A stretch of 64,000 bases of DNA. Source: Chloroflexota bacterium (lineage in GTDB: Bacteria > Chloroflexota > Anaerolineae > J036 > Brachytrichaceae). The first letter of the stretch is position 1. Each line of letters starts with the position of its first letter. The position numbers and the translations under genes are program-made. The notes beneath the pieces are model-generated. The model was not told where the DNA came from, made no database searches, and saw nothing but the letters and a program-made list of their open reading frames with translations. The DNA is taken from positions 1-64,000 of the forward strand of contig JANXLU010000062.1 in the NCBI GenBank assembly GCA_025354985.1. Reading direction: 5' to 3'. Below, piece after piece: positions 1-64,000 of this stretch.

Positions 1-20
1 TGCCGGGGGTTGCCTTTTTT
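1..20 (+). terminator. Possible right arm of a terminator, cut by the window edge
   Basis: A GC-rich run is followed by six T. This fits the descending arm and U-tract of a plus-strand terminator whose left arm lies before the window. The left arm cannot be seen. Confidence 0.3.
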
Positions 21-21
21 A

Positions 22-94
22 TGACCCCAACGGGATTCGAACCCGTGTTTAAGCCTTGAGAGGGCTTCGTCCTAGGCCTCTAGACGATGGGGCC
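22..94 (-). tRNA. tRNA-Glu (CTC)
   Basis: On the minus strand the 73 bases fold as a tRNA. The acceptor arm is GGCCCCA/TGGGGTC with discriminator A at 22. The anticodon stem AAGCC/GGCTT closes the loop CTCTCAA, giving anticodon CTC (Glu). The T-loop is the usual GGTTCGAATCC type. CCA is not encoded. It lies just upstream of, and divergent from, the membrane protein gene. Confidence 0.93.
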
Positions 95-239
95 GCTTAA
101 TTAGGCAATTTTAGCATGAGGGGCCCGAGCCAATTGGAGAATCTCCAATGCGGTCCCAAACATGAGACAGAAATACTATTGCATTTGGCGCAATTTTTGC
201 CATAATCTCACTAAAGCAATGGTTCATCAGGAAGCGTTC

Positions 240-1592
240 ATGATTGTGGTGCCGGTAAAGCCGGGGCATGACACGGCGTTGGATTGCGCGCTTGCCAATC
301 TCGCCAACCTGGTTGGCGACCCAACTGCATCGCCATTTGCCGCGGTCGATGCCCTGCACTTTTGCCGCTTCGTCGTGCTACCCGCCGGCACGGGCCCGGA
401 TGGGTCGGTGTTTCACAAGAGCCTGATTTTCTCCACGTGTTATGACCCGCCGTTTGACCGTCATCTGGAACTGTTGGTCACGAAATGCAGCGGCGCGCTG
501 AGTGCGGTTCTTGGTCATTGTGTGGGCTGCCAGGACGCTCCCTCGCCCGAAGAACTTCGGGTTTTCCTCACGAACAATCGCACCCGGCCAAATACGTTTT
601 ATGTAGGTGTACACGGCCGCAGCGTGTCTCAATTGCGGGATGAAAGCGCGTTGCGTGAATCGCTCGAGACGTTCATTGATAGCGAAGGCGGTATGACGTT
701 GCGAAACCAGCCCGCGCAAAAAATACGGGCCGCAATCCAAGAGATTGTCAAATCTAGGGCCGATGCATTGGGTTGGGCGGCGCAGCCGGATGCTCCAGAT
801 GGCCTTCTCGCTCGACTTTTGGATGCGCTTCCGGTTATTCTGCGGGTGCTACTTGCCCTGGTCATTATCGCGTTGATCGCACAGGTGGTGGGCTGGCCGA
901 TGCTGTTAATGGTGCTTGTCGGAGCGTTGGTTGTGGCGATCGGCGCCTGGGTGGTGCTCCTGCACCGCCACGAAGCTGATGATCGCGCGCATGACCCCAT
1001 TCTCGGCAGCGGTCCGAATGACAAGAAGTTGGACATCAATCTACGGATCAAACATCTGGCCGAGCTTGAGGATCTGTCGCTTAACAACCAGTTTTCGAGC
1101 CTCAGCGTGGTCAAGCCCGGTGTTTTCCGCCGGCTCACACTTTGGACGGTGCTTACGGCGATCAATTTTGTGGCGCGCTACTTTATTGCCTTTGACCCGA
1201 ACAGCCAGGGTCGGCTGTCAGACATACCGACCATACACTTTGCGCGCTGGATCATGGTCGACAATGGGCGTCGGCTGTTCTTTGAAAGCAATTACACCGG
1301 CAGCTGGGAGCGCTATCTCGGAGATTTTGTCGACAAGGCGGCATCCGGGTTGACTGCGGTTTGGAGCAACACGGTTGGGTTTCCACCCAGCACCGGACTG
1401 GTCGGCGATGGTGCGCGTGATGAACAACCCTTTAAGCGCGTGGCCCGCGTCAGCCAGATTGAAACCCAGGTCTGGTATGCGGCCTATAAGGATCTGACGG
1501 TCAAAAATGTGCTAAACAATCGCGACATCCACCGCGGTCTGTTCGGTTTAATGGACGACGCCGCCACGCGCGCCTGGCTTAACAAACTTTAA
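240..1592 (+). CDS. Unknown membrane protein paired with DyP peroxidase
   Basis: About 450 residues, family not recognised by name. The ATG at 240 is chosen over upstream ATGs because AGGAAG sits five bases before it. Two strongly hydrophobic segments occupy roughly residues 195-245. On either side lie related motifs: LHFCRFVVLP...DRHLELL near residues 39-77 and IHFARWIMVD...GSWERYL near 330-366, the second followed by LTAVWSNTVGFP. This suggests an internal duplication of a small alpha/beta domain around a membrane hairpin. The stop is 18 bases before the DyP gene, so the two are very likely co-transcribed. A role in anchoring or serving the peroxidase is inference only. Confidence 0.75.
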   Translation: MIVVPVKPGHDTALDCALANLANLVGDPTASPFAAVDALHFCRFVVLPAGTGPDGSVFHKSLIFSTCYDPPFDRHLELLVTKCSGALSAVLGHCVGCQDAPSPEELRVFLTNNRTRPNTFYVGVHGRSVSQLRDESALRESLETFIDSEGGMTLRNQPAQKIRAAIQEIVKSRADALGWAAQPDAPDGLLARLLDALPVILRVLLALVIIALIAQVVGWPMLLMVLVGALVVAIGAWVVLLHRHEADDRAHDPILGSGPNDKKLDINLRIKHLAELEDLSLNNQFSSLSVVKPGVFRRLTLWTVLTAINFVARYFIAFDPNSQGRLSDIPTIHFARWIMVDNGRRLFFESNYTGSWERYLGDFVDKAASGLTAVWSNTVGFPPSTGLVGDGARDEQPFKRVARVSQIETQVWYAAYKDLTVKNVLNNRDIHRGLFGLMDDAATRAWLNKL

Positions 1593-1610
1593 TTCCGAAC
1601 CACCCTAACG

Positions 1611-3149
1611 ATGGCAAACACCGAACTCGAACCCGAGGATACCCAAGCGATATTGGCAAGCGGATATGGCCGTCTCCCCCAATCTCGCTTTATCTTTGTC
1701 GCGTTTGCAAATGCCGGCTCGGGTCTGGGTTGGCTGCGCACGGTTATTCCGCATATAACTCTGGCCACGTCGGTCGTGACGGCATCGGCCAGGGCCATCC
1801 CGTTTGACACCGCACTAAACCTGGCCTTTACGTTTCAGGGCCTGCAGATGCTTGGCCTTGATGGTCAGATGCTGGACAACTTTCCCGCCGAGCTGATTGA
1901 AGGCATGACCGCGCCGCATCGGCAGATCATCCTTGGAGACACGGGTGAGAGCAGCCCGGACAACTGGGTTTGGGGCACGCCAAAGACCGGTGAGATTCAT
2001 GCGGCGCTCTTCCTTTATGCGGCAACGGATCAGCTTTTGGAGAAGCAATCGCAGGAACTGGCAGACCAATTTCCCGCGTTTGGCGTGAGTGTGGTTCATC
2101 AACTTGAAACCACGCACCTGACTGAACGGAAGGAACACTTTGGGTTTCGCGATGGGATTTCTCAACCGGAGTTGCGCCCTGGGTTCAACGTGGCGCCTGG
2201 TGATCGCGCCCTTTCGCCGGTGACGCCGACTGCCAATCCCGCAAGCCGAACCACGCCGGATCCAGCGAATGTGAATCCAAACGAGGTGCCCGCCGGTGAG
2301 TTTATTCTTGGATACAAGAACGCATATGACCGCTTTCCAGATTCACCCAGCGGTCACGCAACGCGCGGCAAAACGGCCCGGCTGCCCACCCATGCCCGCC
2401 GAACGACCGAGCAGGACTTTGGCCGGAACGGCACGTACGTGGTGTTTCGCCAGTTGGAACAGCGCGTGTCCGAGTTTTGGAAATTTTCGCTGCAAAACCA
2501 CCCCGGTGCAACAGAAAACCCAAACGACGTGGAGGCAGCCATTCACTGTGCGGCCAAGATGGTTGGCCGGATGCCCAACGGTGTGCCGTTGGCGGGGTCG
2601 CCCGTGCCGAATGGATCGCAGCCGACTGATCTCAACGCGTTTAGCTATCTGCACGATGACCCCGAAGGAAAGGGTTGCCCAATTGGCGCACATATTCGGC
2701 GGTCAAACCCGCGCGACCAATTGGAAGACACCGATGAGCTGCTCGCGCGGCAAATCACAAACCGTCACCGCATTTTGCGGCGCGGTCGCAGCTATGGTCA
2801 GCCAGTTGCAACCACCTTGAACCCGGTTGACATCATCGCCGGACTTGACACAACCACGGCCGCTCAGGAACGCGGGCTGTATTTCATCTGCCTAAACGCA
2901 AATATCCAGCGTCAGTTTGAATTTGTGCAACACACCTGGTGCAACAATCCAAAATTTGAAACGCTATACGACGAGGTTGACGCAGTCGCCGGCGTCGCGG
3001 TGGGCGCGGCCCAGAACATGTTTACGATCCAAGCCGACCCCGTCCGCCAACGTATCGCAAACGTACCGCGGTTTACGCGTGTGCGCGGTGGCGCCTATTT
3101 TTTTATGCCCGGTCTGCTGGCCCTGCAATATCTGACCAGCACACTTTAG
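1611..3149 (+). CDS. DyP-type haem peroxidase
   Basis: A 512-residue dye-decolourising peroxidase family protein, which uses haem and H2O2 to oxidise bulky or phenolic substrates. The GXXDG signature is present (GFRDG, residues 178-182, with Asp181 the distal catalytic acid) within FGFRDGISQPEL. His361 in GAHIRRSNPRD matches the proximal haem ligand. Further family signatures are RRGRSYG and the C-terminal GLYFICLNANIQRQFEF block. No signal peptide is visible. Most DyPs of this length carry the family's extra inserts, here including a Pro/Asn-rich loop near 205-230. It follows the membrane protein by 18 bases. No encapsulin gene is nearby. Confidence 0.92.
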   Translation: MANTELEPEDTQAILASGYGRLPQSRFIFVAFANAGSGLGWLRTVIPHITLATSVVTASARAIPFDTALNLAFTFQGLQMLGLDGQMLDNFPAELIEGMTAPHRQIILGDTGESSPDNWVWGTPKTGEIHAALFLYAATDQLLEKQSQELADQFPAFGVSVVHQLETTHLTERKEHFGFRDGISQPELRPGFNVAPGDRALSPVTPTANPASRTTPDPANVNPNEVPAGEFILGYKNAYDRFPDSPSGHATRGKTARLPTHARRTTEQDFGRNGTYVVFRQLEQRVSEFWKFSLQNHPGATENPNDVEAAIHCAAKMVGRMPNGVPLAGSPVPNGSQPTDLNAFSYLHDDPEGKGCPIGAHIRRSNPRDQLEDTDELLARQITNRHRILRRGRSYGQPVATTLNPVDIIAGLDTTTAAQERGLYFICLNANIQRQFEFVQHTWCNNPKFETLYDEVDAVAGVAVGAAQNMFTIQADPVRQRIANVPRFTRVRGGAYFFMPGLLALQYLTSTL

Positions 3150-3221
3150 GTTGGCGCCATTGAACAAAGGGCCGTCAACAAACCACGTGAGCGAAACCAT
3201 CTAGGACAGGAAACCCGAACC

Positions 3222-3809
3222 ATGCCAGCAAAACCACTTGATTTCAAAACCGATATTCTGCCGTTTCTCATCGCTACGATCGGCGAATTTGTCGCACTCT
3301 CGTTCTGGCTGCGGTTCCAAGATTCAGGACAGTTCTGGATAGGTCAGTTGTTACTGTGGATTGGGTTTCTGGTTGAGCGCAGCGCGGTGATCTTGTGGTT
3401 AAAGTATGTGAATGGCGCGGATGATCCGGGGTCCATCGCCGGATCATCCACCGGACAAATCATTACCGCGGTGGTGGTGATGACCATCATCGAGATCATC
3501 ATTTGGGCGGTGTGGCTTCGCGTTGCCGATGGCGTGGGCATCCTCGCCGGTCTGGCAGCGCTTGCAGTCATGATCCACGGGCTGCACAGCATCGAAATGG
3601 CCATTGTCAAAAAGAAGCCGCTGGGCACGTTCTTTACCAACCCCAATACCATGTTCTTCTCCCTTATGGAGATAGCAGGTGGCACGTTGTGGTTGGTGTT
3701 TGTGCGCGGCGGGAACGACTTGCTGGGCGGCGCCGTTCTGCTGCTGAGTCTTGGCGTTGAGCATGTCATTCAGGGCGCTTCGCTCAAACGCGCACCTGGC
3801 GAGGCCTGA
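3222..3809 (+). CDS. Unknown integral membrane protein
   Basis: 195 residues with about five or six hydrophobic segments filling most of the chain, and short polar loops (for example AIVKKKPLGTFFTNPN). No family recognised. An AGGAAA Shine-Dalgarno precedes the ATG. It follows the DyP gene by 72 bases on the same strand, so it may belong to that transcript. Its stop is one base from the stop of the convergent ftsA, leaving no room for a terminator between them. Confidence 0.75.
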   Translation: MPAKPLDFKTDILPFLIATIGEFVALSFWLRFQDSGQFWIGQLLLWIGFLVERSAVILWLKYVNGADDPGSIAGSSTGQIITAVVVMTIIEIIIWAVWLRVADGVGILAGLAALAVMIHGLHSIEMAIVKKKPLGTFFTNPNTMFFSLMEIAGGTLWLVFVRGGNDLLGGAVLLLSLGVEHVIQGASLKRAPGEA

Positions 3810-3810
3810 G

Positions 3811-5043
3811 CTAGGGGAGCATCTGACGGAGAAACCGGCCGAAGCCATCCAGGCGAATACTGGGCCGGCGGTGCTTGATCGGGCGGGCGGCGTTCTCCTG
3901 CATGCCCCATCTAATCAAACCAACCGCGGTCGAGTATGCGGGCGTGCGTATGGTGTCAACCATGCCCTGGAGTTTGCCGGGCTGTGCGATCCGCGCCGGC
4001 AGACCTGTCACCCGACCGGCCACCTCGCGCAGTCCGCCGAGCTGGGCGCCACCGCCCGTGATCACCACACCCGCCGGTAGGATGCTGTCAAACCCGCTGC
4101 GCTTCAGGTTCTGCATGATCAGCACGAATAGCTCGTCGGCGCGCGCCTCGAGGATTTCTGCCACTTCGCGGCGCTGAACATTCACCCGCTGACCATCCGG
4201 ATACAACGCGCTCACCACCGGGTGATCGGCCGGCAGGGTGTCGGGATTGCAATGACCATATTGCACCTTGAGCTTTTCGCTGGCCTCCATGGGCAAACGC
4301 AGCACCAGGGCAAGATCGCTGGTAAATAAATCTCCGCCGATGTCCAGTGCAGTCGTATGCCACAGCGCACCCTCCAGAAACACGGATATGTCGGTGGTGC
4401 CGCTCCCCAAATCCACGATCATGACGCCCATTTCTTTTTCGGTGGGGGTCAGCACCGCATCCGCGCTGGCCAGTGGCGACAGCACCAAGTCGTTAACACC
4501 TATAGGAACCTGGGCCAATTGCACGGTCTTTACCGTGTTTTGAACCGATGTCATGGCAGCGGTCACCAGGTTGGCCTGCGCTTCCAGCCGGTATCCCAGC
4601 ATGCCGAGCGGGTTGCGAATTCCACCTTGATCATCCACTTTAAAGTGGCGTGGGATGACGTGCAGCACCTCGCGGTTGCTGGGGATCGGCACGGCCTGGG
4701 CGCTCTCCAGACTACGGTTGATGTCGTCCTGGACCACGCCCTGCTCTCCGCGGCCAATTGCAACAGCACCGTGTGTGTTCTGGCTGTTCACGTGGCTCCC
4801 GCTCAGGCTCACCACCGCGCGCATGATCTTGGTTGCGCTGGTGTGTTCGGCCAGATTGATTGACTCGCGAATGGCGCGCGCTGCCTCGTTTACGTCGACG
4901 ATCTGACCGCGCTTGATCCCGCGTGATGGCACCACGCCCACGCCCAACACTGAAAACTCACCGTTGCCAAAATCCTGCGCGACCAGTGAAACTACCTTTG
5001 AGCTTCCAATGTCAATCGCGTTGATCGTCTTCGTTTCTGCCAT
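3811..5043 (-). CDS. ftsA: Cell division protein FtsA
   Basis: A 410-residue actin-like ATPase that tethers FtsZ to the membrane and recruits later divisome proteins. The phosphate-1 motif is IDIGSSK (10-16), phosphate-2 is DLGSGTTDIS (211-220), and the adenosine motif is VVITGGGAQLGGL (326-338). The SHVNSQNTHG segment belongs to the 1C domain. The chain ends in an amphipathic helix rich in Arg, Phe and Leu (about 394-409), as expected for the membrane-targeting sequence. It is the last gene of the dcw operon. ftsZ, which usually follows, is absent, and the next gene is convergent. Confidence 0.96.
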   Translation of the reverse strand: MAETKTINAIDIGSSKVVSLVAQDFGNGEFSVLGVGVVPSRGIKRGQIVDVNEAARAIRESINLAEHTSATKIMRAVVSLSGSHVNSQNTHGAVAIGRGEQGVVQDDINRSLESAQAVPIPSNREVLHVIPRHFKVDDQGGIRNPLGMLGYRLEAQANLVTAAMTSVQNTVKTVQLAQVPIGVNDLVLSPLASADAVLTPTEKEMGVMIVDLGSGTTDISVFLEGALWHTTALDIGGDLFTSDLALVLRLPMEASEKLKVQYGHCNPDTLPADHPVVSALYPDGQRVNVQRREVAEILEARADELFVLIMQNLKRSGFDSILPAGVVITGGGAQLGGLREVAGRVTGLPARIAQPGKLQGMVDTIRTPAYSTAVGLIRWGMQENAARPIKHRRPSIRLDGFGRFLRQMLP

Positions 5044-5049
5044 GTAATG

Positions 5050-5874
5050 TCATTCTACGTAGAACGGTGCTTCCAAAAATCGAACGTCAATTATCCGGGG
5101 ATATTTCCCCTTGGACGCTAGGGCGGCTCGCATTTGCTCGGCCAGGGCGATCTTGGCGGCCATAGCCCCGTCGCGCTCGGCCACACCCAGCCGCACGCGC
5201 TGGTTTCTGGGTGCCTGAAGTAAGGTAATGCCCGCCTCCTTGCTCCAAATCATTTCGGATTTTGCAGCGTCGGCGTTCATCGCGATTTCGGTTAGTGCGC
5301 GCACGGCAAATCTGGGCAACTGCGCGCCAAAATCAAGTTGGCTGGCTGGGTCTTCCACCTGCAACGTTATGGCTGCTGGCATATCTTCGTAAGCGCGTTG
5401 CACGCGACCCTCGCGATCAATCCACATATTTCCGGTGGATGCCTTAAACAGCGCGAGCGGTGGCGCGGGCTGAATAACAATAGTGCACGCCGGGCCGGGA
5501 TCCACCATGCAGCTAATTTGCGACTTTTCCACACCTGGCACGGTGCGCACCCGATCGGCGGCTTCCTGAAGCATGTTCGGGCTGACGTTGAGCATCAGCA
5601 CATGCTGACCGGTGAGCCCGGCCGCTTGCTGTATCTGGCCGACACTGACACCGCCATTTCCAAGCACGTTGACCTCGCGCACGGCAAAGCGATCACTCAT
5701 CAAGTAGCGGGAGCCAAAGTAGAGCGCCGCGATCAGACCCAGCAGCACCAGCAGCTGGATCCGCGCGCGACGGCTGATCAAGGGCGGACCGTCGTCCAAA
5801 CGGCTGCGTCCATAGGCCGTGGCAACATCAAAGCGATTGCGGGAGTTAGTTCTGCGGGGGCGTTGCGCTCTCAT
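5050..5874 (-). CDS. ftsQ: Cell division protein FtsQ/DivIB
   Basis: A 274-residue bitopic divisome protein. A basic cytoplasmic tail (1-38, many Arg) is followed by one membrane helix at about 40-58. A POTRA-like domain starts at about 63 (FAVREVNVLGNGGVSVGQIQQ) and leads into an FtsQ beta domain with IDREGRVQRAY. In E. coli FtsQ links FtsA-side proteins to FtsB/FtsL. Its 5' end overlaps the ddl 3' end by 29 bases, and ftsA starts six bases after its stop. The order ddl-ftsQ-ftsA is the conserved one. Confidence 0.88.
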   Translation of the reverse strand: MRAQRPRRTNSRNRFDVATAYGRSRLDDGPPLISRRARIQLLVLLGLIAALYFGSRYLMSDRFAVREVNVLGNGGVSVGQIQQAAGLTGQHVLMLNVSPNMLQEAADRVRTVPGVEKSQISCMVDPGPACTIVIQPAPPLALFKASTGNMWIDREGRVQRAYEDMPAAITLQVEDPASQLDFGAQLPRFAVRALTEIAMNADAAKSEMIWSKEAGITLLQAPRNQRVRLGVAERDGAMAAKIALAEQMRAALASKGKYPRIIDVRFLEAPFYVE

Positions 5875-6847
5875 AGGCTAATTCAATTAGTTTGTCCAAC
5901 AGTGATGGATACGCCAAACCACTGGCGGCAAACAACTTTGGATACATGGAAATCTCGGTAAAACCCGGGATCGTATTGATTTCGTTGATATAGATTTCGC
6001 CGGTCGCACCGTTCATGAGCAAGTCAACCCTGGCCATCCCCCGGGCCTCGGCCAGGATTGCGACTTCGATTGCGGTCTCCTGAATCAAAACAACTAGGGC
6101 GTCTGGAATTGGCGCCGGGATAATCAGCTCGCTGGCTTCCGCGCCCTTGTCGAGATATTTGGCGGCGTAGGTGTAAAACTCGCGCTTGGGTTTGATTTCT
6201 CCCACGGCGCTCGCGATCTTCTCGTCGTTGCCAAGCACACTGACCTCAAGCTCGCGCGCATTTGGGACTGCCCACTCGACCAGCACCTTGTGATCCCACC
6301 TAAACGCCTCTGCAACGGCAGCCGCCAAGTCGTCGGCGCTGCTTACCTTGGTGATGCCCACACTGCTGCCCATATTGGCGGGCTTGACAAAGACGGGCAA
6401 TCCCAGTTTGTCCAGCACCCGGGCTGTGACCGTATTCGGTGTCGTCTTCCATTCTGCCGCGCGCACCACCACGTGCCGCACGCAAGGAAGATCGTGCGCG
6501 CGCATCACGTCCTTAAAGATGACCTTGTCCATGCCGACCGCCGAACCCGCTACACCCGCTCCGACAAACGGAACACCTAGCGCAGTAAGCAGCCCCTGAA
6601 CGCTGCCATCCTCGCCATTTGGGCCATGCAACAGCGGGAACACGCAATCAAATGTTTTGAGCTGATCGAGCGGAATTGCCCAAGCTCCCGCGCGGCTTAT
6701 GAACACGGGCGTCACCTCATATTTGGTGTCATCCAATTGCTCCATCACCGATGACGCGCTCATAATGCTGACGTCATGCTCGCCTGATTTGCCGCCGTAT
6801 AACACGGCAATCCGTTGCCGGCGCGTTGCGGTCCCGGGTGCGGTCAT
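5846..6847 (-). CDS. ddl: D-alanine--D-alanine ligase
   Basis: 333 residues; joins two D-Ala with ATP for the muramyl pentapeptide. The N-terminal lobe has VLYGGKSGEHDVSIMSA, then FPLLHGPNGEDGSVQG. The ATP-grasp lobe has FVKPANMGSSVGITKV and the metal-binding end INEINTIPGFTEISMYPKL. Length is normal for the family. It starts in a four-base overlap with murB (ATGA) and overlaps ftsQ. The His-containing LLHGPNGEDG loop and the Tyr/Ser residues are as in D-Ala-D-Ala enzymes; nothing points to D-Ala-D-Lac specificity. Confidence 0.95.
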   Translation of the reverse strand: MTAPGTATRRQRIAVLYGGKSGEHDVSIMSASSVMEQLDDTKYEVTPVFISRAGAWAIPLDQLKTFDCVFPLLHGPNGEDGSVQGLLTALGVPFVGAGVAGSAVGMDKVIFKDVMRAHDLPCVRHVVVRAAEWKTTPNTVTARVLDKLGLPVFVKPANMGSSVGITKVSSADDLAAAVAEAFRWDHKVLVEWAVPNARELEVSVLGNDEKIASAVGEIKPKREFYTYAAKYLDKGAEASELIIPAPIPDALVVLIQETAIEVAILAEARGMARVDLLMNGATGEIYINEINTIPGFTEISMYPKLFAASGLAYPSLLDKLIELAYESATPPQN

Positions 6848-7809
6848 GATGCGTCACCGCCTTCGATGACCTGTCGGAGCCCGGTCTGTCCATAGGCGCC
6901 ACCTTCCCACGCGCCAACCAGCTCCACTTCGAGCTCAAGCTCGATCTGAAAGCGATCCAGCACGCGTTGCCGGGCGAGTGTTACCAGCGCCATCACATCG
7001 TCGGCCCTGGCCTCACCCGTGTTTAAGAAGAAATTGGCGTGCTTGTCGCTGATCATCGCCCCACCGGATCGGGTTCCCTTCAACGCGCAGGCCTCAATCA
7101 AGCGACCGGCAAAATCGCCCGGTGGATTTTTAAACATGCTGCCGATGGTAGCCCCGGGTGGCTGCGTGGCCTTGCGCTGGGTGGTAAATTCCGCGGCACG
7201 GCGCTCCAGATTGGTGCGGTGGTCGCGCTTTAGGTCAAATAATGCATTTAGTACGATGGGTCGGTCCGCTTGGGATGTGCGCTTAAGCGCGCTCGTACGG
7301 TAATGATAGGCCAGCTGGCGCACGGTCCAGTATGCCGGCTCACCACCACCCCGAGGCAATATCTTTGCCATGTGCAAGTTGCTTGCCACCTCAAGACCAT
7401 GAGCACCTGCGTTTCCAACAACTGCGCCGCCAACCGTTCCAGGTACGCCGATGGCCCATTCCATTCCAGACAGACCGCGCTCAATACAATCGCGCGCAAG
7501 GGTGACCAACGCCACGCCGCTATCGGCTTCGACCCGGGCACTCACCGAACTAACGTTAAACTTTAGTTCCTTGCTGCGATTAATGATCACAAGGCCACGC
7601 ACGCCAGCGTCGGCGACCAGGATATTGGCGCCGCCACCCATGACGAGACAGGGCAATCCTGTCTCGTCTGCACGTTGCACCAGTGCCGCCAGCTCGTCCG
7701 AGGAGCGGGCCTCAATGAGCATGTCCGCCGGCCCGCCAATGCGGCTGGTGGTGTGCCGTGCGAGTGACTCATTTAGTCGGGCGCGCGCCTGCAGTTCTTG
7801 AAATTGCAT
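6844..7809 (-). CDS. murB: UDP-N-acetylenolpyruvoylglucosamine reductase
   Basis: A 321-residue FAD enzyme that reduces the enolpyruvyl group to make UDP-MurNAc. The FAD domain shows HTTSRIGGPADM and LVMGGGANILVAD. The catalytic part shows EWAIGVPGTVGGAVVGNAGAHG, YHYRTSALKR, and the proton-donor Ser in IGSMFKNPPGDFAGRLIE. SGGAMISDKHANFFLN is typical of the type II (short) MurB that lacks the extra Tyr loop. The start lies four bases after the murC stop, and the stop overlaps the ddl start. murC, murB and ddl are consecutive steps supplied from one transcript. Confidence 0.96.
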   Translation of the reverse strand: MQFQELQARARLNESLARHTTSRIGGPADMLIEARSSDELAALVQRADETGLPCLVMGGGANILVADAGVRGLVIINRSKELKFNVSSVSARVEADSGVALVTLARDCIERGLSGMEWAIGVPGTVGGAVVGNAGAHGLEVASNLHMAKILPRGGGEPAYWTVRQLAYHYRTSALKRTSQADRPIVLNALFDLKRDHRTNLERRAAEFTTQRKATQPPGATIGSMFKNPPGDFAGRLIEACALKGTRSGGAMISDKHANFFLNTGEARADDVMALVTLARQRVLDRFQIELELEVELVGAWEGGAYGQTGLRQVIEGGDAS

Positions 7810-7812
7810 GGC

Positions 7813-9198
7813 TTATTGAAGCAACCGATCCAAAACCTGGTTGCCATCTCCAGCGCTCAATGACACCAACACGTCGCCGGGTCCCAAGGTCGCGGTTAGC
7901 AGACCCACGGCATTGTCGATGCTGGCACAACTGCGCACATCCGGATGCTTGATCATGCGGCCGATGCTTATGGGGTTTAACCGATCGCTATCCGCGCCAA
8001 AGTCAGACAGCTTTTCGCGTGCCCCATAGATCGGCAACACCAGCACATGATCGGCCTCGCGAAATGAGCGGGCAAAGTCGTCCATAAGTGCGAGTGTGCG
8101 GCTGTACGTGTGCGGCTGCCACAGCGCCCATATATTGCCGACCGGGTAGCGCGCCCGCGCGCCGCTTAGCGCGGCGCGGATTTTCGCCGGGTTGTGGGCA
8201 TAGTCATCAATGTAACGCACGCCGCGCTTCTCGCCCTTTAGCTCAAACCTGCGCGCGGCGCCGTGATAACCGCCCAGAGATTCAGCGGCAGCATCCAGCG
8301 GAACCCCCGCAAGATCGGCGACGATCAAGGCGGCCATGCTGTTCAGAATATTATGCACGCCAGGCACCCGGAGGCTCACCTCGGCGGATCGGGCATCGAA
8401 AGACTGAAGGCGATAGTCAAACCCACCCAACGGGTTACCCCGGATGTTTCTGGCGCGCCAGGCGCCACGGTCCAGTCCATAGTCGGTAAACGTGATGGAG
8501 TCTTTATGTTCAATTGCCGCCGCAGAACGTGCGCGCTCGGCCACGGTAACCGCGCCAGGGTCATCGGCACACCACACAAGTGCGCCGTCCGAGGGCAACG
8601 AACACGCAAATTGGGTAAAGGCGCCGAGTGTGTCTTCCAAATCGGCAAAAATATCCGGATGGTCAAACTCTGCGTTACATACGACAGCCACGGTTGGCGC
8701 CAGCCGCAGGAACGTTCGATCATATTCGTCGGCCTCAACCACAAATGCTGATCCACTTCCAACGCGTGCGTTGGATGGCAGGGAGGTGGATTGCCCGCCA
8801 ACGATATAGCTGGGGTCCTGACCATGATCAAGCAATATCTTGGCCACCATGTCGGTGGTTGTGGTCTTGCCGTGAGTGCCGGCAATTGCAATCCCAATCT
8901 TGTCTTGCATCAACGCATGCAACAAATCACCACGATGCCATATTTTTAGCCCGCGTCTGCGGGCTTCCACCAGCTCGGGCTCAGCCGGGTTGATCGCGCT
9001 GGATGGCGCGATGGCGTCTACGCCGATTAGGTGTTCAATTGAGTGGCTGGCATGGCATGGAATACCCTCCGCCCGCAGCGCAACAAGCACGGCGCTTTCA
9101 GCCTGATCATCACCGCTGACGTCATAGCCACTGGCGTGCATCAGCCGCGCGATGGCGCTCATGCCCGCGCCGCCGATCCCCATGATATGAACCTTCAT
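7813..9198 (-). CDS. murC: UDP-N-acetylmuramate--L-alanine ligase
   Basis: 461 residues; adds L-Ala to UDP-MurNAc using ATP. The N-terminal Rossmann domain begins HIMGIGGAGMSAIARLM. The P-loop is GTHGKTTTT (107-115). The central domain has VEADEYDRTFLRL and CNAEFDHPDIFADLE. The C-terminal domain has YIDDYAHNPAKIRA and WALWQPHTYSRT. The length and the full set of Mur-ligase signatures are normal. It sits between the CvpA-like gene and murB in the dcw operon. Confidence 0.97.
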   Translation of the reverse strand: MKVHIMGIGGAGMSAIARLMHASGYDVSGDDQAESAVLVALRAEGIPCHASHSIEHLIGVDAIAPSSAINPAEPELVEARRRGLKIWHRGDLLHALMQDKIGIAIAGTHGKTTTTDMVAKILLDHGQDPSYIVGGQSTSLPSNARVGSGSAFVVEADEYDRTFLRLAPTVAVVCNAEFDHPDIFADLEDTLGAFTQFACSLPSDGALVWCADDPGAVTVAERARSAAAIEHKDSITFTDYGLDRGAWRARNIRGNPLGGFDYRLQSFDARSAEVSLRVPGVHNILNSMAALIVADLAGVPLDAAAESLGGYHGAARRFELKGEKRGVRYIDDYAHNPAKIRAALSGARARYPVGNIWALWQPHTYSRTLALMDDFARSFREADHVLVLPIYGAREKLSDFGADSDRLNPISIGRMIKHPDVRSCASIDNAVGLLTATLGPGDVLVSLSAGDGNQVLDRLLQ

Positions 9199-9214
9199 CT
9201 ATGTGGGCACAATC

Positions 9215-9760
9215 CTAAATTACAACGATGAGCACAAACAACACCAAGGCGATCAACACCAACACCAGCGTGGTGCCACTAAAGTACGTAACCGCCGAGT
9301 TCGAGATAAAAAAGAAACTATCCCAACCATTCTGGGCTGCAGGACGGGTAAACAGCGTGGTGCCGCGGGCGGCGTAGGATTCGCCGCGCAAAATACCCAC
9401 CTCGTTTGCGAAATATGCCAATGAGCTAAAAATCATCCAGCCGTTAAAGCCGCCGATTAAAAATGCCAGCAGGCCCTCCTGATATTTGCCACTTCCCGAT
9501 GCCACTTTGTTACGGGTGAGGGCCGGGCCGGCATAGCCAAACAAGGTGATAACCAGAAACGGAATCGCTTTTAGAAACCAGCGATTTTCCAGGCTCCAAC
9601 CAGCCGAAAAACTGTCTATGGGCGCCTTGAAGAAGCTCAGAACGAACAGGGCAAAGATCATGCTAAACATAACCAGCACTTCGCGAATCCAGCCCCGGCT
9701 CGCCCCAACAAAGGCGATCAAAACCACAAAGAACCAAAAAACGACGTTTGCATTAATCAT
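9215..9760 (-). CDS. CvpA-family membrane protein
   Basis: 181 residues with about four membrane helices, of the colicin V production/CvpA family. The N-terminal pattern VVLIAFVGASRGWIREVLVM is characteristic: a membrane helix, then Gly-Arg-Gly-type basic loop, then helix. Helices follow at about 28-45, 60-77 and 160-181. It overlaps murG by eight bases and lies 17 bases before murC, so it is part of the dcw transcript. CvpA is not a usual member of this operon. Its position suggests a link to envelope synthesis, but no activity can be inferred. Confidence 0.75.
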   Translation of the reverse strand: MINANVVFWFFVVLIAFVGASRGWIREVLVMFSMIFALFVLSFFKAPIDSFSAGWSLENRWFLKAIPFLVITLFGYAGPALTRNKVASGSGKYQEGLLAFLIGGFNGWMIFSSLAYFANEVGILRGESYAARGTTLFTRPAAQNGWDSFFFISNSAVTYFSGTTLVLVLIALVLFVLIVVI

Positions 9761-10982
9761 GATGAATTACCTCTTCCAACAATGCGGCAATATTCCGCGC
9801 ACCATCCGATGTTTGGATGGATTTCATGGCTACGCTCATATTGGCCAGCCGGTTATCAGCGGAGAATAGATTCAGTACGGTTTCAGACAGTCCGCCTTGT
9901 GCGTTGTTCAAGTCTCCGTCCTCCAAAATTATGGCGGCGTCTCTACGGGCCAGATACTCGGCGTTTACCCGCTGATAGCGCCAGGCATAGGGATAAGGCA
10001 CAAGCACCGCAGGCAAACCAAGCAAGGGCAACTCGCCTAACGCGCTTGCGCCACTGCGGCAGACCGCTAGATCGGCCGCGGCCATTGCATGTGTCATATC
10101 GTCATGCAGATAGGGATATATCAAATAGCGTGCCTGTTCACCGGGTGATAGTGCCTGGCGTGCCTGATCCACTTCGCTCCAGCCGACCGTGCCGCTCACG
10201 TGGATCACCGTCACCTTTTGCAGCAGGGCGCCAAGGGCGCCGGTGACCGCACGATTTATGCTCTGTGCGCCGCGGCTGCCACCAAACACCAGAACCACGC
10301 GATCCTGATCCGCAATTCCAAAATGCGCACGTCCGGCCTGCCGATTGGTCGCAAAAAACGCCTCTCGCACCGGATAACCCGTAACCGTCATCTTACCGGC
10401 CGGCACATATCGGGCGCTGTCAGCGGTGGTGGTGGCAACGCGGGTGGCAAACTGATTCATAAACTTCACGGCCATCCCGGGCTCGATATCCGGCAAATAC
10501 ACCACACTGGGAACGCCGCGAAACTTCGACGCCACGCTGATGGGCACGCCGACGTAGCCGCCAGTCAACAGTGTGACATCCGGCCTAAACGAACGCACGA
10601 GACGATCGGCCTCAAAGAACCCGCGTGTCAATGCCAGAACACTGCGCGCCTTCTGCGCAGCACCGACACCAGCAATGCCGCCCGAATGAATGGCCACAAA
10701 TGGAATGGACGCCCGGTTTACCAAATCACCCTCCATACCGTCAACGCTTCCCACGAACAACGCGCGCCACGCCGGTGCGCTGTTCGTTTGCAAAGCTGAC
10801 CTCTCGCTGGCGGAGCGAGCGGCGGACATCGCGTCCGATGATGTTTGGCTGACCCGCGCTGAACTTTGGTGAGGCATCAAACACTTGAGCACGCTCAGAG
10901 CGGGAAGCACGTGACCGGCTGTTCCGCCGCCAGACACCAAGACGCGTCGCACGATTGGTTGTAGTGGATACATTGGTTTCAT
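9753..10982 (-). CDS. murG: UDP-GlcNAc:lipid I GlcNAc transferase
   Basis: About 409 residues from the ATG at 10982; an in-frame ATG nine bases later is equally possible. It transfers GlcNAc to lipid I to give lipid II on the cytoplasmic face. The N-terminal GT-B lobe has VLVSGGGTAGHVLPALSVL, later LLTGGYVGVPISVASKFRGVPSVVYLPDIEPG. The C-terminal lobe has LVFGGSRGAQSINRAV and the donor-binding CRSGASALGELPLLGLPAVLVPYP. After the GGGTAGH loop there is a roughly 30-residue Ser/Ala/Arg insert that normal MurG lacks. This insert lies where the reading frame overlaps ftsW by 242 bases. No Shine-Dalgarno is visible. Confidence 0.92.
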   Translation of the reverse strand: MKPMYPLQPIVRRVLVSGGGTAGHVLPALSVLKCLMPHQSSARVSQTSSDAMSAARSASERSALQTNSAPAWRALFVGSVDGMEGDLVNRASIPFVAIHSGGIAGVGAAQKARSVLALTRGFFEADRLVRSFRPDVTLLTGGYVGVPISVASKFRGVPSVVYLPDIEPGMAVKFMNQFATRVATTTADSARYVPAGKMTVTGYPVREAFFATNRQAGRAHFGIADQDRVVLVFGGSRGAQSINRAVTGALGALLQKVTVIHVSGTVGWSEVDQARQALSPGEQARYLIYPYLHDDMTHAMAAADLAVCRSGASALGELPLLGLPAVLVPYPYAWRYQRVNAEYLARRDAAIILEDGDLNNAQGGLSETVLNLFSADNRLANMSVAMKSIQTSDGARNIAALLEEVIHHD

Positions 10983-12162
10983 TGTCCGAGTCTGCCCGTT
11001 CGTTTTCAAAATCCATGACGGATCCGCGCGAAACACTTATCAAAATACCACACGCCGAGAGTACGGCCACGAGCGAGGATCCTCCCCGGCTAAGGAACGG
11101 CACCGGTACACCCGGCAGCGGTAGCAGGTGCAGATTGCCCAGCAAATTTATCGCCATTTGCATGACAAACCAAAACATAACGCCGATCACGAGCAACTGG
11201 CCAAACCGGGTTGGGGTGGCACGGATCAGCCGCATGCAGCGCCACGCCAACAAGCCGAACATGACAAGGATTCCCACCACGCCAAGCCAACCCAGCTCTT
11301 CGGCCAGTGCAGGAATAACACTATCCGTATCCACAGCCGGCAATTTGAACTTGACCTCGCCAAACCCCAGACCGCGGCCAAACAGCCCCCCATTTCCAAA
11401 CGCTTCCATCGCGCGTTGCAAGTGGCTGTGCATCTTGTCATAGTTGCCCAGCCCGGCCACAAACGCCGACCAACGATCAGCAGTATGCCCGCCGCGCAGC
11501 GCGACCACGGCATAAAAGACCGCGGCGGCAACGATCACGCCAAGAATGACCTGCTTCCAGCTTGCGCCTGCCAGAAGAAACATAACGCCGGTGGTCAGCA
11601 CAATGACCAGCGCCGTGGAGAAATCTGGCTGCAGATATACCAAACCGGCGACCAATCCCACGATCATGCTATAAGGCAATAATCCAAACACGATGCTGCT
11701 GACCTGACCGCGCCGTGATGCAAGCCACGTTGCGGCGTAAATGATCATCACAAGCTTGACCATCTCGGAAGGAGTCAGGCTGCCATTGTTAAAAGCACGT
11801 CGGGCACCCGCCACAAACGTGCCGGTGACCATGACCACACCCAATGCCATGACCGCCAAAATGGCCAGCGGAACCGCGGCGTAGCGCAGCAATCCGTAGT
11901 CGGTCAAGCCCAGCAGCATCATGATGCCGAGCCCGATACCGGCCGCGCGCACCTGGTTTATGAACGCATTCGCCGGAATGTCATCGCGCGTCCCTGCGGT
12001 AAATACGGTAGTGGTGTAGGTCGTCATCAGGCCCAGCACGATCAACGCGGCGATGATGGCAACCAGCATCCAATCAGGATCCTTGTAGCCGCGAATCTTC
12101 TTCGCAACCGTTCGGGCACGTTTGCGGAAATCGGCGATTGAAAAGTCGGATATCACGCTCAT
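10741..12162 (-). CDS. ftsW: Lipid II polymerase FtsW (SEDS family)
   Basis: 473 residues. A polytopic SEDS glycosyltransferase that works with FtsI to build septal peptidoglycan. The core (about 30-382) has ten or so helices with GARRAFNNGSLTPSEMVKL, YLQPDFSTALVI, GRGLGFGEVKFKLPAVDTDSVIPALAEELG and the terminal GVPVPFLSRGGSSLVAVLSACG. A 91-residue hydrophilic tail rich in Arg and Ser follows, encoded almost entirely on top of the murG 5' end in another frame. It is called FtsW rather than RodA because of its place between murD and murG and the PBP2-type gene in the same operon. Start is an ATGA overlap with murD. Confidence 0.93.
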   Translation of the reverse strand: MSVISDFSIADFRKRARTVAKKIRGYKDPDWMLVAIIAALIVLGLMTTYTTTVFTAGTRDDIPANAFINQVRAAGIGLGIMMLLGLTDYGLLRYAAVPLAILAVMALGVVMVTGTFVAGARRAFNNGSLTPSEMVKLVMIIYAATWLASRRGQVSSIVFGLLPYSMIVGLVAGLVYLQPDFSTALVIVLTTGVMFLLAGASWKQVILGVIVAAAVFYAVVALRGGHTADRWSAFVAGLGNYDKMHSHLQRAMEAFGNGGLFGRGLGFGEVKFKLPAVDTDSVIPALAEELGWLGVVGILVMFGLLAWRCMRLIRATPTRFGQLLVIGVMFWFVMQMAINLLGNLHLLPLPGVPVPFLSRGGSSLVAVLSACGILISVSRGSVMDFENERADSDNETNVSTTTNRATRLGVWRRNSRSRASRSERAQVFDASPKFSAGQPNIIGRDVRRSLRQREVSFANEQRTGVARVVRGKR

Positions 12163-13550
12163 AGGTCACGCACCATTGTTTTGAAGTAGTCGCCGCGGTC
12201 GGCAAAATCCTTAAATTCGTCAAATCCCGTGCCACCCGGTGAGAGCAGCACCACATCGTTTTCCCGAGCCACCTCGGTCGCCCGAATGATCGCATCCGTG
12301 AGGCCCGGGACCAGTGACCAACGCGGGTTCTTGATGGCAAATTGGCGGGCTACCATGGGGCCAAGCTCGCCAAAAAAGATCACGTGACGGCATTGCCGTG
12401 CCATGAGCGTGATTGCCTCATCCCACGGCAAATGCTTGTCGCGCCCGCCCACCAACAGAACCACGGGAACCTTGAATACCCGAAGACCAGCCATTAATCG
12501 CTCCGGGGCGGTGGCGATGGAATCGTTAAACCAACGCACGGTGTTGATCTCACGCACCAGTTCCAGCCGGTGCGCCACACCGGTAAATGTCGTTGCCACC
12601 TCGCGGATTGAATCCAGCGAGGCTCCGGCAAGCGCGGCAAGCACGCTTGCCACCAGTACATTTGCCACATTGTGATCACCCATCAGCTTCAGATCACCGC
12701 GGCTGCAAATCACCCCATCCATGTCAGGCATGCCCGGCGCCATAAGCGTGCTCGTTCGCAATCGCAATTCGCCACTGTCCGCCAGCCACGCACCGGACCC
12801 GTCTGGTTCCGCGCGCAGGCTGAACCACGCAACCCCGGCGTTGGTGGTCAACTCTCTCGCGGTGATTGGGTCGTCCGCATTAAGCACCGCCAAATCCTGA
12901 CCGGTCTGATGCCTCAGGATGTTTCGTTTGGCAGCGATATACGCCGCCATGTCTGCGTGTCGATCCAGGTGGTTTGGCGTAATGTTGGTGACACAGGCGA
13001 TATGCGGGCTGGTGTGCATCCACTCCAACTGAAAGGATGACAGCTCAATCACAACCACATCATCCGGGGCGATCTGCTCAACCACCTCGATCAGCGGATT
13101 GCCGATGTTTCCACCCATCCAGACCCGGCCGGAGAGCGACGACCCGGCCAGCATCAGATGGGTGAGCACCGTAGTCGTGGTCTTGCCGGCGGAACCCGTG
13201 ATTCCTATAACCATCCGTGTCGGGCAGCACTCAAGGAATATTTCGGCATCGTTTGCAATCCGGATACCGCGGCGCCCTGCTTCTAGGACGATGGGTGTGT
13301 CGTTCGGCACACCGCCACTCAAATACAGCTGATTGCAGCCATCCAACAATGACAACGGATGACCACCAAGCTCAAAGTTAATGCCCATAGCGCGGAATTC
13401 AGACAGATCGGGCAGCTCGGCACGCGCATCGCTAACCGTGACGCGTGCACCATGCGCAGTGAGATAACGCGCCAGGGCCATACCCTGCCGCGCAAACCCC
13501 AAGATCACGTATCGCGTGTTAGTTTCCAAAGACTGCCAACCCAACGCCAA
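12159..13550 (-). CDS. murD: UDP-N-acetylmuramoylalanine--D-glutamate ligase
   Basis: 463 residues; adds D-Glu to UDP-MurNAc-L-Ala. The N-terminal domain has YVILGFARQGMALARYL. The P-loop is GITGSAGKTTTT (about 116-127). Central signatures are VIELSSFQLEWM and VTNITPNHLDRH. C-terminal signatures are FNDSIATAPE and LLVGGRDKHLPW. The length is usual. The 5' end overlaps mraY by 32 bases, and the stop overlaps the ftsW start in ATGA. It is clearly separated from MurF and MurC by motif detail. Confidence 0.96.
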   Translation of the reverse strand: MALGWQSLETNTRYVILGFARQGMALARYLTAHGARVTVSDARAELPDLSEFRAMGINFELGGHPLSLLDGCNQLYLSGGVPNDTPIVLEAGRRGIRIANDAEIFLECCPTRMVIGITGSAGKTTTTVLTHLMLAGSSLSGRVWMGGNIGNPLIEVVEQIAPDDVVVIELSSFQLEWMHTSPHIACVTNITPNHLDRHADMAAYIAAKRNILRHQTGQDLAVLNADDPITARELTTNAGVAWFSLRAEPDGSGAWLADSGELRLRTSTLMAPGMPDMDGVICSRGDLKLMGDHNVANVLVASVLAALAGASLDSIREVATTFTGVAHRLELVREINTVRWFNDSIATAPERLMAGLRVFKVPVVLLVGGRDKHLPWDEAITLMARQCRHVIFFGELGPMVARQFAIKNPRWSLVPGLTDAIIRATEVARENDVVLLSPGGTGFDEFKDFADRGDYFKTMVRDL

Positions 13551-14562
13551 CCATGCCCGCCATAATCCCGATCAACCAAAACCGCTGAACCAATTGCGGC
13601 TCACTCCAGCCCAGAAGAACAAAGTGATTGTGAAGCGGGCTCATTTTGAACAACCTTTTGCCCTCTCCCGTGCGCAGGCGGGTCAATTTGAACCACGTCA
13701 CCTGCAGCATGACACTGATCGTTTCGGCCACCGGCACAATGGCGATGATTGGGAAAAGTAACCACTGACCGGTCATAAGAGCAACAACGCCGAGTGTGGC
13801 CCCCAGCGCCTCGCTCCCCACCCCGCCCATAAAGAGCGCCGCCGGATGCACGTTAAACCATAGAAATCCGAGCAACGATCCAGCCATTACCATGCACAAC
13901 ATGGTCAGAAAGGTTTGCCCCTGAAGGTGGGCCACCACGCCGTAGGCCGCAAAGCACACAAAGCTGATCAGGGCCGCAAGACCATCCAGACCGTCCGTAA
14001 GATTGATCGCGTTTGCGCTTGCCATGATGATGAAGATGGCAACGGGAATCCAGAGTGAATCGAGCTCCAGCGGTCGCGCCAGACCGGGTATGGCCACGCG
14101 ATTAATGTCAAAAACACGGTTCATAACTACAGCGGCCACAGAAGCAATAACGAGCTGAATAATGGCCTTGGTGCGTCCGCGCATGCCCTCGCCGCGCCGC
14201 ACCCCCCGAACACCCATATAGTCATCAACGGCGCCAAACAGGGCAAAGCCGATCATGACCAGGATGGGGATGGCCAACGACCGCCCGACGAGGACAACAC
14301 CTCCAAAGTCCTCGCTCCAGCCCGGCAACAACCGCGAGGCCACCCGGCTGTAGGTATACATGACACCCACCAGCACGAGAACCGGAATCATAAAAACAAA
14401 ACCACCCATGGTTGGCGTGCCCATCTTGCTTTGGTGGCTTTGCGGTCCGTCCAGGCGAATTTGCTTGCCAATTTTGAACCGCTTGAGCAGCTCAATAATT
14501 GGGCGGGCCAGCAGCAACGCGAATATAAACGCCACCCCACCCATTAGCAATGACGTGCTCAT
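13519..14562 (-). CDS. mraY: Phospho-MurNAc-pentapeptide transferase MraY
   Basis: 347 residues, about ten membrane helices. Moves phospho-MurNAc-pentapeptide from UDP to undecaprenyl phosphate, making lipid I. Seen: AVDDYMGV (Asp113, Asp114), NAINLTDGLDGL (about 185-195), and a C-terminal KMSPLHNHFVLLGWSE. Odd: the motif FMGDxGS reads FMGGVGS (254-260). The third catalytic Asp expected at 257 is therefore Gly (codon GGG, two base changes from an Asp codon), and the HHH motif reads HNH (301-303). The rest is well conserved and the gene is embedded in a normal operon, so an active variant or a sequence error are both possible. It is adjacent to murF with no gap. Confidence 0.93.
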   Translation of the reverse strand: MSTSLLMGGVAFIFALLLARPIIELLKRFKIGKQIRLDGPQSHQSKMGTPTMGGFVFMIPVLVLVGVMYTYSRVASRLLPGWSEDFGGVVLVGRSLAIPILVMIGFALFGAVDDYMGVRGVRRGEGMRGRTKAIIQLVIASVAAVVMNRVFDINRVAIPGLARPLELDSLWIPVAIFIIMASANAINLTDGLDGLAALISFVCFAAYGVVAHLQGQTFLTMLCMVMAGSLLGFLWFNVHPAALFMGGVGSEALGATLGVVALMTGQWLLFPIIAIVPVAETISVMLQVTWFKLTRLRTGEGKRLFKMSPLHNHFVLLGWSEPQLVQRFWLIGIMAGMVGVGLAVFGN

Positions 14563-15957
14563 TTACTCGGTCCCCCGCACGACAAATTCGCGGACGATGT
14601 TTTCCATTGCCAGCCCGCGGCTGCCCTTGAACAGTACTACGCTGCGCCGGGTTACCAAACGGCGGACCTGATCCAGACAGGCCTCATGGGTCATCACGTG
14701 GAACACATTTGCCTTTTTGGCGCCACAGGCAATCGCTTCGTCGGCGATCCAGCGCGCTTTTTCACCGAGGCATACGATCTCGTCCGCGACCAACGCAGCC
14801 CGACAACCGACCATGCGATGCTCGCGTTCCTCCGCGTCGCCAAGTTCATACATCTCGCCCAACACGGCGACGCGGGGTCGATCCAGGGTGGCCAGCAGGT
14901 TGAGCGCGGCAATCGTACTTTCGGCGCTGGCGTTGTAGGTGTCATCCAACACGATTGAATCAAAGGGCCCCTCCAGCGTTTGCAAGCGCAGCTGCACACC
15001 CGGGCGCTGCAAGGCGCGGATAATCTGATCCCAGCTCATTCCTTCGGCCAGTGCCACTGCCGTGGCGCGCAGGACCGTGAACGCACTGTGCGCACCTAGC
15101 AACGGCACGCGCACATGCCAGCTGTCTATGCGATCGTGCAATGTCAGCTCGACGCCATCCAAACCAAGGCTGCTGATGCCCGATGCCCAAACATCCGCGC
15201 GCGGAGTGGTGCCATACGTCATCACCCGCGCTGCACTCAGGCGGCGCATGTCGCGCACACGTTCATCGTCGTCGTTCAGAATCGCCAGACCATCGGCGGG
15301 CAACGCCGCGATCAATTCGCCTTTGGCCCGGGCGATATTCTCAATTGATCCCAATCGCTCCAGATGGACCGGCTCAACCTTTGTGATCACACCAACGGAC
15401 GGCTGCGCGATGCCGGCAAGCGTGGCAATCTCACCAAGCGCATACATTCCCATTTCAAACACGCCGTGCGTATGCTCCGGGCGCAATTTCAAAACATTCA
15501 AGGGTAGGCTGCTCTCGCTATTCTGATTGCCTTCGTTGCGCAAAACATTGAAATTTGGCTCGGCGGACAATATCTGGGCCACCAACTCTTTGGTCGTGGT
15601 TTTACCAATTGAGCCCGTTATCCCGATAACCCTAAGCTTGAACCGCCGGCGCCACGCCGCGGCAACTTGCTGCAGCGCGACGAGCGTATTGGGTACGTGG
15701 ACAAGCACACCGTCATTTGGGGCGTCCACGCTCTTGCTAACAAGGGCAGCCGCCGCACCGCGCTCAAATGCGCTGCGCACAAACTGGTGCCCATCAACGC
15801 GCGCACCCGGCAACGCCACAAACAGGTCTCCCGGCTGCACCTCGCGCGAGTCAATTTTTACCGAGTTCAACCGCAGGTTGTTGTTAAACCCGATGGCAAT
15901 GCCTTGTGCGCTTGCGTTAAGCACATCTCCAAGGGTCAATTCCGTATTTGCAGCCAT
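14563..15957 (-). CDS. murF: UDP-MurNAc-tripeptide--D-Ala-D-Ala ligase
   Basis: 464 residues; adds the D-Ala-D-Ala made by Ddl to the UDP-muramyl tripeptide. The N-terminal domain has VKIDSREVQPGDLFVALPG. The P-loop is GITGSIGKTTTK (about 112-123). NEGNQNSESSLPLNVLKL and GVITKVEPVHLERLGSIE are MurF-type signatures. The C-terminal domain has LDDTYNASAESTIAALNLL and AVLGEMYELGD. These features exclude MurE, which is missing from this operon although it usually stands between ftsI and murF. Confidence 0.96.
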   Translation of the reverse strand: MAANTELTLGDVLNASAQGIAIGFNNNLRLNSVKIDSREVQPGDLFVALPGARVDGHQFVRSAFERGAAAALVSKSVDAPNDGVLVHVPNTLVALQQVAAAWRRRFKLRVIGITGSIGKTTTKELVAQILSAEPNFNVLRNEGNQNSESSLPLNVLKLRPEHTHGVFEMGMYALGEIATLAGIAQPSVGVITKVEPVHLERLGSIENIARAKGELIAALPADGLAILNDDDERVRDMRRLSAARVMTYGTTPRADVWASGISSLGLDGVELTLHDRIDSWHVRVPLLGAHSAFTVLRATAVALAEGMSWDQIIRALQRPGVQLRLQTLEGPFDSIVLDDTYNASAESTIAALNLLATLDRPRVAVLGEMYELGDAEEREHRMVGCRAALVADEIVCLGEKARWIADEAIACGAKKANVFHVMTHEACLDQVRRLVTRRSVVLFKGSRGLAMENIVREFVVRGTE

Positions 15958-15975
15958 GGTGCGGTGTCTGTACGC

Positions 15976-17814
15976 CTATTTTTCCGGCGGAATGCCGAAC
16001 AATTGAACGGAGTATTGGGCAATGTCGCGCCACACCGGCATGGCAACCGCGCCAGCCAGCGAGGCTTTGCGTGGATCATTAATTTTGACCAATATAGTCA
16101 GACGCGGCTGCTTAGCCGGGATCATTCCGGCATAGGTTGTCAAGGTTGTATTGGTCACATGCACGAGTCGGTCTGCCGTCCCGGTTTTGCCCGCGTAGGT
16201 GTAATCGGGTATCACCAGTTGCTTTGGGTTACCCCTGGCCACAGCATCGGTCGCGGCCGCCAGATATTCGCGTGTTTTACGTGCTGACTCGGGACGAGTT
16301 GCGATTGTTCCAGGCTCCGTCTCCGCCGGCTCAATCGTGCCATCCGGTTTGCGAATTTCGCGCAAAACGTGCGGCTTAATCCAAACGCCATCATTGGCAA
16401 TCACATTCATGGCGGCAAGCACCTGAATCGGAGTGGCTATCATGCTTTGCCCAAAGCTGTCGCGTGCCATGTCGCTCTGGGTCCAGGGTGAGCCGCCGAG
16501 CGTGGTGGCCTTATCCGGCTGGCGCATCAATCCAAATGCTTCACCCGGCAGGTCAATACCGGTTTGCTGGGTAAACCCATATTTGCGCATCTGTGGATAA
16601 AATGCACCCGGTCCCACATCCACCGACATCATGGCCATGATGGTGTTGACAGAGTGCGCAAGCGCGCCAACCACATCCTGCGATTGATACGATACGCCAT
16701 CCAGGTTGGTGACCGGTGGACCACCCTGGACCGTAAACGAGCCCTTGTCCACATACTGCGGGCGTAGTTTTCCAAACTCAACAGTGGTCAATACGGTCAA
16801 CGGCTTTACAACCGAGCCGGGTTCGCTCGCGTCGATCAACGCCAAATTGCCCAACGCTGGATTCTTGCCGGCTGCGAGCGCCCGGGATGCAGCCACGGGG
16901 TCAAATGCCCCCTTCACGGCCTCGCGGGATGCCATGGCGTAAATGGCCCCGGTCTTGGTATCCATGACAATGATCACTCCGGCGCTGGCATTATTTTCAT
17001 TGAGCGCATCAAGCAGTCTGCGCTCGACAAAACGCTGCAATGTGCCATCGATGGTCAGCACGACATCGCTGCCGGGTATGGTCGGAGTAACGATGCGATC
17101 AAGCCCCAGAGTCTGGCGCAAGCCTCCCTGCGCAGACAGCTCATCGTTGTACTGAAGCTCAACGCCGGCCACTCCAGTCTCGTGCTCGGCCTCGTGCCGA
17201 ACGGTGCCAATAACGGCGCCGGCCTCAAGCCCCTGCGGGTATTCACGGCTGTAGGTGGGTGACAGGTTCACAAACTCCAGCAGCGTTGACGAAGCATTGG
17301 GCCCGACATGGAGCATTGGAACGGTCATTGCCAGCGCACGCGTGAGCTCGTTTGTCTTGCTAATGGACAAGATGGCTTCCAGCAATACGGGAGTCCGCCG
17401 TGGACCACCAGTTTGGCCTTCCTCAGCGACCGCGATCAGCTGGGTGCGAATGGATTCCACGGGTCGGTCAAGCACTACCGAGAGCCGTTGGGCCAGCGGT
17501 GTGATAACAGATGGGTGCGTTACCGTCAGCGTCTGCAAGTTGATTTCCAAGCGCGTCGCCTCATGACTCACGGCCAGCAGGTCACCGCGGCGATCCAAAA
17601 TGCGTCCACGCGGCGCGAGCTCAACCACCCGCGAGGTTGGATATTCCTTGGCCTTGTCCGACAATAGGGCGGCTTGTACGGTACCGACATACAAGCTGCG
17701 GACCGAGATGACCATGCCGATGATAATAAACAAGCCCACGACTACGGATAGTCGGCGGCTCGATATAAGAAGTGGATTTCCGGAGCTATCGTTTGACTTT
17801 GCCATTAGTTTCAA
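15976..17814 (-). CDS. ftsI: Septal penicillin-binding protein (PBP2/3, FtsI)
   Basis: 612 residues, class B transpeptidase cross-linking septal peptidoglycan. Short cytoplasmic tail, one membrane helix at about 22-40, then the PBP dimerisation domain (RGRILDRRGDLLAVS near 69-83). The transpeptidase triad motifs are all present: Ser334-V-V-Lys337 in EPGSVVKP, S388-V-N390, and K543-T-G545. No PASTA repeats at the C terminus. It follows ftsL by nine bases; an alternative ATG three codons in is possible. Its operon neighbours ftsL and ftsW are its known partners. Confidence 0.95.
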   Translation of the reverse strand: MKLMAKSNDSSGNPLLISSRRLSVVVGLFIIIGMVISVRSLYVGTVQAALLSDKAKEYPTSRVVELAPRGRILDRRGDLLAVSHEATRLEINLQTLTVTHPSVITPLAQRLSVVLDRPVESIRTQLIAVAEEGQTGGPRRTPVLLEAILSISKTNELTRALAMTVPMLHVGPNASSTLLEFVNLSPTYSREYPQGLEAGAVIGTVRHEAEHETGVAGVELQYNDELSAQGGLRQTLGLDRIVTPTIPGSDVVLTIDGTLQRFVERRLLDALNENNASAGVIIVMDTKTGAIYAMASREAVKGAFDPVAASRALAAGKNPALGNLALIDASEPGSVVKPLTVLTTVEFGKLRPQYVDKGSFTVQGGPPVTNLDGVSYQSQDVVGALAHSVNTIMAMMSVDVGPGAFYPQMRKYGFTQQTGIDLPGEAFGLMRQPDKATTLGGSPWTQSDMARDSFGQSMIATPIQVLAAMNVIANDGVWIKPHVLREIRKPDGTIEPAETEPGTIATRPESARKTREYLAAATDAVARGNPKQLVIPDYTYAGKTGTADRLVHVTNTTLTTYAGMIPAKQPRLTILVKINDPRKASLAGAVAMPVWRDIAQYSVQLFGIPPEK

Positions 17815-17822
17815 ACTGCTTG

Positions 17823-18179
17823 CTATCGGGCCGGCCCGGTGGCTGTGATGATGGCCGACGGTGTCACCTGCACAAACCCCATCTGTCGGGCCCGTGTTTC
17901 CATATTGGTACCGCTCGTAATAACCCCGATTTCCGCGCGCAGATTGTTCTCATCGCTGTTTAGGGATTGCCGGCGCTCATCCAGCTCACGCAACTGGGCA
18001 TTCACACCCGAGCGCAACTGCGCAACATACAAGCTGGCGCCACCCGTGAGTATGAACAGCACAATGCTGCTCGCCGTGACGAGCGTCACCGTGCGGCTGC
18101 CAAAACGTGACAGCAGACCCGCGCCGGGCTCGGGCTTGCTCACAGGAGTGCTTGGTTCTTGCATTGACATGCTGATCAC
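17823..18179 (-). CDS. ftsL: FtsL/DivIC-like division protein
   Basis: 118 residues. A hydrophilic N terminus is followed by one membrane helix at about 33-53 and a helix with coiled-coil character (residues 55-85, many Leu/Glu/Arg). A conserved-looking end then follows (ARQMGFVQVTP). This size and shape, and the position between rsmH and ftsI with an ATGA overlap to rsmH, fit FtsL. FtsL sequences are poorly conserved, so the call rests on architecture and context. Confidence 0.75.
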   Translation of the reverse strand: MISMSMQEPSTPVSKPEPGAGLLSRFGSRTVTLVTASSIVLFILTGGASLYVAQLRSGVNAQLRELDERRQSLNSDENNLRAEIGVITSGTNMETRARQMGFVQVTPSAIITATGPAR

Positions 18180-19090
18180 AATAGTTTTTCCACCACGCGC
18201 AGGACCGCGCTTCTGGCGCGCGGATTGGCGTGAACTTCCTGTTCACCCGGGTAAATTGGCTTGCGCGTCACCAGCGTCACCGTAGGCTTGCGTATCGTTT
18301 GGTCTCCAAACCCGGGCTGGGCAGTCACCTCGGCGCTGGCATTGCGAAAGGCCACCTTGACCGTGCGATCTTCCAAAGAATGGAAACTGATGACCGCCAG
18401 ACGGCCACCCCCGACCAGTGCATCCACCAGTACCGGAAGTGTGTCCGACAGTCGCTTCAACTCATCATTTACCGCGATGCGAAACGCTTGAAAAACCTGG
18501 GTTGCCGGGTGAATCTTGCCCGACCGCGGCGCCACGGAAGTTACGGCATCACGCAGATCAGCAGTGGTCTTCAACGGTCGCGCAGCCCAGATTGCCTCGG
18601 CCACCCGTCGCGCATGGTCGACTTCGCCATACAAGCGCAAAATGGTGGTGAGCTCGCGCACATCGCTGCCATTCACAAGTTCAGCCGCCGACACCCCGCG
18701 CGTCTGATCAAAGCGCATATCCAGCGGCCCCTCGCGCATAAAACTGAATCCACGTGCTTCGTTGTCCATTTGATTTGAACTAAATCCGAGATCCGCCACG
18801 ATGCCATCCAAGGGCAGCATGCCGCAGTCCCGCGCCATCGAAATTGCATCGTGCATCCAGGACTGCCTCACCGTAGCGCGGGGTCCAAATGGTTGCAATC
18901 GGTCCGCCACCATACTGACAGCAATCGAATCCGCGTCCGTCGCCAACAATCGGCCACTTGGACCGGATCGTTCCAGCAATCCTTCCGAATGGCCACCTCC
19001 GCCCGCCGTGACGTCGAGATAGCGCCCCCCGTCCCTTGGCTGCAGCGCATCCAACACCTCGTTGCGCATTACCGTGAGGTGAACGTTCAT
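18176..19090 (-). CDS. rsmH: 16S rRNA (cytosine1402-N4)-methyltransferase
   Basis: 304 residues from the ATG at 19090. That start is chosen because it forms an ATGA overlap with the mraZ stop. An SAM methyltransferase modifying the 16S decoding centre. Motif I is YLDVTAGGGGHSEGLL and the acidic motif II is LLATDADSIAV. Further family blocks are GIVADLGFSSNQMDNEARGFSFMREGPLDMR, HPATQVFQAFRIAVNDELKRL, and AVISFHSLEDRTVKVAFR. It is second in the dcw operon, its conserved place. Confidence 0.96.
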   Translation of the reverse strand: MNVHLTVMRNEVLDALQPRDGGRYLDVTAGGGGHSEGLLERSGPSGRLLATDADSIAVSMVADRLQPFGPRATVRQSWMHDAISMARDCGMLPLDGIVADLGFSSNQMDNEARGFSFMREGPLDMRFDQTRGVSAAELVNGSDVRELTTILRLYGEVDHARRVAEAIWAARPLKTTADLRDAVTSVAPRSGKIHPATQVFQAFRIAVNDELKRLSDTLPVLVDALVGGGRLAVISFHSLEDRTVKVAFRNASAEVTAQPGFGDQTIRKPTVTLVTRKPIYPGEQEVHANPRARSAVLRVVEKLL

Positions 19091-19527
19091 ATGCCATACT
19101 TCGCCCACATTGCGCTGTTATCAGCGCTTGCCACGCCGCCAACAACCGCAGCCTGCTTTTCCCACTCTGCACGCGCAAAAAGCTCGATAAAGTCAAAGCT
19201 GCCAACAATGGCAATCTCATCCCCACCCTGTACGCCAATATGCACGCGCAATTTCTCGGGCACAACGAAGCGGCCCTGCGCATCTGGAATCGCGTCCAGA
19301 GCATTGCTAAACCAATATTGGCGGATCTTCTGGCTTTCGAAATCCATGGTCGGTAATTCGATTATTTTCTGGCTTCGCTTTTCAAAGGCTGTGTTGTCAA
19401 AAATTCGCAGGCTCGCACCCAATCCCTTGGTTATGACCATGCCGGCGGCCAGCTGCGACTGATACTTCGACGGAAGCATCAATCGAAACTTGCCATCCAG
19501 GGTGTGGAGGTACTCGCCAACAAACAT
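19087..19527 (-). CDS. mraZ: Transcriptional regulator MraZ
   Basis: 146 residues, two tandem AbrB/SpoVT-like swapped-hairpin domains. The first starts MFVGEYLHTLDGKFRLMLPSK and the second IPDAQGRFVVPEKLR. The DxxGR signature of the second repeat is intact; the first has DGKFR instead of DxKGR. MraZ binds repeats upstream of its own operon and represses it in E. coli. Matching repeats lie directly upstream here. First gene of the dcw operon; its stop overlaps rsmH. Confidence 0.95.
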   Translation of the reverse strand: MFVGEYLHTLDGKFRLMLPSKYQSQLAAGMVITKGLGASLRIFDNTAFEKRSQKIIELPTMDFESQKIRQYWFSNALDAIPDAQGRFVVPEKLRVHIGVQGGDEIAIVGSFDFIELFARAEWEKQAAVVGGVASADNSAMWAKYGI

Positions 19528-19540
19528 TTCTAATTAGACA

Positions 19541-19571
19541 TTACTAAGTATTCTATCTGAATTCTTAGTAA
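19541..19571. repeat. Inverted repeat over the dcw -10 box
   Basis: TTACTAAG (19541-19548) and CTTAGTAA (19564-19571) are perfect inverted arms. An inner ATTC/GAAT pair brings 12 of 13 positions per arm into symmetry. The repeat covers the -10 box and most of the spacer, but not the MraZ boxes. It could be an operator for a second regulator. Confidence 0.6.
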
Positions 19572-19579
19572 AGTGCCAA
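19550..19579 (-). promoter_or_regulatory. dcw operon promoter
   Basis: On the minus strand TTGGCA (19579-19574) and TAGAAT (19555-19550) are 18 bases apart. The predicted transcription start is near 19543, giving a leader of about 16 bases before the mraZ ATG. Confidence 0.65.
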
Positions 19580-19615
19580 CTCACTTTGCCCCATTTTGTC
19601 CCACTTCGTCCCATT
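19576..19615 (-). promoter_or_regulatory. MraZ operator: four 10-base-phased boxes
   Basis: Read on the minus strand, four direct decamers follow one another without gaps: AATGGGACGA, AGTGGGACAA, AATGGGGCAA, AGTGAGTTGG. The TGGG core recurs every ten bases, with the fourth degenerate (TGAG). This matches known MraZ boxes in E. coli and Mycoplasma. The array covers the -35 box, which predicts autorepression of the dcw operon. Confidence 0.8.
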
Positions 19616-19728
19616 CTGGGATTCTACGCCAAAGTTTTGCGAAATAGTCGGGATGTCCCAGAAATTTAAGGAAACAATCTGCGAAATAGTCGACAAAACA
19701 GCGTTCATCAGTGACTCATCCTCCGTGC

Positions 19729-19734
19729 TACACT
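19729..19734 (+). promoter_or_regulatory. -10 box six bases before the start codon
   Basis: TACACT ends six bases before the ATG at 19741, placing the likely transcription start on the start codon itself (leaderless mRNA). No Shine-Dalgarno is visible. The -35 is weak. Confidence 0.5.
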
Positions 19735-19740
19735 TTTGGC

Positions 19741-21366
19741 ATGGACGAGCTTGCAATTGCGCTACGAACTTGGTCACGCCGATTGAAGTTGCAATTGAGT
19801 CTGAAGTGGCTGTGCTTTGGTGTGGCAGTTGGCGTCGGTCTTGCGCTGTTACCGGCCATCGTAGCCCGTGTTTGGCCGTTACTGACTGTTACACAGCTCA
19901 TCCTGATTGCGGTGCTGGCCTCGGGTGGTGGCTTTCTGGTTGCGATCGTCGCTCCGTGGCTAACCGGTCTGCGCCGAACTCCACTTTCATATGCGCGATA
20001 TTTTGATAATATTTTCGGTCTGCAACAGCGTGTATCAACCGCGCTTGAGCTGTCAGAGGGTGCGTTGCGCTCAGCGAATGATGAAATGCGCAAACGCCAG
20101 GTGGCCGATGCCGTACGCCATGCGACCCAAGTGAACGTCGGAAAGCGGTTGCCGCTGCGCCTTTCTGTGCGAGATGCCGCCGTTGCGTTTGGGTTGGTGC
20201 TGGCCCTGGCGCTGGCAATATTTATTCCAAACGATCAGCAGTCGGTGCTGGCCCGCCGTGCTCTGGCGGCAGACGAGCTTAAGAAGGAAGCACAGGCGCT
20301 TGAAGACATCAAGCAGGCAATTGAAAATAACCCGGCGCTCACGGCCGATCAAAAAACTCAGGCACTTGAGGCCTTAAATCAAGCCGAGCAGGAGTTGAAA
20401 GATGCAAAGTCGTCTCCGGAAGAGGCACTTGCGGCATTGAACAACGCCCAGGATGCACTGGAAAAGGTGCGTGATGGCGTCTCTGAGCAAAAATTGGGTG
20501 ACCTGGAGCATGCGGGCCAGAACATGACGCCGGATGATTTGACAAACGCACTTGCCAACTCGCTGTCGAATCGTGAGTTTGACAAGGCCGCGAATCAACT
20601 TCGCGATTTAACAAATCCACAGGGCAAGGCGCTGTCAGAAGAAGAACAACAGCGGGTGGCCAACCAACTTGACCAAATGTCGCGTGATGTGCAATCAAGT
20701 GACGCGAAACTGGCCCAAAGCTTGAAAGATGCCGCCCAAAATCTGCGCGAGGGCAAGGCACAGGACGCGCAACAAAACCTGCAAAAGGCTGCGGACGCAC
20801 TCGACAAGTCGGAACAGGCGGATCAGGCAAGCAGCGCGGTGAGCGAAGCACAGAACAACGTGGGAGAGGCACGCCAGCGCTTGAGTCAGGCTGCGGGCAA
20901 GGATCAGCAGGGTCAGCAATCCTCGGGCCAATCCGGTCAACAACAGAAAGGACCGGCCGGGCAACCGGGACAGGCGGGCAAGGAAAGTGACGCCACGGGT
21001 GATCAATTTGGTGATTCCACCAGCGGTAGCAGCTCACAAGGTCAGCCCGGTAGCAGCAATATAGACACCACCCGGTCGCAGCACAGCGAAGATACGGGTA
21101 CCAGCAATGAGGTTTGGGCGCCCCAACGGCTGGGGGGTGATGGCCAACCCATCACGCTTCCCGATGCTCAAGGCAAGCCCTCGGCCAATCCAAACGGCAA
21201 ACCGAATCAAGCTCCAGGCGGTCAAAGCAGTGTCCCCTACCAGCAGGTGTACGCCGACTATCGCAAGACCGCGGACGACGCGATCCAAAATGGTGACGTT
21301 CCGTCAGAATATCGGGATTACGTCCGCGACTATTTCTCCTCGCTAAATCCGCGGCAAACCAAGTAG
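19741..21366 (+). CDS. Membrane-anchored coiled-coil protein, unknown
   Basis: 541 residues from the ATG at 19741. Two membrane helices near 20-70 and a third near 150-167 are followed by a long Ala/Gln/Leu/Lys/Asp helical region (about 175-380), predicted coiled coil. A Gln/Gly/Ser-rich low-complexity stretch covers about 390-500. A conserved-looking C-terminal block follows, YQQVYADYRKTADDAI...YRDYVRDYFSSLNP. The layout resembles proteins encoded with MoxR/DUF58 gene sets, but no such genes are here. It is divergent from mraZ and shares the 213-base regulatory gap. Function unknown. Confidence 0.8.
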   Translation: MDELAIALRTWSRRLKLQLSLKWLCFGVAVGVGLALLPAIVARVWPLLTVTQLILIAVLASGGGFLVAIVAPWLTGLRRTPLSYARYFDNIFGLQQRVSTALELSEGALRSANDEMRKRQVADAVRHATQVNVGKRLPLRLSVRDAAVAFGLVLALALAIFIPNDQQSVLARRALAADELKKEAQALEDIKQAIENNPALTADQKTQALEALNQAEQELKDAKSSPEEALAALNNAQDALEKVRDGVSEQKLGDLEHAGQNMTPDDLTNALANSLSNREFDKAANQLRDLTNPQGKALSEEEQQRVANQLDQMSRDVQSSDAKLAQSLKDAAQNLREGKAQDAQQNLQKAADALDKSEQADQASSAVSEAQNNVGEARQRLSQAAGKDQQGQQSSGQSGQQQKGPAGQPGQAGKESDATGDQFGDSTSGSSSQGQPGSSNIDTTRSQHSEDTGTSNEVWAPQRLGGDGQPITLPDAQGKPSANPNGKPNQAPGGQSSVPYQQVYADYRKTADDAIQNGDVPSEYRDYVRDYFSSLNPRQTK

Positions 21367-21370
21367 CGCG

Positions 21371-21376
21371 TATGAT
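21371..21376 (+). promoter_or_regulatory. -10 box six bases before rsmG
   Basis: TATGAT ends six bases before the rsmG ATG at 21383, the spacing expected for a leaderless transcript. Confidence 0.45.
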
Positions 21377-21382
21377 CGCGGG

Positions 21383-22129
21383 ATGCTGACATCGCAGACG
21401 ATCGTTGATACCGCCGCCCAGATGCAGGTGTTGCTGACACCCGACCAGGGCGAACAGTTTGTAACCTACGCCTCCAGACTGGTCGAGTGGAATCAAAAGA
21501 TCAACCTCACCGCAATCACCGATGATCACGGAATTCTGATTCGTCACATTGCGGATTCATTGAGCCTGCTTATGCCAATCCCGGCTCTCAATAAGCTGGC
21601 ATCCGCTGCGTCTGCCCCGGTAACGCTGCACGTGATGGATGTGGGCACCGGAGCGGGCTTCCCGGGTCTGGCGCTCAAAATTGCCCGACCCGACCTGGTC
21701 ATGACGTTGATCGACGGCACGGGCAAGAAAATTACGTTCTGCCAGGCCATTATTGATGAGCTCAGGTTAACGGGTATTCGCGCGCTACAGGCACGCGCCG
21801 ATGACCTTGCACATGACCCGAAGCACCGCGAACAATATGACTTGGTGACCGCACGCGCTGTGGCGCCGCTAAGCACGCTGGTTGAATACTTGTTGCCGTT
21901 CTGTCGGATTGGGGGTAGCTGCGTGGCGCTCAAAGGCGCTGATGCCGCCGCGGAAGTGGCAACCGCACGCAATGCGATCCGCCAGCTTGGCAGTGCGCCC
22001 CAAATCACCTGCCCGATTCAGCTGCCCGGGGTTCCGGACCAGCGCGCGCTGATCGTAATGCACAAGATCGAATCCACCCGGGCCCGCTTTCCGCGCACGG
22101 GCGGTGCGCCGCGGAACGCACCCCTTTAA
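21383..22129 (+). CDS. rsmG: 16S rRNA (guanine527-N7)-methyltransferase
   Basis: 248 residues, RsmG/GidB. Methylates G527 of 16S rRNA using SAM; loss gives low-level streptomycin resistance in other bacteria. Seen: WNQKINLTAITD and IRHIADSLSLL at the N terminus, motif I VMDVGTGAGFPGLALKIARP, the LIDGTGKK acidic loop, and DLVTARAVAPLSTLVEYLLP. Full length. The preceding gene ends 17 bases before, so it could also be read from that transcript, but a -10 box just before the ATG suggests its own start. Confidence 0.95.
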   Translation: MLTSQTIVDTAAQMQVLLTPDQGEQFVTYASRLVEWNQKINLTAITDDHGILIRHIADSLSLLMPIPALNKLASAASAPVTLHVMDVGTGAGFPGLALKIARPDLVMTLIDGTGKKITFCQAIIDELRLTGIRALQARADDLAHDPKHREQYDLVTARAVAPLSTLVEYLLPFCRIGGSCVALKGADAAAEVATARNAIRQLGSAPQITCPIQLPGVPDQRALIVMHKIESTRARFPRTGGAPRNAPL

Positions 22130-22161
22130 GAGTTCCGATGTCAACTCTCCGCCAACTCCGC

Positions 22162-22167
22162 TAAAAT
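22162..22167 (+). promoter_or_regulatory. -10 box seven bases before the B12-binding gene
   Basis: TAAAAT ends seven bases before the ATG at 22175. This again predicts a transcript starting at the start codon. Confidence 0.5.
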
Positions 22168-22174
22168 TCTCGGT

Positions 22175-22588
22175 ATGCCCATCGTGCGCCCTCCCCGAAT
22201 TCTAATTGCCAAACCCGGGCTGGATGGTCATGACCGCGGTGCAAAGGTCATCGCGCGCGCGCTGCGCGACGCGGGCATGGAAGTTATCTACACCGGTCTC
22301 AGGCAAACACCCGACATGATTGCCCAGGCCGCGCTGCAGGAAGACGTGGACGCGGTGGGCCTTAGCATCCTGAGCGGCGCTCACAATGAGCTGTTGCCCC
22401 GGATCATTCAAGCGATGCGCCAGCGCGACCTGGAGGACATACCAATTTTTGTGGGGGGCATCATTCCGGTTGACGATGCGGCCCGGCTCAAAAGCGCGGG
22501 AATTGCCGCAGTATTTGGACCGGGCTCATCGCTTGACGAAATCTCGAAGTTCATCCTGGCAACGATTGCACTTCGAACGCGGGAATGA
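22175..22588 (+). CDS. Stand-alone cobalamin-binding domain protein
   Basis: 137 residues, just the B12-binding domain found at the C terminus of methylmalonyl-CoA-type mutases. The lower-ligand motif DxHxxG is present ([19 protein letters not shown]), with the matching SxL (LSILSGAH) and GG (VGGIIP) motifs. Such free domains act as the small subunit of acyl-CoA mutases when a separate large subunit exists elsewhere. No mutase gene is in the window. Its stop overlaps the next start in ATGATGA. Confidence 0.88.
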
Positions 22589-23214
22589 TGAAGCCAACGA
22601 CCATTTATCTCATAAGGCATGGTCAGACCGATGAGAACAAAAATGAAATTATTCAGGGTTGGCTTAACTCCACGCTTAATGAACATGGCCGACGACAGGC
22701 ACGGGCAATGGCCGAGCGATTTCGCACGGTACGGCTGGATTACATCTACACCAGTCCTCTGGACCGCGCCCACGAAACTGCGCGCATTCTTGCATCGGTG
22801 TGCCAGGCCACGCTGGCAGCCGAGGATTTGCTCAAGGAAATCAACATGGGTGCGCTGACGGGCTTAAGGGGCCGCGAGGTGGACGAGATGCGCAGTCACG
22901 ATTTCCCACACCTTGGTCCGCAATACTTCTCACCACCCGGCGGCGAAACCACCGAGGAGTTGTATGAGCGCGGAAAATTGGTGTTGCACACTGTGCTGGC
23001 CCGGATGCGGCACAAACAGGTGGCGCTTGTATCGCACGGAGGCACAATCAGTGCACTGGTCACGGCGGCATTGCGAATGCCTCCGCACGCCCGACATGGG
23101 ATGGGCGTGCACAACACGTCGATCAGCAAGCTCACGCACGTCGACGGTCATTGGCGGCTAAAGTTGTTTAACGATCACGCACATCTGGCGATGATTGGTG
23201 AGGATACCCTTTGA
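22585..23214 (+). CDS. Histidine phosphatase family protein
   Basis: 209 residues, phosphoglycerate mutase-like fold. The catalytic motif is [10 protein letters not shown] (Arg-His-Gly, His about 11). [15 protein letters not shown] and the second His in [13 protein letters not shown] complete the active site. The substrate cannot be told: relatives include cofactor-dependent phosphoglycerate mutases, alpha-ribazole phosphatases and other sugar-phosphate phosphatases. The B12-binding neighbour makes a ribazole-type role tempting but unproven. The start is either of two adjacent ATGs; its 3' end overlaps the region carrying the prs promoter. Confidence 0.85.
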
Positions 23215-23220
23215 TAAAAT
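23215..23220 (+). promoter_or_regulatory. -10 box ten bases before prs
   Basis: TAAAAT directly after the phosphatase stop and ten bases before the prs ATG. It predicts a very short or absent leader. Confidence 0.45.
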
Positions 23221-23230
23221 CACTCCGCCC

Positions 23231-24208
23231 ATGATTCGACTTCAAAACAAGCTGGACTTCAACTATGGCAACATCAAAATCTTCAGCGGCAGCAGCCACC
23301 CCGGTCTTGCCCAGGAGGTGGCTGAATACCTCGGCGTGTCGTTGGCCAGGCGCGAGCTCGTGAAGTTTCCAAACGATAATATTTTTGTCCGGCTGGAGGA
23401 GAGCGTGCGTGGCAAGGATGTTTACATCATCAACACGGCCAGCGCACCCGTCAATGACAACATCATGGAGACGCTCATCTTCTGTGACGCTTGTCGGCGC
23501 GGATCGGCGGCACGTATTACCGTGGTGATGCCCTACATGCCCTATGGACGCAGTGACAAGAAGGACCAGCCCCGCGTGCCCATTACTGCGCGGCTAATGG
23601 CGGACTTAATTCAGACCGCGGGCGCGGACAGGTATATCACGGTTGACCTTCATGCGGGTCAGATACAAGGTTTCTTTAGCATTCCCGGCGACGAGGTATC
23701 GTCTTTTCATCTGCTGAGTGAGTATCTGCTTGAGAAGAAACTTGAGAATGCCACGATTGTTACCAATGACCTGGGCTTCGCCAAGAAGGGGCGAAACTAC
23801 GCCGCCACTTTGGACATGCCGCTGGCGTTTATGGAGAAACGCCGAACCTCGAACGATGCCAAATCCGAGATTCTATCGATCATCGGCGATGTGAATGACC
23901 GTGATGTGGTGATTGTCGATGACGAAATATCCACGGGTGGTTCGCTGATGAACACGCTTAAGGCGGTCAAGGACAACGGTGCGCGGGATATTTATGTCGT
24001 GTGCACGCACGGAATTTTTGTCGGTCCGGCGCTGGAACGGCTAAAGGCCCAACCGTTCAAGGAAATAATCACCACCAATACGGTTCCGCAGATGCATGCA
24101 AAAAGCATGCTTCCTAATTTGACCGTGCTCTCAATTGGCCCGCTTATAGGCGAAGTGATGGCCCGCGTCCATGATGGCCGCAGTGTGGGCGAGATGTGGA
24201 ACGAATAG
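23231..24208 (+). CDS. prs: Ribose-phosphate pyrophosphokinase
   Basis: 325 residues from the ATG at 23231; the upstream in-frame ATG lies inside the phosphatase gene and is rejected. Makes PRPP from ribose-5-phosphate and ATP for nucleotide, His and Trp synthesis. Seen: KIFSGSSHPGLAQEVAEYLGV, the flexible-loop/ATP region MPYMPYGRSDKKDQPRVPITARL, the ribose-phosphate region VDLHAGQIQGFF, and the PRPP loop VVIVDDEISTGGSLMNTL. Class I type. hisD, a downstream user pathway, lies 13 kb away. Confidence 0.96.
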   Translation: MIRLQNKLDFNYGNIKIFSGSSHPGLAQEVAEYLGVSLARRELVKFPNDNIFVRLEESVRGKDVYIINTASAPVNDNIMETLIFCDACRRGSAARITVVMPYMPYGRSDKKDQPRVPITARLMADLIQTAGADRYITVDLHAGQIQGFFSIPGDEVSSFHLLSEYLLEKKLENATIVTNDLGFAKKGRNYAATLDMPLAFMEKRRTSNDAKSEILSIIGDVNDRDVVIVDDEISTGGSLMNTLKAVKDNGARDIYVVCTHGIFVGPALERLKAQPFKEIITTNTVPQMHAKSMLPNLTVLSIGPLIGEVMARVHDGRSVGEMWNE

Positions 24209-24315
24209 GCGGGCGGTGTCATGCCTTGTTGCAGGCGGTGGGTGCAGTGTGTCCCGTAGCCAGCAAGTATCGGAGACCTCGCACCTAAACATCGCTGCGC
24301 GTCTGCGTTTCTGTT

Positions 24316-24603
24316 TTACTTCGCCAGGCGCTGCTTGTAATCCGTGACGTAGCGATCCAGCTTGCCGACGAGTGCCTTCCATTCGTCGGTGCGGACAATC
24401 TGCCTAAGCGCGTCCAATCCGTCGTCTGAGATTGGCACTGCCGTGCTGACAATCTGTGGGCCTTCTCCGTAGAGTGTATACCAGGCCTGCATCGGTCGCA
24501 ACCCCAGCTTCATCAGTTCAGGCAGCCATTCTTGAACCACGAACTCAAAATAGGTGGCTTCATCCTCCTTGTTGATGTTCCAGCTCATTACTATTTTTGC
24601 CAT
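24316..24603 (-). CDS. Small hypothetical protein, ferredoxin-like fold likely
   Basis: 95 residues with the pattern MSWNINKEDEATYFEFV...WLPELMKLGL...AWYTLYGEGPQIVSTAV...EWKALVGKLDRYVTDYKQR. The alternation of a beta strand, helix, and two short strands resembles dimeric alpha/beta-barrel proteins, but no catalytic residues can be named. It lies 19 bases after the metallo-hydrolase-like gene on the same strand and is probably co-transcribed with it. Confidence 0.65.
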   Translation of the reverse strand: MAKIVMSWNINKEDEATYFEFVVQEWLPELMKLGLRPMQAWYTLYGEGPQIVSTAVPISDDGLDALRQIVRTDEWKALVGKLDRYVTDYKQRLAK

Positions 24604-24622
24604 GGCTAGGTGATACCCTCAA

Positions 24623-25273
24623 TTATCGCTTGACTGCGAGCAACACCACCTGGGTATCCTCGGGCAACTGCGCCTTGGTGACCTTCAGGCTTTCAATGGG
24701 CTTTGAATCCGTTAGACCCATTTCCTTGAGAAACCGATGCGCGTTTTCAAGCTTGGCAGAGGTGCCATCCGCGGCATAGTTCATCGGGATGACAATGCTG
24801 GGCTCAATCAAACTCACAACTTCGGCAGCCTGGGTGGCGCTAAGACAATCGCCGCCGCCAATGGGCACAATCAGAATATCCACGGTTTCAAGCGCATCAA
24901 TTTGTTGCTGGCTTGGGACAAATCCGAGCCCACCCAAATGCACCACGCGCAGACCATCAAAATCAAAGCTGAATGCCGTGTTGCGAAAGCCCGGGCGCAG
25001 CTTTTCATTTTTCATCGGTGCGCCGGTGATAAACACCCCACCCATTTCATATTCGCCCGGCGTACTGACTACGCGCACATCACCACGCGCACCAGCCGAA
25101 ATTGCCCCAACATTGTTGTGCTCTGCAACGTCACAGCTTACCGACACAAGATCGGCACGCAGCCGGGGCAACGTGTCGCCCGTTACTTTTTCATCGAACG
25201 GATCGGTAACTACCGCAAGAGTGCCACGCTCGGTCATGCGAAAACATGACCGGCCATACCAGGTGATTTCCAT
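24623..25273 (-). CDS. Metallo-beta-lactamase-fold protein, degenerate metal site
   Basis: 216 residues with the UlaG-like MBL fold: MEITWYGRSCFRM, VVTDPFD, then STPGEYEMGGVFITG, LVHLGG-type strand VVHLGGLGF, and the late VIPMNY. The metal motif HxHxDH should follow RADLVSVS, but the sequence reads SCDVAEHNN, leaving one His of the set. It may bind metal differently or not at all. A TAGAAT box lies nine bases before the ATG. Likely co-transcribed with the small downstream gene. Confidence 0.8.
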   Translation of the reverse strand: MEITWYGRSCFRMTERGTLAVVTDPFDEKVTGDTLPRLRADLVSVSCDVAEHNNVGAISAGARGDVRVVSTPGEYEMGGVFITGAPMKNEKLRPGFRNTAFSFDFDGLRVVHLGGLGFVPSQQQIDALETVDILIVPIGGGDCLSATQAAEVVSLIEPSIVIPMNYAADGTSAKLENAHRFLKEMGLTDSKPIESLKVTKAQLPEDTQVVLLAVKR

Positions 25274-25282
25274 AGAACATCT

Positions 25283-25288
25283 ATTCTA
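25283..25288 (-). promoter_or_regulatory. -10 box nine bases before the MBL-fold gene
   Basis: TAGAAT on the minus strand, nine bases before the ATG at 25273. It lies at the very 3' end of the upstream gene, so it would separate the two units. Confidence 0.45.
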
Positions 25289-26236
25289 CCGCCCGGTAAT
25301 GCCTTCCAGGGCGGAACCGATGACATCATGCACTTTTTGCAGTGAGGTCCGTGGCGCATAGTTTTCTGCAAAGTCTTGTGCGGCCGCTTGCATTGGAAAC
25401 TGATCACCTTCCAACTCCGCCTCGTGCATCTGTTGCAGGTAGTGCCGATGCTCGATGACCCACAAGTACAAATCCGCAACTGTCCGTCCGGGAAAGGATT
25501 CGAGCACATCCTCGGCACGGATCACCTCAACCAGAGGAAGATAGACCTTGTCATACCAATCCACAACCGCGGCCTCGTAAACAATGTCGTGCTTCTGTTC
25601 AATCCCCATGTAGTACTTGTGGGTCTCGATATGCTCAAGCAAATCGTTATAACACCTTGGGACCGAAAATCGCACATCGGCGTTTGGCCGTAATTTATCA
25701 AGGCGGGTGTGCTCGAGAAACTGCTGATATTCTCCCAAAACCTCAAGATTGACTGAATCAATATCCTTTTCCGTGACCGGCACCCGCAGGATCGCCTCGG
25801 TTACTTCGGCATCAATATAGGTTTGGCCATGCTCGCGCGCGACGCTGACGCGATGGTTGCCATCGATCACGAAATAGACCTCGCCCACCTTGTATAGTTT
25901 GATTGGTGGCAACGGGACATCACTGTGATACGCATTGTTAATGCTGCTCCAGCGCTCGGTCAGATGCCTGTTGCGCGGCAGGAATGCATTGTCAAAGTCG
26001 TGGAAGCGCCCGACGCTACCCACAATTTTGTCGCTATCAACGGTCTGAATTCCCCGGTTGACCAGCGCCTGCGGCTTTAATCGCGCGCGAAGCTCATCCC
26101 ATGCATACAGCTTGGTATCTGTCCGCGTTATCCAGCCCCAGATACTTCTAAGCAGGCTGCGCGTTCGCGCGCTGCGAAACTCTAATTTGTCCTGACTTGT
26201 TGTAATTGCGTTCATTTGTTCTGCGTTTAAGTCCAC
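25286..26236 (-). CDS. ParB/sulfiredoxin-fold domain protein
   Basis: 316 residues from a GTG at 26236; the ATG at 26215 is a good alternative. The central block GEVYFVIDGNHRVSVAREHGQTYIDAEV (about 117-144) is the ParB/Srx nuclease-like motif, with the conserved DGxHR core. The N terminus is basic (RSARTRSLLRSIW). The C-terminal half is acidic and helical with YLPLVEVIRAEDVLESFPGRTVADLYLWVIEHRHYLQ. No HTH is evident, so a plasmid-partition role is unlikely. Similar proteins are annotated as DUF4032-like or transcriptional regulator; true function unknown. Confidence 0.72.
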   Translation of the reverse strand: MDLNAEQMNAITTSQDKLEFRSARTRSLLRSIWGWITRTDTKLYAWDELRARLKPQALVNRGIQTVDSDKIVGSVGRFHDFDNAFLPRNRHLTERWSSINNAYHSDVPLPPIKLYKVGEVYFVIDGNHRVSVAREHGQTYIDAEVTEAILRVPVTEKDIDSVNLEVLGEYQQFLEHTRLDKLRPNADVRFSVPRCYNDLLEHIETHKYYMGIEQKHDIVYEAAVVDWYDKVYLPLVEVIRAEDVLESFPGRTVADLYLWVIEHRHYLQQMHEAELEGDQFPMQAAAQDFAENYAPRTSLQKVHDVIGSALEGITGR

Positions 26237-26372
26237 ACGCGTGTTTACATAATTCGACAGATAAGCCTATGATAGTACCCTTCAAGCTTAAGAATCAGGT
26301 TAAAGCTTGTCCCGCGATATACTGGTCTGATCACGTTACCGTTCTCCGAGTCTATTTCAAATCTTAATCAAC

Positions 26373-27176
26373 ATGGGACTACTCACTGGAAAAAAAGCAT
26401 TGATATTTGGCGTCGCCAACGACCACAGCATTGCATGGGGCATTGCCCAAGCCATGGCCCGCGAAGGAGCCACGCTGGGCTTTAGCTATGCCGGGGAAAA
26501 GCTGGAACGCAGGGTGCGTCCGCTGGCGGAATCTCTTGGCAGTACGTTTATTGAACCGTGCGACGTGACCAAGGACGAAGACATTCTTGCCGTGATGGAT
26601 CGTGCAAAATCGGCCTTTGGCAACATCGACATCCTTGTTCATTCGGTGGCATTTGCAGGACGCGATGACCTCACGGGTGACTATCACACGGTCAGCCGGG
26701 ATGGCTTCAAGCTGGCGATGGATATCAGTGTCTACTCGTTCACCGCACTGGCACACGCCGCGCTGCCTATCATGAACCCTGATGGCAGCATGCTGACCAT
26801 GACCTATCTCGGCTCGCAGCGGGCCATCAATCACTATAACGTCATGGGTGTAGCAAAAGCTGCGCTTGAAGCCAGCGTACGTTATCTTGCAGCCGACTTT
26901 GGGAAAACCGAAAAACACATTCGAGTCAACTCAATCAGCGCCGGGCCAATTCGCACCCTGGCAGTTGCCGGAATCGCCGGCTCCCGCACGCTGATCAGCG
27001 AATTTGCCAAGACCAGCATGCTCCGTCGCAATATCAACATTGACGACGTGGGCAACGCCGCCGTATATTTATGCAGCCACTTGGCCGCCGGCGTAACTGG
27101 TGAAATCCACTACGTGGATGCCGGGTTCTCACATGCCGGAATGGCTTCAAATGAGGAAGGCGGTGCGGGAGGCTAA
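26373..27176 (+). CDS. fabI: Enoyl-[ACP] reductase FabI
   Basis: 267 residues, NADH-dependent enoyl-ACP reductase completing each cycle of fatty-acid elongation. The cofactor motif is the FabI-type LIFGVANDHSIAWGIAQAMA. The catalytic pair is Tyr-x6-Lys in HYNVMGVAKAALE, with the outer Tyr in MTYLGSQRA. SAGPIRTLAVAGIAG is the substrate loop targeted by triclosan-type inhibitors. The length is as usual. Downstream by 12 bases is a small membrane protein that may share the transcript. Confidence 0.96.
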   Translation: MGLLTGKKALIFGVANDHSIAWGIAQAMAREGATLGFSYAGEKLERRVRPLAESLGSTFIEPCDVTKDEDILAVMDRAKSAFGNIDILVHSVAFAGRDDLTGDYHTVSRDGFKLAMDISVYSFTALAHAALPIMNPDGSMLTMTYLGSQRAINHYNVMGVAKAALEASVRYLAADFGKTEKHIRVNSISAGPIRTLAVAGIAGSRTLISEFAKTSMLRRNINIDDVGNAAVYLCSHLAAGVTGEIHYVDAGFSHAGMASNEEGGAGG

Positions 27177-27188
27177 GGTGCGCCCACC

Positions 27189-27536
27189 ATGTATGAACAT
27201 CACAGCTCACCGCTGTTGTCCATATCCAGCTTTCTGCGGCGCGTTATCAACCACAGCGTCATCGCGCTGCTGGCAATTGCATTCGCGTTGATGATTGGCG
27301 TAAGCGGCTATCACTTCATAGAAGGATTGCCATGGATTGATGCGCTCTTAAACGCCTCGATGCTGCTCGGCGGAATGGGACCTGTTTCGCCCATTCAAAC
27401 TACTTCGGGCAAACTATTTGCCTCGTTCTATGCGTTGTTTGCGGGTTTGATGTTTGTGGGTGTGGCGGGAATTTTGCTCGCGCCATTTATGCACCGTATC
27501 CTGCATGCGCTGCACGCCGAGCCGCCCAAAGAGTGA
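27189..27536 (+). CDS. Two-helix pore-like membrane protein
   Basis: 115 residues: membrane helix at about 22-42, a re-entrant-looking hydrophobic loop ALLNASMLLGGMGPV, then a second helix at about 77-98 and a short basic-acidic tail. The helix-loop-helix plan recalls potassium channel pore domains. The selectivity filter TVGYG is absent; LLGGMGPV stands in its place. Potassium selectivity is therefore not supported. Follows fabI by 12 bases. Confidence 0.65.
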   Translation: MYEHHSSPLLSISSFLRRVINHSVIALLAIAFALMIGVSGYHFIEGLPWIDALLNASMLLGGMGPVSPIQTTSGKLFASFYALFAGLMFVGVAGILLAPFMHRILHALHAEPPKE

Positions 27537-27556
27537 TGGGTGCGGGCGGGCAAATC

Positions 27557-28540
27557 TCAACCCAGTTGACGCCGGAGCGTTTCAACCATCCAAAGACATT
27601 GCAAATTCCGCACGTTGAATCCGTAATTCAGCAGGTCCGGGTAAAACAACGCAGTGCGGTAGTGCTGGGGCTGATCATCGTCAGCGGGAAAACTGTAGTG
27701 AAACCCAACCCCACCCTCTATGATCATGCCATGGTCGGGCAACCCGTCCAACGCGTGATCGAGATCAAGCAACGGCACATGATACTCCGCGGCCAGCCTT
27801 CGCTGAAAGTCGTTGATCGTGCCGCACGGGGCGTTGCCACGCGTGCATTCCAGCGTGTCTCCCTTGGTGATCACCACCGGTAATACGTCATGGCTCAAGG
27901 TAATGCTTAAAACGTTGCGAAAGCGTGCTTCAAAATCCTGCCAGGAATACTGATCACCGGTTCCGATCATGATTAAAGCAAATGCAGGATTATTTGCTGA
28001 AAGTTCGCACTCCAGCGGTGCCACCCCCGGACACTGTGGAGGCGCCAGCGCGGTGTTGAGCAGTGCGGATACACTATAGCCGCCCGAAGCCGCCAAACTC
28101 ACCCGTCCAAATGATCCTTGAAACCACATGATCGATGGACGTAGGAAGGCGTATGCCGCAAGGTCGTAGACGCCATTGCCAATGGGCTTAAAAAACCGCG
28201 GGTTGGCGGTGTTGCTGTCTCCGATCAAGCTGAAGGCATGCGGGTTGTTGCCGCGCTTCCGGCCTCGTGCCAACACTTGGACTGCTTGCGCATCGATTCC
28301 TGAAATAAAGCTATCCGCAACAAACGGTGGATCCAAAAGCGCAACGAGTGGCAGGTATACGAACTTGGGACTTGTGCTCGTCAGAGCCTGAGATGCGTGA
28401 ACGCTTGATACACCGGTAAATGTGCTCGCAAAAAGCACGGTAATCAATACAAAACCCGCCGTCTTCGCGTGCCGTTTGCGGATCAGGTGCAGCAAGCGCC
28501 GGTATACATCGGGTATTCCCCAGGCGTTTGCACAGCTCAT
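27557..28540 (-). CDS. Secreted SGNH/GDSL-type hydrolase
   Basis: 327 residues. A signal peptide or anchor lies at about 24-47 (KTAGFVLITVLFASTFTG...VHA). Block I is SLIGDSNTANPRFF with the nucleophile Ser in GDSN. A Gly-containing block II is SLAASGGYSVSALL, and block III is IMIGTGDQ in place of GxND. The C-terminal HYSFPADD may hold the catalytic His, but the DxxH block is not clear. An extracellular esterase-like role is likely. It overlaps the upstream alpha/beta hydrolase by ATGA, so both come from one transcript. Confidence 0.72.
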   Translation of the reverse strand: MSCANAWGIPDVYRRLLHLIRKRHAKTAGFVLITVLFASTFTGVSSVHASQALTSTSPKFVYLPLVALLDPPFVADSFISGIDAQAVQVLARGRKRGNNPHAFSLIGDSNTANPRFFKPIGNGVYDLAAYAFLRPSIMWFQGSFGRVSLAASGGYSVSALLNTALAPPQCPGVAPLECELSANNPAFALIMIGTGDQYSWQDFEARFRNVLSITLSHDVLPVVITKGDTLECTRGNAPCGTINDFQRRLAAEYHVPLLDLDHALDGLPDHGMIIEGGVGFHYSFPADDDQPQHYRTALFYPDLLNYGFNVRNLQCLWMVETLRRQLG

Positions 28541-29313
28541 GCCATGGCCAAGTCCGGCTGAAGAGGTGGCGCGTCGCCCACGTCAAAGTAGTGCCACCAG
28601 CGCCGAATGCTGGCTGCATCGCTCAAATACCAATTGGTAGCCAGGGGTGAATGACTCATGCCGTCCAGTTCAAGCGCGGGAATTCCATCAACACGGCTCA
28701 GCGAATTGGGAACCACGCCATCACCCCACTGTTCCCCAAAGCCGCTGAGATATCGGTAATACTGATACGCCACTTTCTCATGACGCAGACCGTCCGCTTT
28801 TCCAAACGTGGCGTGGCCAAATACCGATAGATACGCTACATTTTGGAAATAGGCGCCCGGGTAACGCTTGTGAATCCAGGCCATATACCGCAGCGGCTTG
28901 CGCTCGCGTTCAAAGTTTTCAACCACCTGCAATGGGCTGCCAAGCGTGATCAAGCGCGAGACACGCTGATGGCCGGCATAGGCTGAAATTTTCGATGCAA
29001 ACGGACGGCGCGGTTCAATTCCCTCCAAATCGTCTGAAAGGTAGGCCCGCGCCACTGCGCCACCGGCACTGTGCCCAATCAAGATTACACTATCCGCGCC
29101 CGTCTCACGCAGTGCCTGGTCAACTGCCTTGTGGGTAATCTCCAGCAACAAGGTGTAACTGGTGAAGTTGGCGATGGGCCACGTGTAGCGCTTAATATTG
29201 GCAATAAATACGCGCCGACCACTCACCTGCTGCAATAGCGCCGCTCCGGCCTGATAGTCCCGCCAGTGCGATCCAAATCCGCCCACCAACACAACCGGCT
29301 CAATATTTGTCAT
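28537..29313 (-). CDS. Alpha/beta hydrolase, lipase-like
   Basis: 258 residues. Begins with the oxyanion strand VVLVGGFGSHWRDYQ. The nucleophile elbow is LIGHSAGGAVARAYL (GHSAG). The late segment DGVVPNSLSRV...LDGMSHSPLATNW should carry the Asp and the His. The arrangement is like cytoplasmic triacylglycerol lipases or PGAP1-like esterases; no signal peptide. Starts in an ATGA overlap with the nucleoside hydrolase and runs into the SGNH gene the same way. Confidence 0.82.
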   Translation of the reverse strand: MTNIEPVVLVGGFGSHWRDYQAGAALLQQVSGRRVFIANIKRYTWPIANFTSYTLLLEITHKAVDQALRETGADSVILIGHSAGGAVARAYLSDDLEGIEPRRPFASKISAYAGHQRVSRLITLGSPLQVVENFERERKPLRYMAWIHKRYPGAYFQNVAYLSVFGHATFGKADGLRHEKVAYQYYRYLSGFGEQWGDGVVPNSLSRVDGIPALELDGMSHSPLATNWYLSDAASIRRWWHYFDVGDAPPLQPDLAMA

Positions 29314-30278
29314 TGAGGAGGAATTTTAGCCAGCCGCTGTTGGAACAATCTTAGAAGACCGGTTTCATCTCCTTTCAACAGGCAGTGCACCTTTGGGGTT
29401 TTATAAAATTTTCCTCGGCGATCTACGATAGTGGCGCCTTTTGCCGGGCCCTCCACCGGAACGGTTATTGCCCAATCCTCGCCTTCAAACAAGGTCGGAT
29501 CAATCAAATAGGCGATGGTGCACGGGTCATGCATATAGGTTGCGCCATTCTCAAGCCCGTACCATGTGGCGTGAAAGGACTGGTAAAAGCCCACGGCGCG
29601 GGCCAGAAAAACGCCAAACGGATCACCCGAGTCGCGAAGCAGATGCCAGATGCGATTATCGGCGTGCATGCTCTCGGTCAGGTCCAGGCCGGCCATCACA
29701 ATCGGCCATTCGGCGGCAAATACGATATCTGCTGCATGTGGATCTCCATAAATATTTGCTTCGGCGACTGGGGAAACGTTTCCGGGAGAAAGCGCGGCTC
29801 CACCCATCATCACCACCTGGCGGACATTCCGCGCAACCCTGGGCTCCAGCCGCAGCGCCAAAGCGAGGTTGGTTAACGGTGCCACGGGCACAAGCGTGAT
29901 TTCGCCTGGATGAGCCATGACCTGCTCCACGATGAACTCCGCGGCGTGCTTATCGACTGGCCGCTGCGCCGGATCCAACTGGGCGTGCCAGCCAACATTG
30001 CCCATCGCATCGTCTCCATGAACCCACTCTCCCGTGCCACCCAGTGGCATGACAAGCGGGCATCCGGCGCCCCGGGCCACGGGGATGTCCGTTCGCCCAG
30101 CCAGGGCAAGCAAGTTCAACGCGTTACGTGTGGTCACGTCCACTGTGCTGTTGCCAAATACAGTGGTAAGCCCGACAACATCAATCTCCGGCGATCGCAA
30201 CGCCAGAAGGAGTGCCATTGCGTCATCCACGCCTGGATCGGTATCAAAAATAATCCTGTGTTGTGCTGGTGCGGGCAT
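29310..30278 (-). CDS. Nucleoside hydrolase (inosine/uridine type)
   Basis: 322 residues; cleaves the N-glycosidic bond of ribonucleosides in salvage. The calcium-binding N terminus reads IIFDTDPGVDDAMALLLAL. The conserved middle has VVMMGGAALSPGNVSPVAEANIYGDPHAADIVF, and a C-terminal MHDPCTIAYLIDP. Base specificity cannot be told from this. It lies downstream of the infA terminator, so it starts a separate unit with the two hydrolases that overlap it. Confidence 0.93.
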   Translation of the reverse strand: MPAPAQHRIIFDTDPGVDDAMALLLALRSPEIDVVGLTTVFGNSTVDVTTRNALNLLALAGRTDIPVARGAGCPLVMPLGGTGEWVHGDDAMGNVGWHAQLDPAQRPVDKHAAEFIVEQVMAHPGEITLVPVAPLTNLALALRLEPRVARNVRQVVMMGGAALSPGNVSPVAEANIYGDPHAADIVFAAEWPIVMAGLDLTESMHADNRIWHLLRDSGDPFGVFLARAVGFYQSFHATWYGLENGATYMHDPCTIAYLIDPTLFEGEDWAITVPVEGPAKGATIVDRRGKFYKTPKVHCLLKGDETGLLRLFQQRLAKIPPQ

Positions 30279-30293
30279 GTTTTGTCGGTTGCA

Positions 30294-30328
30294 AACAAAA
30301 AACCTGCACGCGGGAGGGCGTGCAGGTT
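30294..30328 (-). terminator. infA rho-independent terminator
   Basis: On the minus strand an 11-base-pair stem (arms 30301-30311 and 30318-30328) with a six-base loop is followed by TTTTTTG. It lies 27 bases after the infA stop. Confidence 0.88.
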
Positions 30329-30354
30329 GTATATTACTGAGCGGGGCACATTCG

Positions 30355-30588
30355 TTACTGGCGCCGTACTATCCGACCGCGGGTCAGGTCATACGGTGAC
30401 AACGCAATTCGAACGCGGTCGCCAAGCAGAATACGAATATAAAACTTCCGCATCTTGCCGCTGAGCGTGGCAAGCACTTCATGCCCACCCTGATCGAGCT
30501 TTACCTTGAACATCGTTCCGGGCAGTGCTTCGGTCACTTCACCCTCAACTTCAATCGTATCTTCCTTCTGCTTGTAGTCTGTCGCCAT
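30355..30588 (-). CDS. infA: Translation initiation factor IF-1
   Basis: 77 residues, single OB-fold S1 domain that binds the 30S A site. Seen: [37 protein letters not shown] and the C-terminal [21 protein letters not shown]. Usual length plus a short N-terminal extension (MATDYKQK). It stands alone with its own promoter and terminator, not in a ribosomal protein operon as in many bacteria. Confidence 0.97.
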
Positions 30589-30604
30589 ATGTTATCCGGA
30601 CGTC

Positions 30605-30610
30605 ATTATA
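30605..30610 (-). promoter_or_regulatory. infA -10 box
   Basis: A perfect TATAAT on the minus strand, 16 bases before the infA ATG. No convincing -35 box. The leader would be about nine bases. Confidence 0.55.
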
Positions 30611-31108
30611 CCGGGCGTGCCACGCGACCGCGTTACACATGCCTAGGACCGCGTGAAACAAGGCATCGATGCGCGATAACGCTTTAGAAATCATGTTTTC
30701 GAAGCACTAGTAGCCTTTTCTTGCAACTTTTGCTCTTAGCGTCCACACATGTAGCCGAGTGGTCAGGCAAGGCCACCACCCACGGCCAAGACCTTGCATT
30801 CTTCAGGTTCGTGGGGTGGATGACTCTTGTCAATTCCAAGGGCGCGGTGAAGTGGTTAGATAACTTTGAGAAGTTGAACCGGTGGTTGTTGTATCTGGAT
30901 GACCCCACCCTGACTCCAAAAGACACGCAAGTGTTACAAATCCCTGCCTGAAATCAGTTCCCCAGAGGAACGGGAACACAAGAACAAGAACAAAGGGAAC
31001 AGTTTGAGACGAACGGGAAGGGGGCTTTACCATCCGACTCGTAACTAGCCCCGGCCGCAAAAGAGCAGAAGGATATTTAATTGCGTGACGTGCTCAAAAA
31101 CGCATCAT
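30611..31108. other. Intergenic stretch with no supported gene
   Basis: About 500 bases between the infA promoter and the toxin-antitoxin promoter. It has short ORFs on both strands at 30684-30951 that lack family signatures. A tRNA-like D-arm sequence near 30750 does not fold as a full tRNA. A purine-rich run with GAACAA repeats lies at 30970-31020. From about 30700 the base use becomes more AT-rich and stays so to about 31905, which suggests this is the left part of an insert. Confidence 0.5.
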
Positions 31109-31137
31109 TTGACACAAAGCGCATAAACAGCTAAAGT
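31109..31137 (+). promoter_or_regulatory. Toxin-antitoxin promoter
   Basis: TTGACA (31109-31114) and TAAAGT (31132-31137) are exactly 17 bases apart, 29 bases before the antitoxin ATG. A loose inverted pair GTATG/CATAC follows at 31136-31159 and could be the operator. Confidence 0.65.
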
Positions 31138-31166
31138 ATGTATTACACGTAAGGCATACAACAACT

Positions 31167-31451
31167 ATGAACCGCTTAATTGAAACAACCAAACTGCAAG
31201 AGAGGGGACAACTTACCATTCCTCTAGTAATCCGTGAGCGTATGGGAATCCGGAAAGGTTCAAAGGTAGCGTTTGTAGAGACAGATACGGGACGGTTCGA
31301 ACTTCGAGTTGTAGAAGATGAAATCATGGCTGCTTTCGATGAGATTGGGGCAGCACTGAAAAAGAAGGGCATCAGCATAGAAGAGCTGATAGCGGAGGGC
31401 AAGAAGGCGCGAAAGCAGCTTTACAAAGAACGATACGGCAAAGCAGCTTAA
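31167..31451 (+). CDS. AbrB/MazE-type antitoxin
   Basis: 94 residues. The N terminus, residues 5-45, is a SpoVT/AbrB swapped-hairpin DNA-binding domain (TKLQERGQLTIPLVIRERMGIRKGSKVAFVET). The C-terminal half is a charged helix (DEIGAALKKKGISIEELIAEGKKARKQLYKERYG), which would wrap the toxin. Ends ten bases before the PIN toxin start. Such AbrB-PIN pairs are well-known type II toxin-antitoxin modules; the antitoxin usually represses its own promoter. Base use is more AT-rich than the flanks. Confidence 0.88.
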   Translation: MNRLIETTKLQERGQLTIPLVIRERMGIRKGSKVAFVETDTGRFELRVVEDEIMAAFDEIGAALKKKGISIEELIAEGKKARKQLYKERYGKAA

Positions 31452-31460
31452 GTCCTCGTG

Positions 31461-32243
31461 ATGCTGAAGCTGTTTATCGATGCAAGCATCCTGTTCTCCA
31501 TATGTGATTCGAGCACGGGTGCAGCAAGAGAGTTAGCCAGGCTCGCAATCAGAGAACAGGTACAACTCGTTATCAGTCAGTACTCACTGGACGAAGCCCG
31601 CCGAACACTGAGCAGCAAGAGACCGGTGGCTTTAGGGATGTTTGACTACATCACGAGAAGACCATTCTGGACAATCGTTGAGAGCGCCACAGCAGAAGAA
31701 GTAACAGCGGCACTAGGAACAACTCCTGATGCGGATGACTTACCTATCGTGGCAGCAGCCAAGAAAGCAGAAGTGAGTGCACTGGTAACAATAGACCGAA
31801 AGCACCTGCACAGAAAATCAGCGAGTGATCACATCGGTGCACCGGTAGTAGATGCAAAAGAAGCTCTTAAGATGGTTCGGGAAGACAACAAGGAAAGAGT
31901 ACACAGCGTTACAGCCGCCCACGCGCCCTGCGGATTTGCTCCTCGATATCCACATCCCGTTTGTCTTGCTCGGGTGCCGCAAGGTCAACCGACGCCTCCA
32001 TGCGCTGCAAGAGTTCCGCTCCACGCGTCACCAGCCCAGAGCGGAGCGTGGCATAGTCCTCGGCGTTTAGCTTCCCAGTTCGATAATCATCGTCCAGCTC
32101 TCGTATGGCGCGCACCGTCGCACCGCGCTCCTGATCCAGAAGTTCATCCGGGCCCGGTGGTCGAACTGCGGGCTCCGGTCGTCCGACCAATGGCCGCACG
32201 ATCAGCGCCAGCGGCAGCAAAAACACGGCGATTGCAAGAATGA
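31461..32243 (+). CDS. PIN-domain toxin with antisense read-through tail
   Basis: The first ~145 residues are a PIN ribonuclease (VapC-like). The acidic quartet is seen as FIDAS (Asp), SLDEARR (Glu), TPDADDLPIV (Asp) and VTIDRKHL (Asp). From about 31906 the frame continues for over 100 residues rich in Pro, Ala and Arg. This part is exactly antisense to the convergent ccmI-like gene and looks non-native. The natural stop seems to have been lost where the insert joins the ccm operon. Start is ATG 31461 (GTG 31458 possible). Whether the long protein is stable or toxic is unknown. Confidence 0.75.
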   Translation: MLKLFIDASILFSICDSSTGAARELARLAIREQVQLVISQYSLDEARRTLSSKRPVALGMFDYITRRPFWTIVESATAEEVTAALGTTPDADDLPIVAAAKKAEVSALVTIDRKHLHRKSASDHIGAPVVDAKEALKMVREDNKERVHSVTAAHAPCGFAPRYPHPVCLARVPQGQPTPPCAARVPLHASPAQSGAWHSPRRLASQFDNHRPALVWRAPSHRAPDPEVHPGPVVELRAPVVRPMAARSAPAAAKTRRLQE

Positions 32244-32262
32244 CGGTGGCAATGGAAGGCAT
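31909..32262 (-). CDS. CcmI-like cytochrome c maturation protein
   Basis: About 117 residues from the ATG at 32262. One N-terminal membrane helix (about 3-24), then a helical segment ATVRAIRELDDDYRTGKLNAEDYATLRSGLVTRGAELLQRM typical of the N-terminal part of CcmI, which helps present apocytochrome c to the haem lyase. The TPR domain of proteobacterial CcmI is missing. It is the last gene of the ccmE-ccmFH-tlpA unit. Its whole length is overlapped on the other strand by the PIN read-through frame. Confidence 0.75.
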   Translation of the reverse strand: MPSIATVILAIAVFLLPLALIVRPLVGRPEPAVRPPGPDELLDQERGATVRAIRELDDDYRTGKLNAEDYATLRSGLVTRGAELLQRMEASVDLAAPEQDKRDVDIEEQIRRARGRL

Positions 32263-32292
32263 AGACGAATCAATTATCAACGACGACCATGC

Positions 32293-32835
32293 CTATTCGG
32301 CAAGCAGGCGCTCTAGAATCGGCCCAAGCTCCTGTTGCTTTACGGGCAAAATAAATGTCCTCCGCAGCACGCCCGATTTGTCGATCACAAAGGTTTCGGG
32401 CTGTCCTGTGATTCGATAGGTGTTCTTACTGATGCGCTCCTGAATATCCAAACCGTTTGGATAAGTGATGTCAAATGACTTCAAATACGTCAGCGCATTT
32501 GAGTCTGTGTCCAGCACATCCACGCCCAACAGCACCACGCCACGATCCTTGTAGCTGCGCCAAATGGCCTCGAGTTCGGGTGCTTCATCGCGGCAGGGCG
32601 GGCACCAGGACGCCCAAAAATTTACAACAACGACTTTGCCGCGCAAACCCGCCAGCGATGTTTGTGCGCCCAGGTTGGCGCGATAGCCATCATAAAAAGC
32701 CAGGTTGAAATCCGGCGCTGCGGCGCCCTCCACTGGTCGTTTTCCAACCAGGCTTGCGTTGAATAAACCGGCGCCAAATATGGCTGCAAGCAGAATGACA
32801 GCCCCAATACAAGCTGCGATCAGAACCTTTCGCAT
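32293..32835 (-). CDS. TlpA/CcmG-type thioredoxin
   Basis: 180 residues from the ATG at 32835, chosen because the longer frame overlaps the previous gene. N-terminal membrane anchor at about 4-24, then a thioredoxin fold with [17 protein letters not shown] (WCPPC active site) and the cis-Pro region [13 protein letters not shown]. Acts outside the membrane as a reductant that keeps the apocytochrome CxxCH cysteines reduced for haem attachment. It starts seven bases after the CcmF-CcmH stop. Confidence 0.9.
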
Positions 32836-32842
32836 GTGGTTG

Positions 32843-35344
32843 CTAACTGTCCTGCACTTGGCGTTCCAGCAGGTCAACAAATTTGCTGGTTGCTGCGGGT
32901 GTTGTTCCCGTTGTTTGGACCGACGTACTACTCAACCGAACTGATGAGGTGCGCAGCGCTATAACGCCCGTTATCATCAACGCGAGCGCGGCAATAACCG
33001 GCAACAACCACAGCCCAAGCGTAAGTCCGCGCTTTGGGGGTTCTTGCATAACCGTTTCACCAAATCGCGCCTGAAAATAGCCGATGATTTCGGTGGGCGT
33101 TTTGCCTTGCTTCAACTGGGTGCGAATCTCGCCCTTCCATTGTTCGCAGGTTTCAGTCGGGCAATCGGCAAGGTTTCTGCCTGTGCATGTTGGGCAATTC
33201 AGTTGTTTGGCAACGTGATACGTGGCATCCTCAGTGTTGGGATCGGGTGCTTGAGCGAGTACCGGTTGCAATGTGGTCATCGTTGTAAACAGCCCGGCCA
33301 AACAGGCAATCAGGACAAGCGTGGTGGCCACACCTGCGCCCGCACCTCGCGTGCCCGATGCACCCGACGTCAGCCGCTGGGTCGTCGTCTGTGGTTGGGA
33401 TTCCATCGGCCAAAATGCAAGCACAAACCCCAAAATCATGACGATGCCACCGAGCCACACCCAATTAATCAGCGGATTCAAATACACCTGAAACGTCGCA
33501 TTTTCACCCTGTCCTTCCCAAGCGCTGAGGATGACATAGATCTCCTCGTTAAAGCCGCCGGTCGTGTCTGCGATGGTCGCTGTGTGTTGCTGGTCGGGAT
33601 ATACATCCCGGTGAGGAAACACGTTGCCAACCACCGATCCATCCGGCCTGGTTACCCATAGCGCAGCTTGCACGGTCTGGCAATCCGTAAATTCGCAGGG
33701 TGCCGGGCTTAGTCCGCGATAGGTAAAGTTGTAGTCGCCGATCCGCACGGTCTGATTTAGGTCAAAGTTCCGAACCACATCCGAGCCAAACAAGCCCTTG
33801 CCGATTGCACCAATTGCCAGGAGGACCACACCCACATGGACCAAATAACCACCATATCGTCGCTGGTTTTTGCGAATGAGATTACCCAGCGCGCGTGGTG
33901 CGACTTCGTTCTGCGCCTTCATGCGGGCGCGTGTCCCGCGCACATATTCGAGTACGGTTTGTGCGAGGGTATAAGCGCATAGACCCAACGCCAGCAGAGC
34001 CAATGGGTTGCGCGTTCCCAGTATGGCCAGGCCAGCCATGATGATTAGTGCAAACACGATAGGCACCCGGGCGAACCTGCCCAATGCTGCGGCGTTGGCC
34101 TTCCGCCATGCAAGCAAGGGCGCCACGCCCATCAGCAATACCAAAAGTCCAAGTTGGGGCACCACCGTCTGGTTGTAGAACGGCGGCCCGACCGTAATAC
34201 GCGTGCCATTGATGGCCTCGGTGAAAATCGGAAACGTGGTGCCTACAAACACCGTTACCGCTGCGCTCACAAACACCAGGTTTTGAATCAGAAAAATGCC
34301 CTCGCGCGAAAAGGCGGATTCAAGCTTGTTATCGCTGCGCAACGTATCCAGGCGGGTCAGCCAAAGCGTCATGCAGCCGCTGAGCATGATCACGATAAAA
34401 CCAAGAAAAAGTGGCCCCAGGTTGCTCTGGGCAAACGCGTGCACGCTGGTTAACACGCCACTACGCACAACCGCAGTGCCCCACACAATGCTGACAAACG
34501 TGAGTAACATCAGACACACGTTCCAGTTCTTGAACATACCGCGCTTTTCCTGAATCATCGCACTGTGCAAAAACGCCGTGCCCAACAGCCACGGCACAAA
34601 GGATTTATTCTCGACCGGATCCCAACCCCAATAGCCACCCCACCCAAGAACATCATGCGCCCAGCGACCGCCAAGCAGCAAACCAGCAGTCAGGAAGGCC
34701 CAACCGACGAGCGTCCATCTGCGCGAACTTAGCAGCCATTGATTGGTTGTGTTTCGGGTTGCGAGCGAGGCCACGCAAAAGGCAAATGGCACGATGAACC
34801 CGGTAAAACCCGCATACAAAATAGGCGGGTGAATGATCATCCCAGGGTGGCGTAGCAGCGGATTAAGCCCGCGTCCATCAATTGGTGGAAAATCCAATCG
34901 CTCAAACGGGCTGGTAACCAACAGATTCAACCCAATAAAAAACGCCAGAATCAGACACATGGTCGCAGCGACAAAGGGCAACAGCGACTTATCCTGTTTC
35001 CACTCACGGCTCATGCATGCGCATATAAACGCGCTCATGATGACGCTCCAAAACAGCATGCTGCCATTTTGCGAACCCCATAGCGCGGTAATTCGAAAAA
35101 ACAACGGTGTTGCCCGCGAGCTCACCTCGGAGACATACTTCACGCCAAAATCATTGGTTATAAGGGCAAACCATAACCCGGCTGCCGCGAGCAGTAACAG
35201 TGGGAACGTCAACGCCGCCGCAATCCGACCGCTTTGTACAAGCCGCTCATCATTGCGCCGGGCGCCCAGCAACGATGTGGCAACGGCATACAGAGCTACG
35301 GCCAATGCAAACCAGGCGCACAGGTGTCCGACGTCCGTTAGCAT
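32843..35344 (-). CDS. ccmF: CcmF-CcmH fusion, haem lyase component
   Basis: 833 residues. Residues 1 to about 660 are CcmF, a polytopic haem-handling protein with the WWD-type motif WGGYWGWDPVEN (235-246) and His-rich loops such as HPGMIIHPPILY. After a short linker a CcmH/CcmL domain follows (from about 720), with CPTCTGRNLADCPTETC. Its first CxxC matches the thiol-redox motif of CcmH. The domain ends in a membrane helix and a polar tail. In most bacteria these are separate proteins of the same haem lyase complex. The C-terminal domain lies outside the membrane, where apocytochrome c is matured. Start at 35344; ccmE ends 32 bases before. Confidence 0.92.
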   Translation of the reverse strand: MLTDVGHLCAWFALAVALYAVATSLLGARRNDERLVQSGRIAAALTFPLLLLAAAGLWFALITNDFGVKYVSEVSSRATPLFFRITALWGSQNGSMLFWSVIMSAFICACMSREWKQDKSLLPFVAATMCLILAFFIGLNLLVTSPFERLDFPPIDGRGLNPLLRHPGMIIHPPILYAGFTGFIVPFAFCVASLATRNTTNQWLLSSRRWTLVGWAFLTAGLLLGGRWAHDVLGWGGYWGWDPVENKSFVPWLLGTAFLHSAMIQEKRGMFKNWNVCLMLLTFVSIVWGTAVVRSGVLTSVHAFAQSNLGPLFLGFIVIMLSGCMTLWLTRLDTLRSDNKLESAFSREGIFLIQNLVFVSAAVTVFVGTTFPIFTEAINGTRITVGPPFYNQTVVPQLGLLVLLMGVAPLLAWRKANAAALGRFARVPIVFALIIMAGLAILGTRNPLALLALGLCAYTLAQTVLEYVRGTRARMKAQNEVAPRALGNLIRKNQRRYGGYLVHVGVVLLAIGAIGKGLFGSDVVRNFDLNQTVRIGDYNFTYRGLSPAPCEFTDCQTVQAALWVTRPDGSVVGNVFPHRDVYPDQQHTATIADTTGGFNEEIYVILSAWEGQGENATFQVYLNPLINWVWLGGIVMILGFVLAFWPMESQPQTTTQRLTSGASGTRGAGAGVATTLVLIACLAGLFTTMTTLQPVLAQAPDPNTEDATYHVAKQLNCPTCTGRNLADCPTETCEQWKGEIRTQLKQGKTPTEIIGYFQARFGETVMQEPPKRGLTLGLWLLPVIAALALMITGVIALRTSSVRLSSTSVQTTGTTPAATSKFVDLLERQVQDS

Positions 35345-35376
35345 AAAAAGCTAAATGTCACATGCATCGCGCTGCC

Positions 35377-35811
35377 TCAGGCCTTATCCGCAATATATTT
35401 GGTCGGGCACTTCAGCAGGAGCGCATCCGTGCTGTCTGCGGCATAGAACACGCCCTCCGGTGACAGTTTGCCCGTGATGATGGCCTGTGCCTCGTTCTGT
35501 AGCGTGTCGGGCTTGCTACCCCGGGCAATTACGCGAACCTTTTGTAATTTGTTCAAATCACCAGCCACATCCTCGCGCGTGTTTACAACATCGAATTCCA
35601 TCTTCAGGCTGCGCGCATCATATTGGATACTGCTGCCTATGACCCAGCCAGTGAGCTTGACCGAGCGATCCAGGTTCACCCCCTGCTGCTGCTGGCGTAT
35701 CAGGTTTGCCACATCCAATTCCTGGCTGCTGTTTCCAATAATTGCAAATGCAATCACCGCGATCATTGCCGCTCCTATCACTGACAGACCGATGATGGAT
35801 TTTGGTTTCAT
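35377..35811 (-). CDS. ccmE: Haem chaperone CcmE, Cys-type
   Basis: 144 residues, membrane anchor at about 6-26, then the OB-fold (VKLTGWVIGSSIQYD...MEFDVVNT...KVRVIARGSKPDTLQNEAQAIITGKLSPEGVFYAADSTDALLLKCPTKY). Proteobacterial CcmE binds haem through His in HxxxY. Here the position is Cys135 with Tyr139 (CPTKY), the CxxxY variant known from archaea and some other bacteria. First gene of the ccm unit; ccmABC are not in the window. Confidence 0.9.
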   Translation of the reverse strand: MKPKSIIGLSVIGAAMIAVIAFAIIGNSSQELDVANLIRQQQQGVNLDRSVKLTGWVIGSSIQYDARSLKMEFDVVNTREDVAGDLNKLQKVRVIARGSKPDTLQNEAQAIITGKLSPEGVFYAADSTDALLLKCPTKYIADKA

Positions 35812-35931
35812 ATTAGTAAATCTTTTGCCGGGACCCGTGGGTTACGACATGGCTCACCTACCAAGTGTACCGCGTTTTCCTAAGGCTGCTCTTAGAAGCC
35901 GACCCTGACCGGCTTGGTCGCTGTGCAGGCG

Positions 35932-36810
35932 CTACAAGTACGTGACTCCTGTCATTTGTTCCGACACCGTCCACAACTTCTCGGCCACTTGAGCATCGTT
36001 TGCTGCGGCGCTACGTGGCACCGGCGCTGGGAATCCGCGCATTCCCATAAACCCAGTCGGTCCACTGTACTCATTGGCCTTGGCCGTGACCGCAGCATGC
36101 AGGGTGGGAAGGGCACCCATGGCGGCAGACTGCGCGAAAATACCGCTTAACACCTTCACGCCCCCGGTTTGCAAGCCGGTGTCGCTCCATCCTGGGTGGG
36201 CAGCGGTGGCAGTTGCAGGAATTCCCATTTTGGCCAGGCGACGATTCAACTCAAGCGTAAACAACAAGTTGGCCAGCTTGCTCTGGCTATAGCGCCCCAT
36301 TGCCGAATAGCTCCGTTCCGCAGCCAAATCCGCAAAATCAATCGTGCCTGAGCGATGCATCCCACTGCTTACGTTAACAACCCGTGCATTTGGCGTGGCC
36401 TTGATTGCGTCCATTAGCAGACCCGTCAATGCAAAATGGCCAAGATGATTTGCGCCAAATTGCAGTTCAAATCCCTGAGCCGTCTTTGATTTTGGTGGGG
36501 CCATAACGCCCGCGTTGTTAATTAGCAGATCTAGACGGCTGTATTTCTTCAGGTAATCACCCGCAAACGTGCGCACTGAATTTAAGTCAGCCAAGTCCAG
36601 GGTCATCACATCAAGCCGGGCGCCCGGCACCTCGGCCACAATTGCAGCTCGCGCAGTCTCGGCCTTTTGGGCGTTACGGCAGGCCATGACAACTGTTGCG
36701 CCTTTGGCGGCCAGCACCTTGGCGGCTTCGAAACCAATGCCACTATTGGCCCCGGTAACAATTGCAATTCGACCAAGCTGCGATGGGATGTCGTCTTCAG
36801 TCCAGTTCAT
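35932..36810 (-). CDS. Short-chain dehydrogenase/reductase
   Basis: 292 residues, classical SDR related to retinol dehydrogenase/WW-oxidoreductase types. NAD(P) motif VTGANSGIGFEAAKVLAAKG, NNAGVM, catalytic Ser in VNVSSGMH, and Tyr-x3-Lys in RYSQSKLANL. ACRN after the second strand suggests NADP preference (basic residue). Substrate unknown. A TAAAAT box lies eight bases before the ATG. Divergent from hisD with 71 bases between. Confidence 0.9.
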   Translation of the reverse strand: MNWTEDDIPSQLGRIAIVTGANSGIGFEAAKVLAAKGATVVMACRNAQKAETARAAIVAEVPGARLDVMTLDLADLNSVRTFAGDYLKKYSRLDLLINNAGVMAPPKSKTAQGFELQFGANHLGHFALTGLLMDAIKATPNARVVNVSSGMHRSGTIDFADLAAERSYSAMGRYSQSKLANLLFTLELNRRLAKMGIPATATAAHPGWSDTGLQTGGVKVLSGIFAQSAAMGALPTLHAAVTAKANEYSGPTGFMGMRGFPAPVPRSAAANDAQVAEKLWTVSEQMTGVTYL

Positions 36811-36818
36811 AGATCGGG

Positions 36819-36824
36819 ATTTTA
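36819..36824 (-). promoter_or_regulatory. -10 box eight bases before the SDR gene
   Basis: TAAAAT on the minus strand, eight bases before the ATG at 36810: leaderless spacing. Confidence 0.45.
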
Positions 36825-36868
36825 GGCTGTCTGAATGAGTATTCCTTAATGAGACGCGGTTTACTACT

Positions 36869-36874
36869 TACAAT
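36869..36874 (+). promoter_or_regulatory. -10 box seven bases before hisD
   Basis: TACAAT ends seven bases before the hisD ATG: leaderless spacing. No Shine-Dalgarno in between. Confidence 0.5.
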
Positions 36875-36881
36875 GGTTTGA

Positions 36882-38213
36882 ATGTTAAAGATTCTCGAAC
36901 TGGACGAAGCGCTTGCAACCGTCTTGAAGCGCCGCGCCATTGATGATTTTCCGATCAGTGCCGCGATGCGGCAGCGCACGATTGCCACGTTTGGCTCCGA
37001 CCTGGCACCACACGATGTGGTCCGCACCATATTGAAGGATGTGCGCGAGCGTGGTGACCTCGCACTGCTGCACTGGTCTTCGCGGCTCGACGGCGCAGAA
37101 ATCACCGCGGATCAGCTGGTGGTGAGCGAGGAAGATATTGCCACAAGTTTTGACCTGATTGATGGCGAAGCCGTTGCGGCCATGGAGCGCGTCGCAGAGC
37201 GGATTGAAAATTTTCACAGCCACAATCCCGCCACCAGTTGGTGGAGCACCGCCCAGGGCGGTGTGATGGGCCAGCTCATTCGCCCGCTACAGCGGGTAGG
37301 CGTGTATATCCCGGGCGGAACCGCACCACTTGCCAGCACCTTGCTGATGACGACCATTGTTGCGCGCGCCGCCGGCGTTGAAGATGTGGTCGTGTGCTCG
37401 CCACCCGTGCGAGGCGGGCACCTTCCACATCCCGCAGTCCTTGCGGCAGCGGGCATCGCCGATGTAGATACAGTCTACGCAATCGGCGGCGTGCAAGCAA
37501 TAGGCGCCCTGGCCTATGGCACGAACTCGGTCCAAAAAGTGGACAAGATTTGTGGCCCCGGCAACGCATTTGTGGTGCTGGCAAAGAAGGAAGTGTTTGG
37601 CACGGTGGGAATTGATTCCCTGCCGGGCCCAACTGAAACCGTAATCGTTGCCGACGAATTCGCCAACCCGGTCTGGGTGGCGGCAGATTTGATGGCACAG
37701 GCTGAACATACTGCGGGCACGGCATTGTTACTCACGCCAAGCAAGAAACTGGCCCGCGCCGTCAACAAGTCCTTCGCCGCACTACTCGAAAAGCTCCCGG
37801 CGGCAAACCAGGCTGAAATCCGGGATTCGTTTGCCCATCGGTCGGCGATTATCCTAACGGAAGACCTGTTGGAGGCAATTTCCTTGGGTGACGATTTTGC
37901 ACCTGAACACTTCTGCCTTAGCGTTCAAGATCCGTGGGCTTGGGTGGACAAAGTCCGCAATGCGGGTGGCGTGTTCGTTGGTGAGCACTCGTTCGAGGTG
38001 CTTGGCGACTATGCCGCTGGCCCCAGCCACCAAATGCCCACGGGCGGCACGGCCCGCTTTACGTCACCGTGCAATGTCCTGGATTTTCTACGCGTGACCA
38101 ACGTCATCGCGCTGGATGCCACCACTTCGCGCTCACTGGCGCCACTGGCGTCCAAAATTGCGCAGGTTGAGGGTTTGTTCGCCCACAAACTCGCGGCCGA
38201 TCTTCGGTCGTAA
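36882..38213 (+). CDS. hisD: Histidinol dehydrogenase
   Basis: 443 residues; oxidises L-histidinol to histidine in two NAD steps, zinc enzyme. Seen: RVGVYIPGGTAPLASTLLM, DKICGPGNAFVVLAKKEVFGTVGIDSLPGPTE, AQAEHTAGTALLL, the catalytic Glu-His in DDFAPEHFCLSV, and AGPSHQMPTGGTARFTSP. The length is normal. It stands alone; no other his genes are in the window. Confidence 0.96.
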   Translation: MLKILELDEALATVLKRRAIDDFPISAAMRQRTIATFGSDLAPHDVVRTILKDVRERGDLALLHWSSRLDGAEITADQLVVSEEDIATSFDLIDGEAVAAMERVAERIENFHSHNPATSWWSTAQGGVMGQLIRPLQRVGVYIPGGTAPLASTLLMTTIVARAAGVEDVVVCSPPVRGGHLPHPAVLAAAGIADVDTVYAIGGVQAIGALAYGTNSVQKVDKICGPGNAFVVLAKKEVFGTVGIDSLPGPTETVIVADEFANPVWVAADLMAQAEHTAGTALLLTPSKKLARAVNKSFAALLEKLPAANQAEIRDSFAHRSAIILTEDLLEAISLGDDFAPEHFCLSVQDPWAWVDKVRNAGGVFVGEHSFEVLGDYAAGPSHQMPTGGTARFTSPCNVLDFLRVTNVIALDATTSRSLAPLASKIAQVEGLFAHKLAADLRS

Positions 38214-38226
38214 GTTATGGCGCCCG

Positions 38227-39264
38227 TCAAAACAGCAGCTTTACATATTTGAGAATGCCCTGATTCCACGGCACACGGTGACTGACCCCACTGGCATGCT
38301 CAAAATTCGCCAGGTTGGCCACATACCAATCGTAATTGCGTAGCAGGGCGTCCTTGTTGGAATACTTTGGCGCATAGCCGAGGACGCGCTCAGCCTTCTC
38401 AATACTCACAAACGACTCCTTGTATGCGGTCTCGTATACCCACTTGTAGAGAGGTGACAACTTGAACATCTCCAGGATTCGCAGCGTCCAAACCATAAGC
38501 GCGGCTATTGGCAGCGGCACAATCTTTTTGCCTTTGCCGGCATGATCGAGCACGGCTTGGAAATCCTGCTTCATCGTGTCGAAGACCTTGGCTCCAACGT
38601 TGAATGTATCGTTGACCTTGTTCTCGGGAAGCGTCGCGCACAAATAAATTGCCGCACACAAGTCTTCAACGTCCAAATATTGATATGGATTGTTTCCCGT
38701 GCCAATGACGGGAAATCCATGGCCGGTATAGGCCCAGTCATAGAGCATCGCAAATACGCCCAAGCGCTCGGGTCCGATAAAACTCTTGGGCCGAATTATC
38801 GTCACACACATGCCCGCGCCGCGATGATCCGCGCACACGCCCTCCGCTTCGATTTTGCTGACCCCATACGGCCCAACACCCTGCAACTTATCCGTTTCCA
38901 GTAATGGATGATGGTCTGGAATTCCATACACCGCGGTGGAAGAAATATGAATGAGGCGTCGCACCCCGGCGGCATGCGCACTTTCTATCACATTGCGCGA
39001 GCCAACAATGTCAGTGGAAAAAATATCCTCTTTCGAATACAGGGGTAACGCCGCCGCAGTGTGCACCACCACATCAATTCCCGGCATCGCCCGATCCAGC
39101 GCCGCGCGGTCACGAATGTCACCACGAATTTCGGTTATCTGCGATTGCTCGGGGTAATCAAAGGACGCAATATCAAAACTGGTGACGGTGTGACCACGTC
39201 CAAGCAGGTAACGCGTTAGATTGATGCCCAGGAAGCCGGCCCCGCCGGTTATCAGAAAGCGCAT
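38227..39264 (-). CDS. NAD-dependent epimerase/dehydratase
   Basis: 345 residues, extended SDR. NAD motif FLITGGAGFLGINLTRYLLGRGH, then GDIRDRAAL, VVHTAAALP, HISSTAVYG, and Tyr-x3-Lys in PYGVSKIEAEG. VTIIRPKSFIGPERLG and CYxxxDVEDLC-type YLDVEDLCAAI are typical. Probably acts on a nucleotide sugar or sterol-like substrate; not decidable. It begins directly after the greA stop, so the pair is co-transcribed. Confidence 0.88.
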   Translation of the reverse strand: MRFLITGGAGFLGINLTRYLLGRGHTVTSFDIASFDYPEQSQITEIRGDIRDRAALDRAMPGIDVVVHTAAALPLYSKEDIFSTDIVGSRNVIESAHAAGVRRLIHISSTAVYGIPDHHPLLETDKLQGVGPYGVSKIEAEGVCADHRGAGMCVTIIRPKSFIGPERLGVFAMLYDWAYTGHGFPVIGTGNNPYQYLDVEDLCAAIYLCATLPENKVNDTFNVGAKVFDTMKQDFQAVLDHAGKGKKIVPLPIAALMVWTLRILEMFKLSPLYKWVYETAYKESFVSIEKAERVLGYAPKYSNKDALLRNYDWYVANLANFEHASGVSHRVPWNQGILKYVKLLF

Positions 39265-39756
39265 TTATTCAACGCGCACAATCTTGAACGAAATTGGCCC
39301 GCCAGGTGCATTGGCCTTCACCTTGTCGCCGACCTTTTTGCCCATAAGCGCGCCGCCAATAGGTGATTCGTTGCTAATCTTGCCCTTGTTCGGGTCAGCT
39401 TCAGCCTTGCCGACAATCATAAAGACCTCGTCATCGGAGGTGCCAACTTCTTGCACGGTTACCTTGCTGCCGATCCGAACGTTGGTCACGTCGCGGGTCT
39501 GCTCGTCAATCAGCGCGGCATTCCGAATCATCGTATCGAGTTCCTTGATACGACCTTCCAAGAAGCCCTGCTCTTCCTTGGCAGCGGTGTAATCCGCGTT
39601 CTCACTCAAATCGCCCTGTTTGATCGCATCATGCAGCCGCTGAGCAAGCTCGGGCTTGCGCACATCCGTCAAAAAGACGAGCTCATCCTTTAGTTTTTTG
39701 AGTCCTTCCGCAGTCAGGTATATTTTGTTGGCATCGTTTTGACCATCAGCTTCCAT
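39265..39756 (-). CDS. greA: Transcription elongation factor GreA
   Basis: 163 residues from the ATG at 39756. That start is chosen because TACAAT lies seven bases before it; an upstream in-frame ATG is possible. The N-terminal coiled coil has IYLTAEGLKKLKDELVFL and the tip motif GDLSENADYTAAKEEQGFLEGRI with the acidic pair that cleaves backtracked RNA. The C-terminal FKBP-like part has NESPIGGALMGKKVGDKVKANAPGG. Rescues stalled RNA polymerase. Confidence 0.96.
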   Translation of the reverse strand: MEADGQNDANKIYLTAEGLKKLKDELVFLTDVRKPELAQRLHDAIKQGDLSENADYTAAKEEQGFLEGRIKELDTMIRNAALIDEQTRDVTNVRIGSKVTVQEVGTSDDEVFMIVGKAEADPNKGKISNESPIGGALMGKKVGDKVKANAPGGPISFKIVRVE

Positions 39757-39763
39757 ACCCCTC

Positions 39764-39769
39764 ATTGTA
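39764..39769 (-). promoter_or_regulatory. -10 box seven bases before greA
   Basis: TACAAT on the minus strand; the seven-base gap to the ATG reads GAGGGGT, too close to act as a normal Shine-Dalgarno. Confidence 0.5.
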
Positions 39770-39811
39770 CTTTGCAAAGTCATCCAAAGTTACCGCCGCC
39801 AAAATTCCGAT

Positions 39812-40942
39812 ATGCTGACCTTTGAACAAGTTGAGCTCTTTCAGGTGCGCCTGCCGCGCGTCAGCGCCTACCGCACGTCATACGGTGACCATACGTGGCG
39901 CGAGACTGTGCTGGCCCGGGTGGTGTCCAACGGAATTGAAGGCTGGGGCGAATTCTCCGGGGATGGCCCGGGCTTTAGCTATGAGACAGCGCAAACCGCC
40001 TGGCACATTTTGAAGGATTATTTGATTCCCCTGCTGTGTTCCACGCAACTGGAGACTCCCAGCATGTGCCCGGCGCTCTTTGCCGGTGTGCGCGGACACC
40101 CGTTCGCCAAGGCTACACTTGAAGCGGCAGTCTGGGACGTTGCAGGCAAGCAGACCGGCACCAGCCTGCACGCGCTCCTGCAACGCTTGTACCCGGACCA
40201 AACTTTACGGACAAAGGCGCCAGTCGGTGTCTCAATCGGTCTCCAACCTTCGATTTTTGCACTGGAGGTGCGCCTGGAACAACTCCGATCATTCCATTTA
40301 CCCCGGATTAAGCTCAAGGTTCGACCCGGTTGGGATGATGCCGCAATAAAAGCCACCCGCCTGGCCTACCCGGATACACCGCTCTCGGTGGATGGCAATT
40401 CGGCTTATGCCAGGGGCGATATCGACCGTCTCGTGGCGCTTGACGATCTTGATCTCACGATGATTGAACAACCGTTCGGGCCCGATGATTTGTATTCCCA
40501 TCGCGATCTACAAGCGCGCTTGCAGCACACGCCGGTCTGTCTGGACGAATCCATTCATAGCGTCCGTACCGCCGAATCTGCCTTGCGCTGGCATGCCTGC
40601 CGGGTAATTAACATCAAACAGGGCCGGGTTGGTGGTCTCACACAGGCGATCGAATTGCATAACCTGTGTGTCGAGCATCATATACCTGTGTATGCTGGGG
40701 GCATGTTTGAGACCGGGATCGGTAAGTCTCTGAATGCCGCTCTGGCGTGCCTGCCAAACTTTAACTTCCCGGGAGACGCGGTCCCACCCGAGCAGCTTTA
40801 TGGTTTTGATCTCATTCAAAACCGCCTGGATTACTCTGACGATGGTGAGCTTTCGGCTCCCAGTGGTCCGGGTCTCGGATTCACCGTGGACCTAAAACAA
40901 ATCAAGGCGCGCACTCAAACTTCGCTCATCATCAGGAAGTAA
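39812..40942 (+). CDS. Enolase-superfamily OSBS/N-acylamino acid racemase, copy 1
   Basis: 376 residues of the MenC / NSAR-OSBS subgroup. The N-terminal lid starts FEQVELFQVRLPRVSAYRTSYG. The barrel active site is complete: Lys-x-Lys in RIKLKVRPG, metal ligands Asp in VDGNSAY, Glu in MIEQPF and Asp in CLDESIHS, and the opposite Lys in INIKQGRVGGL. Whether it makes o-succinylbenzoate for menaquinone or racemises N-acyl amino acids cannot be told. No other men genes are here. Copy 2 follows after 32 bases. Confidence 0.85.
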   Translation: MLTFEQVELFQVRLPRVSAYRTSYGDHTWRETVLARVVSNGIEGWGEFSGDGPGFSYETAQTAWHILKDYLIPLLCSTQLETPSMCPALFAGVRGHPFAKATLEAAVWDVAGKQTGTSLHALLQRLYPDQTLRTKAPVGVSIGLQPSIFALEVRLEQLRSFHLPRIKLKVRPGWDDAAIKATRLAYPDTPLSVDGNSAYARGDIDRLVALDDLDLTMIEQPFGPDDLYSHRDLQARLQHTPVCLDESIHSVRTAESALRWHACRVINIKQGRVGGLTQAIELHNLCVEHHIPVYAGGMFETGIGKSLNAALACLPNFNFPGDAVPPEQLYGFDLIQNRLDYSDDGELSAPSGPGLGFTVDLKQIKARTQTSLIIRK

Positions 40943-40958
40943 TTCGAGCGGGTCGCTT

Positions 40959-40964
40959 TACAAT
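40959..40964 (+). promoter_or_regulatory. -10 box ten bases before enolase-superfamily copy 2
   Basis: TACAAT, ten bases before the ATG at 40975, so copy 2 may have its own start besides read-through from copy 1. Confidence 0.4.
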
Positions 40965-40974
40965 CCACGTAGCC

Positions 40975-42165
40975 ATGAAAGTTGAACAAATTGAACTCTT
41001 CCACATTCGAATGCCCTATGTCCTGCCGTTTGAAACCAGCTTTGGCGTAAGCACCATGCGCGAGACTTGGATTGTCCGTATGATCGCCGATGGCGTTATA
41101 GGCTGGGGTGAGAGCGTGGTCGAGCAATTGCCCGGCTACAGCACGGAAACGGTGCAAACCGCATTCTCAGTGGCCAAGGATTGCCTGATCCCGGAACTTT
41201 TTGCCACGTCGGTTGATTCACCGCTGGACGTGCCGGACCACTTTGCCCAGGTTCGCGGCCACAACATGGCCAAGGCCATGTTTGAAAGCGCAGTTTGGGA
41301 TATCGCGGCTCAGCAAAACAAGCTGAGCTTGCAGCAATACATCGGCAAACTCAGCGGTCATGGCAACCTGAAGGATCGTGTGAGCGTGGGCGTGAGTGTG
41401 GGCATCCAGGAATCGCCGGCCAAATTGGTGGAACGTGTGCTTGCCTATCGTGCGGACGGCTATAGCCGTATCAAAATGAAAATTAAACCTGGTCGCGATG
41501 TGGCAGATGCACGCGCCGTCAGAGCTGCTCTGCCCAACATTATGTTGATGGTGGATGCAAACAGCGCCTATTCGATCGAGGAGATTGATGTCATCAAGCA
41601 GATGGACGACTTGAATTTTCTGATGATTGAACAGCCATTTGCCTATGACGATATTTTTCAGCACAGCAAGTTGCAGAAACAGATCAAGACGCCCGTATGC
41701 CTGGATGAAAGCATCCACAGCGTCCGGGATGCCCAAGCGATGATCGAGCTGGACGCCGGGCGTATTATTAACATCAAACAAGGTCGTCTGGGTGGCCTAA
41801 ATGCGGCAATTGCCACGCATGACTTGTGCATGAAGCACAATATCCCGGTGTGGTGCGGCGGCATGCTGGAGACTGGTATTGGTCGCGCCTTGAATGTGGC
41901 CCTGGCCAGCCTGCCAAACTTCAAGCTACCCAGCGACCTGAGCGCCAGCAACCGTTATTACAATCCGGACATCATCGATCCGGAATTCACTTTGAACAAC
42001 GACAGCACCCTCAGCGTCCCGACCGGAATCGGCCTTGGCGTCCATGTGGACATGGAGCGCCTCACCCGTGCAACCATTGTGCATCATGTGTTTCGTGGCG
42101 ACCGATCATTCGCCTCCGCTGATACACTCACGGGTGTAAAGCTGACCGGGCGTCGCAAGGGATGA
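40975..42165 (+). CDS. Enolase-superfamily OSBS/N-acylamino acid racemase, copy 2
   Basis: 396 residues, clearly paralogous to the gene just before it along its full length (VEQIELFHIRMP..., ETSFG...RETWIVRM, GMLETGIGRALNVALASLPNFKLP). Active site complete: KMKIKPGRD, VDANSAY, MIEQPF, CLDESIHS, NIKQGRLGG. It has a C-terminal extension of about 20 residues (VFRGDRSFASADTLTG). Retention of both active sites argues for two different substrates rather than redundancy. Confidence 0.86.
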   Translation: MKVEQIELFHIRMPYVLPFETSFGVSTMRETWIVRMIADGVIGWGESVVEQLPGYSTETVQTAFSVAKDCLIPELFATSVDSPLDVPDHFAQVRGHNMAKAMFESAVWDIAAQQNKLSLQQYIGKLSGHGNLKDRVSVGVSVGIQESPAKLVERVLAYRADGYSRIKMKIKPGRDVADARAVRAALPNIMLMVDANSAYSIEEIDVIKQMDDLNFLMIEQPFAYDDIFQHSKLQKQIKTPVCLDESIHSVRDAQAMIELDAGRIINIKQGRLGGLNAAIATHDLCMKHNIPVWCGGMLETGIGRALNVALASLPNFKLPSDLSASNRYYNPDIIDPEFTLNNDSTLSVPTGIGLGVHVDMERLTRATIVHHVFRGDRSFASADTLTGVKLTGRRKG

Positions 42166-42244
42166 CCCGCCTTTCGGCCACCCATGGCGCACCAGCCAGA
42201 AGGCGCGCAGTTGGCTGGAAGGTGTCACGCGTCACGTGCTCACC

Positions 42245-43027
42245 ATGAGCAGCCAACCTGTCGACAAGCGACCTACGCAGCGGTTTTCATCACGCGTGCA
42301 AGATTATGTGAATTACCGGCCACGATATCCTCAGGCGGTTATTTCAACGCTTGAGCACGCGTGCGGGCTGACGGCAGATCATCTCATTGCCGATGTTGGC
42401 AGCGGCACCGGGTTTCTCAGCGAAGTGTTTCTCCGCAACGGTAATAGTGTCATCGGCATTGAGCCCAACCTTGAAATGCGCGAAGCAGGTGAGGCGTATC
42501 TTGCAAACTATCCATATTTCAGCAGTAGCGACGCAACTGCCGAGTTCACGAGGCTGCCGTCGGCAAGCGTTGACTTCGTCGTTGTGGGTCAGGCCTGGCA
42601 TTGGTTTAAAGGACCGGTCGCTGCACGTGAATTCAAACGGATATTGCGCCCGGGTGGTTGGATCGTCCTTGCCTGGAACGCACGCCGCCTTGAGACAACG
42701 GCGTTTCTGCGTGAATATGAGCGGGTGTTGTGCGAGTTCTGCCCGGAGTATGGCGTGCTGAACCATCAGGACCAAGATCAGCGGACGCTGAGCGACGCAA
42801 TTGGCCTGCCAATACACACGGCAAACATTCCGAATTCCCAACTTTTTGACCGCGCCGGATTTCTCGGTCGGGTATTTAGCAGCAGTTATACGCCAGAGCC
42901 TGGCACCAGCGGGTATGTTCCGATGCGAACCGCATTGATCGCTCTCTTTCACCAGCACGCAGTGGATGACCTGGTTTCTTTCGAATACGACTGCATGATG
43001 TATTTTGCTCAGGCCGGCAAAATCTAG
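42245..43027 (+). CDS. Class I SAM-dependent methyltransferase
   Basis: 260 residues from the ATG at 42245 (a GTG nine bases before is possible). Motif I is LIADVGSGTGFLSEVFL, followed by VIGIEPNLEMR, DFVVVGQAWHWF and a post-motif FKRILRPGGWIVLAWN. The WHWF and NARRLETTAFLREYE features resemble UbiE/Trm9-like methyltransferases of unknown substrate. The next gene starts 18 bases after its stop. Confidence 0.88.
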   Translation: MSSQPVDKRPTQRFSSRVQDYVNYRPRYPQAVISTLEHACGLTADHLIADVGSGTGFLSEVFLRNGNSVIGIEPNLEMREAGEAYLANYPYFSSSDATAEFTRLPSASVDFVVVGQAWHWFKGPVAAREFKRILRPGGWIVLAWNARRLETTAFLREYERVLCEFCPEYGVLNHQDQDQRTLSDAIGLPIHTANIPNSQLFDRAGFLGRVFSSSYTPEPGTSGYVPMRTALIALFHQHAVDDLVSFEYDCMMYFAQAGKI

Positions 43028-43044
43028 CCAAATCAAGCCAAAGC

Positions 43045-43785
43045 GTGTATCACGAAACCAGCCGAGCCGACCTAAACCAACACTTTGGATTTGATCCGGA
43101 GTTCAGCGTGGATGCCGCGGTGATGCTCGGCACCAGCATGGTGCCCCAAGCCTTGCAGCGCTTTGTAGAAATTCTGGGGCCCCTGACCACGGTTGCCGAA
43201 CCATTTATTGTCTTCAAGAATTACAAGGGCAAGTCACTTGGAATCGGCATCACTTATGGCCCCACCATGAACGCAGACTGTGTGCGCTTTATGCAAATTT
43301 TGGGAGCGCGAAGAATCATTCAAATTGGATACTACGGCGGTCTGCAGTCGCACATGCAGCGGGCGGATTTCAACTTGGTGTCCGAAGCGATTCGCGAGGA
43401 CGGCGCCAGCGACAGCTATCTTGAAAAGAATGTGGCGCTTCCGGCCACCACCACACTGGTCTCCTCGCTGGCGACACACTGCGCCGGTCACCCAGTCCAC
43501 CGCCTGCCCCAGCTGAGCATTGTCGGCGGCATCCTAAGCGAAACTGCCGAACAAATTAGCGCCTGGAGCAACCGCGGCTATGGCGGGGTAGACTTGGAAA
43601 CCGCAACAACGTTCGCAATTGCCCGCAGATTTGGCATCGATCATGCCGCTCTCCTACTGTGCAGCGATGTTGTCGTATCTGGAGACTCGCTGCTCCAGCG
43701 TATCACTGATGCTGATCTGCGCGAAAAATACGAGATCCGAAGAAAGGTGATGTTTGGCGGCGCTATAGAAGTCGCGTGCGGTTAG
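43045..43785 (+). CDS. Nucleoside phosphorylase-superfamily protein
   Basis: 246 residues from a GTG. Seen: AVMLGTSMVPQAL, KGKSLGIGITYGPTMNADCVRFMQILGARRIIQIGYYGGLQ and VDLETATTFAIARRFGI. These match the phosphate-loop, core and ribose/base-binding regions (a VDLE version of the V(E/D)ME motif) of the PNP/uridine phosphorylase fold. GALLLCSDVVVSGD-like end present. Substrate unknown. The last third is duplicated 3.39 kb downstream, and the terminator that follows that other copy has been precisely lost here. Confidence 0.78.
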   Translation: MYHETSRADLNQHFGFDPEFSVDAAVMLGTSMVPQALQRFVEILGPLTTVAEPFIVFKNYKGKSLGIGITYGPTMNADCVRFMQILGARRIIQIGYYGGLQSHMQRADFNLVSEAIREDGASDSYLEKNVALPATTTLVSSLATHCAGHPVHRLPQLSIVGGILSETAEQISAWSNRGYGGVDLETATTFAIARRFGIDHAALLLCSDVVVSGDSLLQRITDADLREKYEIRRKVMFGGAIEVACG

Positions 43786-43819
43786 CGTTGGGTCTGAATC
43801 TAGCGTGCCTTGCTCAGCG
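43483..43819 (+). repeat. Island flank repeat, copy 1 (337 bases)
   Basis: Covers the phosphorylase 3' end, its stop and the last codons of rpmB in antisense. Compared with copy 2 (46873-47255) I see five substitutions and the clean loss of 46 bases that form a terminator hairpin. Left and right of the repeat the sequences share nothing. Confidence 0.92.
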
Positions 43820-43919
43820 ATCCGTCGATGAGGGCGGCAAGGCCAACGAGACACTTGACGACTACATCGCCCTGCGCGCCAGCCTATATCCTAAAACGCC
43901 GAAAGGCCCCACTCCGTGA
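43820..43919 (+). pseudogene. Possible C-terminal gene remnant
   Basis: Directly after the repeat, one frame reads VDEGGKANETLDDYIALRAS followed by LYPKTPKGPTP and a TGA at 43917. The codon use looks like real coding sequence, but no start is joined to it and the family is not recognised. The next ~190 bases show no gene. Confidence 0.3.
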
Positions 43920-44109
43920 ACGCCGCCCTTCATCCAATTCGGATGCGTCGCCTCGGATCGATACCATCTACTGAGGACGCTAACACGACAATGGAAGCAA
44001 TCCCTGCAGCAGTTCGCCGTGTTCTTTCCCGGACGCGTACCCTTAATTGACTGCTAATTCGTTTACACACCTTTTGGGACACTCTCCAACTTAATGTTCG
44101 ACTGCTCAA

Positions 44110-44138
44110 ATAGAAAAGGCCTCCACATTGTGGAAGCC
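44110..44138 (-). terminator. Terminator of the island operon
   Basis: On the minus strand, GGCTTCCACA pairs with TGTGGAGGCC (one G-T pair) and is followed by TTTTCTATTT. It lies 24 bases after the last gene of the three-gene operon. Confidence 0.75.
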
Positions 44139-44161
44139 CTCAAAAATCTCCGATGCGTTCA

Positions 44162-44596
44162 CTACTCAACTGCTTCGGTAACCTTAATCGGGTCGGGAGA
44201 ATCGAAAACCTGAACAACAGAATTCTTGCTGTCCAAGAAGGTATACCGAAATGTCAGATCCCCAGTCGACTCAAAAAGAAATTGTTTCAGGACAATCGCG
44301 ATGTTTATGCCTCTCGCCACAACCTTGGCATCATAATTGAAGCCACCTTCGGCAAGGAGTTTCTTTGTGCCATTAAGCGTAGATTCAAGTCGGAACTTAG
44401 TAACTTGCAGCCTTTCAAGTTCATTTTCGAACTTGGCACGGAGAAGAATCCCAAGTGCTAGGCCTTTTGGCCACTTCCCTTTTTCGCTAATGGAAACCTG
44501 AAACTGAATCTGATCATCATAAAGTCCAATCAAAGAGTGCTTATTGCCAATCTCATACCGTATATCATCGCAAACAAGAAAATCACCGATTCGCAT
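44162..44596 (-). CDS. Island operon gene 3, hypothetical (DUF6941-like)
   Basis: 144 residues, no membrane segment. Starts MRIGDFLVCDDIRYEIGNKHSLIGLYDDQIQF, a pattern I associate loosely with the DUF6941 family of beta-rich proteins; the rest alternates strands and Lys/Glu-rich stretches. Its ATG follows the previous stop without a gap (TAAATG), with a GGGGGG run as ribosome site. Base and codon use are AT-richer than the host genes. Translational coupling suggests a fixed stoichiometry with gene 2. Confidence 0.7.
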   Translation of the reverse strand: MRIGDFLVCDDIRYEIGNKHSLIGLYDDQIQFQVSISEKGKWPKGLALGILLRAKFENELERLQVTKFRLESTLNGTKKLLAEGGFNYDAKVVARGINIAIVLKQFLFESTGDLTFRYTFLDSKNSVVQVFDSPDPIKVTEAVE

Positions 44597-45196
44597 TTAA
44601 ACCCCCCTAGCTTCAATATGCACTCGTTCGTCAGCAAAAATGGGTGTTGCTCCATTTTTTTGAGTCTGAAAATAAAGGACTGTAGTATTTGCTGTTGTTA
44701 TTACCCCTGCACTTCGAAACCCACTTTCTTCAAACGCCATCTTTTGCATAAATGTCTTTAGTGCATTTTCCAAATAAAGCTTCTGCGAGAGACCATATTC
44801 AAATCCGTTCTCTGCAACCTCAAGCAACCACGGAAAGATCTTCAAGAATTTTAAAAGCGAAACCCCGGCCGCAGAGGGGTTCGAAGATTTTGTCTTCCAC
44901 TTAGTAAGTGTTCTCTGAGGCAACTCGAGCGCCCGTTCTATAGCGGCCAAACTAACGTTGTTCTTTGTGAAATCTTCAAGTATAGAAACTACAAGATCCT
45001 CACGCAGTTTCGCGATTGCAAATTCAGCCGCCTCTTCATTTTCTGAAAAAAGATCCCCTTCAGAACCGCACTCTGCGCAAATATAGTTCTTTTTTTCGAG
45101 TTGAACATGGCCCCCAAGACTCTCTGAGATTGTCTCAAAGAAGCTATGTTGAGTGAGGTTCGGAGAACCGCACACTGGACAAACCAAATTACTCAT
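44597..45196 (-). CDS. Island operon gene 2, Zn-ribbon/HTH protein (MqsA-like plan)
   Basis: 199 residues. An N-terminal zinc ribbon has CPVCGS (Cys6, Cys9) and CAECGS (about Cys40, Cys43). A helical middle follows with a likely helix-turn-helix NNVSLAAIERALELPQRTLTKWK (about 80-102), and a C-terminal part of unknown fold (LYFQTQKNGATPIF). The zinc-ribbon plus HTH plan is that of MqsA/YgiT-type antitoxins, which bind their own operator. A strong AGGAGT Shine-Dalgarno lies nine bases before the ATG. It is the best candidate regulator for the palindrome upstream of the operon. Confidence 0.72.
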   Translation of the reverse strand: MSNLVCPVCGSPNLTQHSFFETISESLGGHVQLEKKNYICAECGSEGDLFSENEEAAEFAIAKLREDLVVSILEDFTKNNVSLAAIERALELPQRTLTKWKTKSSNPSAAGVSLLKFLKIFPWLLEVAENGFEYGLSQKLYLENALKTFMQKMAFEESGFRSAGVITTANTTVLYFQTQKNGATPIFADERVHIEARGV

Positions 45197-45208
45197 AACT
45201 ATATACTC

Positions 45209-45583
45209 CTAATTCTGTCTGTTACCCAATAGCCCCCCAATCACAAGGCTCGGGTCATTTTTTGAACGATGGAAAGACTTCACGATCCACGTTCCTAGCC
45301 GCTCGTTCCGTATTAGGGCAATATAGCCCAATATGCTCAAGGTTCGAAACTCATAGGCGTCAACGTAAAGCGGATATGACTTGTCAAAATTGTTCCGCCA
45401 TTCTTCTGTGTTGACAAATGATAATTGCTCCAAGCCACCATTACCAATGAATTGAATTATTCGATTTTTTGTCGGTAGACGGAATATCGATCGTCCATCT
45501 TCTTCGGGCTGCCTGAGAATAATCACATTTTGAGGTTCTTTGTCACAACAACGGAGGAACGCGCCGAAGTCATGTTTTGGCAT
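45209..45583 (-). CDS. Island operon gene 1, unknown
   Basis: 124 residues, soluble, family not recognised (PKHDFGAFLRCCDKEPQNVIILRQ..., then WIVKSFHRSKNDPSLVIGGLL). First gene after a consensus promoter, GGAG nine bases before the ATG, and 12 bases between its stop and gene 2. In size and place it could be the toxin partner of the Zn-ribbon/HTH protein, but no catalytic motif is visible. Confidence 0.68.
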   Translation of the reverse strand: MPKHDFGAFLRCCDKEPQNVIILRQPEEDGRSIFRLPTKNRIIQFIGNGGLEQLSFVNTEEWRNNFDKSYPLYVDAYEFRTLSILGYIALIRNERLGTWIVKSFHRSKNDPSLVIGGLLGNRQN

Positions 45584-45594
45584 GCGATGGCTCC

Positions 45595-45623
45595 AATATA
45601 ACCCAACGGATCATTTCTGTCAA
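45595..45623 (-). promoter_or_regulatory. Island operon promoter
   Basis: Minus strand TTGACA (45623-45618), 17 bases, TATATT (45600-45595): near-perfect sigma-70 type, 11 bases before the ATG at 45583. Unlike host genes, it has a full -35. Confidence 0.8.
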
Positions 45624-45627
45624 TAGA

Positions 45628-45646
45628 TTGATCCTTTAAGGATCAA
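45628..45646. promoter_or_regulatory. Perfect 19-base palindrome beside the island promoter
   Basis: TTGATCCTTTAAGGATCAA: nine-base arms around one central base, four bases upstream of the -35. A further GGATCA half-site lies in the promoter spacer (45608-45613). Placement fits an autoregulatory operator. Confidence 0.7.
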
Positions 45647-45690
45647 CAATCATCTCTTATTCTAGTGCGGCCAGTGTTTGACTTCAGTCT

Positions 45691-45780
45691 GTCTAACGCC
45701 ACGTTAAGCGGCTGCCGGAACGATAACGCTTGGATTGAAGATATGGTTTCATGGCAGTCCGCTTGAATGCATAGTTAGGC
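45691..45780 (-). other. Integron attC-like recombination site
   Basis: Read on the minus strand: R'' GCCTAAC (45780-45774), then TTCAAGCGG...CTGCC pairing with GGCAG..CCGCTTAA, then R' GTTAGAC (45697-45691), fitting GTTRRRY. The arms pair over about 20 positions with two unpaired bases on one side, and a 36-base loop. The extra C in the left arm sets the orientation as minus, the same as the island genes. Confidence 0.65.
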
Positions 45781-45806
45781 CGCACGTAATTGGAGCAATC
45801 AATGCT

Positions 45807-45896
45807 CGAAACCAGCCAGTGCAGCATCGCCGGTTGAGCTTCCGGCTATGCAACGATGGGCTTGAAAGTTGAATCTGCTGCATGCCGTGGTTAGGT
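45807..45896 (-). other. Degenerate attC-like site
   Basis: Seven bases past the broken gene's stop the minus strand has ACCTAAC (RYYYAAC). TGCAGCA/TGCTGCA and AACCA/TGGTT pair across about 80 bases, and an inner GCCGG/CCGGC hairpin is present. The R' end (GTTTCGA) does not match GTTRRRY. Confidence 0.35.
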
Positions 45897-45902
45897 CGTG
45901 CC

Positions 45903-46585
45903 CTATTCTTTGAATCTTTCCGCCCAGAGAATATCACGCTCAACTTTAAGCAATTGGCGTTTTTAAGCAATTGGCGTTCAAAAGCCGCTTTGGCATCTTC
46001 TTGTGGTCGTAGAGCCGATTCTTTGGAATAACGGATTTGCCGACGTTGATTCTCACCCAATTTGGAGTCGTAAGAGCCCAAGAAGACTTTACCGGCGTGA
46101 ACACTCTGCTGGCGGGCTTCAGTACGTATGGCTTTCATTCTGGCAGCCACTTCCCGTTTTTCGACTTGTAACTCCTTTTTAGGCTGGCGTAACTCTTTGA
46201 GAAGCACTTTTTGTTCTTCCGATGAAGTTGGCGAGAAATCCATGACTTCCTGCATATCGGACGCCATCGTGTCCAGAGTCACTTTGTGCTTTTGGTATTG
46301 CTCGATGAGCTGGGCTAACTCATTCTATGCTTTTCGCCGACTAGCCCTACGGGTCAGAAAGGATTTTTCTCCATGCGCCCGTTTTGCTTGTTCTAACCCA
46401 TCCGTTTGCCGAACAATTTCTGCATCCAGGTCCTGGATTACCTTCACGATTCTTTCCACTTCAGTTCGAGCACGTTCATCCCACGCCGGTACTTCTGCGA
46501 AGGTAGATAGTGTCTTGAACTCAGCCATCAATGCTCTGTAGATGCTATCGCTGTAGCTAATAACTTTTGTTTGTTCTGAGGACAT
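45903..46585 (-). pseudogene. Broken coiled-coil gene (amber stop and 17-base duplication)
   Basis: From the ATG at 46585 (GGGAGAG eight bases before) the frame reads 86 residues to a TAG at 46327-46325. It then continues in the same frame as NELAQLIEQYQKHK... A 17-base tandem duplication then shifts the frame. With the duplication removed the frame reads LLKVERDILWAERFKE and stops at 45905. The total minus 17 is 666 bases, exactly 222 codons. The encoded product is charged and helical throughout, likely coiled coil. No family recognised. Confidence 0.75.
45946..45979. repeat. 17-base tandem duplication
   Basis: TTAAGCAATTGGCGTTT at 45946-45962 is followed at once by the same sequence with one change in the last base. 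It disrupts the reading frame of the coiled-coil gene. Confidence 0.9.
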
Positions 46586-46664
46586 GAATCTCTCCCGTGC
46601 TGGAACATCGCTGAACAGTATATTTCTTGCAGTAAGCGTCCGTGCGCCTAAATTGCCGTGAACG

Positions 46665-46765
46665 GTCCAACATATGCATTACACGTATCTGCGCAGCAGA
46701 GTATGTGCTTCCCGCTACCTATACACAGCGCGCTGCGATCTAATCTTGCGTACTGTATGTTAGCG
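46665..46765 (-). other. Degenerate attC-like site upstream of the broken gene
   Basis: On the minus strand CTAACATA (from 46764) and TATGTTGGAC (ending 46665) are inverted partners. GTTGGAC fits GTTRRRY. Inner pairing (GCAG/CTGC) is imperfect. It lies where the preceding cassette's attC would be expected, about 80 bases before the gene's ATG. Confidence 0.35.
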
Positions 46766-46860
46766 TCCGCGGTATTTGAAGGTCCTCGGCCGGAGTCAAT
46801 GACGGCGCGTGTCAGCCGAAAACGAACAACGGGCACATCCCATGGCGGAGTGTAGCCGTT

Positions 46861-47175
46861 GTGCTAGGCGGAGCCGGTCACCCAGTCCACCACCTGCCCC
46901 AGCTAAGCATTGTCGGCGGCATCCTAAGCGAAACTGCCGAACAAATTAGCACCTGGAGCAACCGCGGCTATGGCGGGGTAGACTTGGAAACCGCAACAAC
47001 GTTCGCAATTGCCCGCAGATTTGGCATCGATCATGCCGCTCTCGTACTGTGCAGCGATGTTGTCGTATCTGGAGACCCGCTGCTCCAGCGTATCACTGAT
47101 GCTGATCTGCGCGAAAAATACGAGATCCGAAGAAAGGTGATGTTTGGCGGCGCTATAGAAGTCGCGTGCGGTTAG
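46861..47175 (+). pseudogene. Displaced 3' end of the nucleoside phosphorylase gene
   Basis: Reads about 100 residues nearly identical to the C terminus of the gene at 43045-43785 (from GHPVH to the final EVACG), with the same stop. The 5' two thirds are missing; the preceding sequence is island DNA. Since it is followed by the intact terminator and rpmB, this is probably the original 3' end. Confidence 0.85.
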
Positions 47176-47255
47176 CGCTAACGCAAAACGCCCCGGTCGC
47201 GGGTGCGACCGGGGCGTTTTGCGTTGGGTCTGAATCTAGCGTGCCTTGCTCAGCG
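46873..47255 (+). repeat. Island flank repeat, copy 2 (383 bases)
   Basis: Matches 43483-43819 with five substitutions and retains the 46-base hairpin at 47178-47223 that copy 1 lacks. Confidence 0.92.
47180..47225. terminator. Bidirectional terminator, 21-base-pair stem
   Basis: Perfect arms of 21 bases (47180-47200 and 47205-47225) around GGGT, with A-rich and T-rich feet. It serves both the phosphorylase gene (plus) and rpmB (minus). Absent from the other repeat copy. Confidence 0.88.
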
Positions 47256-47418
47256 TCTTAAGCGCGCTCGCCGAGACCATGACTGTCTGCATGCGTCCGT
47301 CAATCATCATGTGCCGGCGCTGCAAATTGGGGTTCCAGGCCCGCTTACTCGTGTTCAACGCGTGCGAACGCGCGTTGCCCGTTTGTCGATGCTTGCCTGT
47401 AAAATAACATTTAGCCAT
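47236..47418 (-). CDS. rpmB: 50S ribosomal protein L28
   Basis: 60 residues: MAKCYFTGKHRQTGNARSHA, then TSKRAWNPNLQRRHMMIDGRM and VSASALKTLSKAR. This is the compact L28 with a single N-terminal Cys, so no zinc-binding CxxC pair. GAGGTAA lies six bases before the ATG. Divergent from the Asp23/DAK2 pair, a neighbourhood seen in many Gram-positive genomes. Confidence 0.93.
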   Translation of the reverse strand: MAKCYFTGKHRQTGNARSHALNTSKRAWNPNLQRRHMMIDGRMQTVMVSASALKTLSKAR

Positions 47419-47544
47419 TGTGAATTACCTCGTAGTCCTCGAATTTCTCGTATGTCCCGAACTAATCAGTTCAAAATCGAGGTTTAATTGTACCATGTAT
47501 GGCACCAAGATTTCCGTGATTCGAACGGAGTATCGCATAAATCC

Positions 47545-47952
47545 ATGACAGAACCAACAGGACCGAACGCTTCTGCTTTCGACTCGGAGCCCGCGACGCC
47601 GATCGATGTTGCGGGCGATATCATCATTAAGCCCCAGGTAGTGTTTAGCCTGGCGCTTGACGCGACGCTGCGCACGTATGGCGTTTTGGGCATCGCCAGC
47701 CGATACACCGGTTATGACACAACCCGGCGCGACCCAAGCCGCGGGTTGGATGTTGAGATTGTCGATCACGAGGACGGCACACGCCACGTGACGGTTACGG
47801 TTAGCGTCATAGCCGAATACGGCGTGCGCCTGCCCTCGGTGATTGCCAGCCTGCAGCATCAGATCGGCTACGCCATTGAGCACGCCACCGGATACAGTGT
47901 GGACACCGTGCACGTTCATGTCGCCGCAGTTCGCGTAACGCAAGCACCATGA
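47545..47952 (+). CDS. Asp23/Gls24 family protein
   Basis: 135 residues from the ATG at 47545 (a TTG at 47488 would add 19). Core: GDIIIKPQVVFSLALDATLRTYGVLGIASRYTGYD, then VTVTVSVIAEYGVRLPSVIASLQHQIGYAIEHATGYSVDTVHVHVAAVRV, the typical Asp23 alpha/beta fold. In Firmicutes the homologue next to rpmB and yloV is YloU. Ends in an ATGA overlap with the DAK2 gene. Proposed roles include envelope stress and fatty-acid kinase partner; not settled. Confidence 0.88.
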   Translation: MTEPTGPNASAFDSEPATPIDVAGDIIIKPQVVFSLALDATLRTYGVLGIASRYTGYDTTRRDPSRGLDVEIVDHEDGTRHVTVTVSVIAEYGVRLPSVIASLQHQIGYAIEHATGYSVDTVHVHVAAVRVTQAP

Positions 47953-49568
47953 ACGGACTTAGACTCAAACAGTTGGTTCAGGCCGGCTATATGTGGCTCA
48001 AGCAGCATGAGGCCTCAGTCAACGCTTACAACGTGTATCCTGTTCCCGATGGAGATACAGGCACCAACATGGCCCACACAATGGAAGCCGCCTGGAAAGC
48101 CGTCAGCGCCTCGGAAGACCTGCACGCCGGCAGAATGGCCAAGGCAATCAGCACGGGTGCGTTGCGCGGATCGCGCGGCAACAGCGGGATCATCTTGAGC
48201 CAGCTTTGGCGCGGCTTTGCCAAGGCAACGGAACCGCACGAAGAGTTGACCACCCTTGAACTTATTGGCGGGCTCCGAGAAGCGGCAACCACGGCCTATG
48301 GCGGAGTGAAGCAGCCGGTTGAAGGCACGATGCTCACGGTTGCGCGCGAAACCGCAGAGGCCGCGGAACAGGCTGCCAAGGAGAACGCAAATATTACGAT
48401 CCGCGAAATCCTGCAGGTGGCCTGCAAAGCTGCACACGAAAGCGTGCAGCGAACACCCGAAAAACTCAAAATACTAAAGGAGGCCGGCGTCGTTGACTCC
48501 GGCGGCTACGGTTACTTTTTGATTCTTGATGGAATGCGCCGGTTTATTGCGGGCGAACCCATTGACGCACCCCCCGCCGCCGAACTGTTTGCACGGGCCA
48601 CGACCGGCAATGCCGCCACCGATATCGAAGCCGGCTATGGATACGACGTTCAATATCTGATTTACGCCCCGCCCGGTCAGCCGCTAAACCTCATGAAAGT
48701 GCGCGCCGATATTGAAGCCATGGGTGAATGCCCGCTCATTATGGGTGACGAGCAGGTTATCAAGGTACATGTGCATGTGCCCGATCCTGGCGTACCGATA
48801 AGCTATGCAGCCCGACTCGGCTCGCTCAGAGACGTGGTAGTTGAAGACATGCAGGCTCAAAGTGAATCCTTTTTGCCTGGTCAGCCACCGGCTTCGCCGG
48901 CCACACCGTCCGTTGATGTAGGTATCGTGGCAGTAGCTTCAGGCGAAGGATTGCTCAAGACCTTCAAGAGCCTGGGGGCGAGGTTTGTAATCCCGGGCGG
49001 CCAGACGATGAATCCAAGCGTGGATGACATTCTATCGGCCATTGAACAAGCAAACGCGCGCAGCGTAATCGTTCTGCCAAACAACGGAAATATTGTGATG
49101 ACTGCGCAACAGGCGGTGCTTCTTAGCAACATCCCAGCCCGGGTTGTCCCAACCAAGACCCTGCCCCAGGGCTTTGCGGCCATGCTGGCATTCAACTACG
49201 AGGGCGACCTCGAAGCAAATGTCGAAGCATTGCAAGCAGCCGCGTTTAAGGTCACAACCGGAGAGATCACGCGCAGCACCCGCACCGTGACCATCAACGA
49301 CGTGCCGGTCAAGGATGGCCAGGTTATTGGGCTAATCAATGACAAACTGGCGGTTGCAGGAGACGACGTAGTGGAGACCACCATCGCCACCCTCCACAAG
49401 TGCGATGCAATCAACAAGGAGATCATAACTATCTATTACGGCAACGGTCTGGGAGAAGGCGAGGCCGCCATTATGATCGACCGAATTCGACCCTTCTTTC
49501 CGAACCAAAGCATTGACCTTATAGCCGGTGGCCAACCCCATTATTACTTTGTCATGGGTGTTGAGTAG
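47949..49568 (+). CDS. DAK2-domain protein, fatty acid kinase FakA-like
   Basis: 539 residues. The N-terminal DAK2 domain binds ATP: NVYPVPDGDTGTNMAHTME with the metal-binding Asp residues, and GALRGSRGNSGIILSQLWRGFA. The C-terminal half has a FakA-type domain with VHVHVPDPGVPISYAARLG and GLGEGEAAIMIDRIRPFFPNQSIDLIAGGQPHYYFVMGVE. With a FakB (DegV) partner it would phosphorylate exogenous fatty acids; no fakB is in the window. Overlaps Asp23. Confidence 0.92.
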   Translation: MNGLRLKQLVQAGYMWLKQHEASVNAYNVYPVPDGDTGTNMAHTMEAAWKAVSASEDLHAGRMAKAISTGALRGSRGNSGIILSQLWRGFAKATEPHEELTTLELIGGLREAATTAYGGVKQPVEGTMLTVARETAEAAEQAAKENANITIREILQVACKAAHESVQRTPEKLKILKEAGVVDSGGYGYFLILDGMRRFIAGEPIDAPPAAELFARATTGNAATDIEAGYGYDVQYLIYAPPGQPLNLMKVRADIEAMGECPLIMGDEQVIKVHVHVPDPGVPISYAARLGSLRDVVVEDMQAQSESFLPGQPPASPATPSVDVGIVAVASGEGLLKTFKSLGARFVIPGGQTMNPSVDDILSAIEQANARSVIVLPNNGNIVMTAQQAVLLSNIPARVVPTKTLPQGFAAMLAFNYEGDLEANVEALQAAAFKVTTGEITRSTRTVTINDVPVKDGQVIGLINDKLAVAGDDVVETTIATLHKCDAINKEIITIYYGNGLGEGEAAIMIDRIRPFFPNQSIDLIAGGQPHYYFVMGVE

Positions 49569-49589
49569 CCATGCAGTAGGATTAACACC

Positions 49590-50645
49590 ATGACGGGAAA
49601 TCAACTGCCTGTGAAGCTCACGTCGCTTGCGGCGTGCGCCGGGTGAGCGGGCAAGCTCAACCCTGAGACCCTGGCTGCCGTGTTGCAGCCACTGCAACAA
49701 AAATTCCAACCGGCAAACTATCCTGACTTGCTGGTGGGGCTGGACGCGCCCGATGATGCCACCGTATATAGGATCAATGAGCATCAGGCGATTGTCCAAA
49801 CGGTGGACTTCTTTTCGCCGGTCGTTGACGATCCCTATTACTTTGGCGCCATCGCAGCGGCCAATTCGATAAGCGATATCTATGCCATGGGTGGAGATCC
49901 CATCTTCGCCCTGAACATCCTGGCGGTTCCAGATGACCTGCCTACGGCGATAATCTCGGAAATTTTGCGTGGCGGCGCGGACAAGGCGGCCGAGGCGGGC
50001 ATCCCAATTGCCGGGGGTCACACTGTTCGCGACAAGGAACCCAAATATGGCCTTACGGTCACGGGTCTAATAAACCCGGCGGCCATCATGCCGAAGGGTG
50101 GCGCACGTGCTGGTGATGCGCTGATCCTAACCAAACCGCTCGGTGTCGGCGTGATCACCACCGCGCTCAAACGCGATCAGGCACATGCCGAACATGTGGC
50201 AGCGGCCATCTTAAGTATGGCCACGCTTAATAAAACCGCGGCGGCCGCGGCCCGGCGCGCAGGCGTGCGCGCCGCAACCGATATCACCGGCTTTGGTCTG
50301 CTCGGCCACGCCCTCGAAATGGCCAATCAGTCGGGCGTCAAATTTACATTTTCCTGGCCAGATCTTCCCTGGTTGGATGGCGCCCTGGAATACGCGCACG
50401 CATGGATTTTTCCAGGCGGTGCTTCCACCAATCAGGCCGCAGCCGCGGGACACGTCAGCTTCGACGATGGCTTGGAAGACTGGCAGCGCCTACTGCTGCA
50501 TGATCCCGAGACGTCTGGCGGCCTGCTGCTTGCGATTGCGCACGACAAAGCCGATGCACTGTTGTCTGATTTACACACGCACAACCAACCAGCGTGGCGG
50601 ATAGGATTTGTGCTCGAAGGGTCGGGAATTCGTGTGAACGCATAA
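49590..50645 (+). CDS. selD: Selenophosphate synthetase, selenocysteine-containing
   Basis: 351 residues if the in-frame TGA at 49644-49646 is read as Sec. The stretch TSLAACAGUAGKLNPE places it (residue 19) exactly where SelD has its catalytic Cys or Sec, three before the conserved Lys. Downstream: GLDAPDDATVYR, ANSISDIYAMGGDPIFALNILAVP, AGGHTVRDKEPKYGLTVTG, DITGFGLLGHALEMA and HDPETSGGLLLAI. AGGA lies nine bases before the ATG. A conventional call would start at the GTG at 49680 and lose the active site. Makes selenophosphate from selenide and ATP. Its presence implies the host has selA/selB/selC elsewhere. Confidence 0.9.
49672..49691 (+). promoter_or_regulatory. Candidate bacterial SECIS hairpin of selD
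   Basis: TGGCTGC (49672-49678) pairs perfectly with GCAGCCA (49685-49691) around a six-base loop CGUGUU that contains the expected G/U. The loop begins 33 bases after the UGA, within the usual range for SelB-recognised elements. Confidence 0.6.
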
Positions 50646-50738
50646 GACCACGCACCAACAGCCGTAAATGTCTGTTTGGCCGACGACTGTTGCGGTCTGT
50701 ATACCGCAGGGGCCAAGGGTTGTCACCGCGCCCGGGGT

Positions 50739-51695
50739 TTATGCCTGCACGGCCTGAATGCACACCCAATCCAGCATCTGCGTCGTGCCCGTATGCTTGA
50801 GGCCCGCCTTTTCAATCGCCGCAACCACGTCCGCCGCCTGGCTATCCAATATCCCGCTAAATATGAAGGCATGCCCAACCCTGAACATCCCCTGCCCAAG
50901 CAGCTTTATGATCACCGGGGCCAGGATATTTGCAACCACCACATGATATGGTCCGCGGACGCCCGGCGCATCCCAAGAACCAAGCGCCGCCGTTACCACT
51001 CCTGAAACGCCATTGGTGCTGGCATTCGCGGTGCCGGCGGCCACGGCCTCCTCCTCGATGTCCACACCCAGCACCTCGGCTGCACCGAGCTTTGCTGCGA
51101 TGATTGAAAGAATGGACGTGCCCGAGCCCACGTCAAGTACGCGCACGGGATCCGCAGCAACAGTAGCCAACAGTTGCGGCATGGCGGTTTCAAGCGCACC
51201 GGCGCACAATTGCGTCGTTGGGTGCAGCCCGGTACCGAACGCTTGCCCGGGATCCAGCAACAGGAGAATGTCATCCGCGCGCCGTTCCAAGGTGGCCGGG
51301 TCCACCCAGCTTGGGCAAATCAACACCCGGCTCCCGATTCGAAGGGGTTTGAAATTTTCCTTCCAGGTCTCCGCCCAATCCTCTCGCTGCACAATCTTAT
51401 AAGTGGGCATCGGCAACAGGGGCATGTGCTGATCACTCATAACCATGTTCATGCACCGAAGTGCAAACGCGACGCGCTCTTTGCGGTCTTCCAGCGTATC
51501 GTCATTCGGTAGATAGCCCCGGATAATCACCGGCCCGGTGGCATGCTCGTCCTCCCAGCGGTCAAAGCTGCGCTGCGGATCATTTAGTTGCTCCATCACC
51601 ACCCCGCCATCCACGTGGTCATGCAACGCATCGCTGATGGCCTCAGCCAGTTCGGGTGTTGTTTCAAGTGAGAGTTCAAGCCAGGAGTCGATCAT
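50739..51695 (-). CDS. prmA: Ribosomal protein L11 methyltransferase
   Basis: 318 residues. N-terminal L11-binding region with WLELSLETTPELAEAISDALHDHVDGGVV and REDWAETWKENFKPLRIG. The SAM domain has FGTGLHPTTQLC, VLDVGSGTSILSIIAAKLGAAEVLGVDI and the active NILAPVI block. Trimethylates L11 in E. coli. Followed 20 bases upstream on the same strand by an MFS transporter gene; no functional tie seen. Confidence 0.93.
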   Translation of the reverse strand: MIDSWLELSLETTPELAEAISDALHDHVDGGVVMEQLNDPQRSFDRWEDEHATGPVIIRGYLPNDDTLEDRKERVAFALRCMNMVMSDQHMPLLPMPTYKIVQREDWAETWKENFKPLRIGSRVLICPSWVDPATLERRADDILLLLDPGQAFGTGLHPTTQLCAGALETAMPQLLATVAADPVRVLDVGSGTSILSIIAAKLGAAEVLGVDIEEEAVAAGTANASTNGVSGVVTAALGSWDAPGVRGPYHVVVANILAPVIIKLLGQGMFRVGHAFIFSGILDSQAADVVAAIEKAGLKHTGTTQMLDWVCIQAVQA

Positions 51696-51715
51696 TGATT
51701 TGCCTTCAAAAAACG

Positions 51716-53011
51716 TCAGGGGGGTGCGCCAAGCGTAGCTGGACTACGTCGCAATCGGGAGCCAAATGCATACGCTCCAAGCATGATGGCACTCAGGATC
51801 ATTGCAATCGCCCCAACGGTAAACAAGAGGGAATAGCCAAATTGCACAACCGTAAAGCCACCGAAAAAAGCGATACTGGCAAAACCGAAACCTGCCAAGC
51901 CCTCCTGCATGCCATTCAGCGTGCCGTGCAACCGCCTTGGTGTGCGGGACATCACATAGACCATATAGGCCGCATAGCGCACGGGTGTTGAAAGCCAAAC
52001 CAAAATGTAACCGACGGAGGCCACCGCGGGAACGGCGATCCAAGCAAGCGGAAGCATTCCGGCGGCGGCGATGAGTAAGGCACAGATCACCGCTCCTGCA
52101 CCACCCAGTTTGCGAGTCAGCCAGGGAATTGCCAGCGCGGCCGGCAGACCAGATAGCTTGGACACCGCCTGAATCGCACCAATCGTAGCCGTGCTCACAT
52201 GCAGTTGGCTGTCCATATACACATTAAAAAACGTTTGAACGGCTCCGACACCCCCGACCTGTAAAAATCGCACCGCGCCGAAAAAGGCCAGCAGGGCCAG
52301 GGTGCTCTTGACGGGAACTGCCCCCGACGAAACCAATGATCCGGACTGACCGGCAAGCGCCACGTCATCCTGTGACACCACATTGCGCATGCGCGCAAGC
52401 ATGATCATGGGCACAATCAGCATCAGCGGGATGAGCCACAGCGTGGTTTGGTATGGCCCGGGCTGTGAAAGCTCGCCCACACCCAAAGATGACAGTAACG
52501 GCGGAAGGTTGCCGCCCAGCAAGCTGCCCCCAAAACCAAAGATGGCCACGGTGGCCGACTGGGCGGAGAATGCCGCGGTGCGCTGCTCCGGACTGGTTAT
52601 CGCACCCAAATATGGCACTGTGCACACAAAATATCCCGCCATTCCAATATTGGTGATCGCCGCAGACAGAATCAACACAAACGTCTGGAGTGAAACTGGT
52701 AGCAAACCCGCAGCTGGCACGAGCGCCGAACCAATCACGATCACAACCATCCCCAAACGCAGCATCCGGCGCACCCCGACAACATCGCTCAACCGCCCCA
52801 CAGGCAGGCAAGCCAGTGCAAATACGATCATGCCCACTGCGTTGATCGTGCCAACCAACTCAGGGCCATATCCCAGCCGCAACAAAAACAGGTTGTAGAT
52901 TACCGTGTTTATCCCACCGTCGAGCGTCACCGAGAGCACCGCCGTATTAATGAGGTGGCGCTTGACATCAACGTCAATCGAGGGCTGGCCGGCGCGCAGG
53001 GCTGTGAGCAA
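51716..53011 (-). CDS. MFS transporter
   Basis: 431 residues with twelve hydrophobic helices. The loop 2-3 signature region reads GRLSDVVGVRRMLRLG, close to the MFS motif GxLxDRxGRR. No family-specific residues allow a substrate to be named. A second-half loop has RKLGGAG. prmA follows on the same strand 20 bases downstream. Confidence 0.87.
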   Translation of the reverse strand: MLTALRAGQPSIDVDVKRHLINTAVLSVTLDGGINTVIYNLFLLRLGYGPELVGTINAVGMIVFALACLPVGRLSDVVGVRRMLRLGMVVIVIGSALVPAAGLLPVSLQTFVLILSAAITNIGMAGYFVCTVPYLGAITSPEQRTAAFSAQSATVAIFGFGGSLLGGNLPPLLSSLGVGELSQPGPYQTTLWLIPLMLIVPMIMLARMRNVVSQDDVALAGQSGSLVSSGAVPVKSTLALLAFFGAVRFLQVGGVGAVQTFFNVYMDSQLHVSTATIGAIQAVSKLSGLPAALAIPWLTRKLGGAGAVICALLIAAAGMLPLAWIAVPAVASVGYILVWLSTPVRYAAYMVYVMSRTPRRLHGTLNGMQEGLAGFGFASIAFFGGFTVVQFGYSLLFTVGAIAMILSAIMLGAYAFGSRLRRSPATLGAPP

Positions 53012-53067
53012 TTGGGCTACGGGGTTGCCGTTCCGGTTGGATCCGGGACGACAACCAGGTTCACACG

Positions 53068-53793
53068 TTAGGCTTCGACCTTGAAAGGGTTGAAGTCAGT
53101 GTCGCGGTCATACGTATCCACGCTTTCCGACTTCTTGAGAAAATTTACAACGGCATAGGTGATTGGCGTAAACACCACTTCAACGCCGACCTTAAACACA
53201 TAGTTCGAGATGATCAGCGTCACAAGATCCGCCTGCGGCAACACCCCCAGAAAGGCCACAAGCGCAAAGACCATTGTGTCGAGGCCCTCGCCAACCAGCG
53301 TGCTGCCGATCGTTCGAAGCCACAGGAGTTTGCCGCTGGTCATAATCTTGAGCTTTGCCAAAATAAAGTCGTTTGAGAATGAACCCACAAAGAATGCCAG
53401 CAGGCTGCCAGCCACAATTCGACCCGTCAGGCCAAGGATTTTGTCAAACGCATCCTGGCCGTAGTTTGCAATCCCAGCGACCGGATCACCGGCCGCATTG
53501 GTGGTGCGCCAAAACTCGGTCCCCGGCAGCACACCCACGATCATCAGGATTGCGGACATCAGGAACAAACAAACGAACCCAATCCAGATGACCCGACGTG
53601 AAGTCTTGTAGCCATATACCTCCGTCAGAACATCATCAAAGATATAGCTCAACGGGAAAATAAGGGTGCCCGCATCAAATTCCAACCGGCCGATGGACAC
53701 GAGTTTGGCGCTCGATGCAATATTGCTCACAAGCAATACTGCAACGAACAGCCCGATAATAAGATCGAGATGCTTGAATGATTTTGTTTGCAT
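53068..53793 (-). CDS. Queuosine precursor transporter, VUT/YhhQ family
   Basis: 241 residues from the ATG at 53793; longer versions of this frame are antisense to serS and rejected. About six helices, with the family pattern SSAKLVSIGRLEFDAGTLIFPLSYIFDDVLTEVYGYKTSRRVIW and VAGSLLAFFVGSFSNDFILAKLK. YhhQ takes up pre-Q0/pre-Q1 in E. coli. No queuosine genes are nearby. Its start is 72 bases from the serS stop on the same strand. Confidence 0.88.
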   Translation of the reverse strand: MQTKSFKHLDLIIGLFVAVLLVSNIASSAKLVSIGRLEFDAGTLIFPLSYIFDDVLTEVYGYKTSRRVIWIGFVCLFLMSAILMIVGVLPGTEFWRTTNAAGDPVAGIANYGQDAFDKILGLTGRIVAGSLLAFFVGSFSNDFILAKLKIMTSGKLLWLRTIGSTLVGEGLDTMVFALVAFLGVLPQADLVTLIISNYVFKVGVEVVFTPITYAVVNFLKKSESVDTYDRDTDFNPFKVEA

Positions 53794-53864
53794 GAAGACC
53801 CATCTTGGCGGGAGAACAGCCCGCGGACAGGGGGAACAATTATCCCTGATACCGGTCGGCGGCG

Positions 53865-55139
53865 CTAACTTGCCCGGATAACGTCGGTACCAACAAATGA
53901 CCGCAATACCTCGGGGACCACGATGGAGCCGTCCCGTTGCTGATAGTTCTCCATGATTGCAATCATTGTGCGGGGCATGCCCAAACCGCTGCCATTCAAC
54001 GTGTGCACAAACTCCGCCTTGGCGCCTTTCTCCCGGCGAAATTTGATATTGGCACGGCGGGCTTGAAAATCCCCGACGTTGCTTACGGAGCTCACCTCGA
54101 GCCACTCCTTGCAGCCGGGCGCCCAGACCTCAATGTCATAAGTAATGCGCGAGCCAAACCCGATATCTCCGCTGCAAAGCTGCTTCACACGATATGTGAA
54201 TCCCAAGCGGGCGCAGGTGGCCTCGGCATCCTCGCGCATTTTCTCAAGCTCTGCATCGCTGTTCTCGGGGAGGGAGAAGGTATACATCTCGACCTTGTCA
54301 AATTGGTAGCCGCGCTTAATCCCGCGCAGATCCTTGCCAGCGCTCATCTTTTCGCGCCGAAAGCACGGCGTGTAGGCGGTATAGCGCAGTGGAAAATCGC
54401 CAGAGTCCAGAATTTCCTCACCATGCAAGTTGGTCAGTGGAACCTCGGCAGTCGGTACCAACCAAAGATCATCTTCAACGTCATGGTAAATATTGTCGAT
54501 AAATTTGGGCAGTTGGCCGGCCGCCTCTAGGGTATGCTTTTTCACCACAAACGGCAGATAGCGCTCGGCATAGCCCTGCGTCGTATGCAAATCAAGCATA
54601 AAGGCGATAAGCGCACGCTGCAGACGGGCAGCCGCGCCATTGAGCACATAGAACCGGCTGCCGCTCAGCTTTGTGCCGCGTTCAAAATCAATCAGACCCA
54701 ATCGTGTCCCGAGATCCCAATGGGGAGTGGCCTCAAAATCCAACTCAGGATGCGAGCCTTCCACCACGCGGAGAATGACATTATGATCTTCATCCGGGCC
54801 AATCGGTGTGCGCGGATCAGTCAGGTTGGGAATGGTCATCATCGTCGCGTTGAGACCGGTCTCAATCCGACTCAGGTCCGTCTCAAGCGCGGTGATGCGC
54901 TCGCCCACTTCGCGCATCTCAGTCTTCTTGGTCTCGCGCGCTGCCGCATCGGCCATACGGCCAATCTCCTTGCTGACCATGTTGCGCGTTCCGCGCAGTG
55001 CCTCGCTCTGAGACAAAATTTCCCGCCGTCGCGCATCAAGCTTCAGCACCGCATCAACCAATTCGGGTTTGTCGCCACGATTGGAAAGAGAAGTGCGTAC
55101 CGTATCGGGCTGGGTTCGAATGATGTTGAGGTCGATCAT
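53865..55139 (-). CDS. serS: Seryl-tRNA synthetase
   Basis: 424 residues from the ATG at 55139, the normal SerRS length (upstream in-frame extension lies beyond the promoter). The N-terminal long coiled-coil arm (about 28-105) grips the tRNA variable arm. Class II motif 2 is TPCFRREKMSAGKDLRGIKRGYQFDKVEMYTF and motif 3 is GSGLGMPRTMIAIMENYQQRDGSI; VPTAEVPLTNLH is the seryl-adenylate TxE-type loop. A TAGAAT box precedes it closely. Divergent from the Nif3-like gene. Confidence 0.96.
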   Translation of the reverse strand: MIDLNIIRTQPDTVRTSLSNRGDKPELVDAVLKLDARRREILSQSEALRGTRNMVSKEIGRMADAAARETKKTEMREVGERITALETDLSRIETGLNATMMTIPNLTDPRTPIGPDEDHNVILRVVEGSHPELDFEATPHWDLGTRLGLIDFERGTKLSGSRFYVLNGAAARLQRALIAFMLDLHTTQGYAERYLPFVVKKHTLEAAGQLPKFIDNIYHDVEDDLWLVPTAEVPLTNLHGEEILDSGDFPLRYTAYTPCFRREKMSAGKDLRGIKRGYQFDKVEMYTFSLPENSDAELEKMREDAEATCARLGFTYRVKQLCSGDIGFGSRITYDIEVWAPGCKEWLEVSSVSNVGDFQARRANIKFRREKGAKAEFVHTLNGSGLGMPRTMIAIMENYQQRDGSIVVPEVLRSFVGTDVIRAS

Positions 55140-55153
55140 GGTGTCAATCATTA

Positions 55154-55159
55154 ATTCTA
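55154..55159 (-). promoter_or_regulatory. serS -10 box
   Basis: TAGAAT on the minus strand, 14 bases before the chosen ATG. An in-frame ATG two bases after the box would lie upstream of the expected transcription start and is therefore not used. Confidence 0.5.
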
Positions 55160-55196
55160 TTAGATGCACCATTGGATGCTTATGACCGTGAACAGG

Positions 55197-55202
55197 TAAA
55201 GT
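55197..55202 (+). promoter_or_regulatory. -10 box nine bases before the Nif3-like gene
   Basis: TAAAGT ends nine bases before the ATG at 55212; leaderless or nearly so. Confidence 0.45.
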
Positions 55203-55211
55203 AGACCCACC

Positions 55212-55982
55212 ATGCATCGAACAGACCTTGTAAGCTACCTTGACGACTATATGCACATCGGACAGTACTCCGATCGGAGTAACAATGGGCTGCAGGTGCA
55301 AGGCGTGACCGAAGTTACCCGGGTGGCGGTGGCGGTTGATGCCTGCATCGCATCTTTTCGGCAGGCGACTGACTGGGGTGCGCATATGCTGATCACGCAC
55401 CACGGGTTGTTTTGGAGCGAACACATGCAACTAATCGGACCACATCTTGATCGGGTGCGCCTGTTGATTGAAGCAGGGCTCTCGCTCTACGCTGCCCACA
55501 TACCTCTGGATGCCCACCCGGAGGTCGGCAACAACATTCAACTTGCGAATATGATCGGGCTTGCCAGCGTGGTTCCGTGGGGCGCCTATAAAAACACCAC
55601 TATCGGCTTTTTAGGAGACCTGCCGGTGCCTGAACGTGTTTCCGACTTATATCAGCGGTTGGAAGATCAAATCGGCGAAGGCAACCTAATCCAAGCCCGC
55701 ACCTCGGCGCCCATTCCGGCACACGCGCTATGCAGCCGAGTGGCCATTTGCAGCGGTTTCGGCGTAAGCATGATCGACGATGCCGTTGCTGCGGGTGCAG
55801 ACACCCTTATCACCGGTGAAACCAGCCACCAGTGGTATCAGATGGTTGCTGAGCGCGATCTAAATGTCATTTATGCCGGGCATTACGCCACTGAAACAGT
55901 CGGCGTCAAGGCCCTGGCACGTCATCTGGAGGCGCGCTTCGATCTCGCCACCACGTTTATCGACTTGCCCACCGGTTTGTAA
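55212..55982 (+). CDS. Nif3-like dinuclear metal centre protein
   Basis: 256 residues of the Nif3/YbgI family, hexameric toroids with a two-metal site. Metal-ligand regions: MLITHHGLFW (His-His), AHIPLDAHPEVGNN (Asp), and the C-terminal GHYATETVGVKAL (His and Glu). The compact form without the inserted PII-like domain. Sometimes annotated GTP cyclohydrolase 1 type 2, though the activity is not general. Precedes the S41 proteases by 11 bases and may be in one unit with them. Confidence 0.92.
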   Translation: MHRTDLVSYLDDYMHIGQYSDRSNNGLQVQGVTEVTRVAVAVDACIASFRQATDWGAHMLITHHGLFWSEHMQLIGPHLDRVRLLIEAGLSLYAAHIPLDAHPEVGNNIQLANMIGLASVVPWGAYKNTTIGFLGDLPVPERVSDLYQRLEDQIGEGNLIQARTSAPIPAHALCSRVAICSGFGVSMIDDAVAAGADTLITGETSHQWYQMVAERDLNVIYAGHYATETVGVKALARHLEARFDLATTFIDLPTGL

Positions 55983-55993
55983 GGAGGCTCAGG

Positions 55994-57415
55994 ATGGTAG
56001 GTGCGATCAGAATGGATCATTGGATCCTGTTCCACTCTCATGAAAATGCCCTAAGCTTCAGCCCAATGAACAAGGTCCCCTCGACCATGCTGCTCGGTGC
56101 CTGGACGCTGCTTGCCTTTACCTTGGGCTGGGCAGCGCGGCCACTCGCGCGCGACATCCCCGCCCAAATTAACGCTTTGACGGCACGCGTTCAAGCCGCC
56201 GTGCCCGGCCCTGCGGCTGGGCCATCGGTCCAACCGTCGACATCCATAGTGCCGGCTGACAAGCCATTTGCCACTGCAACCGCCAATCCCAGCCACCCGT
56301 TGTTTGCGGTCTCCACGCCCAACGCCGCATATATGGCCCGAACGTCAAGCGCACAGCCACTGCTGGAAGAGGCTTGGAGCAAGGTAACCGAGAGCTTTGT
56401 GGGCGATCTGCCAAACAATCAACAGCGCGATGCCGCGGCGATTCAAGGCGCCCTCGCGCTTCTCGGTGACAAATACACGGTGTATTTACCGCCCGCTGGT
56501 CGGGCAACCGAGCGTGAACACTACGCCGGCAAGTTTGGCGGCATAGGGGTCACGATCCAGCTTCTGGCGGATGGTCGCTCGCAACTCGCACCCGTGCGGA
56601 ACACGCCCGCAGACCGGGCCGGCGTCCAAAAAGGGGACATCCTGGAATCGGTGGATGGTTGGGTCATTCCGCCCGGCGCCGACTTTACGGAAATTGCGGC
56701 ACGCGTGCGCGGTGAGCCCGGCACAAGCGTCACTATTGGCGTGCTCCGCGGCACGGACCATATCGTCATCAAAATCATCCGGGATCAGATCAATACCCCA
56801 TCCGTGGATTGGACCGTGATCACCGACACTGCGCGCACGACCGTGACTGTTGGCTATATTCACATCTCTTCTTTTACAGATCGCACTGGTATCGAGACAC
56901 GCCAGGCCATCACCGAGTTAGCCGCAGCTGGTGCAAGCGCCTGGCTGTTGGACTTGCGGAACAACGGGGGCGGTCTGCTGTCCAGCGCAACCGACGTGGC
57001 CAGCCAGTTTCTAAAGGACGGCAACGTGTTGATCGAATCCAAGCGCTCCGGCGAAAATAGCTGGCCGGTCACAAAAGGCGGATTGTTGACCGAGGCAAAC
57101 CAACCCCTGGTTGTGCTCGTAAACAAGCAAACCGCAAGCGCCAGCGAGATCGTCGCTGCAGCCTTGCAGGACGCCCATCGCGGCGCGATCCTGGGCGAGC
57201 GCACCTTTGGCAAGGGCGTGGTGCAACTACTGTATGACCTCAGTGATGGATCGAGCGTGCATGTCACAAGTTCACGCTGGTTCTCACCCAATCGCCGCAC
57301 CATCGACGGCGTGGGCGTTATACCGGATATTGACTTGCCGGCCTCGGTGCCGGGCACAAACCAACAAGCTGATTACCAGCTTGACCGCGCGCTCGTTGAA
57401 CTAAACTTGAAATGA
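55994..57415 (+). CDS. S41 C-terminal processing protease, copy 1
   Basis: 473 residues. The ATG at 55994 has AAGGAGG six bases before it, the strongest ribosome site in this region, so it is kept although an inner ATG (56066) directly precedes the membrane helix (about 31-50). Order: anchor, Ala/Pro/Ser linker, PDZ domain (FGGIGVTIQLL...DRAGVQKGDILESVDGW), protease core. The catalytic dyad is Ser in TASASEIVAAAL and Lys in RTFGKGVVQ. Acts outside the membrane on protein C termini. Overlaps copy 2 in ATGA. Confidence 0.92.
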   Translation: MVGAIRMDHWILFHSHENALSFSPMNKVPSTMLLGAWTLLAFTLGWAARPLARDIPAQINALTARVQAAVPGPAAGPSVQPSTSIVPADKPFATATANPSHPLFAVSTPNAAYMARTSSAQPLLEEAWSKVTESFVGDLPNNQQRDAAAIQGALALLGDKYTVYLPPAGRATEREHYAGKFGGIGVTIQLLADGRSQLAPVRNTPADRAGVQKGDILESVDGWVIPPGADFTEIAARVRGEPGTSVTIGVLRGTDHIVIKIIRDQINTPSVDWTVITDTARTTVTVGYIHISSFTDRTGIETRQAITELAAAGASAWLLDLRNNGGGLLSSATDVASQFLKDGNVLIESKRSGENSWPVTKGGLLTEANQPLVVLVNKQTASASEIVAAALQDAHRGAILGERTFGKGVVQLLYDLSDGSSVHVTSSRWFSPNRRTIDGVGVIPDIDLPASVPGTNQQADYQLDRALVELNLK

Positions 57416-58704
57416 CCCCGCAATTGCCCTCCCCCCAAACTCCGCCATCCAATCAACTGGCGCGAAACGCGATCGTTGGCTTGCTCGCGCTGTTGCTTGG
57501 CGCTTTGATTTTCCTGGTCGGCGTGTCAGTGGGCGTCGCCGCTTCCCGTGGGTTTAGCTTTCCGGGTAGCTCGCCATTTGCGCAGAGCCAGCGGATTGAC
57601 GGCACGCCCGGTATCACGCGCACAGCCAGCCTGAATATTCCGCAAATGACTGACGTGATGGCGCGTCTCAAAACCCAGTTCTACGGTGATTTTCCAACCG
57701 ATGATACGCTCACCGACGGCGCATTGCGGGGATTGGTGGCGACTTTTGGCGATCAGTTCACACAATATGTTGATCCAAAGTTTGCGAAAATCATCGAGCA
57801 GGACAGCGCCGGTCAATTTGAAGGTGTGGGGGCCACGCTGCGTGCCGGCAAAAACGGTGGTGGTGTGCAAATCATTCGTGTTTTTGACGGCTCACCCGCC
57901 GCCAAGGGTGGTGTGCAAAACGGCGATTTCATCCAGGCGGTCAATGGCGTGCGTGTTACGGAGCTGGGTGTGAATGAGGTGGCCGCGTTGGTGCGTGGCA
58001 CGCGGGGCACCACGGTCACGGTAAGCATCCGACGCGAGCCCCAACCCAAACCGTTTGACCTGATCCTAACCCGCGACCGAATCGTCATTCCAGTGGTCAC
58101 GAGCAAAATCATCGAAGCCGCCGGCGGAAAAATTGCGTACGCCCAACTTAACGACTTTAGCGCCAATAGCGCCGCGCAATTGACCGAGGCCATCGACGGA
58201 CTCTTAAAACAGAACCCGCGGGGCCTGGTGCTGGACCTGCGTAACAACGGCGGCGGATTGTTGGATCAAGCCACGAAGATCGGCGACCTTTTTCTCAAGG
58301 AAGGCGTGTTCATCATTCAACGCGACTACAGTGGTAAGGAAGAGCGGCGCAGCACCACGGATACCGGGATTGCCCAGGACATTCCCATGGTCGTCCTTGT
58401 TAACAATGGTTCCGCAAGCGCAGCCGAGGTTTTGGCCGGCGCCATACAGGATTACAAACGCGGCACCTTGATTGGCGAGCAAACATTTGGCAAGGGCAGC
58501 GTGCAGTTGCCTCAAAGCCTGCCAAATGGCGGTCAGTTGCGGATCACAATACAACATTGGTTTACCCCGCTTAACAGGGGAATCCATGGTGTGGGAATTG
58601 CTCCGGATTACGTGGTGCCGCGCACCCTTGATGATGAGCGCGCCAACAAGGATCCGCAACTGGACGCCGCGCTCGCGCTTTTGCTTGAGGGTAAAGCCCC
58701 TTAA
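57412..58704 (+). CDS. S41 C-terminal processing protease, copy 2
   Basis: 430 residues, same plan as the preceding gene: membrane anchor at about 20-42, PDZ domain with FEGVGATLRAGKNGGGVQIIRVFDGSPAAKGGVQNGDFIQAVNG, and the serine protease core with Ser in GSASAAEVLAGAI and Lys in QTFGKGSVQLP. Sequence similarity to copy 1 is clear but not close, pointing to an old duplication. Both keep the Ser-Lys dyad. Confidence 0.93.
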   Translation: MTPQLPSPQTPPSNQLARNAIVGLLALLLGALIFLVGVSVGVAASRGFSFPGSSPFAQSQRIDGTPGITRTASLNIPQMTDVMARLKTQFYGDFPTDDTLTDGALRGLVATFGDQFTQYVDPKFAKIIEQDSAGQFEGVGATLRAGKNGGGVQIIRVFDGSPAAKGGVQNGDFIQAVNGVRVTELGVNEVAALVRGTRGTTVTVSIRREPQPKPFDLILTRDRIVIPVVTSKIIEAAGGKIAYAQLNDFSANSAAQLTEAIDGLLKQNPRGLVLDLRNNGGGLLDQATKIGDLFLKEGVFIIQRDYSGKEERRSTTDTGIAQDIPMVVLVNNGSASAAEVLAGAIQDYKRGTLIGEQTFGKGSVQLPQSLPNGGQLRITIQHWFTPLNRGIHGVGIAPDYVVPRTLDDERANKDPQLDAALALLLEGKAP

Positions 58705-58707
58705 ACC

Positions 58708-59301
58708 GTGGACGAACCCTCGCAAACGCAGGCTGCCAGCCACACATCCGGACGTTCTAGAGTGCCGTGGCGGCTGATGCTGTTTGCGCCGGCTTTTGCG
58801 CTGGGTCTTCTCATGGCGCAATTGGCTGGCTCAAACCTGCGCCTCCCTGCCATTAGCGTGGCCATTCTGATCGTCCTGTCATGGTGCGTCATTTATCAGA
58901 GCAATGAGCAGCTGCCCTGGACCGAGCTTATTAGCTCATGGCAGGACTGGCAGCACGGGCACGTGGTGCCTCGGTTGCCTTACACCCAACCCAATTCGCC
59001 CTCTGACCGATTTTCAAAATCTGCGGGGTTGGCCGTTGGTTGGCTGATTGGGAAAGGGTTTCGCCTTCTGGCATGGTCAAGCACAGCGGTTTTTAGCTCG
59101 CTCCTTGTGATGTGGACTGGCACGGTTTTGCTCGGACCAAGGTGCTTCGCCATCACCGCGGCTGCCTGCCTGGCACTGCAATCCCAGGTAATTCTGCACT
59201 GGGCCTCGCCGACCTCTTCTCGACTGCACCATGCTGGATCGGTGGGCGCGGTCACTGTTTTGCTCGTGCTCGCAGCGGTCCTAGGTTACGCCATTGCGTA
59301 G
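58708..59301 (+). CDS. Unknown membrane protein
   Basis: 197 residues from a GTG four bases after the protease stop. Four hydrophobic segments (about 23-41, 47-63, 124-145, 170-196) and a polar loop between the second and third (SWQDWQHGHVVPRLPYTQPNSPSDRF). No family recognised. Close spacing suggests it is co-expressed with the two S41 proteases. Confidence 0.65.
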   Translation: MDEPSQTQAASHTSGRSRVPWRLMLFAPAFALGLLMAQLAGSNLRLPAISVAILIVLSWCVIYQSNEQLPWTELISSWQDWQHGHVVPRLPYTQPNSPSDRFSKSAGLAVGWLIGKGFRLLAWSSTAVFSSLLVMWTGTVLLGPRCFAITAAACLALQSQVILHWASPTSSRLHHAGSVGAVTVLLVLAAVLGYAIA

Positions 59302-59302
59302 T

Positions 59303-59613
59303 CAGGCAGGTTGGACCGGTGGTACCCAAAGCATTGGAAATGACCACCGTGTTCGTGATCGGGCCAGCCACCAGGTTGCCAGCAGCGGGGTCATCAAACA
59401 GTTAAAACGCCATCTGGCACGTCTGGCTTACACCAGCTCCGCCGTTCTTGAGCTTACCCTAATAGGTGACCGTGCTGGTGACCGGCTGCGCAGCGCTCAC
59501 GCTGCTGGGCGCGGCTGCAACGCCAGATGTGGCCGGCTCGCGCAGAGCACAGTCAGCAATATTCAAAAACCGAGCATCCCGGCTGCCGCTTTAATGATGA
59601 AACTTTTTTCCAT
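59303..59613 (-). pseudogene. Decayed secreted-protein gene
   Basis: A strong GGAGG lies five bases before ATG 59613. The frame reads MEKSFIIKAAAGMLGF then TGA, followed in the same frame by ILLTVLCA, together a split signal peptide. A shifted frame then gives VTSTVTY-stop-GKLKNGGAGVSQTC, MAF-stop-LFDDPAAGNL and TNTVVISNALG. This is the Y-Q-G-x-L...F-S-L-F-D pattern of large secreted proteins common in Chloroflexota. Lesions: TGA, a frameshift, TAG (for Gln) and TAA. The rest of the gene is gone. Confidence 0.65.
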
Positions 59614-59758
59614 GTTGACCTCCGTAACATGATGCTGCACGCGACCAGGCCGTCTTGGATCAGACGACCCTGCATACCTTTTCGCGCCAACCGAAAAAAT
59701 TCCAAGGCATTGTGCCCAGTTGTCGTGGCCGCTTCCTGCTTACAATTGCTGCCACGCC

Positions 59759-60535
59759 ATGAATGACCAAGAAAAATTCCTGTTTGATCTGCAAGGCTTC
59801 ATAGCGGTGCCAGATGCGCTAACCGGCAAGCAGGTGTCGGAGCTAAACAACCTGTGGGACGCACGCATCGCGCGCGACATGCCGCCGGAGGCAACCACTC
59901 AGCGCTGGGGCGGGTTGCTCAAATGGGGCCAGGCGTTTGTGGATGTGCTTGACAACCCGGTCATCCTGCCATACCTGAAGGAGGTGGTGGGCAATACCGT
60001 CCGCCTGGACCACGAATATGCCGATCTGATACGCCCCAGCGCCACCCGTGGCGAGGCCACGGCCGGTCCGATTGGCAACACGCTGCACGGCGGCGCCACA
60101 CCGTTTGATCCCGCCCAATATTTCCGCTTTCAGGACGGGCGCATGTACAACGGGCTTACCGTGGTGGCCTATAACCTGTGTGACATAGGGCCAAATGACG
60201 GCGGGTTTGGCTGTGTGCCTGGCAGCCACAAAAGCAACTATGCTTTCCCGCGCGAATGGCGGGATCTTACTCAGACGCCGGAATTTGTGCGCAAGGTGAC
60301 CGGCCCCGCTGGCACCGCCATCCTCTTTACCGAGGCGCTCACCCACGGCACGCTACCCTGGCGCGGGCGGGGCGAACGGCGCACGCTGTTTTTCAAATAC
60401 AGCCCGCACGCGGTGTCGTGGTCGGCCAATTACTACGCTCCGCAGGATTTCGCAGGCCTCACCGAAGACCAGCAGGCCTTACTCGAGGCACCGAACGCAC
60501 GCTATCGCGGCAGACGGACCTCCGCCGTTAGCTAG
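59759..60535 (+). CDS. Phytanoyl-CoA dioxygenase family protein
   Basis: 258 residues from the ATG at 59759. Fe(II)/2-oxoglutarate oxygenase of the PhyH group: FDLQGFIAVPDALTGKQVSELN at the N terminus, LHGGATPFDP, YNLCDIGPNDGGFGCVPGSHKSNY and the distal LTHGTLPWRGRGERRTLFFKYSP with the second His and the Arg that binds 2-oxoglutarate. The usual HxD pair is not plainly spaced. Substrate unknown; relatives hydroxylate small molecules. Stands alone. Confidence 0.86.
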   Translation: MNDQEKFLFDLQGFIAVPDALTGKQVSELNNLWDARIARDMPPEATTQRWGGLLKWGQAFVDVLDNPVILPYLKEVVGNTVRLDHEYADLIRPSATRGEATAGPIGNTLHGGATPFDPAQYFRFQDGRMYNGLTVVAYNLCDIGPNDGGFGCVPGSHKSNYAFPREWRDLTQTPEFVRKVTGPAGTAILFTEALTHGTLPWRGRGERRTLFFKYSPHAVSWSANYYAPQDFAGLTEDQQALLEAPNARYRGRRTSAVS

Positions 60536-60542
60536 CGCCGGG

Positions 60543-60638
60543 CGGCCGGCGATACCGTCGCATGACACGATACTGCGGGTGTTCAGCCTGATCGACCCAC
60601 AGGCGTTTGAACAATGCTTGGTGTTTGATTGGTTTTGA
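60543..60638 (+). mobile_element. Scrap of an ISAs1-type transposase
   Basis: One open frame reads IPSHDTILRVFSLIDPQAF then EQCLVFDWF and TGA. That is the N-terminal signature of ISAs1-family transposases (PSHDTFxRVFxxLDPxxFExCF). Only about 30 codons remain, with no start, DDE domain or terminal repeat. Confidence 0.6.
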
Positions 60639-60706
60639 GAAAACTGCCGGTATACGTGCGATAATGATCAGCTATTCGTTAGAAATGGAAGAGGAGACCA
60701 AATAAT

Positions 60707-60880
60707 ATGCCAAGTTTAGGAGCCCCAGAGCTAATTCTGATTGTCGCTTTGATCGTCCTTCTGTTCGGTGTGGGCCGCATCGGCAAAATCGGCGGCGAAG
60801 TTGGCAAGAGCATCCGCGAGTTTCGTAAGGGACTGCGCGGTGACGAGCCGATCCCACCGCCAGCTGACAAGAAGGAATAA
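60707..60880 (+). CDS. tatA: Twin-arginine translocase subunit TatA/E
   Basis: 57 residues, too short for many gene callers. MPSLGAPELILIVALIVLLFG is the N-terminal membrane helix with the conserved Glu, followed by the hinge GVGRIGKIGGEVGKSIREFRKGL (amphipathic helix) and a short acidic tail ending KKE. GAGGAG lies ten bases before the ATG. Oligomers of TatA form the pore-like element that exports folded proteins. No tatC beside it. Confidence 0.92.
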   Translation: MPSLGAPELILIVALIVLLFGVGRIGKIGGEVGKSIREFRKGLRGDEPIPPPADKKE

Positions 60881-60907
60881 CTTCCCGCGATTTGGACGCC
60901 TGGCAGA

Positions 60908-62824
60908 TTATGTTCGTGACCACATCCAGGCGTTCCATGTTTCCGGGCCAAAGCCGGCATAGTCCACGCCGTCAACGCCCCTGACCAGCATCTTCCACTT
61001 GGGCCGGCCAAGCGGAACCATTGGCGCAAAGTTAGCCAGCATGGCGTTGTAGGTTGACTGCCATGTGGCTGCAGTCGTTGGGTCAGCGCCACCCAATTCA
61101 TCCCCACCCAGCGAAAGCGCCAGTTTGTCCGTTTTTGGATCAAGACATAGGCCGGAGAGATTTTGCCGCGCGTCGTCGGCTCTTTTTGCCGACCCAATAT
61201 TCTCGCAGCCAAAGACACCGACCAACGACATGGGAAGCGGCAGCCGCACTACGAAGGCACCAAATCTTCGGGTCGCAACGGGGTCACCGACGGTTGTTGT
61301 GTTGACCACCCGACTTTCAAGGTGCGTTGCAAACCCGAGTTCACCAAGTGAACGTTGTATGGTCTGAATGCCCGCCGATAACGATGTTTCGGTGTCCGGC
61401 AGCGTAAGGCTAAACTCAAGTGTTTTTGTAATTGGCTCAGTGCGCGTGCCGCGGACTGTCTGAGTAATCACCCTGGTACACGGCTTGCCATGGCATTGCC
61501 AACCCGCCAATGCCAACAAATCGCCTGCACTCGGGTTTGCCGCTTCACGCGGGCCAACGAGCTCCAGCGCAGGATCAATTTCTGACAGTGATCGCGTCAA
61601 CACGTTGTAGGCCGCTTTGCGAACCAAAACATTGTCGAACGGCTCCTGTCGGGTGTTCAGAATTAGCGCAAGCAGCGCCGGCCCTTCAAAGGTGCGCTCC
61701 ATTGACAGCGGATACCCGGCGTGACCCGGATCTACCGGGCGTGCCAGCGCCACGTTTGCCCGCCCCTGCGCAACGTCGTCATCCGCCGCTGCGGGCGACG
61801 CCGCAAACTTAAACAATATCGTTTGTGCCGTTCCATTTGGCAACCCTTCTGGCGCAGGGAACGCCAACGGCGACCGGTGCAGCGTGATGTCGCTACCCGG
61901 GTTCCATGCAGCCAGCTCAAATGCACCATCTCCAGGCAACGCATAGATCGTATTGGCGGCACGCTGCTGGCCCGGCGTGATTCCGCCAACAGCGTGTTCA
62001 GGCAGCCACCGCACGACCGCCCAATAGTACTCATCAAACAAGGGTTCGGTTTGCTGCGCATACTGGTCATAATCACCCTGCTGGGCAAAGTATTCAAATG
62101 GCACAACGCCCCGGAGCGTACCTTTGGCAGCCTGCCGCGCCTGAGCTGCGCTCATAAAGTGCACCCGAACGGTATTGGCGTCCGCCGCTTCAAATAAGAA
62201 CACTTTCTGCGTCAGTGGATCGCGTATCTGGGACTCGGGATTCATAATGACACGCCAGGCATAGAGTACGTCGGCGGACGTAACGGCCCGTCCATCCGTC
62301 CAGCGCCAGCCCTGCCGAATGCGAAAGTCAACCACCCAGTGGCTGTTCTCGCCTGCACCTTCACGTCGCACCGACTGGTCGCCCGTGCCGGGCACATGTT
62401 CGCACCCTAGCGCAATCGGATTAACCTTGAAAAATACGCGCTCCGTGCCACCCGGCACCTGTAAGGCGTGCGAGTCCTCACCAACGCAGCCAACAAACAA
62501 CGCCGCGCTCACCGCTTGCTCGCTTTGATCCCGCACAAAGAATGGATGCAACACATGCGGTTCGGATGGCAGCGCAACAACCAATGGCAGGGGCAGGGCT
62601 GTCGGGACCGCCGTCGGCAACACTGTTGGCGCAACCACCGGCATTGGATTGGCTTGGGTTGGTATGACGCCTGCTGTCGACGTTGGTGGTGCGACCGGCG
62701 CCTGTATGGCCGTTGCCGAGGCAGTGCCGAGCGTTGCGGGCGAAGATGGGCGGGCAACACATGAATTCGCCATTAGAACGATGCAAATGGCCGCCACGTG
62801 CGTGGCATGGATCTTGATTGTCAC
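60908..62824 (-). CDS. ABC-type solute-binding lipoprotein (family 5)
   Basis: 638 residues from a GTG at 62824. Signal peptide with lipobox MANSC (Cys about 22), then a long Pro/Thr/Ala/Val linker to about 80, then the peptide/nickel-type binding fold: LHPFFVRDQSEQAV, WVVDFRIRQGWRWTDGRAVTSADVLYAWRV, VPFEYFA and a late MVPLGRPKWKML. These are the SBP_bac_5 signature blocks. No permease or ATPase genes nearby, so the transport partner is elsewhere. GATAAT lies eight bases before the GTG. Convergent with tatA. Confidence 0.87.
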   Translation of the reverse strand: MTIKIHATHVAAICIVLMANSCVARPSSPATLGTASATAIQAPVAPPTSTAGVIPTQANPMPVVAPTVLPTAVPTALPLPLVVALPSEPHVLHPFFVRDQSEQAVSAALFVGCVGEDSHALQVPGGTERVFFKVNPIALGCEHVPGTGDQSVRREGAGENSHWVVDFRIRQGWRWTDGRAVTSADVLYAWRVIMNPESQIRDPLTQKVFLFEAADANTVRVHFMSAAQARQAAKGTLRGVVPFEYFAQQGDYDQYAQQTEPLFDEYYWAVVRWLPEHAVGGITPGQQRAANTIYALPGDGAFELAAWNPGSDITLHRSPLAFPAPEGLPNGTAQTILFKFAASPAAADDDVAQGRANVALARPVDPGHAGYPLSMERTFEGPALLALILNTRQEPFDNVLVRKAAYNVLTRSLSEIDPALELVGPREAANPSAGDLLALAGWQCHGKPCTRVITQTVRGTRTEPITKTLEFSLTLPDTETSLSAGIQTIQRSLGELGFATHLESRVVNTTTVGDPVATRRFGAFVVRLPLPMSLVGVFGCENIGSAKRADDARQNLSGLCLDPKTDKLALSLGGDELGGADPTTAATWQSTYNAMLANFAPMVPLGRPKWKMLVRGVDGVDYAGFGPETWNAWMWSRT

Positions 62825-62832
62825 TAATCCCG

Positions 62833-62838
62833 ATTATC
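62833..62838 (-). promoter_or_regulatory. -10 box eight bases before the lipoprotein gene
   Basis: GATAAT on the minus strand, eight bases before a GTG start: leaderless spacing with a GTG. Confidence 0.4.
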
Positions 62839-62873
62839 AACGGTCGATAAAGTACACTCGCGGGCGCATCTCC

Positions 62874-64000
62874 ATGAAGCGCCACCTACCAATATTGCTG
62901 TGTCTGGCCGCCGGGTTATTTCTGCGCCTTGTAGGGCTGGATGCTGTCCGGGCTTATTTTGACTTTGCCACGCCGCTAAGCCTGGCGCTGGAAATCCTTG
63001 AAAAGTTGTCGCGTGGCGATTTCTCGGCGCTGCCAGTGCTTGGCGGCGGTAGCGGCGCACGGCTGCAAAACCCGATAGCCGCCAGCTACCTGTGGTCCGT
63101 GGTGGCCCTTTTCGACCGCGATCCCTACTCCGCCAACGTCATCAGCGTGCTTCTGAGTGTGTTCGGTATTGCTCTGGTCTTTGATCTTGGGCGCACACTG
63201 TTTACAAAATCCGTTGGCCTTTCGGCCGCAGTTCTCGTGGCCGCCAGCCCTTGGTCGATCTACTATGCTCGGGGCACCTGGCTGCAAGGGCAACTTGAAT
63301 TCTCAAGCATCTTCTGTGGCTGGGTGGTGCTGCGCCTGACGCATACGTCGAACCGCCCCGGATCCCGGCCAGTCGACAATCGCCGTCGCGCGATCCTTGT
63401 GGTGTTGGGCATGGCCGGATGTGCAGTAGTGATGCAAACGTACCTTGTTGCGGTGGCGCTGATCCTATCGGTGGGTGCTGGCTGCGCCATCCAGATCATG
63501 CGCGATCGTCGGCTCGCCCGGCCAATATTGGCAGGATGCGCCGTTTGCCTCGCGGGTGTGCTCATATTTGGCGGGATTTCACTATCCAGTCCGGGTAACG
63601 TCACCGGGGCAATCCAGACCGGGTTGGGCACTACCGGTTACGAACACGACAGCTCCACACGCCTGGATGCCGCGCGGTTCGCCGTTGGGCGCACTATGGA
63701 GACCCTCGACGGCGCCAACTTTATCGCACAAACTACCGCCACGGGCGCCGGGGCTTTGGCTGCCTGGCCACAGTCCGTTGCAAGCGCCCGCGCACTCGTG
63801 ATTGATGCGATCATCCTGGTGGGGATTGGCCTGGCGCTGGCGCTGGCGGTAGTCCCCTCCCGCTTCAGCCAGTCCGTTCGCCGCGCACCAATCCTGGCAA
63901 TTCTCGCCTGGTTCTGGCTGCCACTTTTAGGTGCCGTCGCGCTTAACTTTAGCAATTTACTCGCCATGGCCGGTCACTATATGCTCCTGACTCAGCCGGC
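62874..64000 (+). CDS. GT-C fold membrane glycosyltransferase, 3' end cut
   Basis: At least 375 residues, open to the window edge. MKRHLPILLCLAAGLFLRL starts the first helix. The first extracytoplasmic loop has an Asp-containing segment (RAYFDFATPLSLALEIL). AASPWSIYYARGTWLQGQLE matches the PW-YxR-x-x-x motif of the ArnT/PMT glycosyltransferase 39 group. At least eight further helices. Likely uses a polyprenyl-phosphate sugar donor. Divergent from the lipoprotein gene with 49 bases between. Confidence 0.82.
   Translation, partial: MKRHLPILLCLAAGLFLRLVGLDAVRAYFDFATPLSLALEILEKLSRGDFSALPVLGGGSGARLQNPIAASYLWSVVALFDRDPYSANVISVLLSVFGIALVFDLGRTLFTKSVGLSAAVLVAASPWSIYYARGTWLQGQLEFSSIFCGWVVLRLTHTSNRPGSRPVDNRRRAILVVLGMAGCAVVMQTYLVAVALILSVGAGCAIQIMRDRRLARPILAGCAVCLAGVLIFGGISLSSPGNVTGAIQTGLGTTGYEHDSSTRLDAARFAVGRTMETLDGANFIAQTTATGAGALAAWPQSVASARALVIDAIILVGIGLALALAVVPSRFSQSVRRAPILAILAWFWLPLLGAVALNFSNLLAMAGHYMLLTQP

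What the first reader, a model, noticed from the sequence alone, without database searches (positions are those of the whole stretch)
10741..10982. ftsW tail and murG start are overprinted for 242 bases
FtsW ends its conserved core near 11016, then reads 91 more residues of Arg/Ser-rich tail. MurG starts at 10982 in another frame, carries its essential GGGTAGH motif inside the overlap, and has an extra 30-residue low-complexity insert there. Both unusual segments lie in the same DNA, so each frame seems to have grown at the expense of the other. A physical or translational coupling between the lipid II maker and the SEDS polymerase is possible.
Basis: partly seen in the sequence, partly recalled or inferred. 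Interest (0 to 1): 0.65.

Follow-up and report, generated by a model that had tools for sequence, protein, structure and literature searches.

The report
FtsW tail written inside murG
In a group of Chloroflexota bacteria the end of one cell-division gene is written, in a shifted reading frame, over the start of the next cell-wall gene for about 200 bases, and evolution has kept both messages readable, which an earlier survey found no real case of at such lengths.

Summary
In the window ftsW (12162-10741, -) and murG (ATG 10982, -) share 242 nt in different frames; counted from the murG start conserved in relatives (GTG 10952) they share 212 nt. It is not a frameshift: in all 27 family loci examined (27 of 28 genomes) ftsW reads 113-227 nt past the murG GGT.GH motif, in the same relative frame. 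Two segments behave differently. Over the MurG motif the FtsW tail shows no constraint of its own. Beyond it, where MurG carries a low-complexity insert, the FtsW frame is under purifying selection. A FtsW motif [IL][IV]GRD[VI][RK] lies there in most loci; those lacking it have short or no inserts, and genera without it show no FtsW constraint. A second family of the phylum (f58) shows the same, more strongly, with its own motif. AlphaFold leaves exactly the MurG insert and the FtsW tail unstructured. Best reading: ftsW lost its upstream stop in a frame where the murG core can hardly encode one, the tail gained a short functional motif, and MurG carries a passenger loop. What the motif binds is unknown. 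Classical stop-start coupling is unlikely.

The parts
10741..12162 (-). ftsW, 473 aa, SEDS polymerase; last ~75 residues predicted disordered
   Evidence: Pfam PF01098 215 bits; AlphaFold pLDDT <50 for residues 399-473
9753..10982 (-). murG from ATG 10982 (409 aa)
   Evidence: Pfam PF03033 and PF04101 above cut-off; TIGR01133 237.4 bits, below its 250.25 cut-off
10950..10952 (-). GTG homologous to the murG start conserved in relatives; probable true start
   Evidence: no Shine-Dalgarno-like 4-mer within 20 nt upstream in the window
10741..10982 (-). two-frame overlap (242 nt; 212 nt if murG starts at 10952). murG codons start at ftsW codon position 2
10911..10931 (-). MurG GGGTAGH; here the FtsW frame is an unconstrained passenger
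   Evidence: FtsW NN/NS 2.35 in this part
10782..10862 (-). MurG insert residues 41-67, pLDDT <50, between helix 1 and strand 2
10822..10845 (-). FtsW-frame motif N-I-I-G-R-D-V-R (residues 440-447), read T-S-S-D-A-M-S-A in MurG

Best explanation
The 3' end of ftsW is overprinted on the 5' end of murG. Inferred origin: ftsW lost its stop just upstream of murG while in the one frame in which the MurG GGT.GH..PAL core can hardly spell a stop (a stop there needs a murG codon ending in T followed by a codon starting AA, AG or GA), so translation had to run on into murG. That made an Arg-rich cytoplasmic tail. Between MurG helix 1 and strand 2, a place that tolerates extra residues, the shared DNA lengthened, and the FtsW frame acquired a short conserved motif there. 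MurG now carries that stretch as a disordered loop whose sequence mainly follows the wobble positions of FtsW codons. Shown: the conserved two-frame overlap, the segment-wise constraint, the link between motif and insert, the recurrence in family f58. Inferred: that the motif is a docking peptide on the cytoplasmic tail of FtsW for a divisome or cell-wall partner. The partner is not known. murG is most likely started from its own site within ftsW.
For: 27 of 27 family loci overlap in the same frame, 113-227 nt past GG. Segment beyond +54: FtsW NN/NS 0.52 in 9 independent pairs, against 1.38 in downstream murG; neutral simulations at transition bias 1 gave mean 0.98, 0 of 60 as low, and the measured bias at 411 fourfold sites is 1.17. 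Genera g8 and g2 give 1.42 and 1.41, like their controls 1.47 and 1.44; g2 lacks the motif, g8 has lost or altered it. G-R-D is invariant in 19 loci through GGA/GGG/GGC, CGN/AGA and GAT/GAC codons while MurG reads [DGAE][AEVG][MTI]. The 7 loci without the motif have inserts of 1-18 aa, the 20 with it 18-50; the tree needs 3 changes, 0 of 500 shuffles as low. In f58 genus g75, 27 of 37 differences in 3 independent pairs are silent in FtsW and change MurG, 0 of 60 null sets as extreme at each setting; downstream 28.5 of 883 in 15 non-independent pairs. The MurG insert and the FtsW tail are the only stretches of 3 or more residues with pLDDT <50 in their models.
Against: No protein or ribosome data. 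The FtsW constraint in the window's family is moderate (about 0.5, against 0.22 in the FtsW core); under a transition bias of 6 the nine-pair result is reached by 4 of 60 null sets. Stop-free reading alone is likely by chance in many GC-rich members. The motif has no known relative: the tail found only itself in its own genome, and AlphaFold gives it no structure. The docking role is inference.
Confidence: 0.72

Rival explanations
1. Neutral read-through. The tail is open only because the DNA is GC-rich and MurG forbids stops; nothing selects the FtsW tail.
For: P(open) is above 0.3 for many family members; over GGT.GH FtsW shows no constraint; genera g8 and g2 fit this.
Against: FtsW-silent changes dominate beyond +54 in g1, g4, g6, g7 and in f58; the GRD motif survives in the diverged window species.
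Confidence: 0.1
2. MurG's insert is what is selected and FtsW is carried along.
For: MurG NN/SN beyond +54 is 0.5-0.6, not 1, in pooled pairs.
Against: NN/SN is 0.92 in the window's genus against 0.33 downstream, and MurG-changing, FtsW-silent sites evolve faster than FtsW-changing ones; the insert is predicted disordered; L024-L026 do without it.
Confidence: 0.07
3. The conserved stretch is a DNA or RNA element, such as a binding site or a structure controlling murG translation.
For: The DNA is shared and conserved; murG initiation lies inside ftsW.
Against: At the G, R and D codons of the motif, variation sits at FtsW third positions except one CGC-to-AGA change that keeps Arg; a nucleic-acid element would not follow FtsW codons. 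No RNA folding test was run.
Confidence: 0.05
4. The overlap exists to couple or limit murG translation: ribosomes reading the FtsW tail pass over the murG start, so MurG output follows FtsW.
For: 24 of 27 loci keep a Shine-Dalgarno-like 4-mer and all 27 a start codon inside ftsW.
Against: It explains the overlap but not protein-level conservation at the far end of the tail; the stop is 134-248 nt past the start, too far for -4/-1 reinitiation; the window species lacks the 4-mer.
Confidence: 0.12
5. Sequencing frameshift or wrong gene call.
For: PMC2478687 accepted none of 715 co-directional annotated overlaps over 60 bp as real (abstract).
Against: The same architecture in 27 family loci plus 9 f58 loci from separate assemblies.
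Confidence: 0.01

Closest known systems
holD-rimI co-directional overlap of Enterobacteria (PMC2478687, section 8)
   Same: Terminal same-strand overlap conserved across relatives and judged real
   Different: At most 56 bp, called there the longest real co-directional one; here 134-248 nt from the conserved murG start, with codon-level evidence for both frames and a passenger insert
rnpA-rpmH of Thermus (passages of PMC9841429)
   Same: Two core genes on one strand sharing long coding DNA in two frames
   Different: Nested, with two adjacent starts and one Shine-Dalgarno; here an end-to-start overlap made by the upstream gene's tail
Overlaps formed by 3' elongation of the upstream gene (abstracts of PMC2542354 and PMC3887535)
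   Same: Inferred origin: lost stop, next stop inside the neighbour
   Different: Those models need no selection on the added tail; here selection on it is detected
Mycobacterial FtsW-FtsZ-PBP3 complex (reference titles and passages in PMC9939409; the role of the tail is recalled)
   Same: FtsW as a docking partner in division
   Different: Partner unknown here, the motif is unrelated as far as seen, and it is encoded inside murG

Membership tests
FtsW/RodA (SEDS) | Pfam PF01098 above gathering score | tested here: met
   215 bits against 26.4
FtsW/RodA (SEDS) | NCBIfam equivalog TIGR02614 (ftsW) cut-off | tested here: not met
   best NCBIfam hit, but 245.3 bits against 337.5; FtsW rather than RodA rests on this ranking and on the position next to murG and murD
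MurG | GT28 domains above Pfam cut-off | tested here: met
   PF04101 102.9 and PF03033 68.5 bits
MurG | NCBIfam equivalog TIGR01133 cut-off | tested here: not met
   237.4 bits against 250.25; match starts at residue 69, after the insert. Identity as MurG rests on Pfam, synteny and the 3S2U/1F0K matches
Real (not misannotated) long co-directional gene overlap | Overlap conserved in relatives | tested here: met
   27 of 27 family loci
Real (not misannotated) long co-directional gene overlap | Both frames under protein-level constraint in the shared DNA | tested here: met
   Beyond +54: FtsW NN/NS 0.52, MurG NN/SN 0.60 in 9 independent pairs. Segment-wise: MurG alone over GGT.GH, and MurG nearly relaxed (0.92) beyond it within g1
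Real (not misannotated) long co-directional gene overlap | Both products made | not testable with these tools
   needs proteomics
Stop-start coupled gene pair (-4/-1) | Stop of the first gene at or within a few nt of the second start | tested here: not met
   134-248 nt in 27 of 27 loci

The most novel reading that the evidence does not exclude
Two families of Chloroflexota have each turned DNA inside an essential neighbour, murG, into a docking peptide for FtsW ([IL][IV]GRD[VI][RK] in one, A[IV]G....GTWR[KQ] in the other), which recruits the polymerase to the same unknown partner, perhaps the lipid II-making complex. The conserved murG core acts as an evolutionary one-way valve: it can hardly encode a stop in that frame, so any ftsW that loses its own stop is driven through it.
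Probability: 0.2. Interest if true: 0.78.

Novelty: new variant of a known kind. Interest (0 to 1): 0.62.

Why it matters
Long same-direction overlaps in bacteria have been treated as annotation errors; one survey of 715 over 60 bp accepted none (PMC2478687, abstract). Here two genes of cell-wall synthesis share over 200 nt, and codon-level change shows which protein owns which part. It gives a clean natural case of a new protein segment made by overprinting, of an enzyme carrying a passenger loop for its neighbour's benefit, and of a possible FtsW docking motif that can be tested. It also warns annotation pipelines that trim such tails.

Tried and rejected
Regular-expression scans for GGGTAGH and TGGYV missed most relatives, whose motif is AGGTAGH and TGGFVGVP; replaced by match-anchored reading. 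A first insert-length rule misplaced strand 2 in many loci and was redone; L131 and L133 are still measured too short, and L177 and L180 were dropped (no ftsW in the stretch; no distance or no match to the rule); L155 was lost earlier because the GG motif was not found in its stretch. Stop-avoidance as a test was weak. A search of the own genome with the FtsW tail found only itself. The FtsW AlphaFold model gave no tail structure. Frameshift, stop-start coupling, nucleic-acid element and MurG-only selection were considered and set aside for the reasons under rivals. The NN/NS method is my own simple count in the manner of OLGenie, not that program; within-genus pairs are not independent, so 9 (family) and 3 (f58) independent pairs were also used. 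Two bootstrap intervals for f58 could not be computed because control counts were zero; one search replaced it with more genomes.

Full report
What is there. On the minus strand the window holds murB, murC, a CvpA-like ORF, murG, ftsW, murD and mraY in a division/cell-wall cluster. ftsW runs from 12162 to its stop at 10741; murG reads in another frame from ATG 10982. A murG codon begins at the second base of an ftsW codon, so FtsW third positions are MurG second positions and MurG third positions are FtsW first positions. The overlap is 242 nt from ATG 10982, or 212 nt from GTG 10952, the homologue of the start seen in all 27 family loci.

Relatives. MurG-like matches were found in 60 of 60 genomes of genus, family and class. 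Of 28 family genomes (own included) 27 gave a usable locus; G027 gave only a weak match (E 1e-4). Named copies of the same loci show Candidatus Roseilinea and Thermoflexales MAGs, Chloroflexota. In 27 of 27 loci ftsW passes through murG's GGT.GH and ends 113-227 nt beyond its first G, always in the same relative frame. Outside the family I measured 68 Chloroflexota loci, a sample chosen from the matches and not random: 55 overlap past GG, all 55 in that same frame; 13 do not. Many of the 55 stop at +44 or shortly after. A stop in this frame needs a murG codon ending in T before a codon starting AA, AG or GA; most core residues cannot give one. That is read from the code and the alignment, not from a separate test.

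Insert and overlap go together. Outside the family the MurG insert has median 21 residues where FtsW ends beyond +74 (17 loci) against 1 (38 loci, 0 to +74) and 2 (13 loci, no overlap); one-sided rank test p = 1.6e-8, not corrected for kinship, with L131 and L133 measured too short. Within the family rho = 0.57.

Which frame is selected. Differences between relatives were sorted by whether they change MurG, FtsW, both or neither. Over the MurG core (up to +54) FtsW NN/NS is 2.35: FtsW is a passenger. Beyond +54, nine independent pairs give FtsW NN/NS 0.52 (0.40-0.67) and MurG NN/SN 0.60, against 1.38 and 0.20 in downstream murG (alignment by DNA; other alignment modes gave 0.47-0.54 for FtsW). 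Without the 7-codon motif FtsW is still 0.53-0.60. By genus: g6 0.53, g1 0.54, g7 0.47, g4 0.53; but g8 1.42 and g2 1.41, close to their controls. g2 lacks the motif altogether; in g8 one of three lacks it and the other two carry GWD or a GRD in altered surroundings. Neutral simulations centred on 0.98 at equal rates, 0.77 at bias 3 and 0.68 at bias 6 with MurG relaxed; 0, 0 and 4 of 60 reached the observed nine-pair value, and 0 of 60 at each setting for the seven pairs of motif-bearing genera. The bias measured at 411 fourfold sites is about 1.2.

The motif. 20 of 27 loci hold [IVL]G[RW]D in the FtsW frame, 19 of them GRD. Across the 19, G, R and D never change although their codons do; MurG meanwhile reads D/G/A/E, A/V/E/G and M/T/I at the matching sites. 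L020 keeps Arg by AGA. The 7 loci without it (L012, L016, L019, L023-L026) have MurG inserts of 1-18 residues, the others 18-50. A tree of 30 rows, made without the overlap region, needs three changes of the motif. The window species sits on a long branch (0.97) and still has NIIGRDVRR.

A second case. In genus g75, with a 61-residue MurG insert, 148 of 227 differences over 15 pairs are silent in FtsW and alter MurG, against 28.5 of 883 downstream. In three independent pairs it is 27 of 37, NN/NS 0.10, 0 of 60 null sets as low at each setting. MurG-altering, FtsW-silent sites change at 0.24, near the 0.29 of MurG-silent sites downstream, so MurG hardly constrains this stretch. Whether the two families' tails share an origin is not known.

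Structure. AlphaFold of window MurG (mean pLDDT 86) leaves only residues 41-67 below 50, between helix 1 and strand 2; solved MurG 3S2U has about 9 residues where the window has about 41. FtsW (mean 78) is below 50 from residue 399 to the end.

Literature. Searches for ftsW with murG and overlapping genes, ftsW with murG, overlap and reading frame, and Roseiflexus with ftsW and murG showed no paper on this overlap in their listings; only open-licence papers are held and I read no paper of those listings. PMC2478687 accepted none of 715 co-directional overlaps over 60 bp and named holD-rimI, up to 56 bp, as the longest real one (abstract and section 8). Thermus rnpA-rpmH is a known nested case (passages). 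So the kind is known, but rarely accepted at this length, and the passenger insert with a conserved tail motif is a new variant.

What remains open. No product was measured. The partner of the FtsW motif, and whether MurG output depends on the overlap, are untested.

Noticed in passing
L113-L121, L123-L125, L127; also L056: MurG of these Chloroflexota reads GGTGGG[VI]YPAL: the His of GGTGGH, which I recall as important in E. coli MurG, is replaced by Gly.
   Followed up: no
9215-9760 (-): 181-aa membrane protein between murG and murC resembles CvpA (Pfam Colicin_V 27.5 bits, just below the 29.3 cut-off); its ATG overlaps the murG end.
   Followed up: partly
L093 (Actinomycetes MAG), L105 (Thermoleophilia MAG): ftsW runs +92 and +119 nt past the murG GG in the same relative frame in another phylum.
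   Followed up: no
L058-L060, L068, L073 (Peregrinibacteria/Peribacteria MAGs): ftsW ends exactly +44 nt past GG in all five, the same end as in several Chloroflexota.
   Followed up: no
G056:C1, G197:C10, G202:C1 and others: MurG lies in open frames of 753-1286 aa, possible fusions with a neighbour or long open upstream frames.
   Followed up: no
10741-10845 of the window and L009, L011, L013: Within the window's genus a second FtsW-frame segment FA[NS]EQ follows the GRD motif.
   Followed up: partly

Follow-up and report, generated by a model that had tools for sequence, protein, structure and literature searches.

A genuine attC site and probable integron cassette remains outside the complete integron of a Chloroflexota genome

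Introduction

The closest described relatives of the locus analyzed here are CALINs, which Cury et al. defined as clusters of attC sites lacking integron-integrase (quoted in PMC8618304 and PMC9024848). Such clusters occur widely, and they are proposed to arise in any of three ways, by off-target insertion, by intI loss or by rearrangement (PMC8618304). At the default setting of IntegronFinder at least two attC sites are needed for a CALIN (PMC9024848). At the level of the single site, attC sites with extrahelical bases in the T-N6-G geometry are excised efficiently by the several integrases tested (PMC3053210). Genes for IntI were reported in Chloroflexi in 2008 (PMC2426708), and Chloroflexota is among the listed integron-bearing phyla (PMC8618304).

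The locus lies in what we call the window, the whole 64-kb stretch of contig C61 that was analyzed. As in a CALIN, genes bounded by attC lie there with no adjacent intI, and an intI gene is present elsewhere in the genome. When the CALIN criterion was applied (at least two attC sites within 4 kb and no intI), we found one confirmed attC site, a second that is probably decayed, and no intI match on C61. The locus differs from a CALIN in falling below the two-site threshold, and single-attC element is the stricter label. Because only one attC site passes our covariance model (R1), the locus would go unreported as a CALIN at the IntegronFinder default. In kind it is an ordinary locus, a partly decayed orphan cassette locus of the single-attC or CALIN type.

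The intact site, at 45691–45780, resembles the attC sites of class 1 integrons (aadA1, blaOXA-2 and others; plasmid loci L033–L038) in its R boxes, stem plan, T-N6-G bulges, strand bias and R1 score (31.5 bits, against 31.4 bits for the clinical blaOXA-2 site, which is itself a training member). It differs from them in having another loop and in not being tied to a resistance gene, and its 3′ spacer is one nt off the model consensus. Chromosomal integrons, namely that on contig C58 of the same genome and those of relatives (G010, G017, G021, G026, G027 and others), share with the window locus the attC plan and the presence of intI in the genome, but the window locus is without intI or attI.

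Materials and Methods

A search of the window with Rfam at gathering thresholds returned only a tRNA and no attC match, and we therefore built our own covariance model, R1. The 25 attC sites of the training set came from class 1 integron plasmid cassettes, from an array on a Thiodictyon plasmid and from arrays of host relatives; the host genome was left out. Since MAFFT misaligns the loops of full-length attC sites, R1 was built from trimmed arms. On the searched loci R1 recovered most training sites at about 21–51 bits, almost always on the expected strand only. A run on the island with the filters off disallowed the long loop and lost even the true site, and was therefore dropped as evidence. 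For the fold, the plus strand (the bottom strand where cassettes lie on the minus strand) was treated as single-stranded DNA. Both strands of the window were also scanned heuristically for R boxes with paired inner arms.

Results

The site at 45691–45780 is an attC site

45691..45780, minus strand: attC site (covariance model R1, DNA fold, heuristic scan of R boxes and arms).

The preliminary description of this DNA had read the full attC plan on the minus strand of this segment, and every element of that plan was recovered. The R″ box is GCCTAAC (45774–45780), which fits RYYYAAC exactly, and the R′ box is GTTAGAC (45691–45697), which fits GTTRRRY and is complementary to R″. In an unconstrained single-stranded DNA fold, the plus (bottom) strand formed one long stem with the inner arms paired, around a variable loop of about 40 nt. 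Two extrahelical bases, T45758 and G45765, stand on the same side of the stem, with 6 nt between them (T-N6-G).

The scan for R boxes and inner arms found exactly one attC-like site in the 64 kb, that at 45691–45780. Taken alone the heuristic is less strict, as its minus-strand score of 34.4 was matched in 9 of 500 simulated windows (∼2%); the claim is therefore carried by the covariance model and the extrahelical geometry. A relaxed search for R boxes also scored the terminator palindrome of the phosphorylase gene (47176–47229).

With R1 the site was the sole significant match in the window, on the minus strand only, at 31.5 bits, with E-values of 7e-6 for the window and 4.6e-4 over the 4.19-Mb genome, both rough after a short calibration. 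The runner-up in the window reached 10.7 bits (E = 1.8). Because 31 of 60 genomes, a built-in negative control, gave no R1 match at E ≤ 0.01, the model does not fire at random. We conclude that the segment 45691–45780 is a genuine attC site of the integron type. It also confirms that reading raw sequence by eye can reveal such sites.

A probable decayed attC site follows a pseudogene

45806..45896, minus strand: probable decayed attC site (fold and position after a shifted-frame TAG; no covariance-model match).

45903..46585, minus strand: pseudogene for a hydrophilic protein, probably a coiled coil (list of open reading frames, repeats, frame arithmetic).

Two further sites had been proposed beside the main one. 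The first, at 45807–45896, has an exact R″ box (ACCTAAC, 45890–45896), and its R′ box (GTTTCGA, 45806–45812) is off consensus. R1 did not match it (about 5 bits in the filters-off run, which loses even the true attC), and its fold is good (z = −2.8). Two lesions interrupt the upstream pseudogene, an in-frame TAG (46325–46327) and a 17-bp tandem duplication (45945–45978). In the frame made by this duplication, a TAG at 45903–45905 precedes the R″ box by 6 nt, and the stop codon of a cassette usually lies close to such a distance before R″. At best, this site is probably a decayed attC that closes a pseudogene cassette. The pseudogene product gave no convincing match to a protein family.

The second site, at 46665–46765, was rejected as an attC: its CGCTAAC is not RYYYAAC, its fold is no better than that of shuffled sequences (z = +0.5), and R1 gave no match. 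Neither site is thus comparable to the main one.

The host genome carries a complete integron and a second orphan cluster

The host assembly (4.19 Mb in 98 contigs) is 95.8% complete and 0.86% contaminated. Contig C58 carries a complete integron, with an intI gene that scores 415 bits against a curated cut-off of 265 and two cassettes divergent from it. A GTTAGGC core stands at 6122, before a GNAT cassette whose attC (6639–6702) reached 44 bits with R1; the second cassette has an attC-like site at 7294–7417, detected in the scan for R boxes and arms. At the window no intI or attI was found, so that by the criteria for a complete integron C58 carries one and the window does not.

A second orphan cassette cluster lies on contig C76 (L085, 8659–10530), with an attC at 9752–9837 (32.4 bits with R1) and a likely attC at 9240–9347. 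Its order is a NADPH-F420-reductase-like gene, the likely attC, an open reading frame for a small membrane protein, the attC, a RibD-like gene and, last, a short attC-like end.

One family of palindromic repeats, CCCTCACAGGG...CCCTGTGAGGG, has 34 perfect copies on 16 contigs, C58 and C76 included, and the flanks of C58 and C76 correlate with the tetranucleotide composition of the window at 0.88 and 0.92, respectively. Because of this shared repeat and composition, C58 and C76 very likely belong to this genome and are unlikely to be contaminants. Examples of the repeat are found at 159–267 of L008 and 7199–7243 of L085; the window has none.

The preliminary description had looked for support to a covariance-model match at 45691–45780 and to further attC sites or an intI gene in the genome, and would have yielded to the lack of a match with no attC elsewhere. 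The match is significant, further attC sites are present on the other two contigs, and intI is present on C58. Its picture of a cassette fragment without an integrase holds for the island, where none was found, but not for the host, which has the complete integron on C58.

Integrons are routine in this lineage

Among 60 genomes, host included, intI scored over the cut-off in 20 and attC sites were detected at E ≤ 0.01 in 29. Integrons are thus routine in this lineage, and the earlier idea that the find would be unusual for the phylum is not supported; it is also at odds with the Chloroflexi intI genes known since 2008 (PMC2426708) and with the listing of the phylum (PMC8618304).

In 15 of the 29 genomes with attC, mostly drafts, no intI was found over the cut-off, and attC sites of this orphan kind seem to be common in the class. 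These genomes are G001, G004, G009, G015, G019, G020, G023, G025, G030, G036, G037, G039, G054, G056 and G059.

In the integrase tree, IntI sequences from several relatives cluster with those of Thermoflexales and Chloroflexi; that of the host pairs with the IntI of G021, a member of its family. This placement fits a Chloroflexota host. Our results add a Chloroflexota genome in which two cassette loci lie apart from one complete integron, and they break no rule.

The cassette remains lie in a foreign, rearranged island

43483..43819, plus strand: left copy of the phosphorylase-gene 3′ end, inside the full-length gene (43045–43785).

43898..43985, plus strand: 88-bp repeat, 91% identical to 1051–1138 of contig C17 (L080).

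46873..47255, plus strand: right-hand copy of the phosphorylase-gene 3′ end, including a terminator palindrome (47180–47225).

The island has a GC content of 0.45 against 0.56–0.58, and its tetranucleotide correlation to the host is 0.11 against 0.99 for the flanks. All its open reading frames are on the minus strand; the genes face the same way as the attC site, as had been noted before. It is flanked by duplicated 3′ ends of the phosphorylase gene (43483–43782 and 46873–47172) that are 98% identical. The left copy is without the 46-bp terminator palindrome, apparently lost by deletion between GCG repeats. Since the phosphorylase gene was unmatched in the three congeners tested, neither synteny nor an empty site could be used. 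The 88-bp repeat at the left edge is probably mobile-element debris. An insertion-sequence end at 43898–43985 with an inverted partner at 46758 was also suspected; it gave no library match.

A real attC site in a foreign island without an integrase makes a cassette fragment. We consider it very probable that the island holds integron cassette remains outside the integron proper, with one intact attC, probably a second that has decayed, and a downstream operon. The cassettes would be the work of an integron integrase, an enzyme that recombines attC as a folded bottom strand. They may then have reached the locus inside a foreign, AT-rich and rearranged segment, which is bounded by a duplication of the resident phosphorylase gene's 3′ end.

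Alternatively, the IntI of C58 may have inserted the cassettes downstream of the phosphorylase gene, at a secondary site, with decay of the island thereafter. Among the routes proposed for the formation of CALINs is off-target insertion (PMC8618304), and intI is present in the genome, but we think this course rather unlikely here: a 300-bp duplication of the adjoining gene is not a product of cassette insertion, we could identify no junction at a secondary G^TT site, and the 88-bp repeat suggests rearrangement. Because the end of the resident gene is duplicated, homologous integration or rearrangement is favored over simple off-target cassette insertion, and arrival within a rearranged segment appears the likelier of the two at this locus.

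The repeat could also have misled the assembly, joining an island from elsewhere through 300 bp of 98% identity, a length that is long for short reads in a 98-contig draft. Such an artefact is improbable, however, since SNPs and the 46-bp palindrome distinguish the two copies and contig C61 continues to 72.8 kb; even if true, it would leave the nature of the attC unchanged.

That the likeness to attC is due to chance or to a hairpin of non-integron origin, such as a terminator or the end of a mobile element, can be set aside as extremely improbable and already largely refuted: the heuristic score does recur among simulated windows and the phosphorylase terminator does score in the relaxed search, but against this stand the covariance-model E-values, the exact R boxes, the T-N6-G bulges, the agreement between site strand and gene strand, the intI and other attC sites of the genome, and the silence of R1 in 31 of 60 genomes.

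If the island is indeed a remnant of integron cassettes, its intact attC could still be a recombination partner in trans for the IntI of C58. With one intact site only, the neighboring genes could no longer be mobilized as an ordinary cassette without the use of a second site.

An operon lies beside the attC site

45595..45646, minus strand: operon promoter (TTGACA-17-TATATT, 45623–45595) and 19-nt palindrome (45628–45646).

45209..45583, minus strand: operon gene 1, 124 aa (list of open reading frames; no family).

44597..45196, minus strand: operon gene 2, 199 aa, with two CxxC pairs (weak similarity to CxxCG_CxxCG_HTH, the family of MqsA-type antitoxins).

44162..44596, minus strand: operon gene 3, 144 aa (sub-threshold match to DUF6941).

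44115..44141, minus strand: terminator-like hairpin after the operon.

No attC was found after the end of the operon at 44162, and the cassette status of the operon is therefore unproven. No island protein scored over the cut-offs in Pfam, NCBIfam or PADLOC. The 199-aa protein scored 23.2 bits against TIGR03830 (MqsA-type antitoxin), below the curated family cut-off of 61.8 bits, so that membership in the MqsA-type toxin–antitoxin family is not supported. Plasmids, species genomes (limited to close relatives) and viral contigs yielded no relatives of it, and 249 genomes of the class only a marginal match; the 124-aa protein had no match on plasmids. The AlphaFold models of the 124-aa and 199-aa proteins were unusable (pLDDT 42 and 43, respectively).

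The arrangement resembles mqsRA-type operons in its small first gene, the CxxC pairs of gene 2 and the promoter palindrome, but it differs in that gene 2 reaches only 23 bits against 61.8, gene 1 is unmatched, and a third gene is present. It is a doubtful proposition that the operon represents an undescribed family of stress or defence modules borne on cassettes, with an MqsA-like zinc-ribbon/HTH regulator and two partner genes of no known family, and that it was kept after its integron context decayed.

The operon promoter is sigma-70-like, matching the consensus at 11 of 12 positions. Directly upstream lies the near-perfect 19-nt palindrome TTGATCCTTTAAGGATCAA, which looks like a putative autoregulatory operator.
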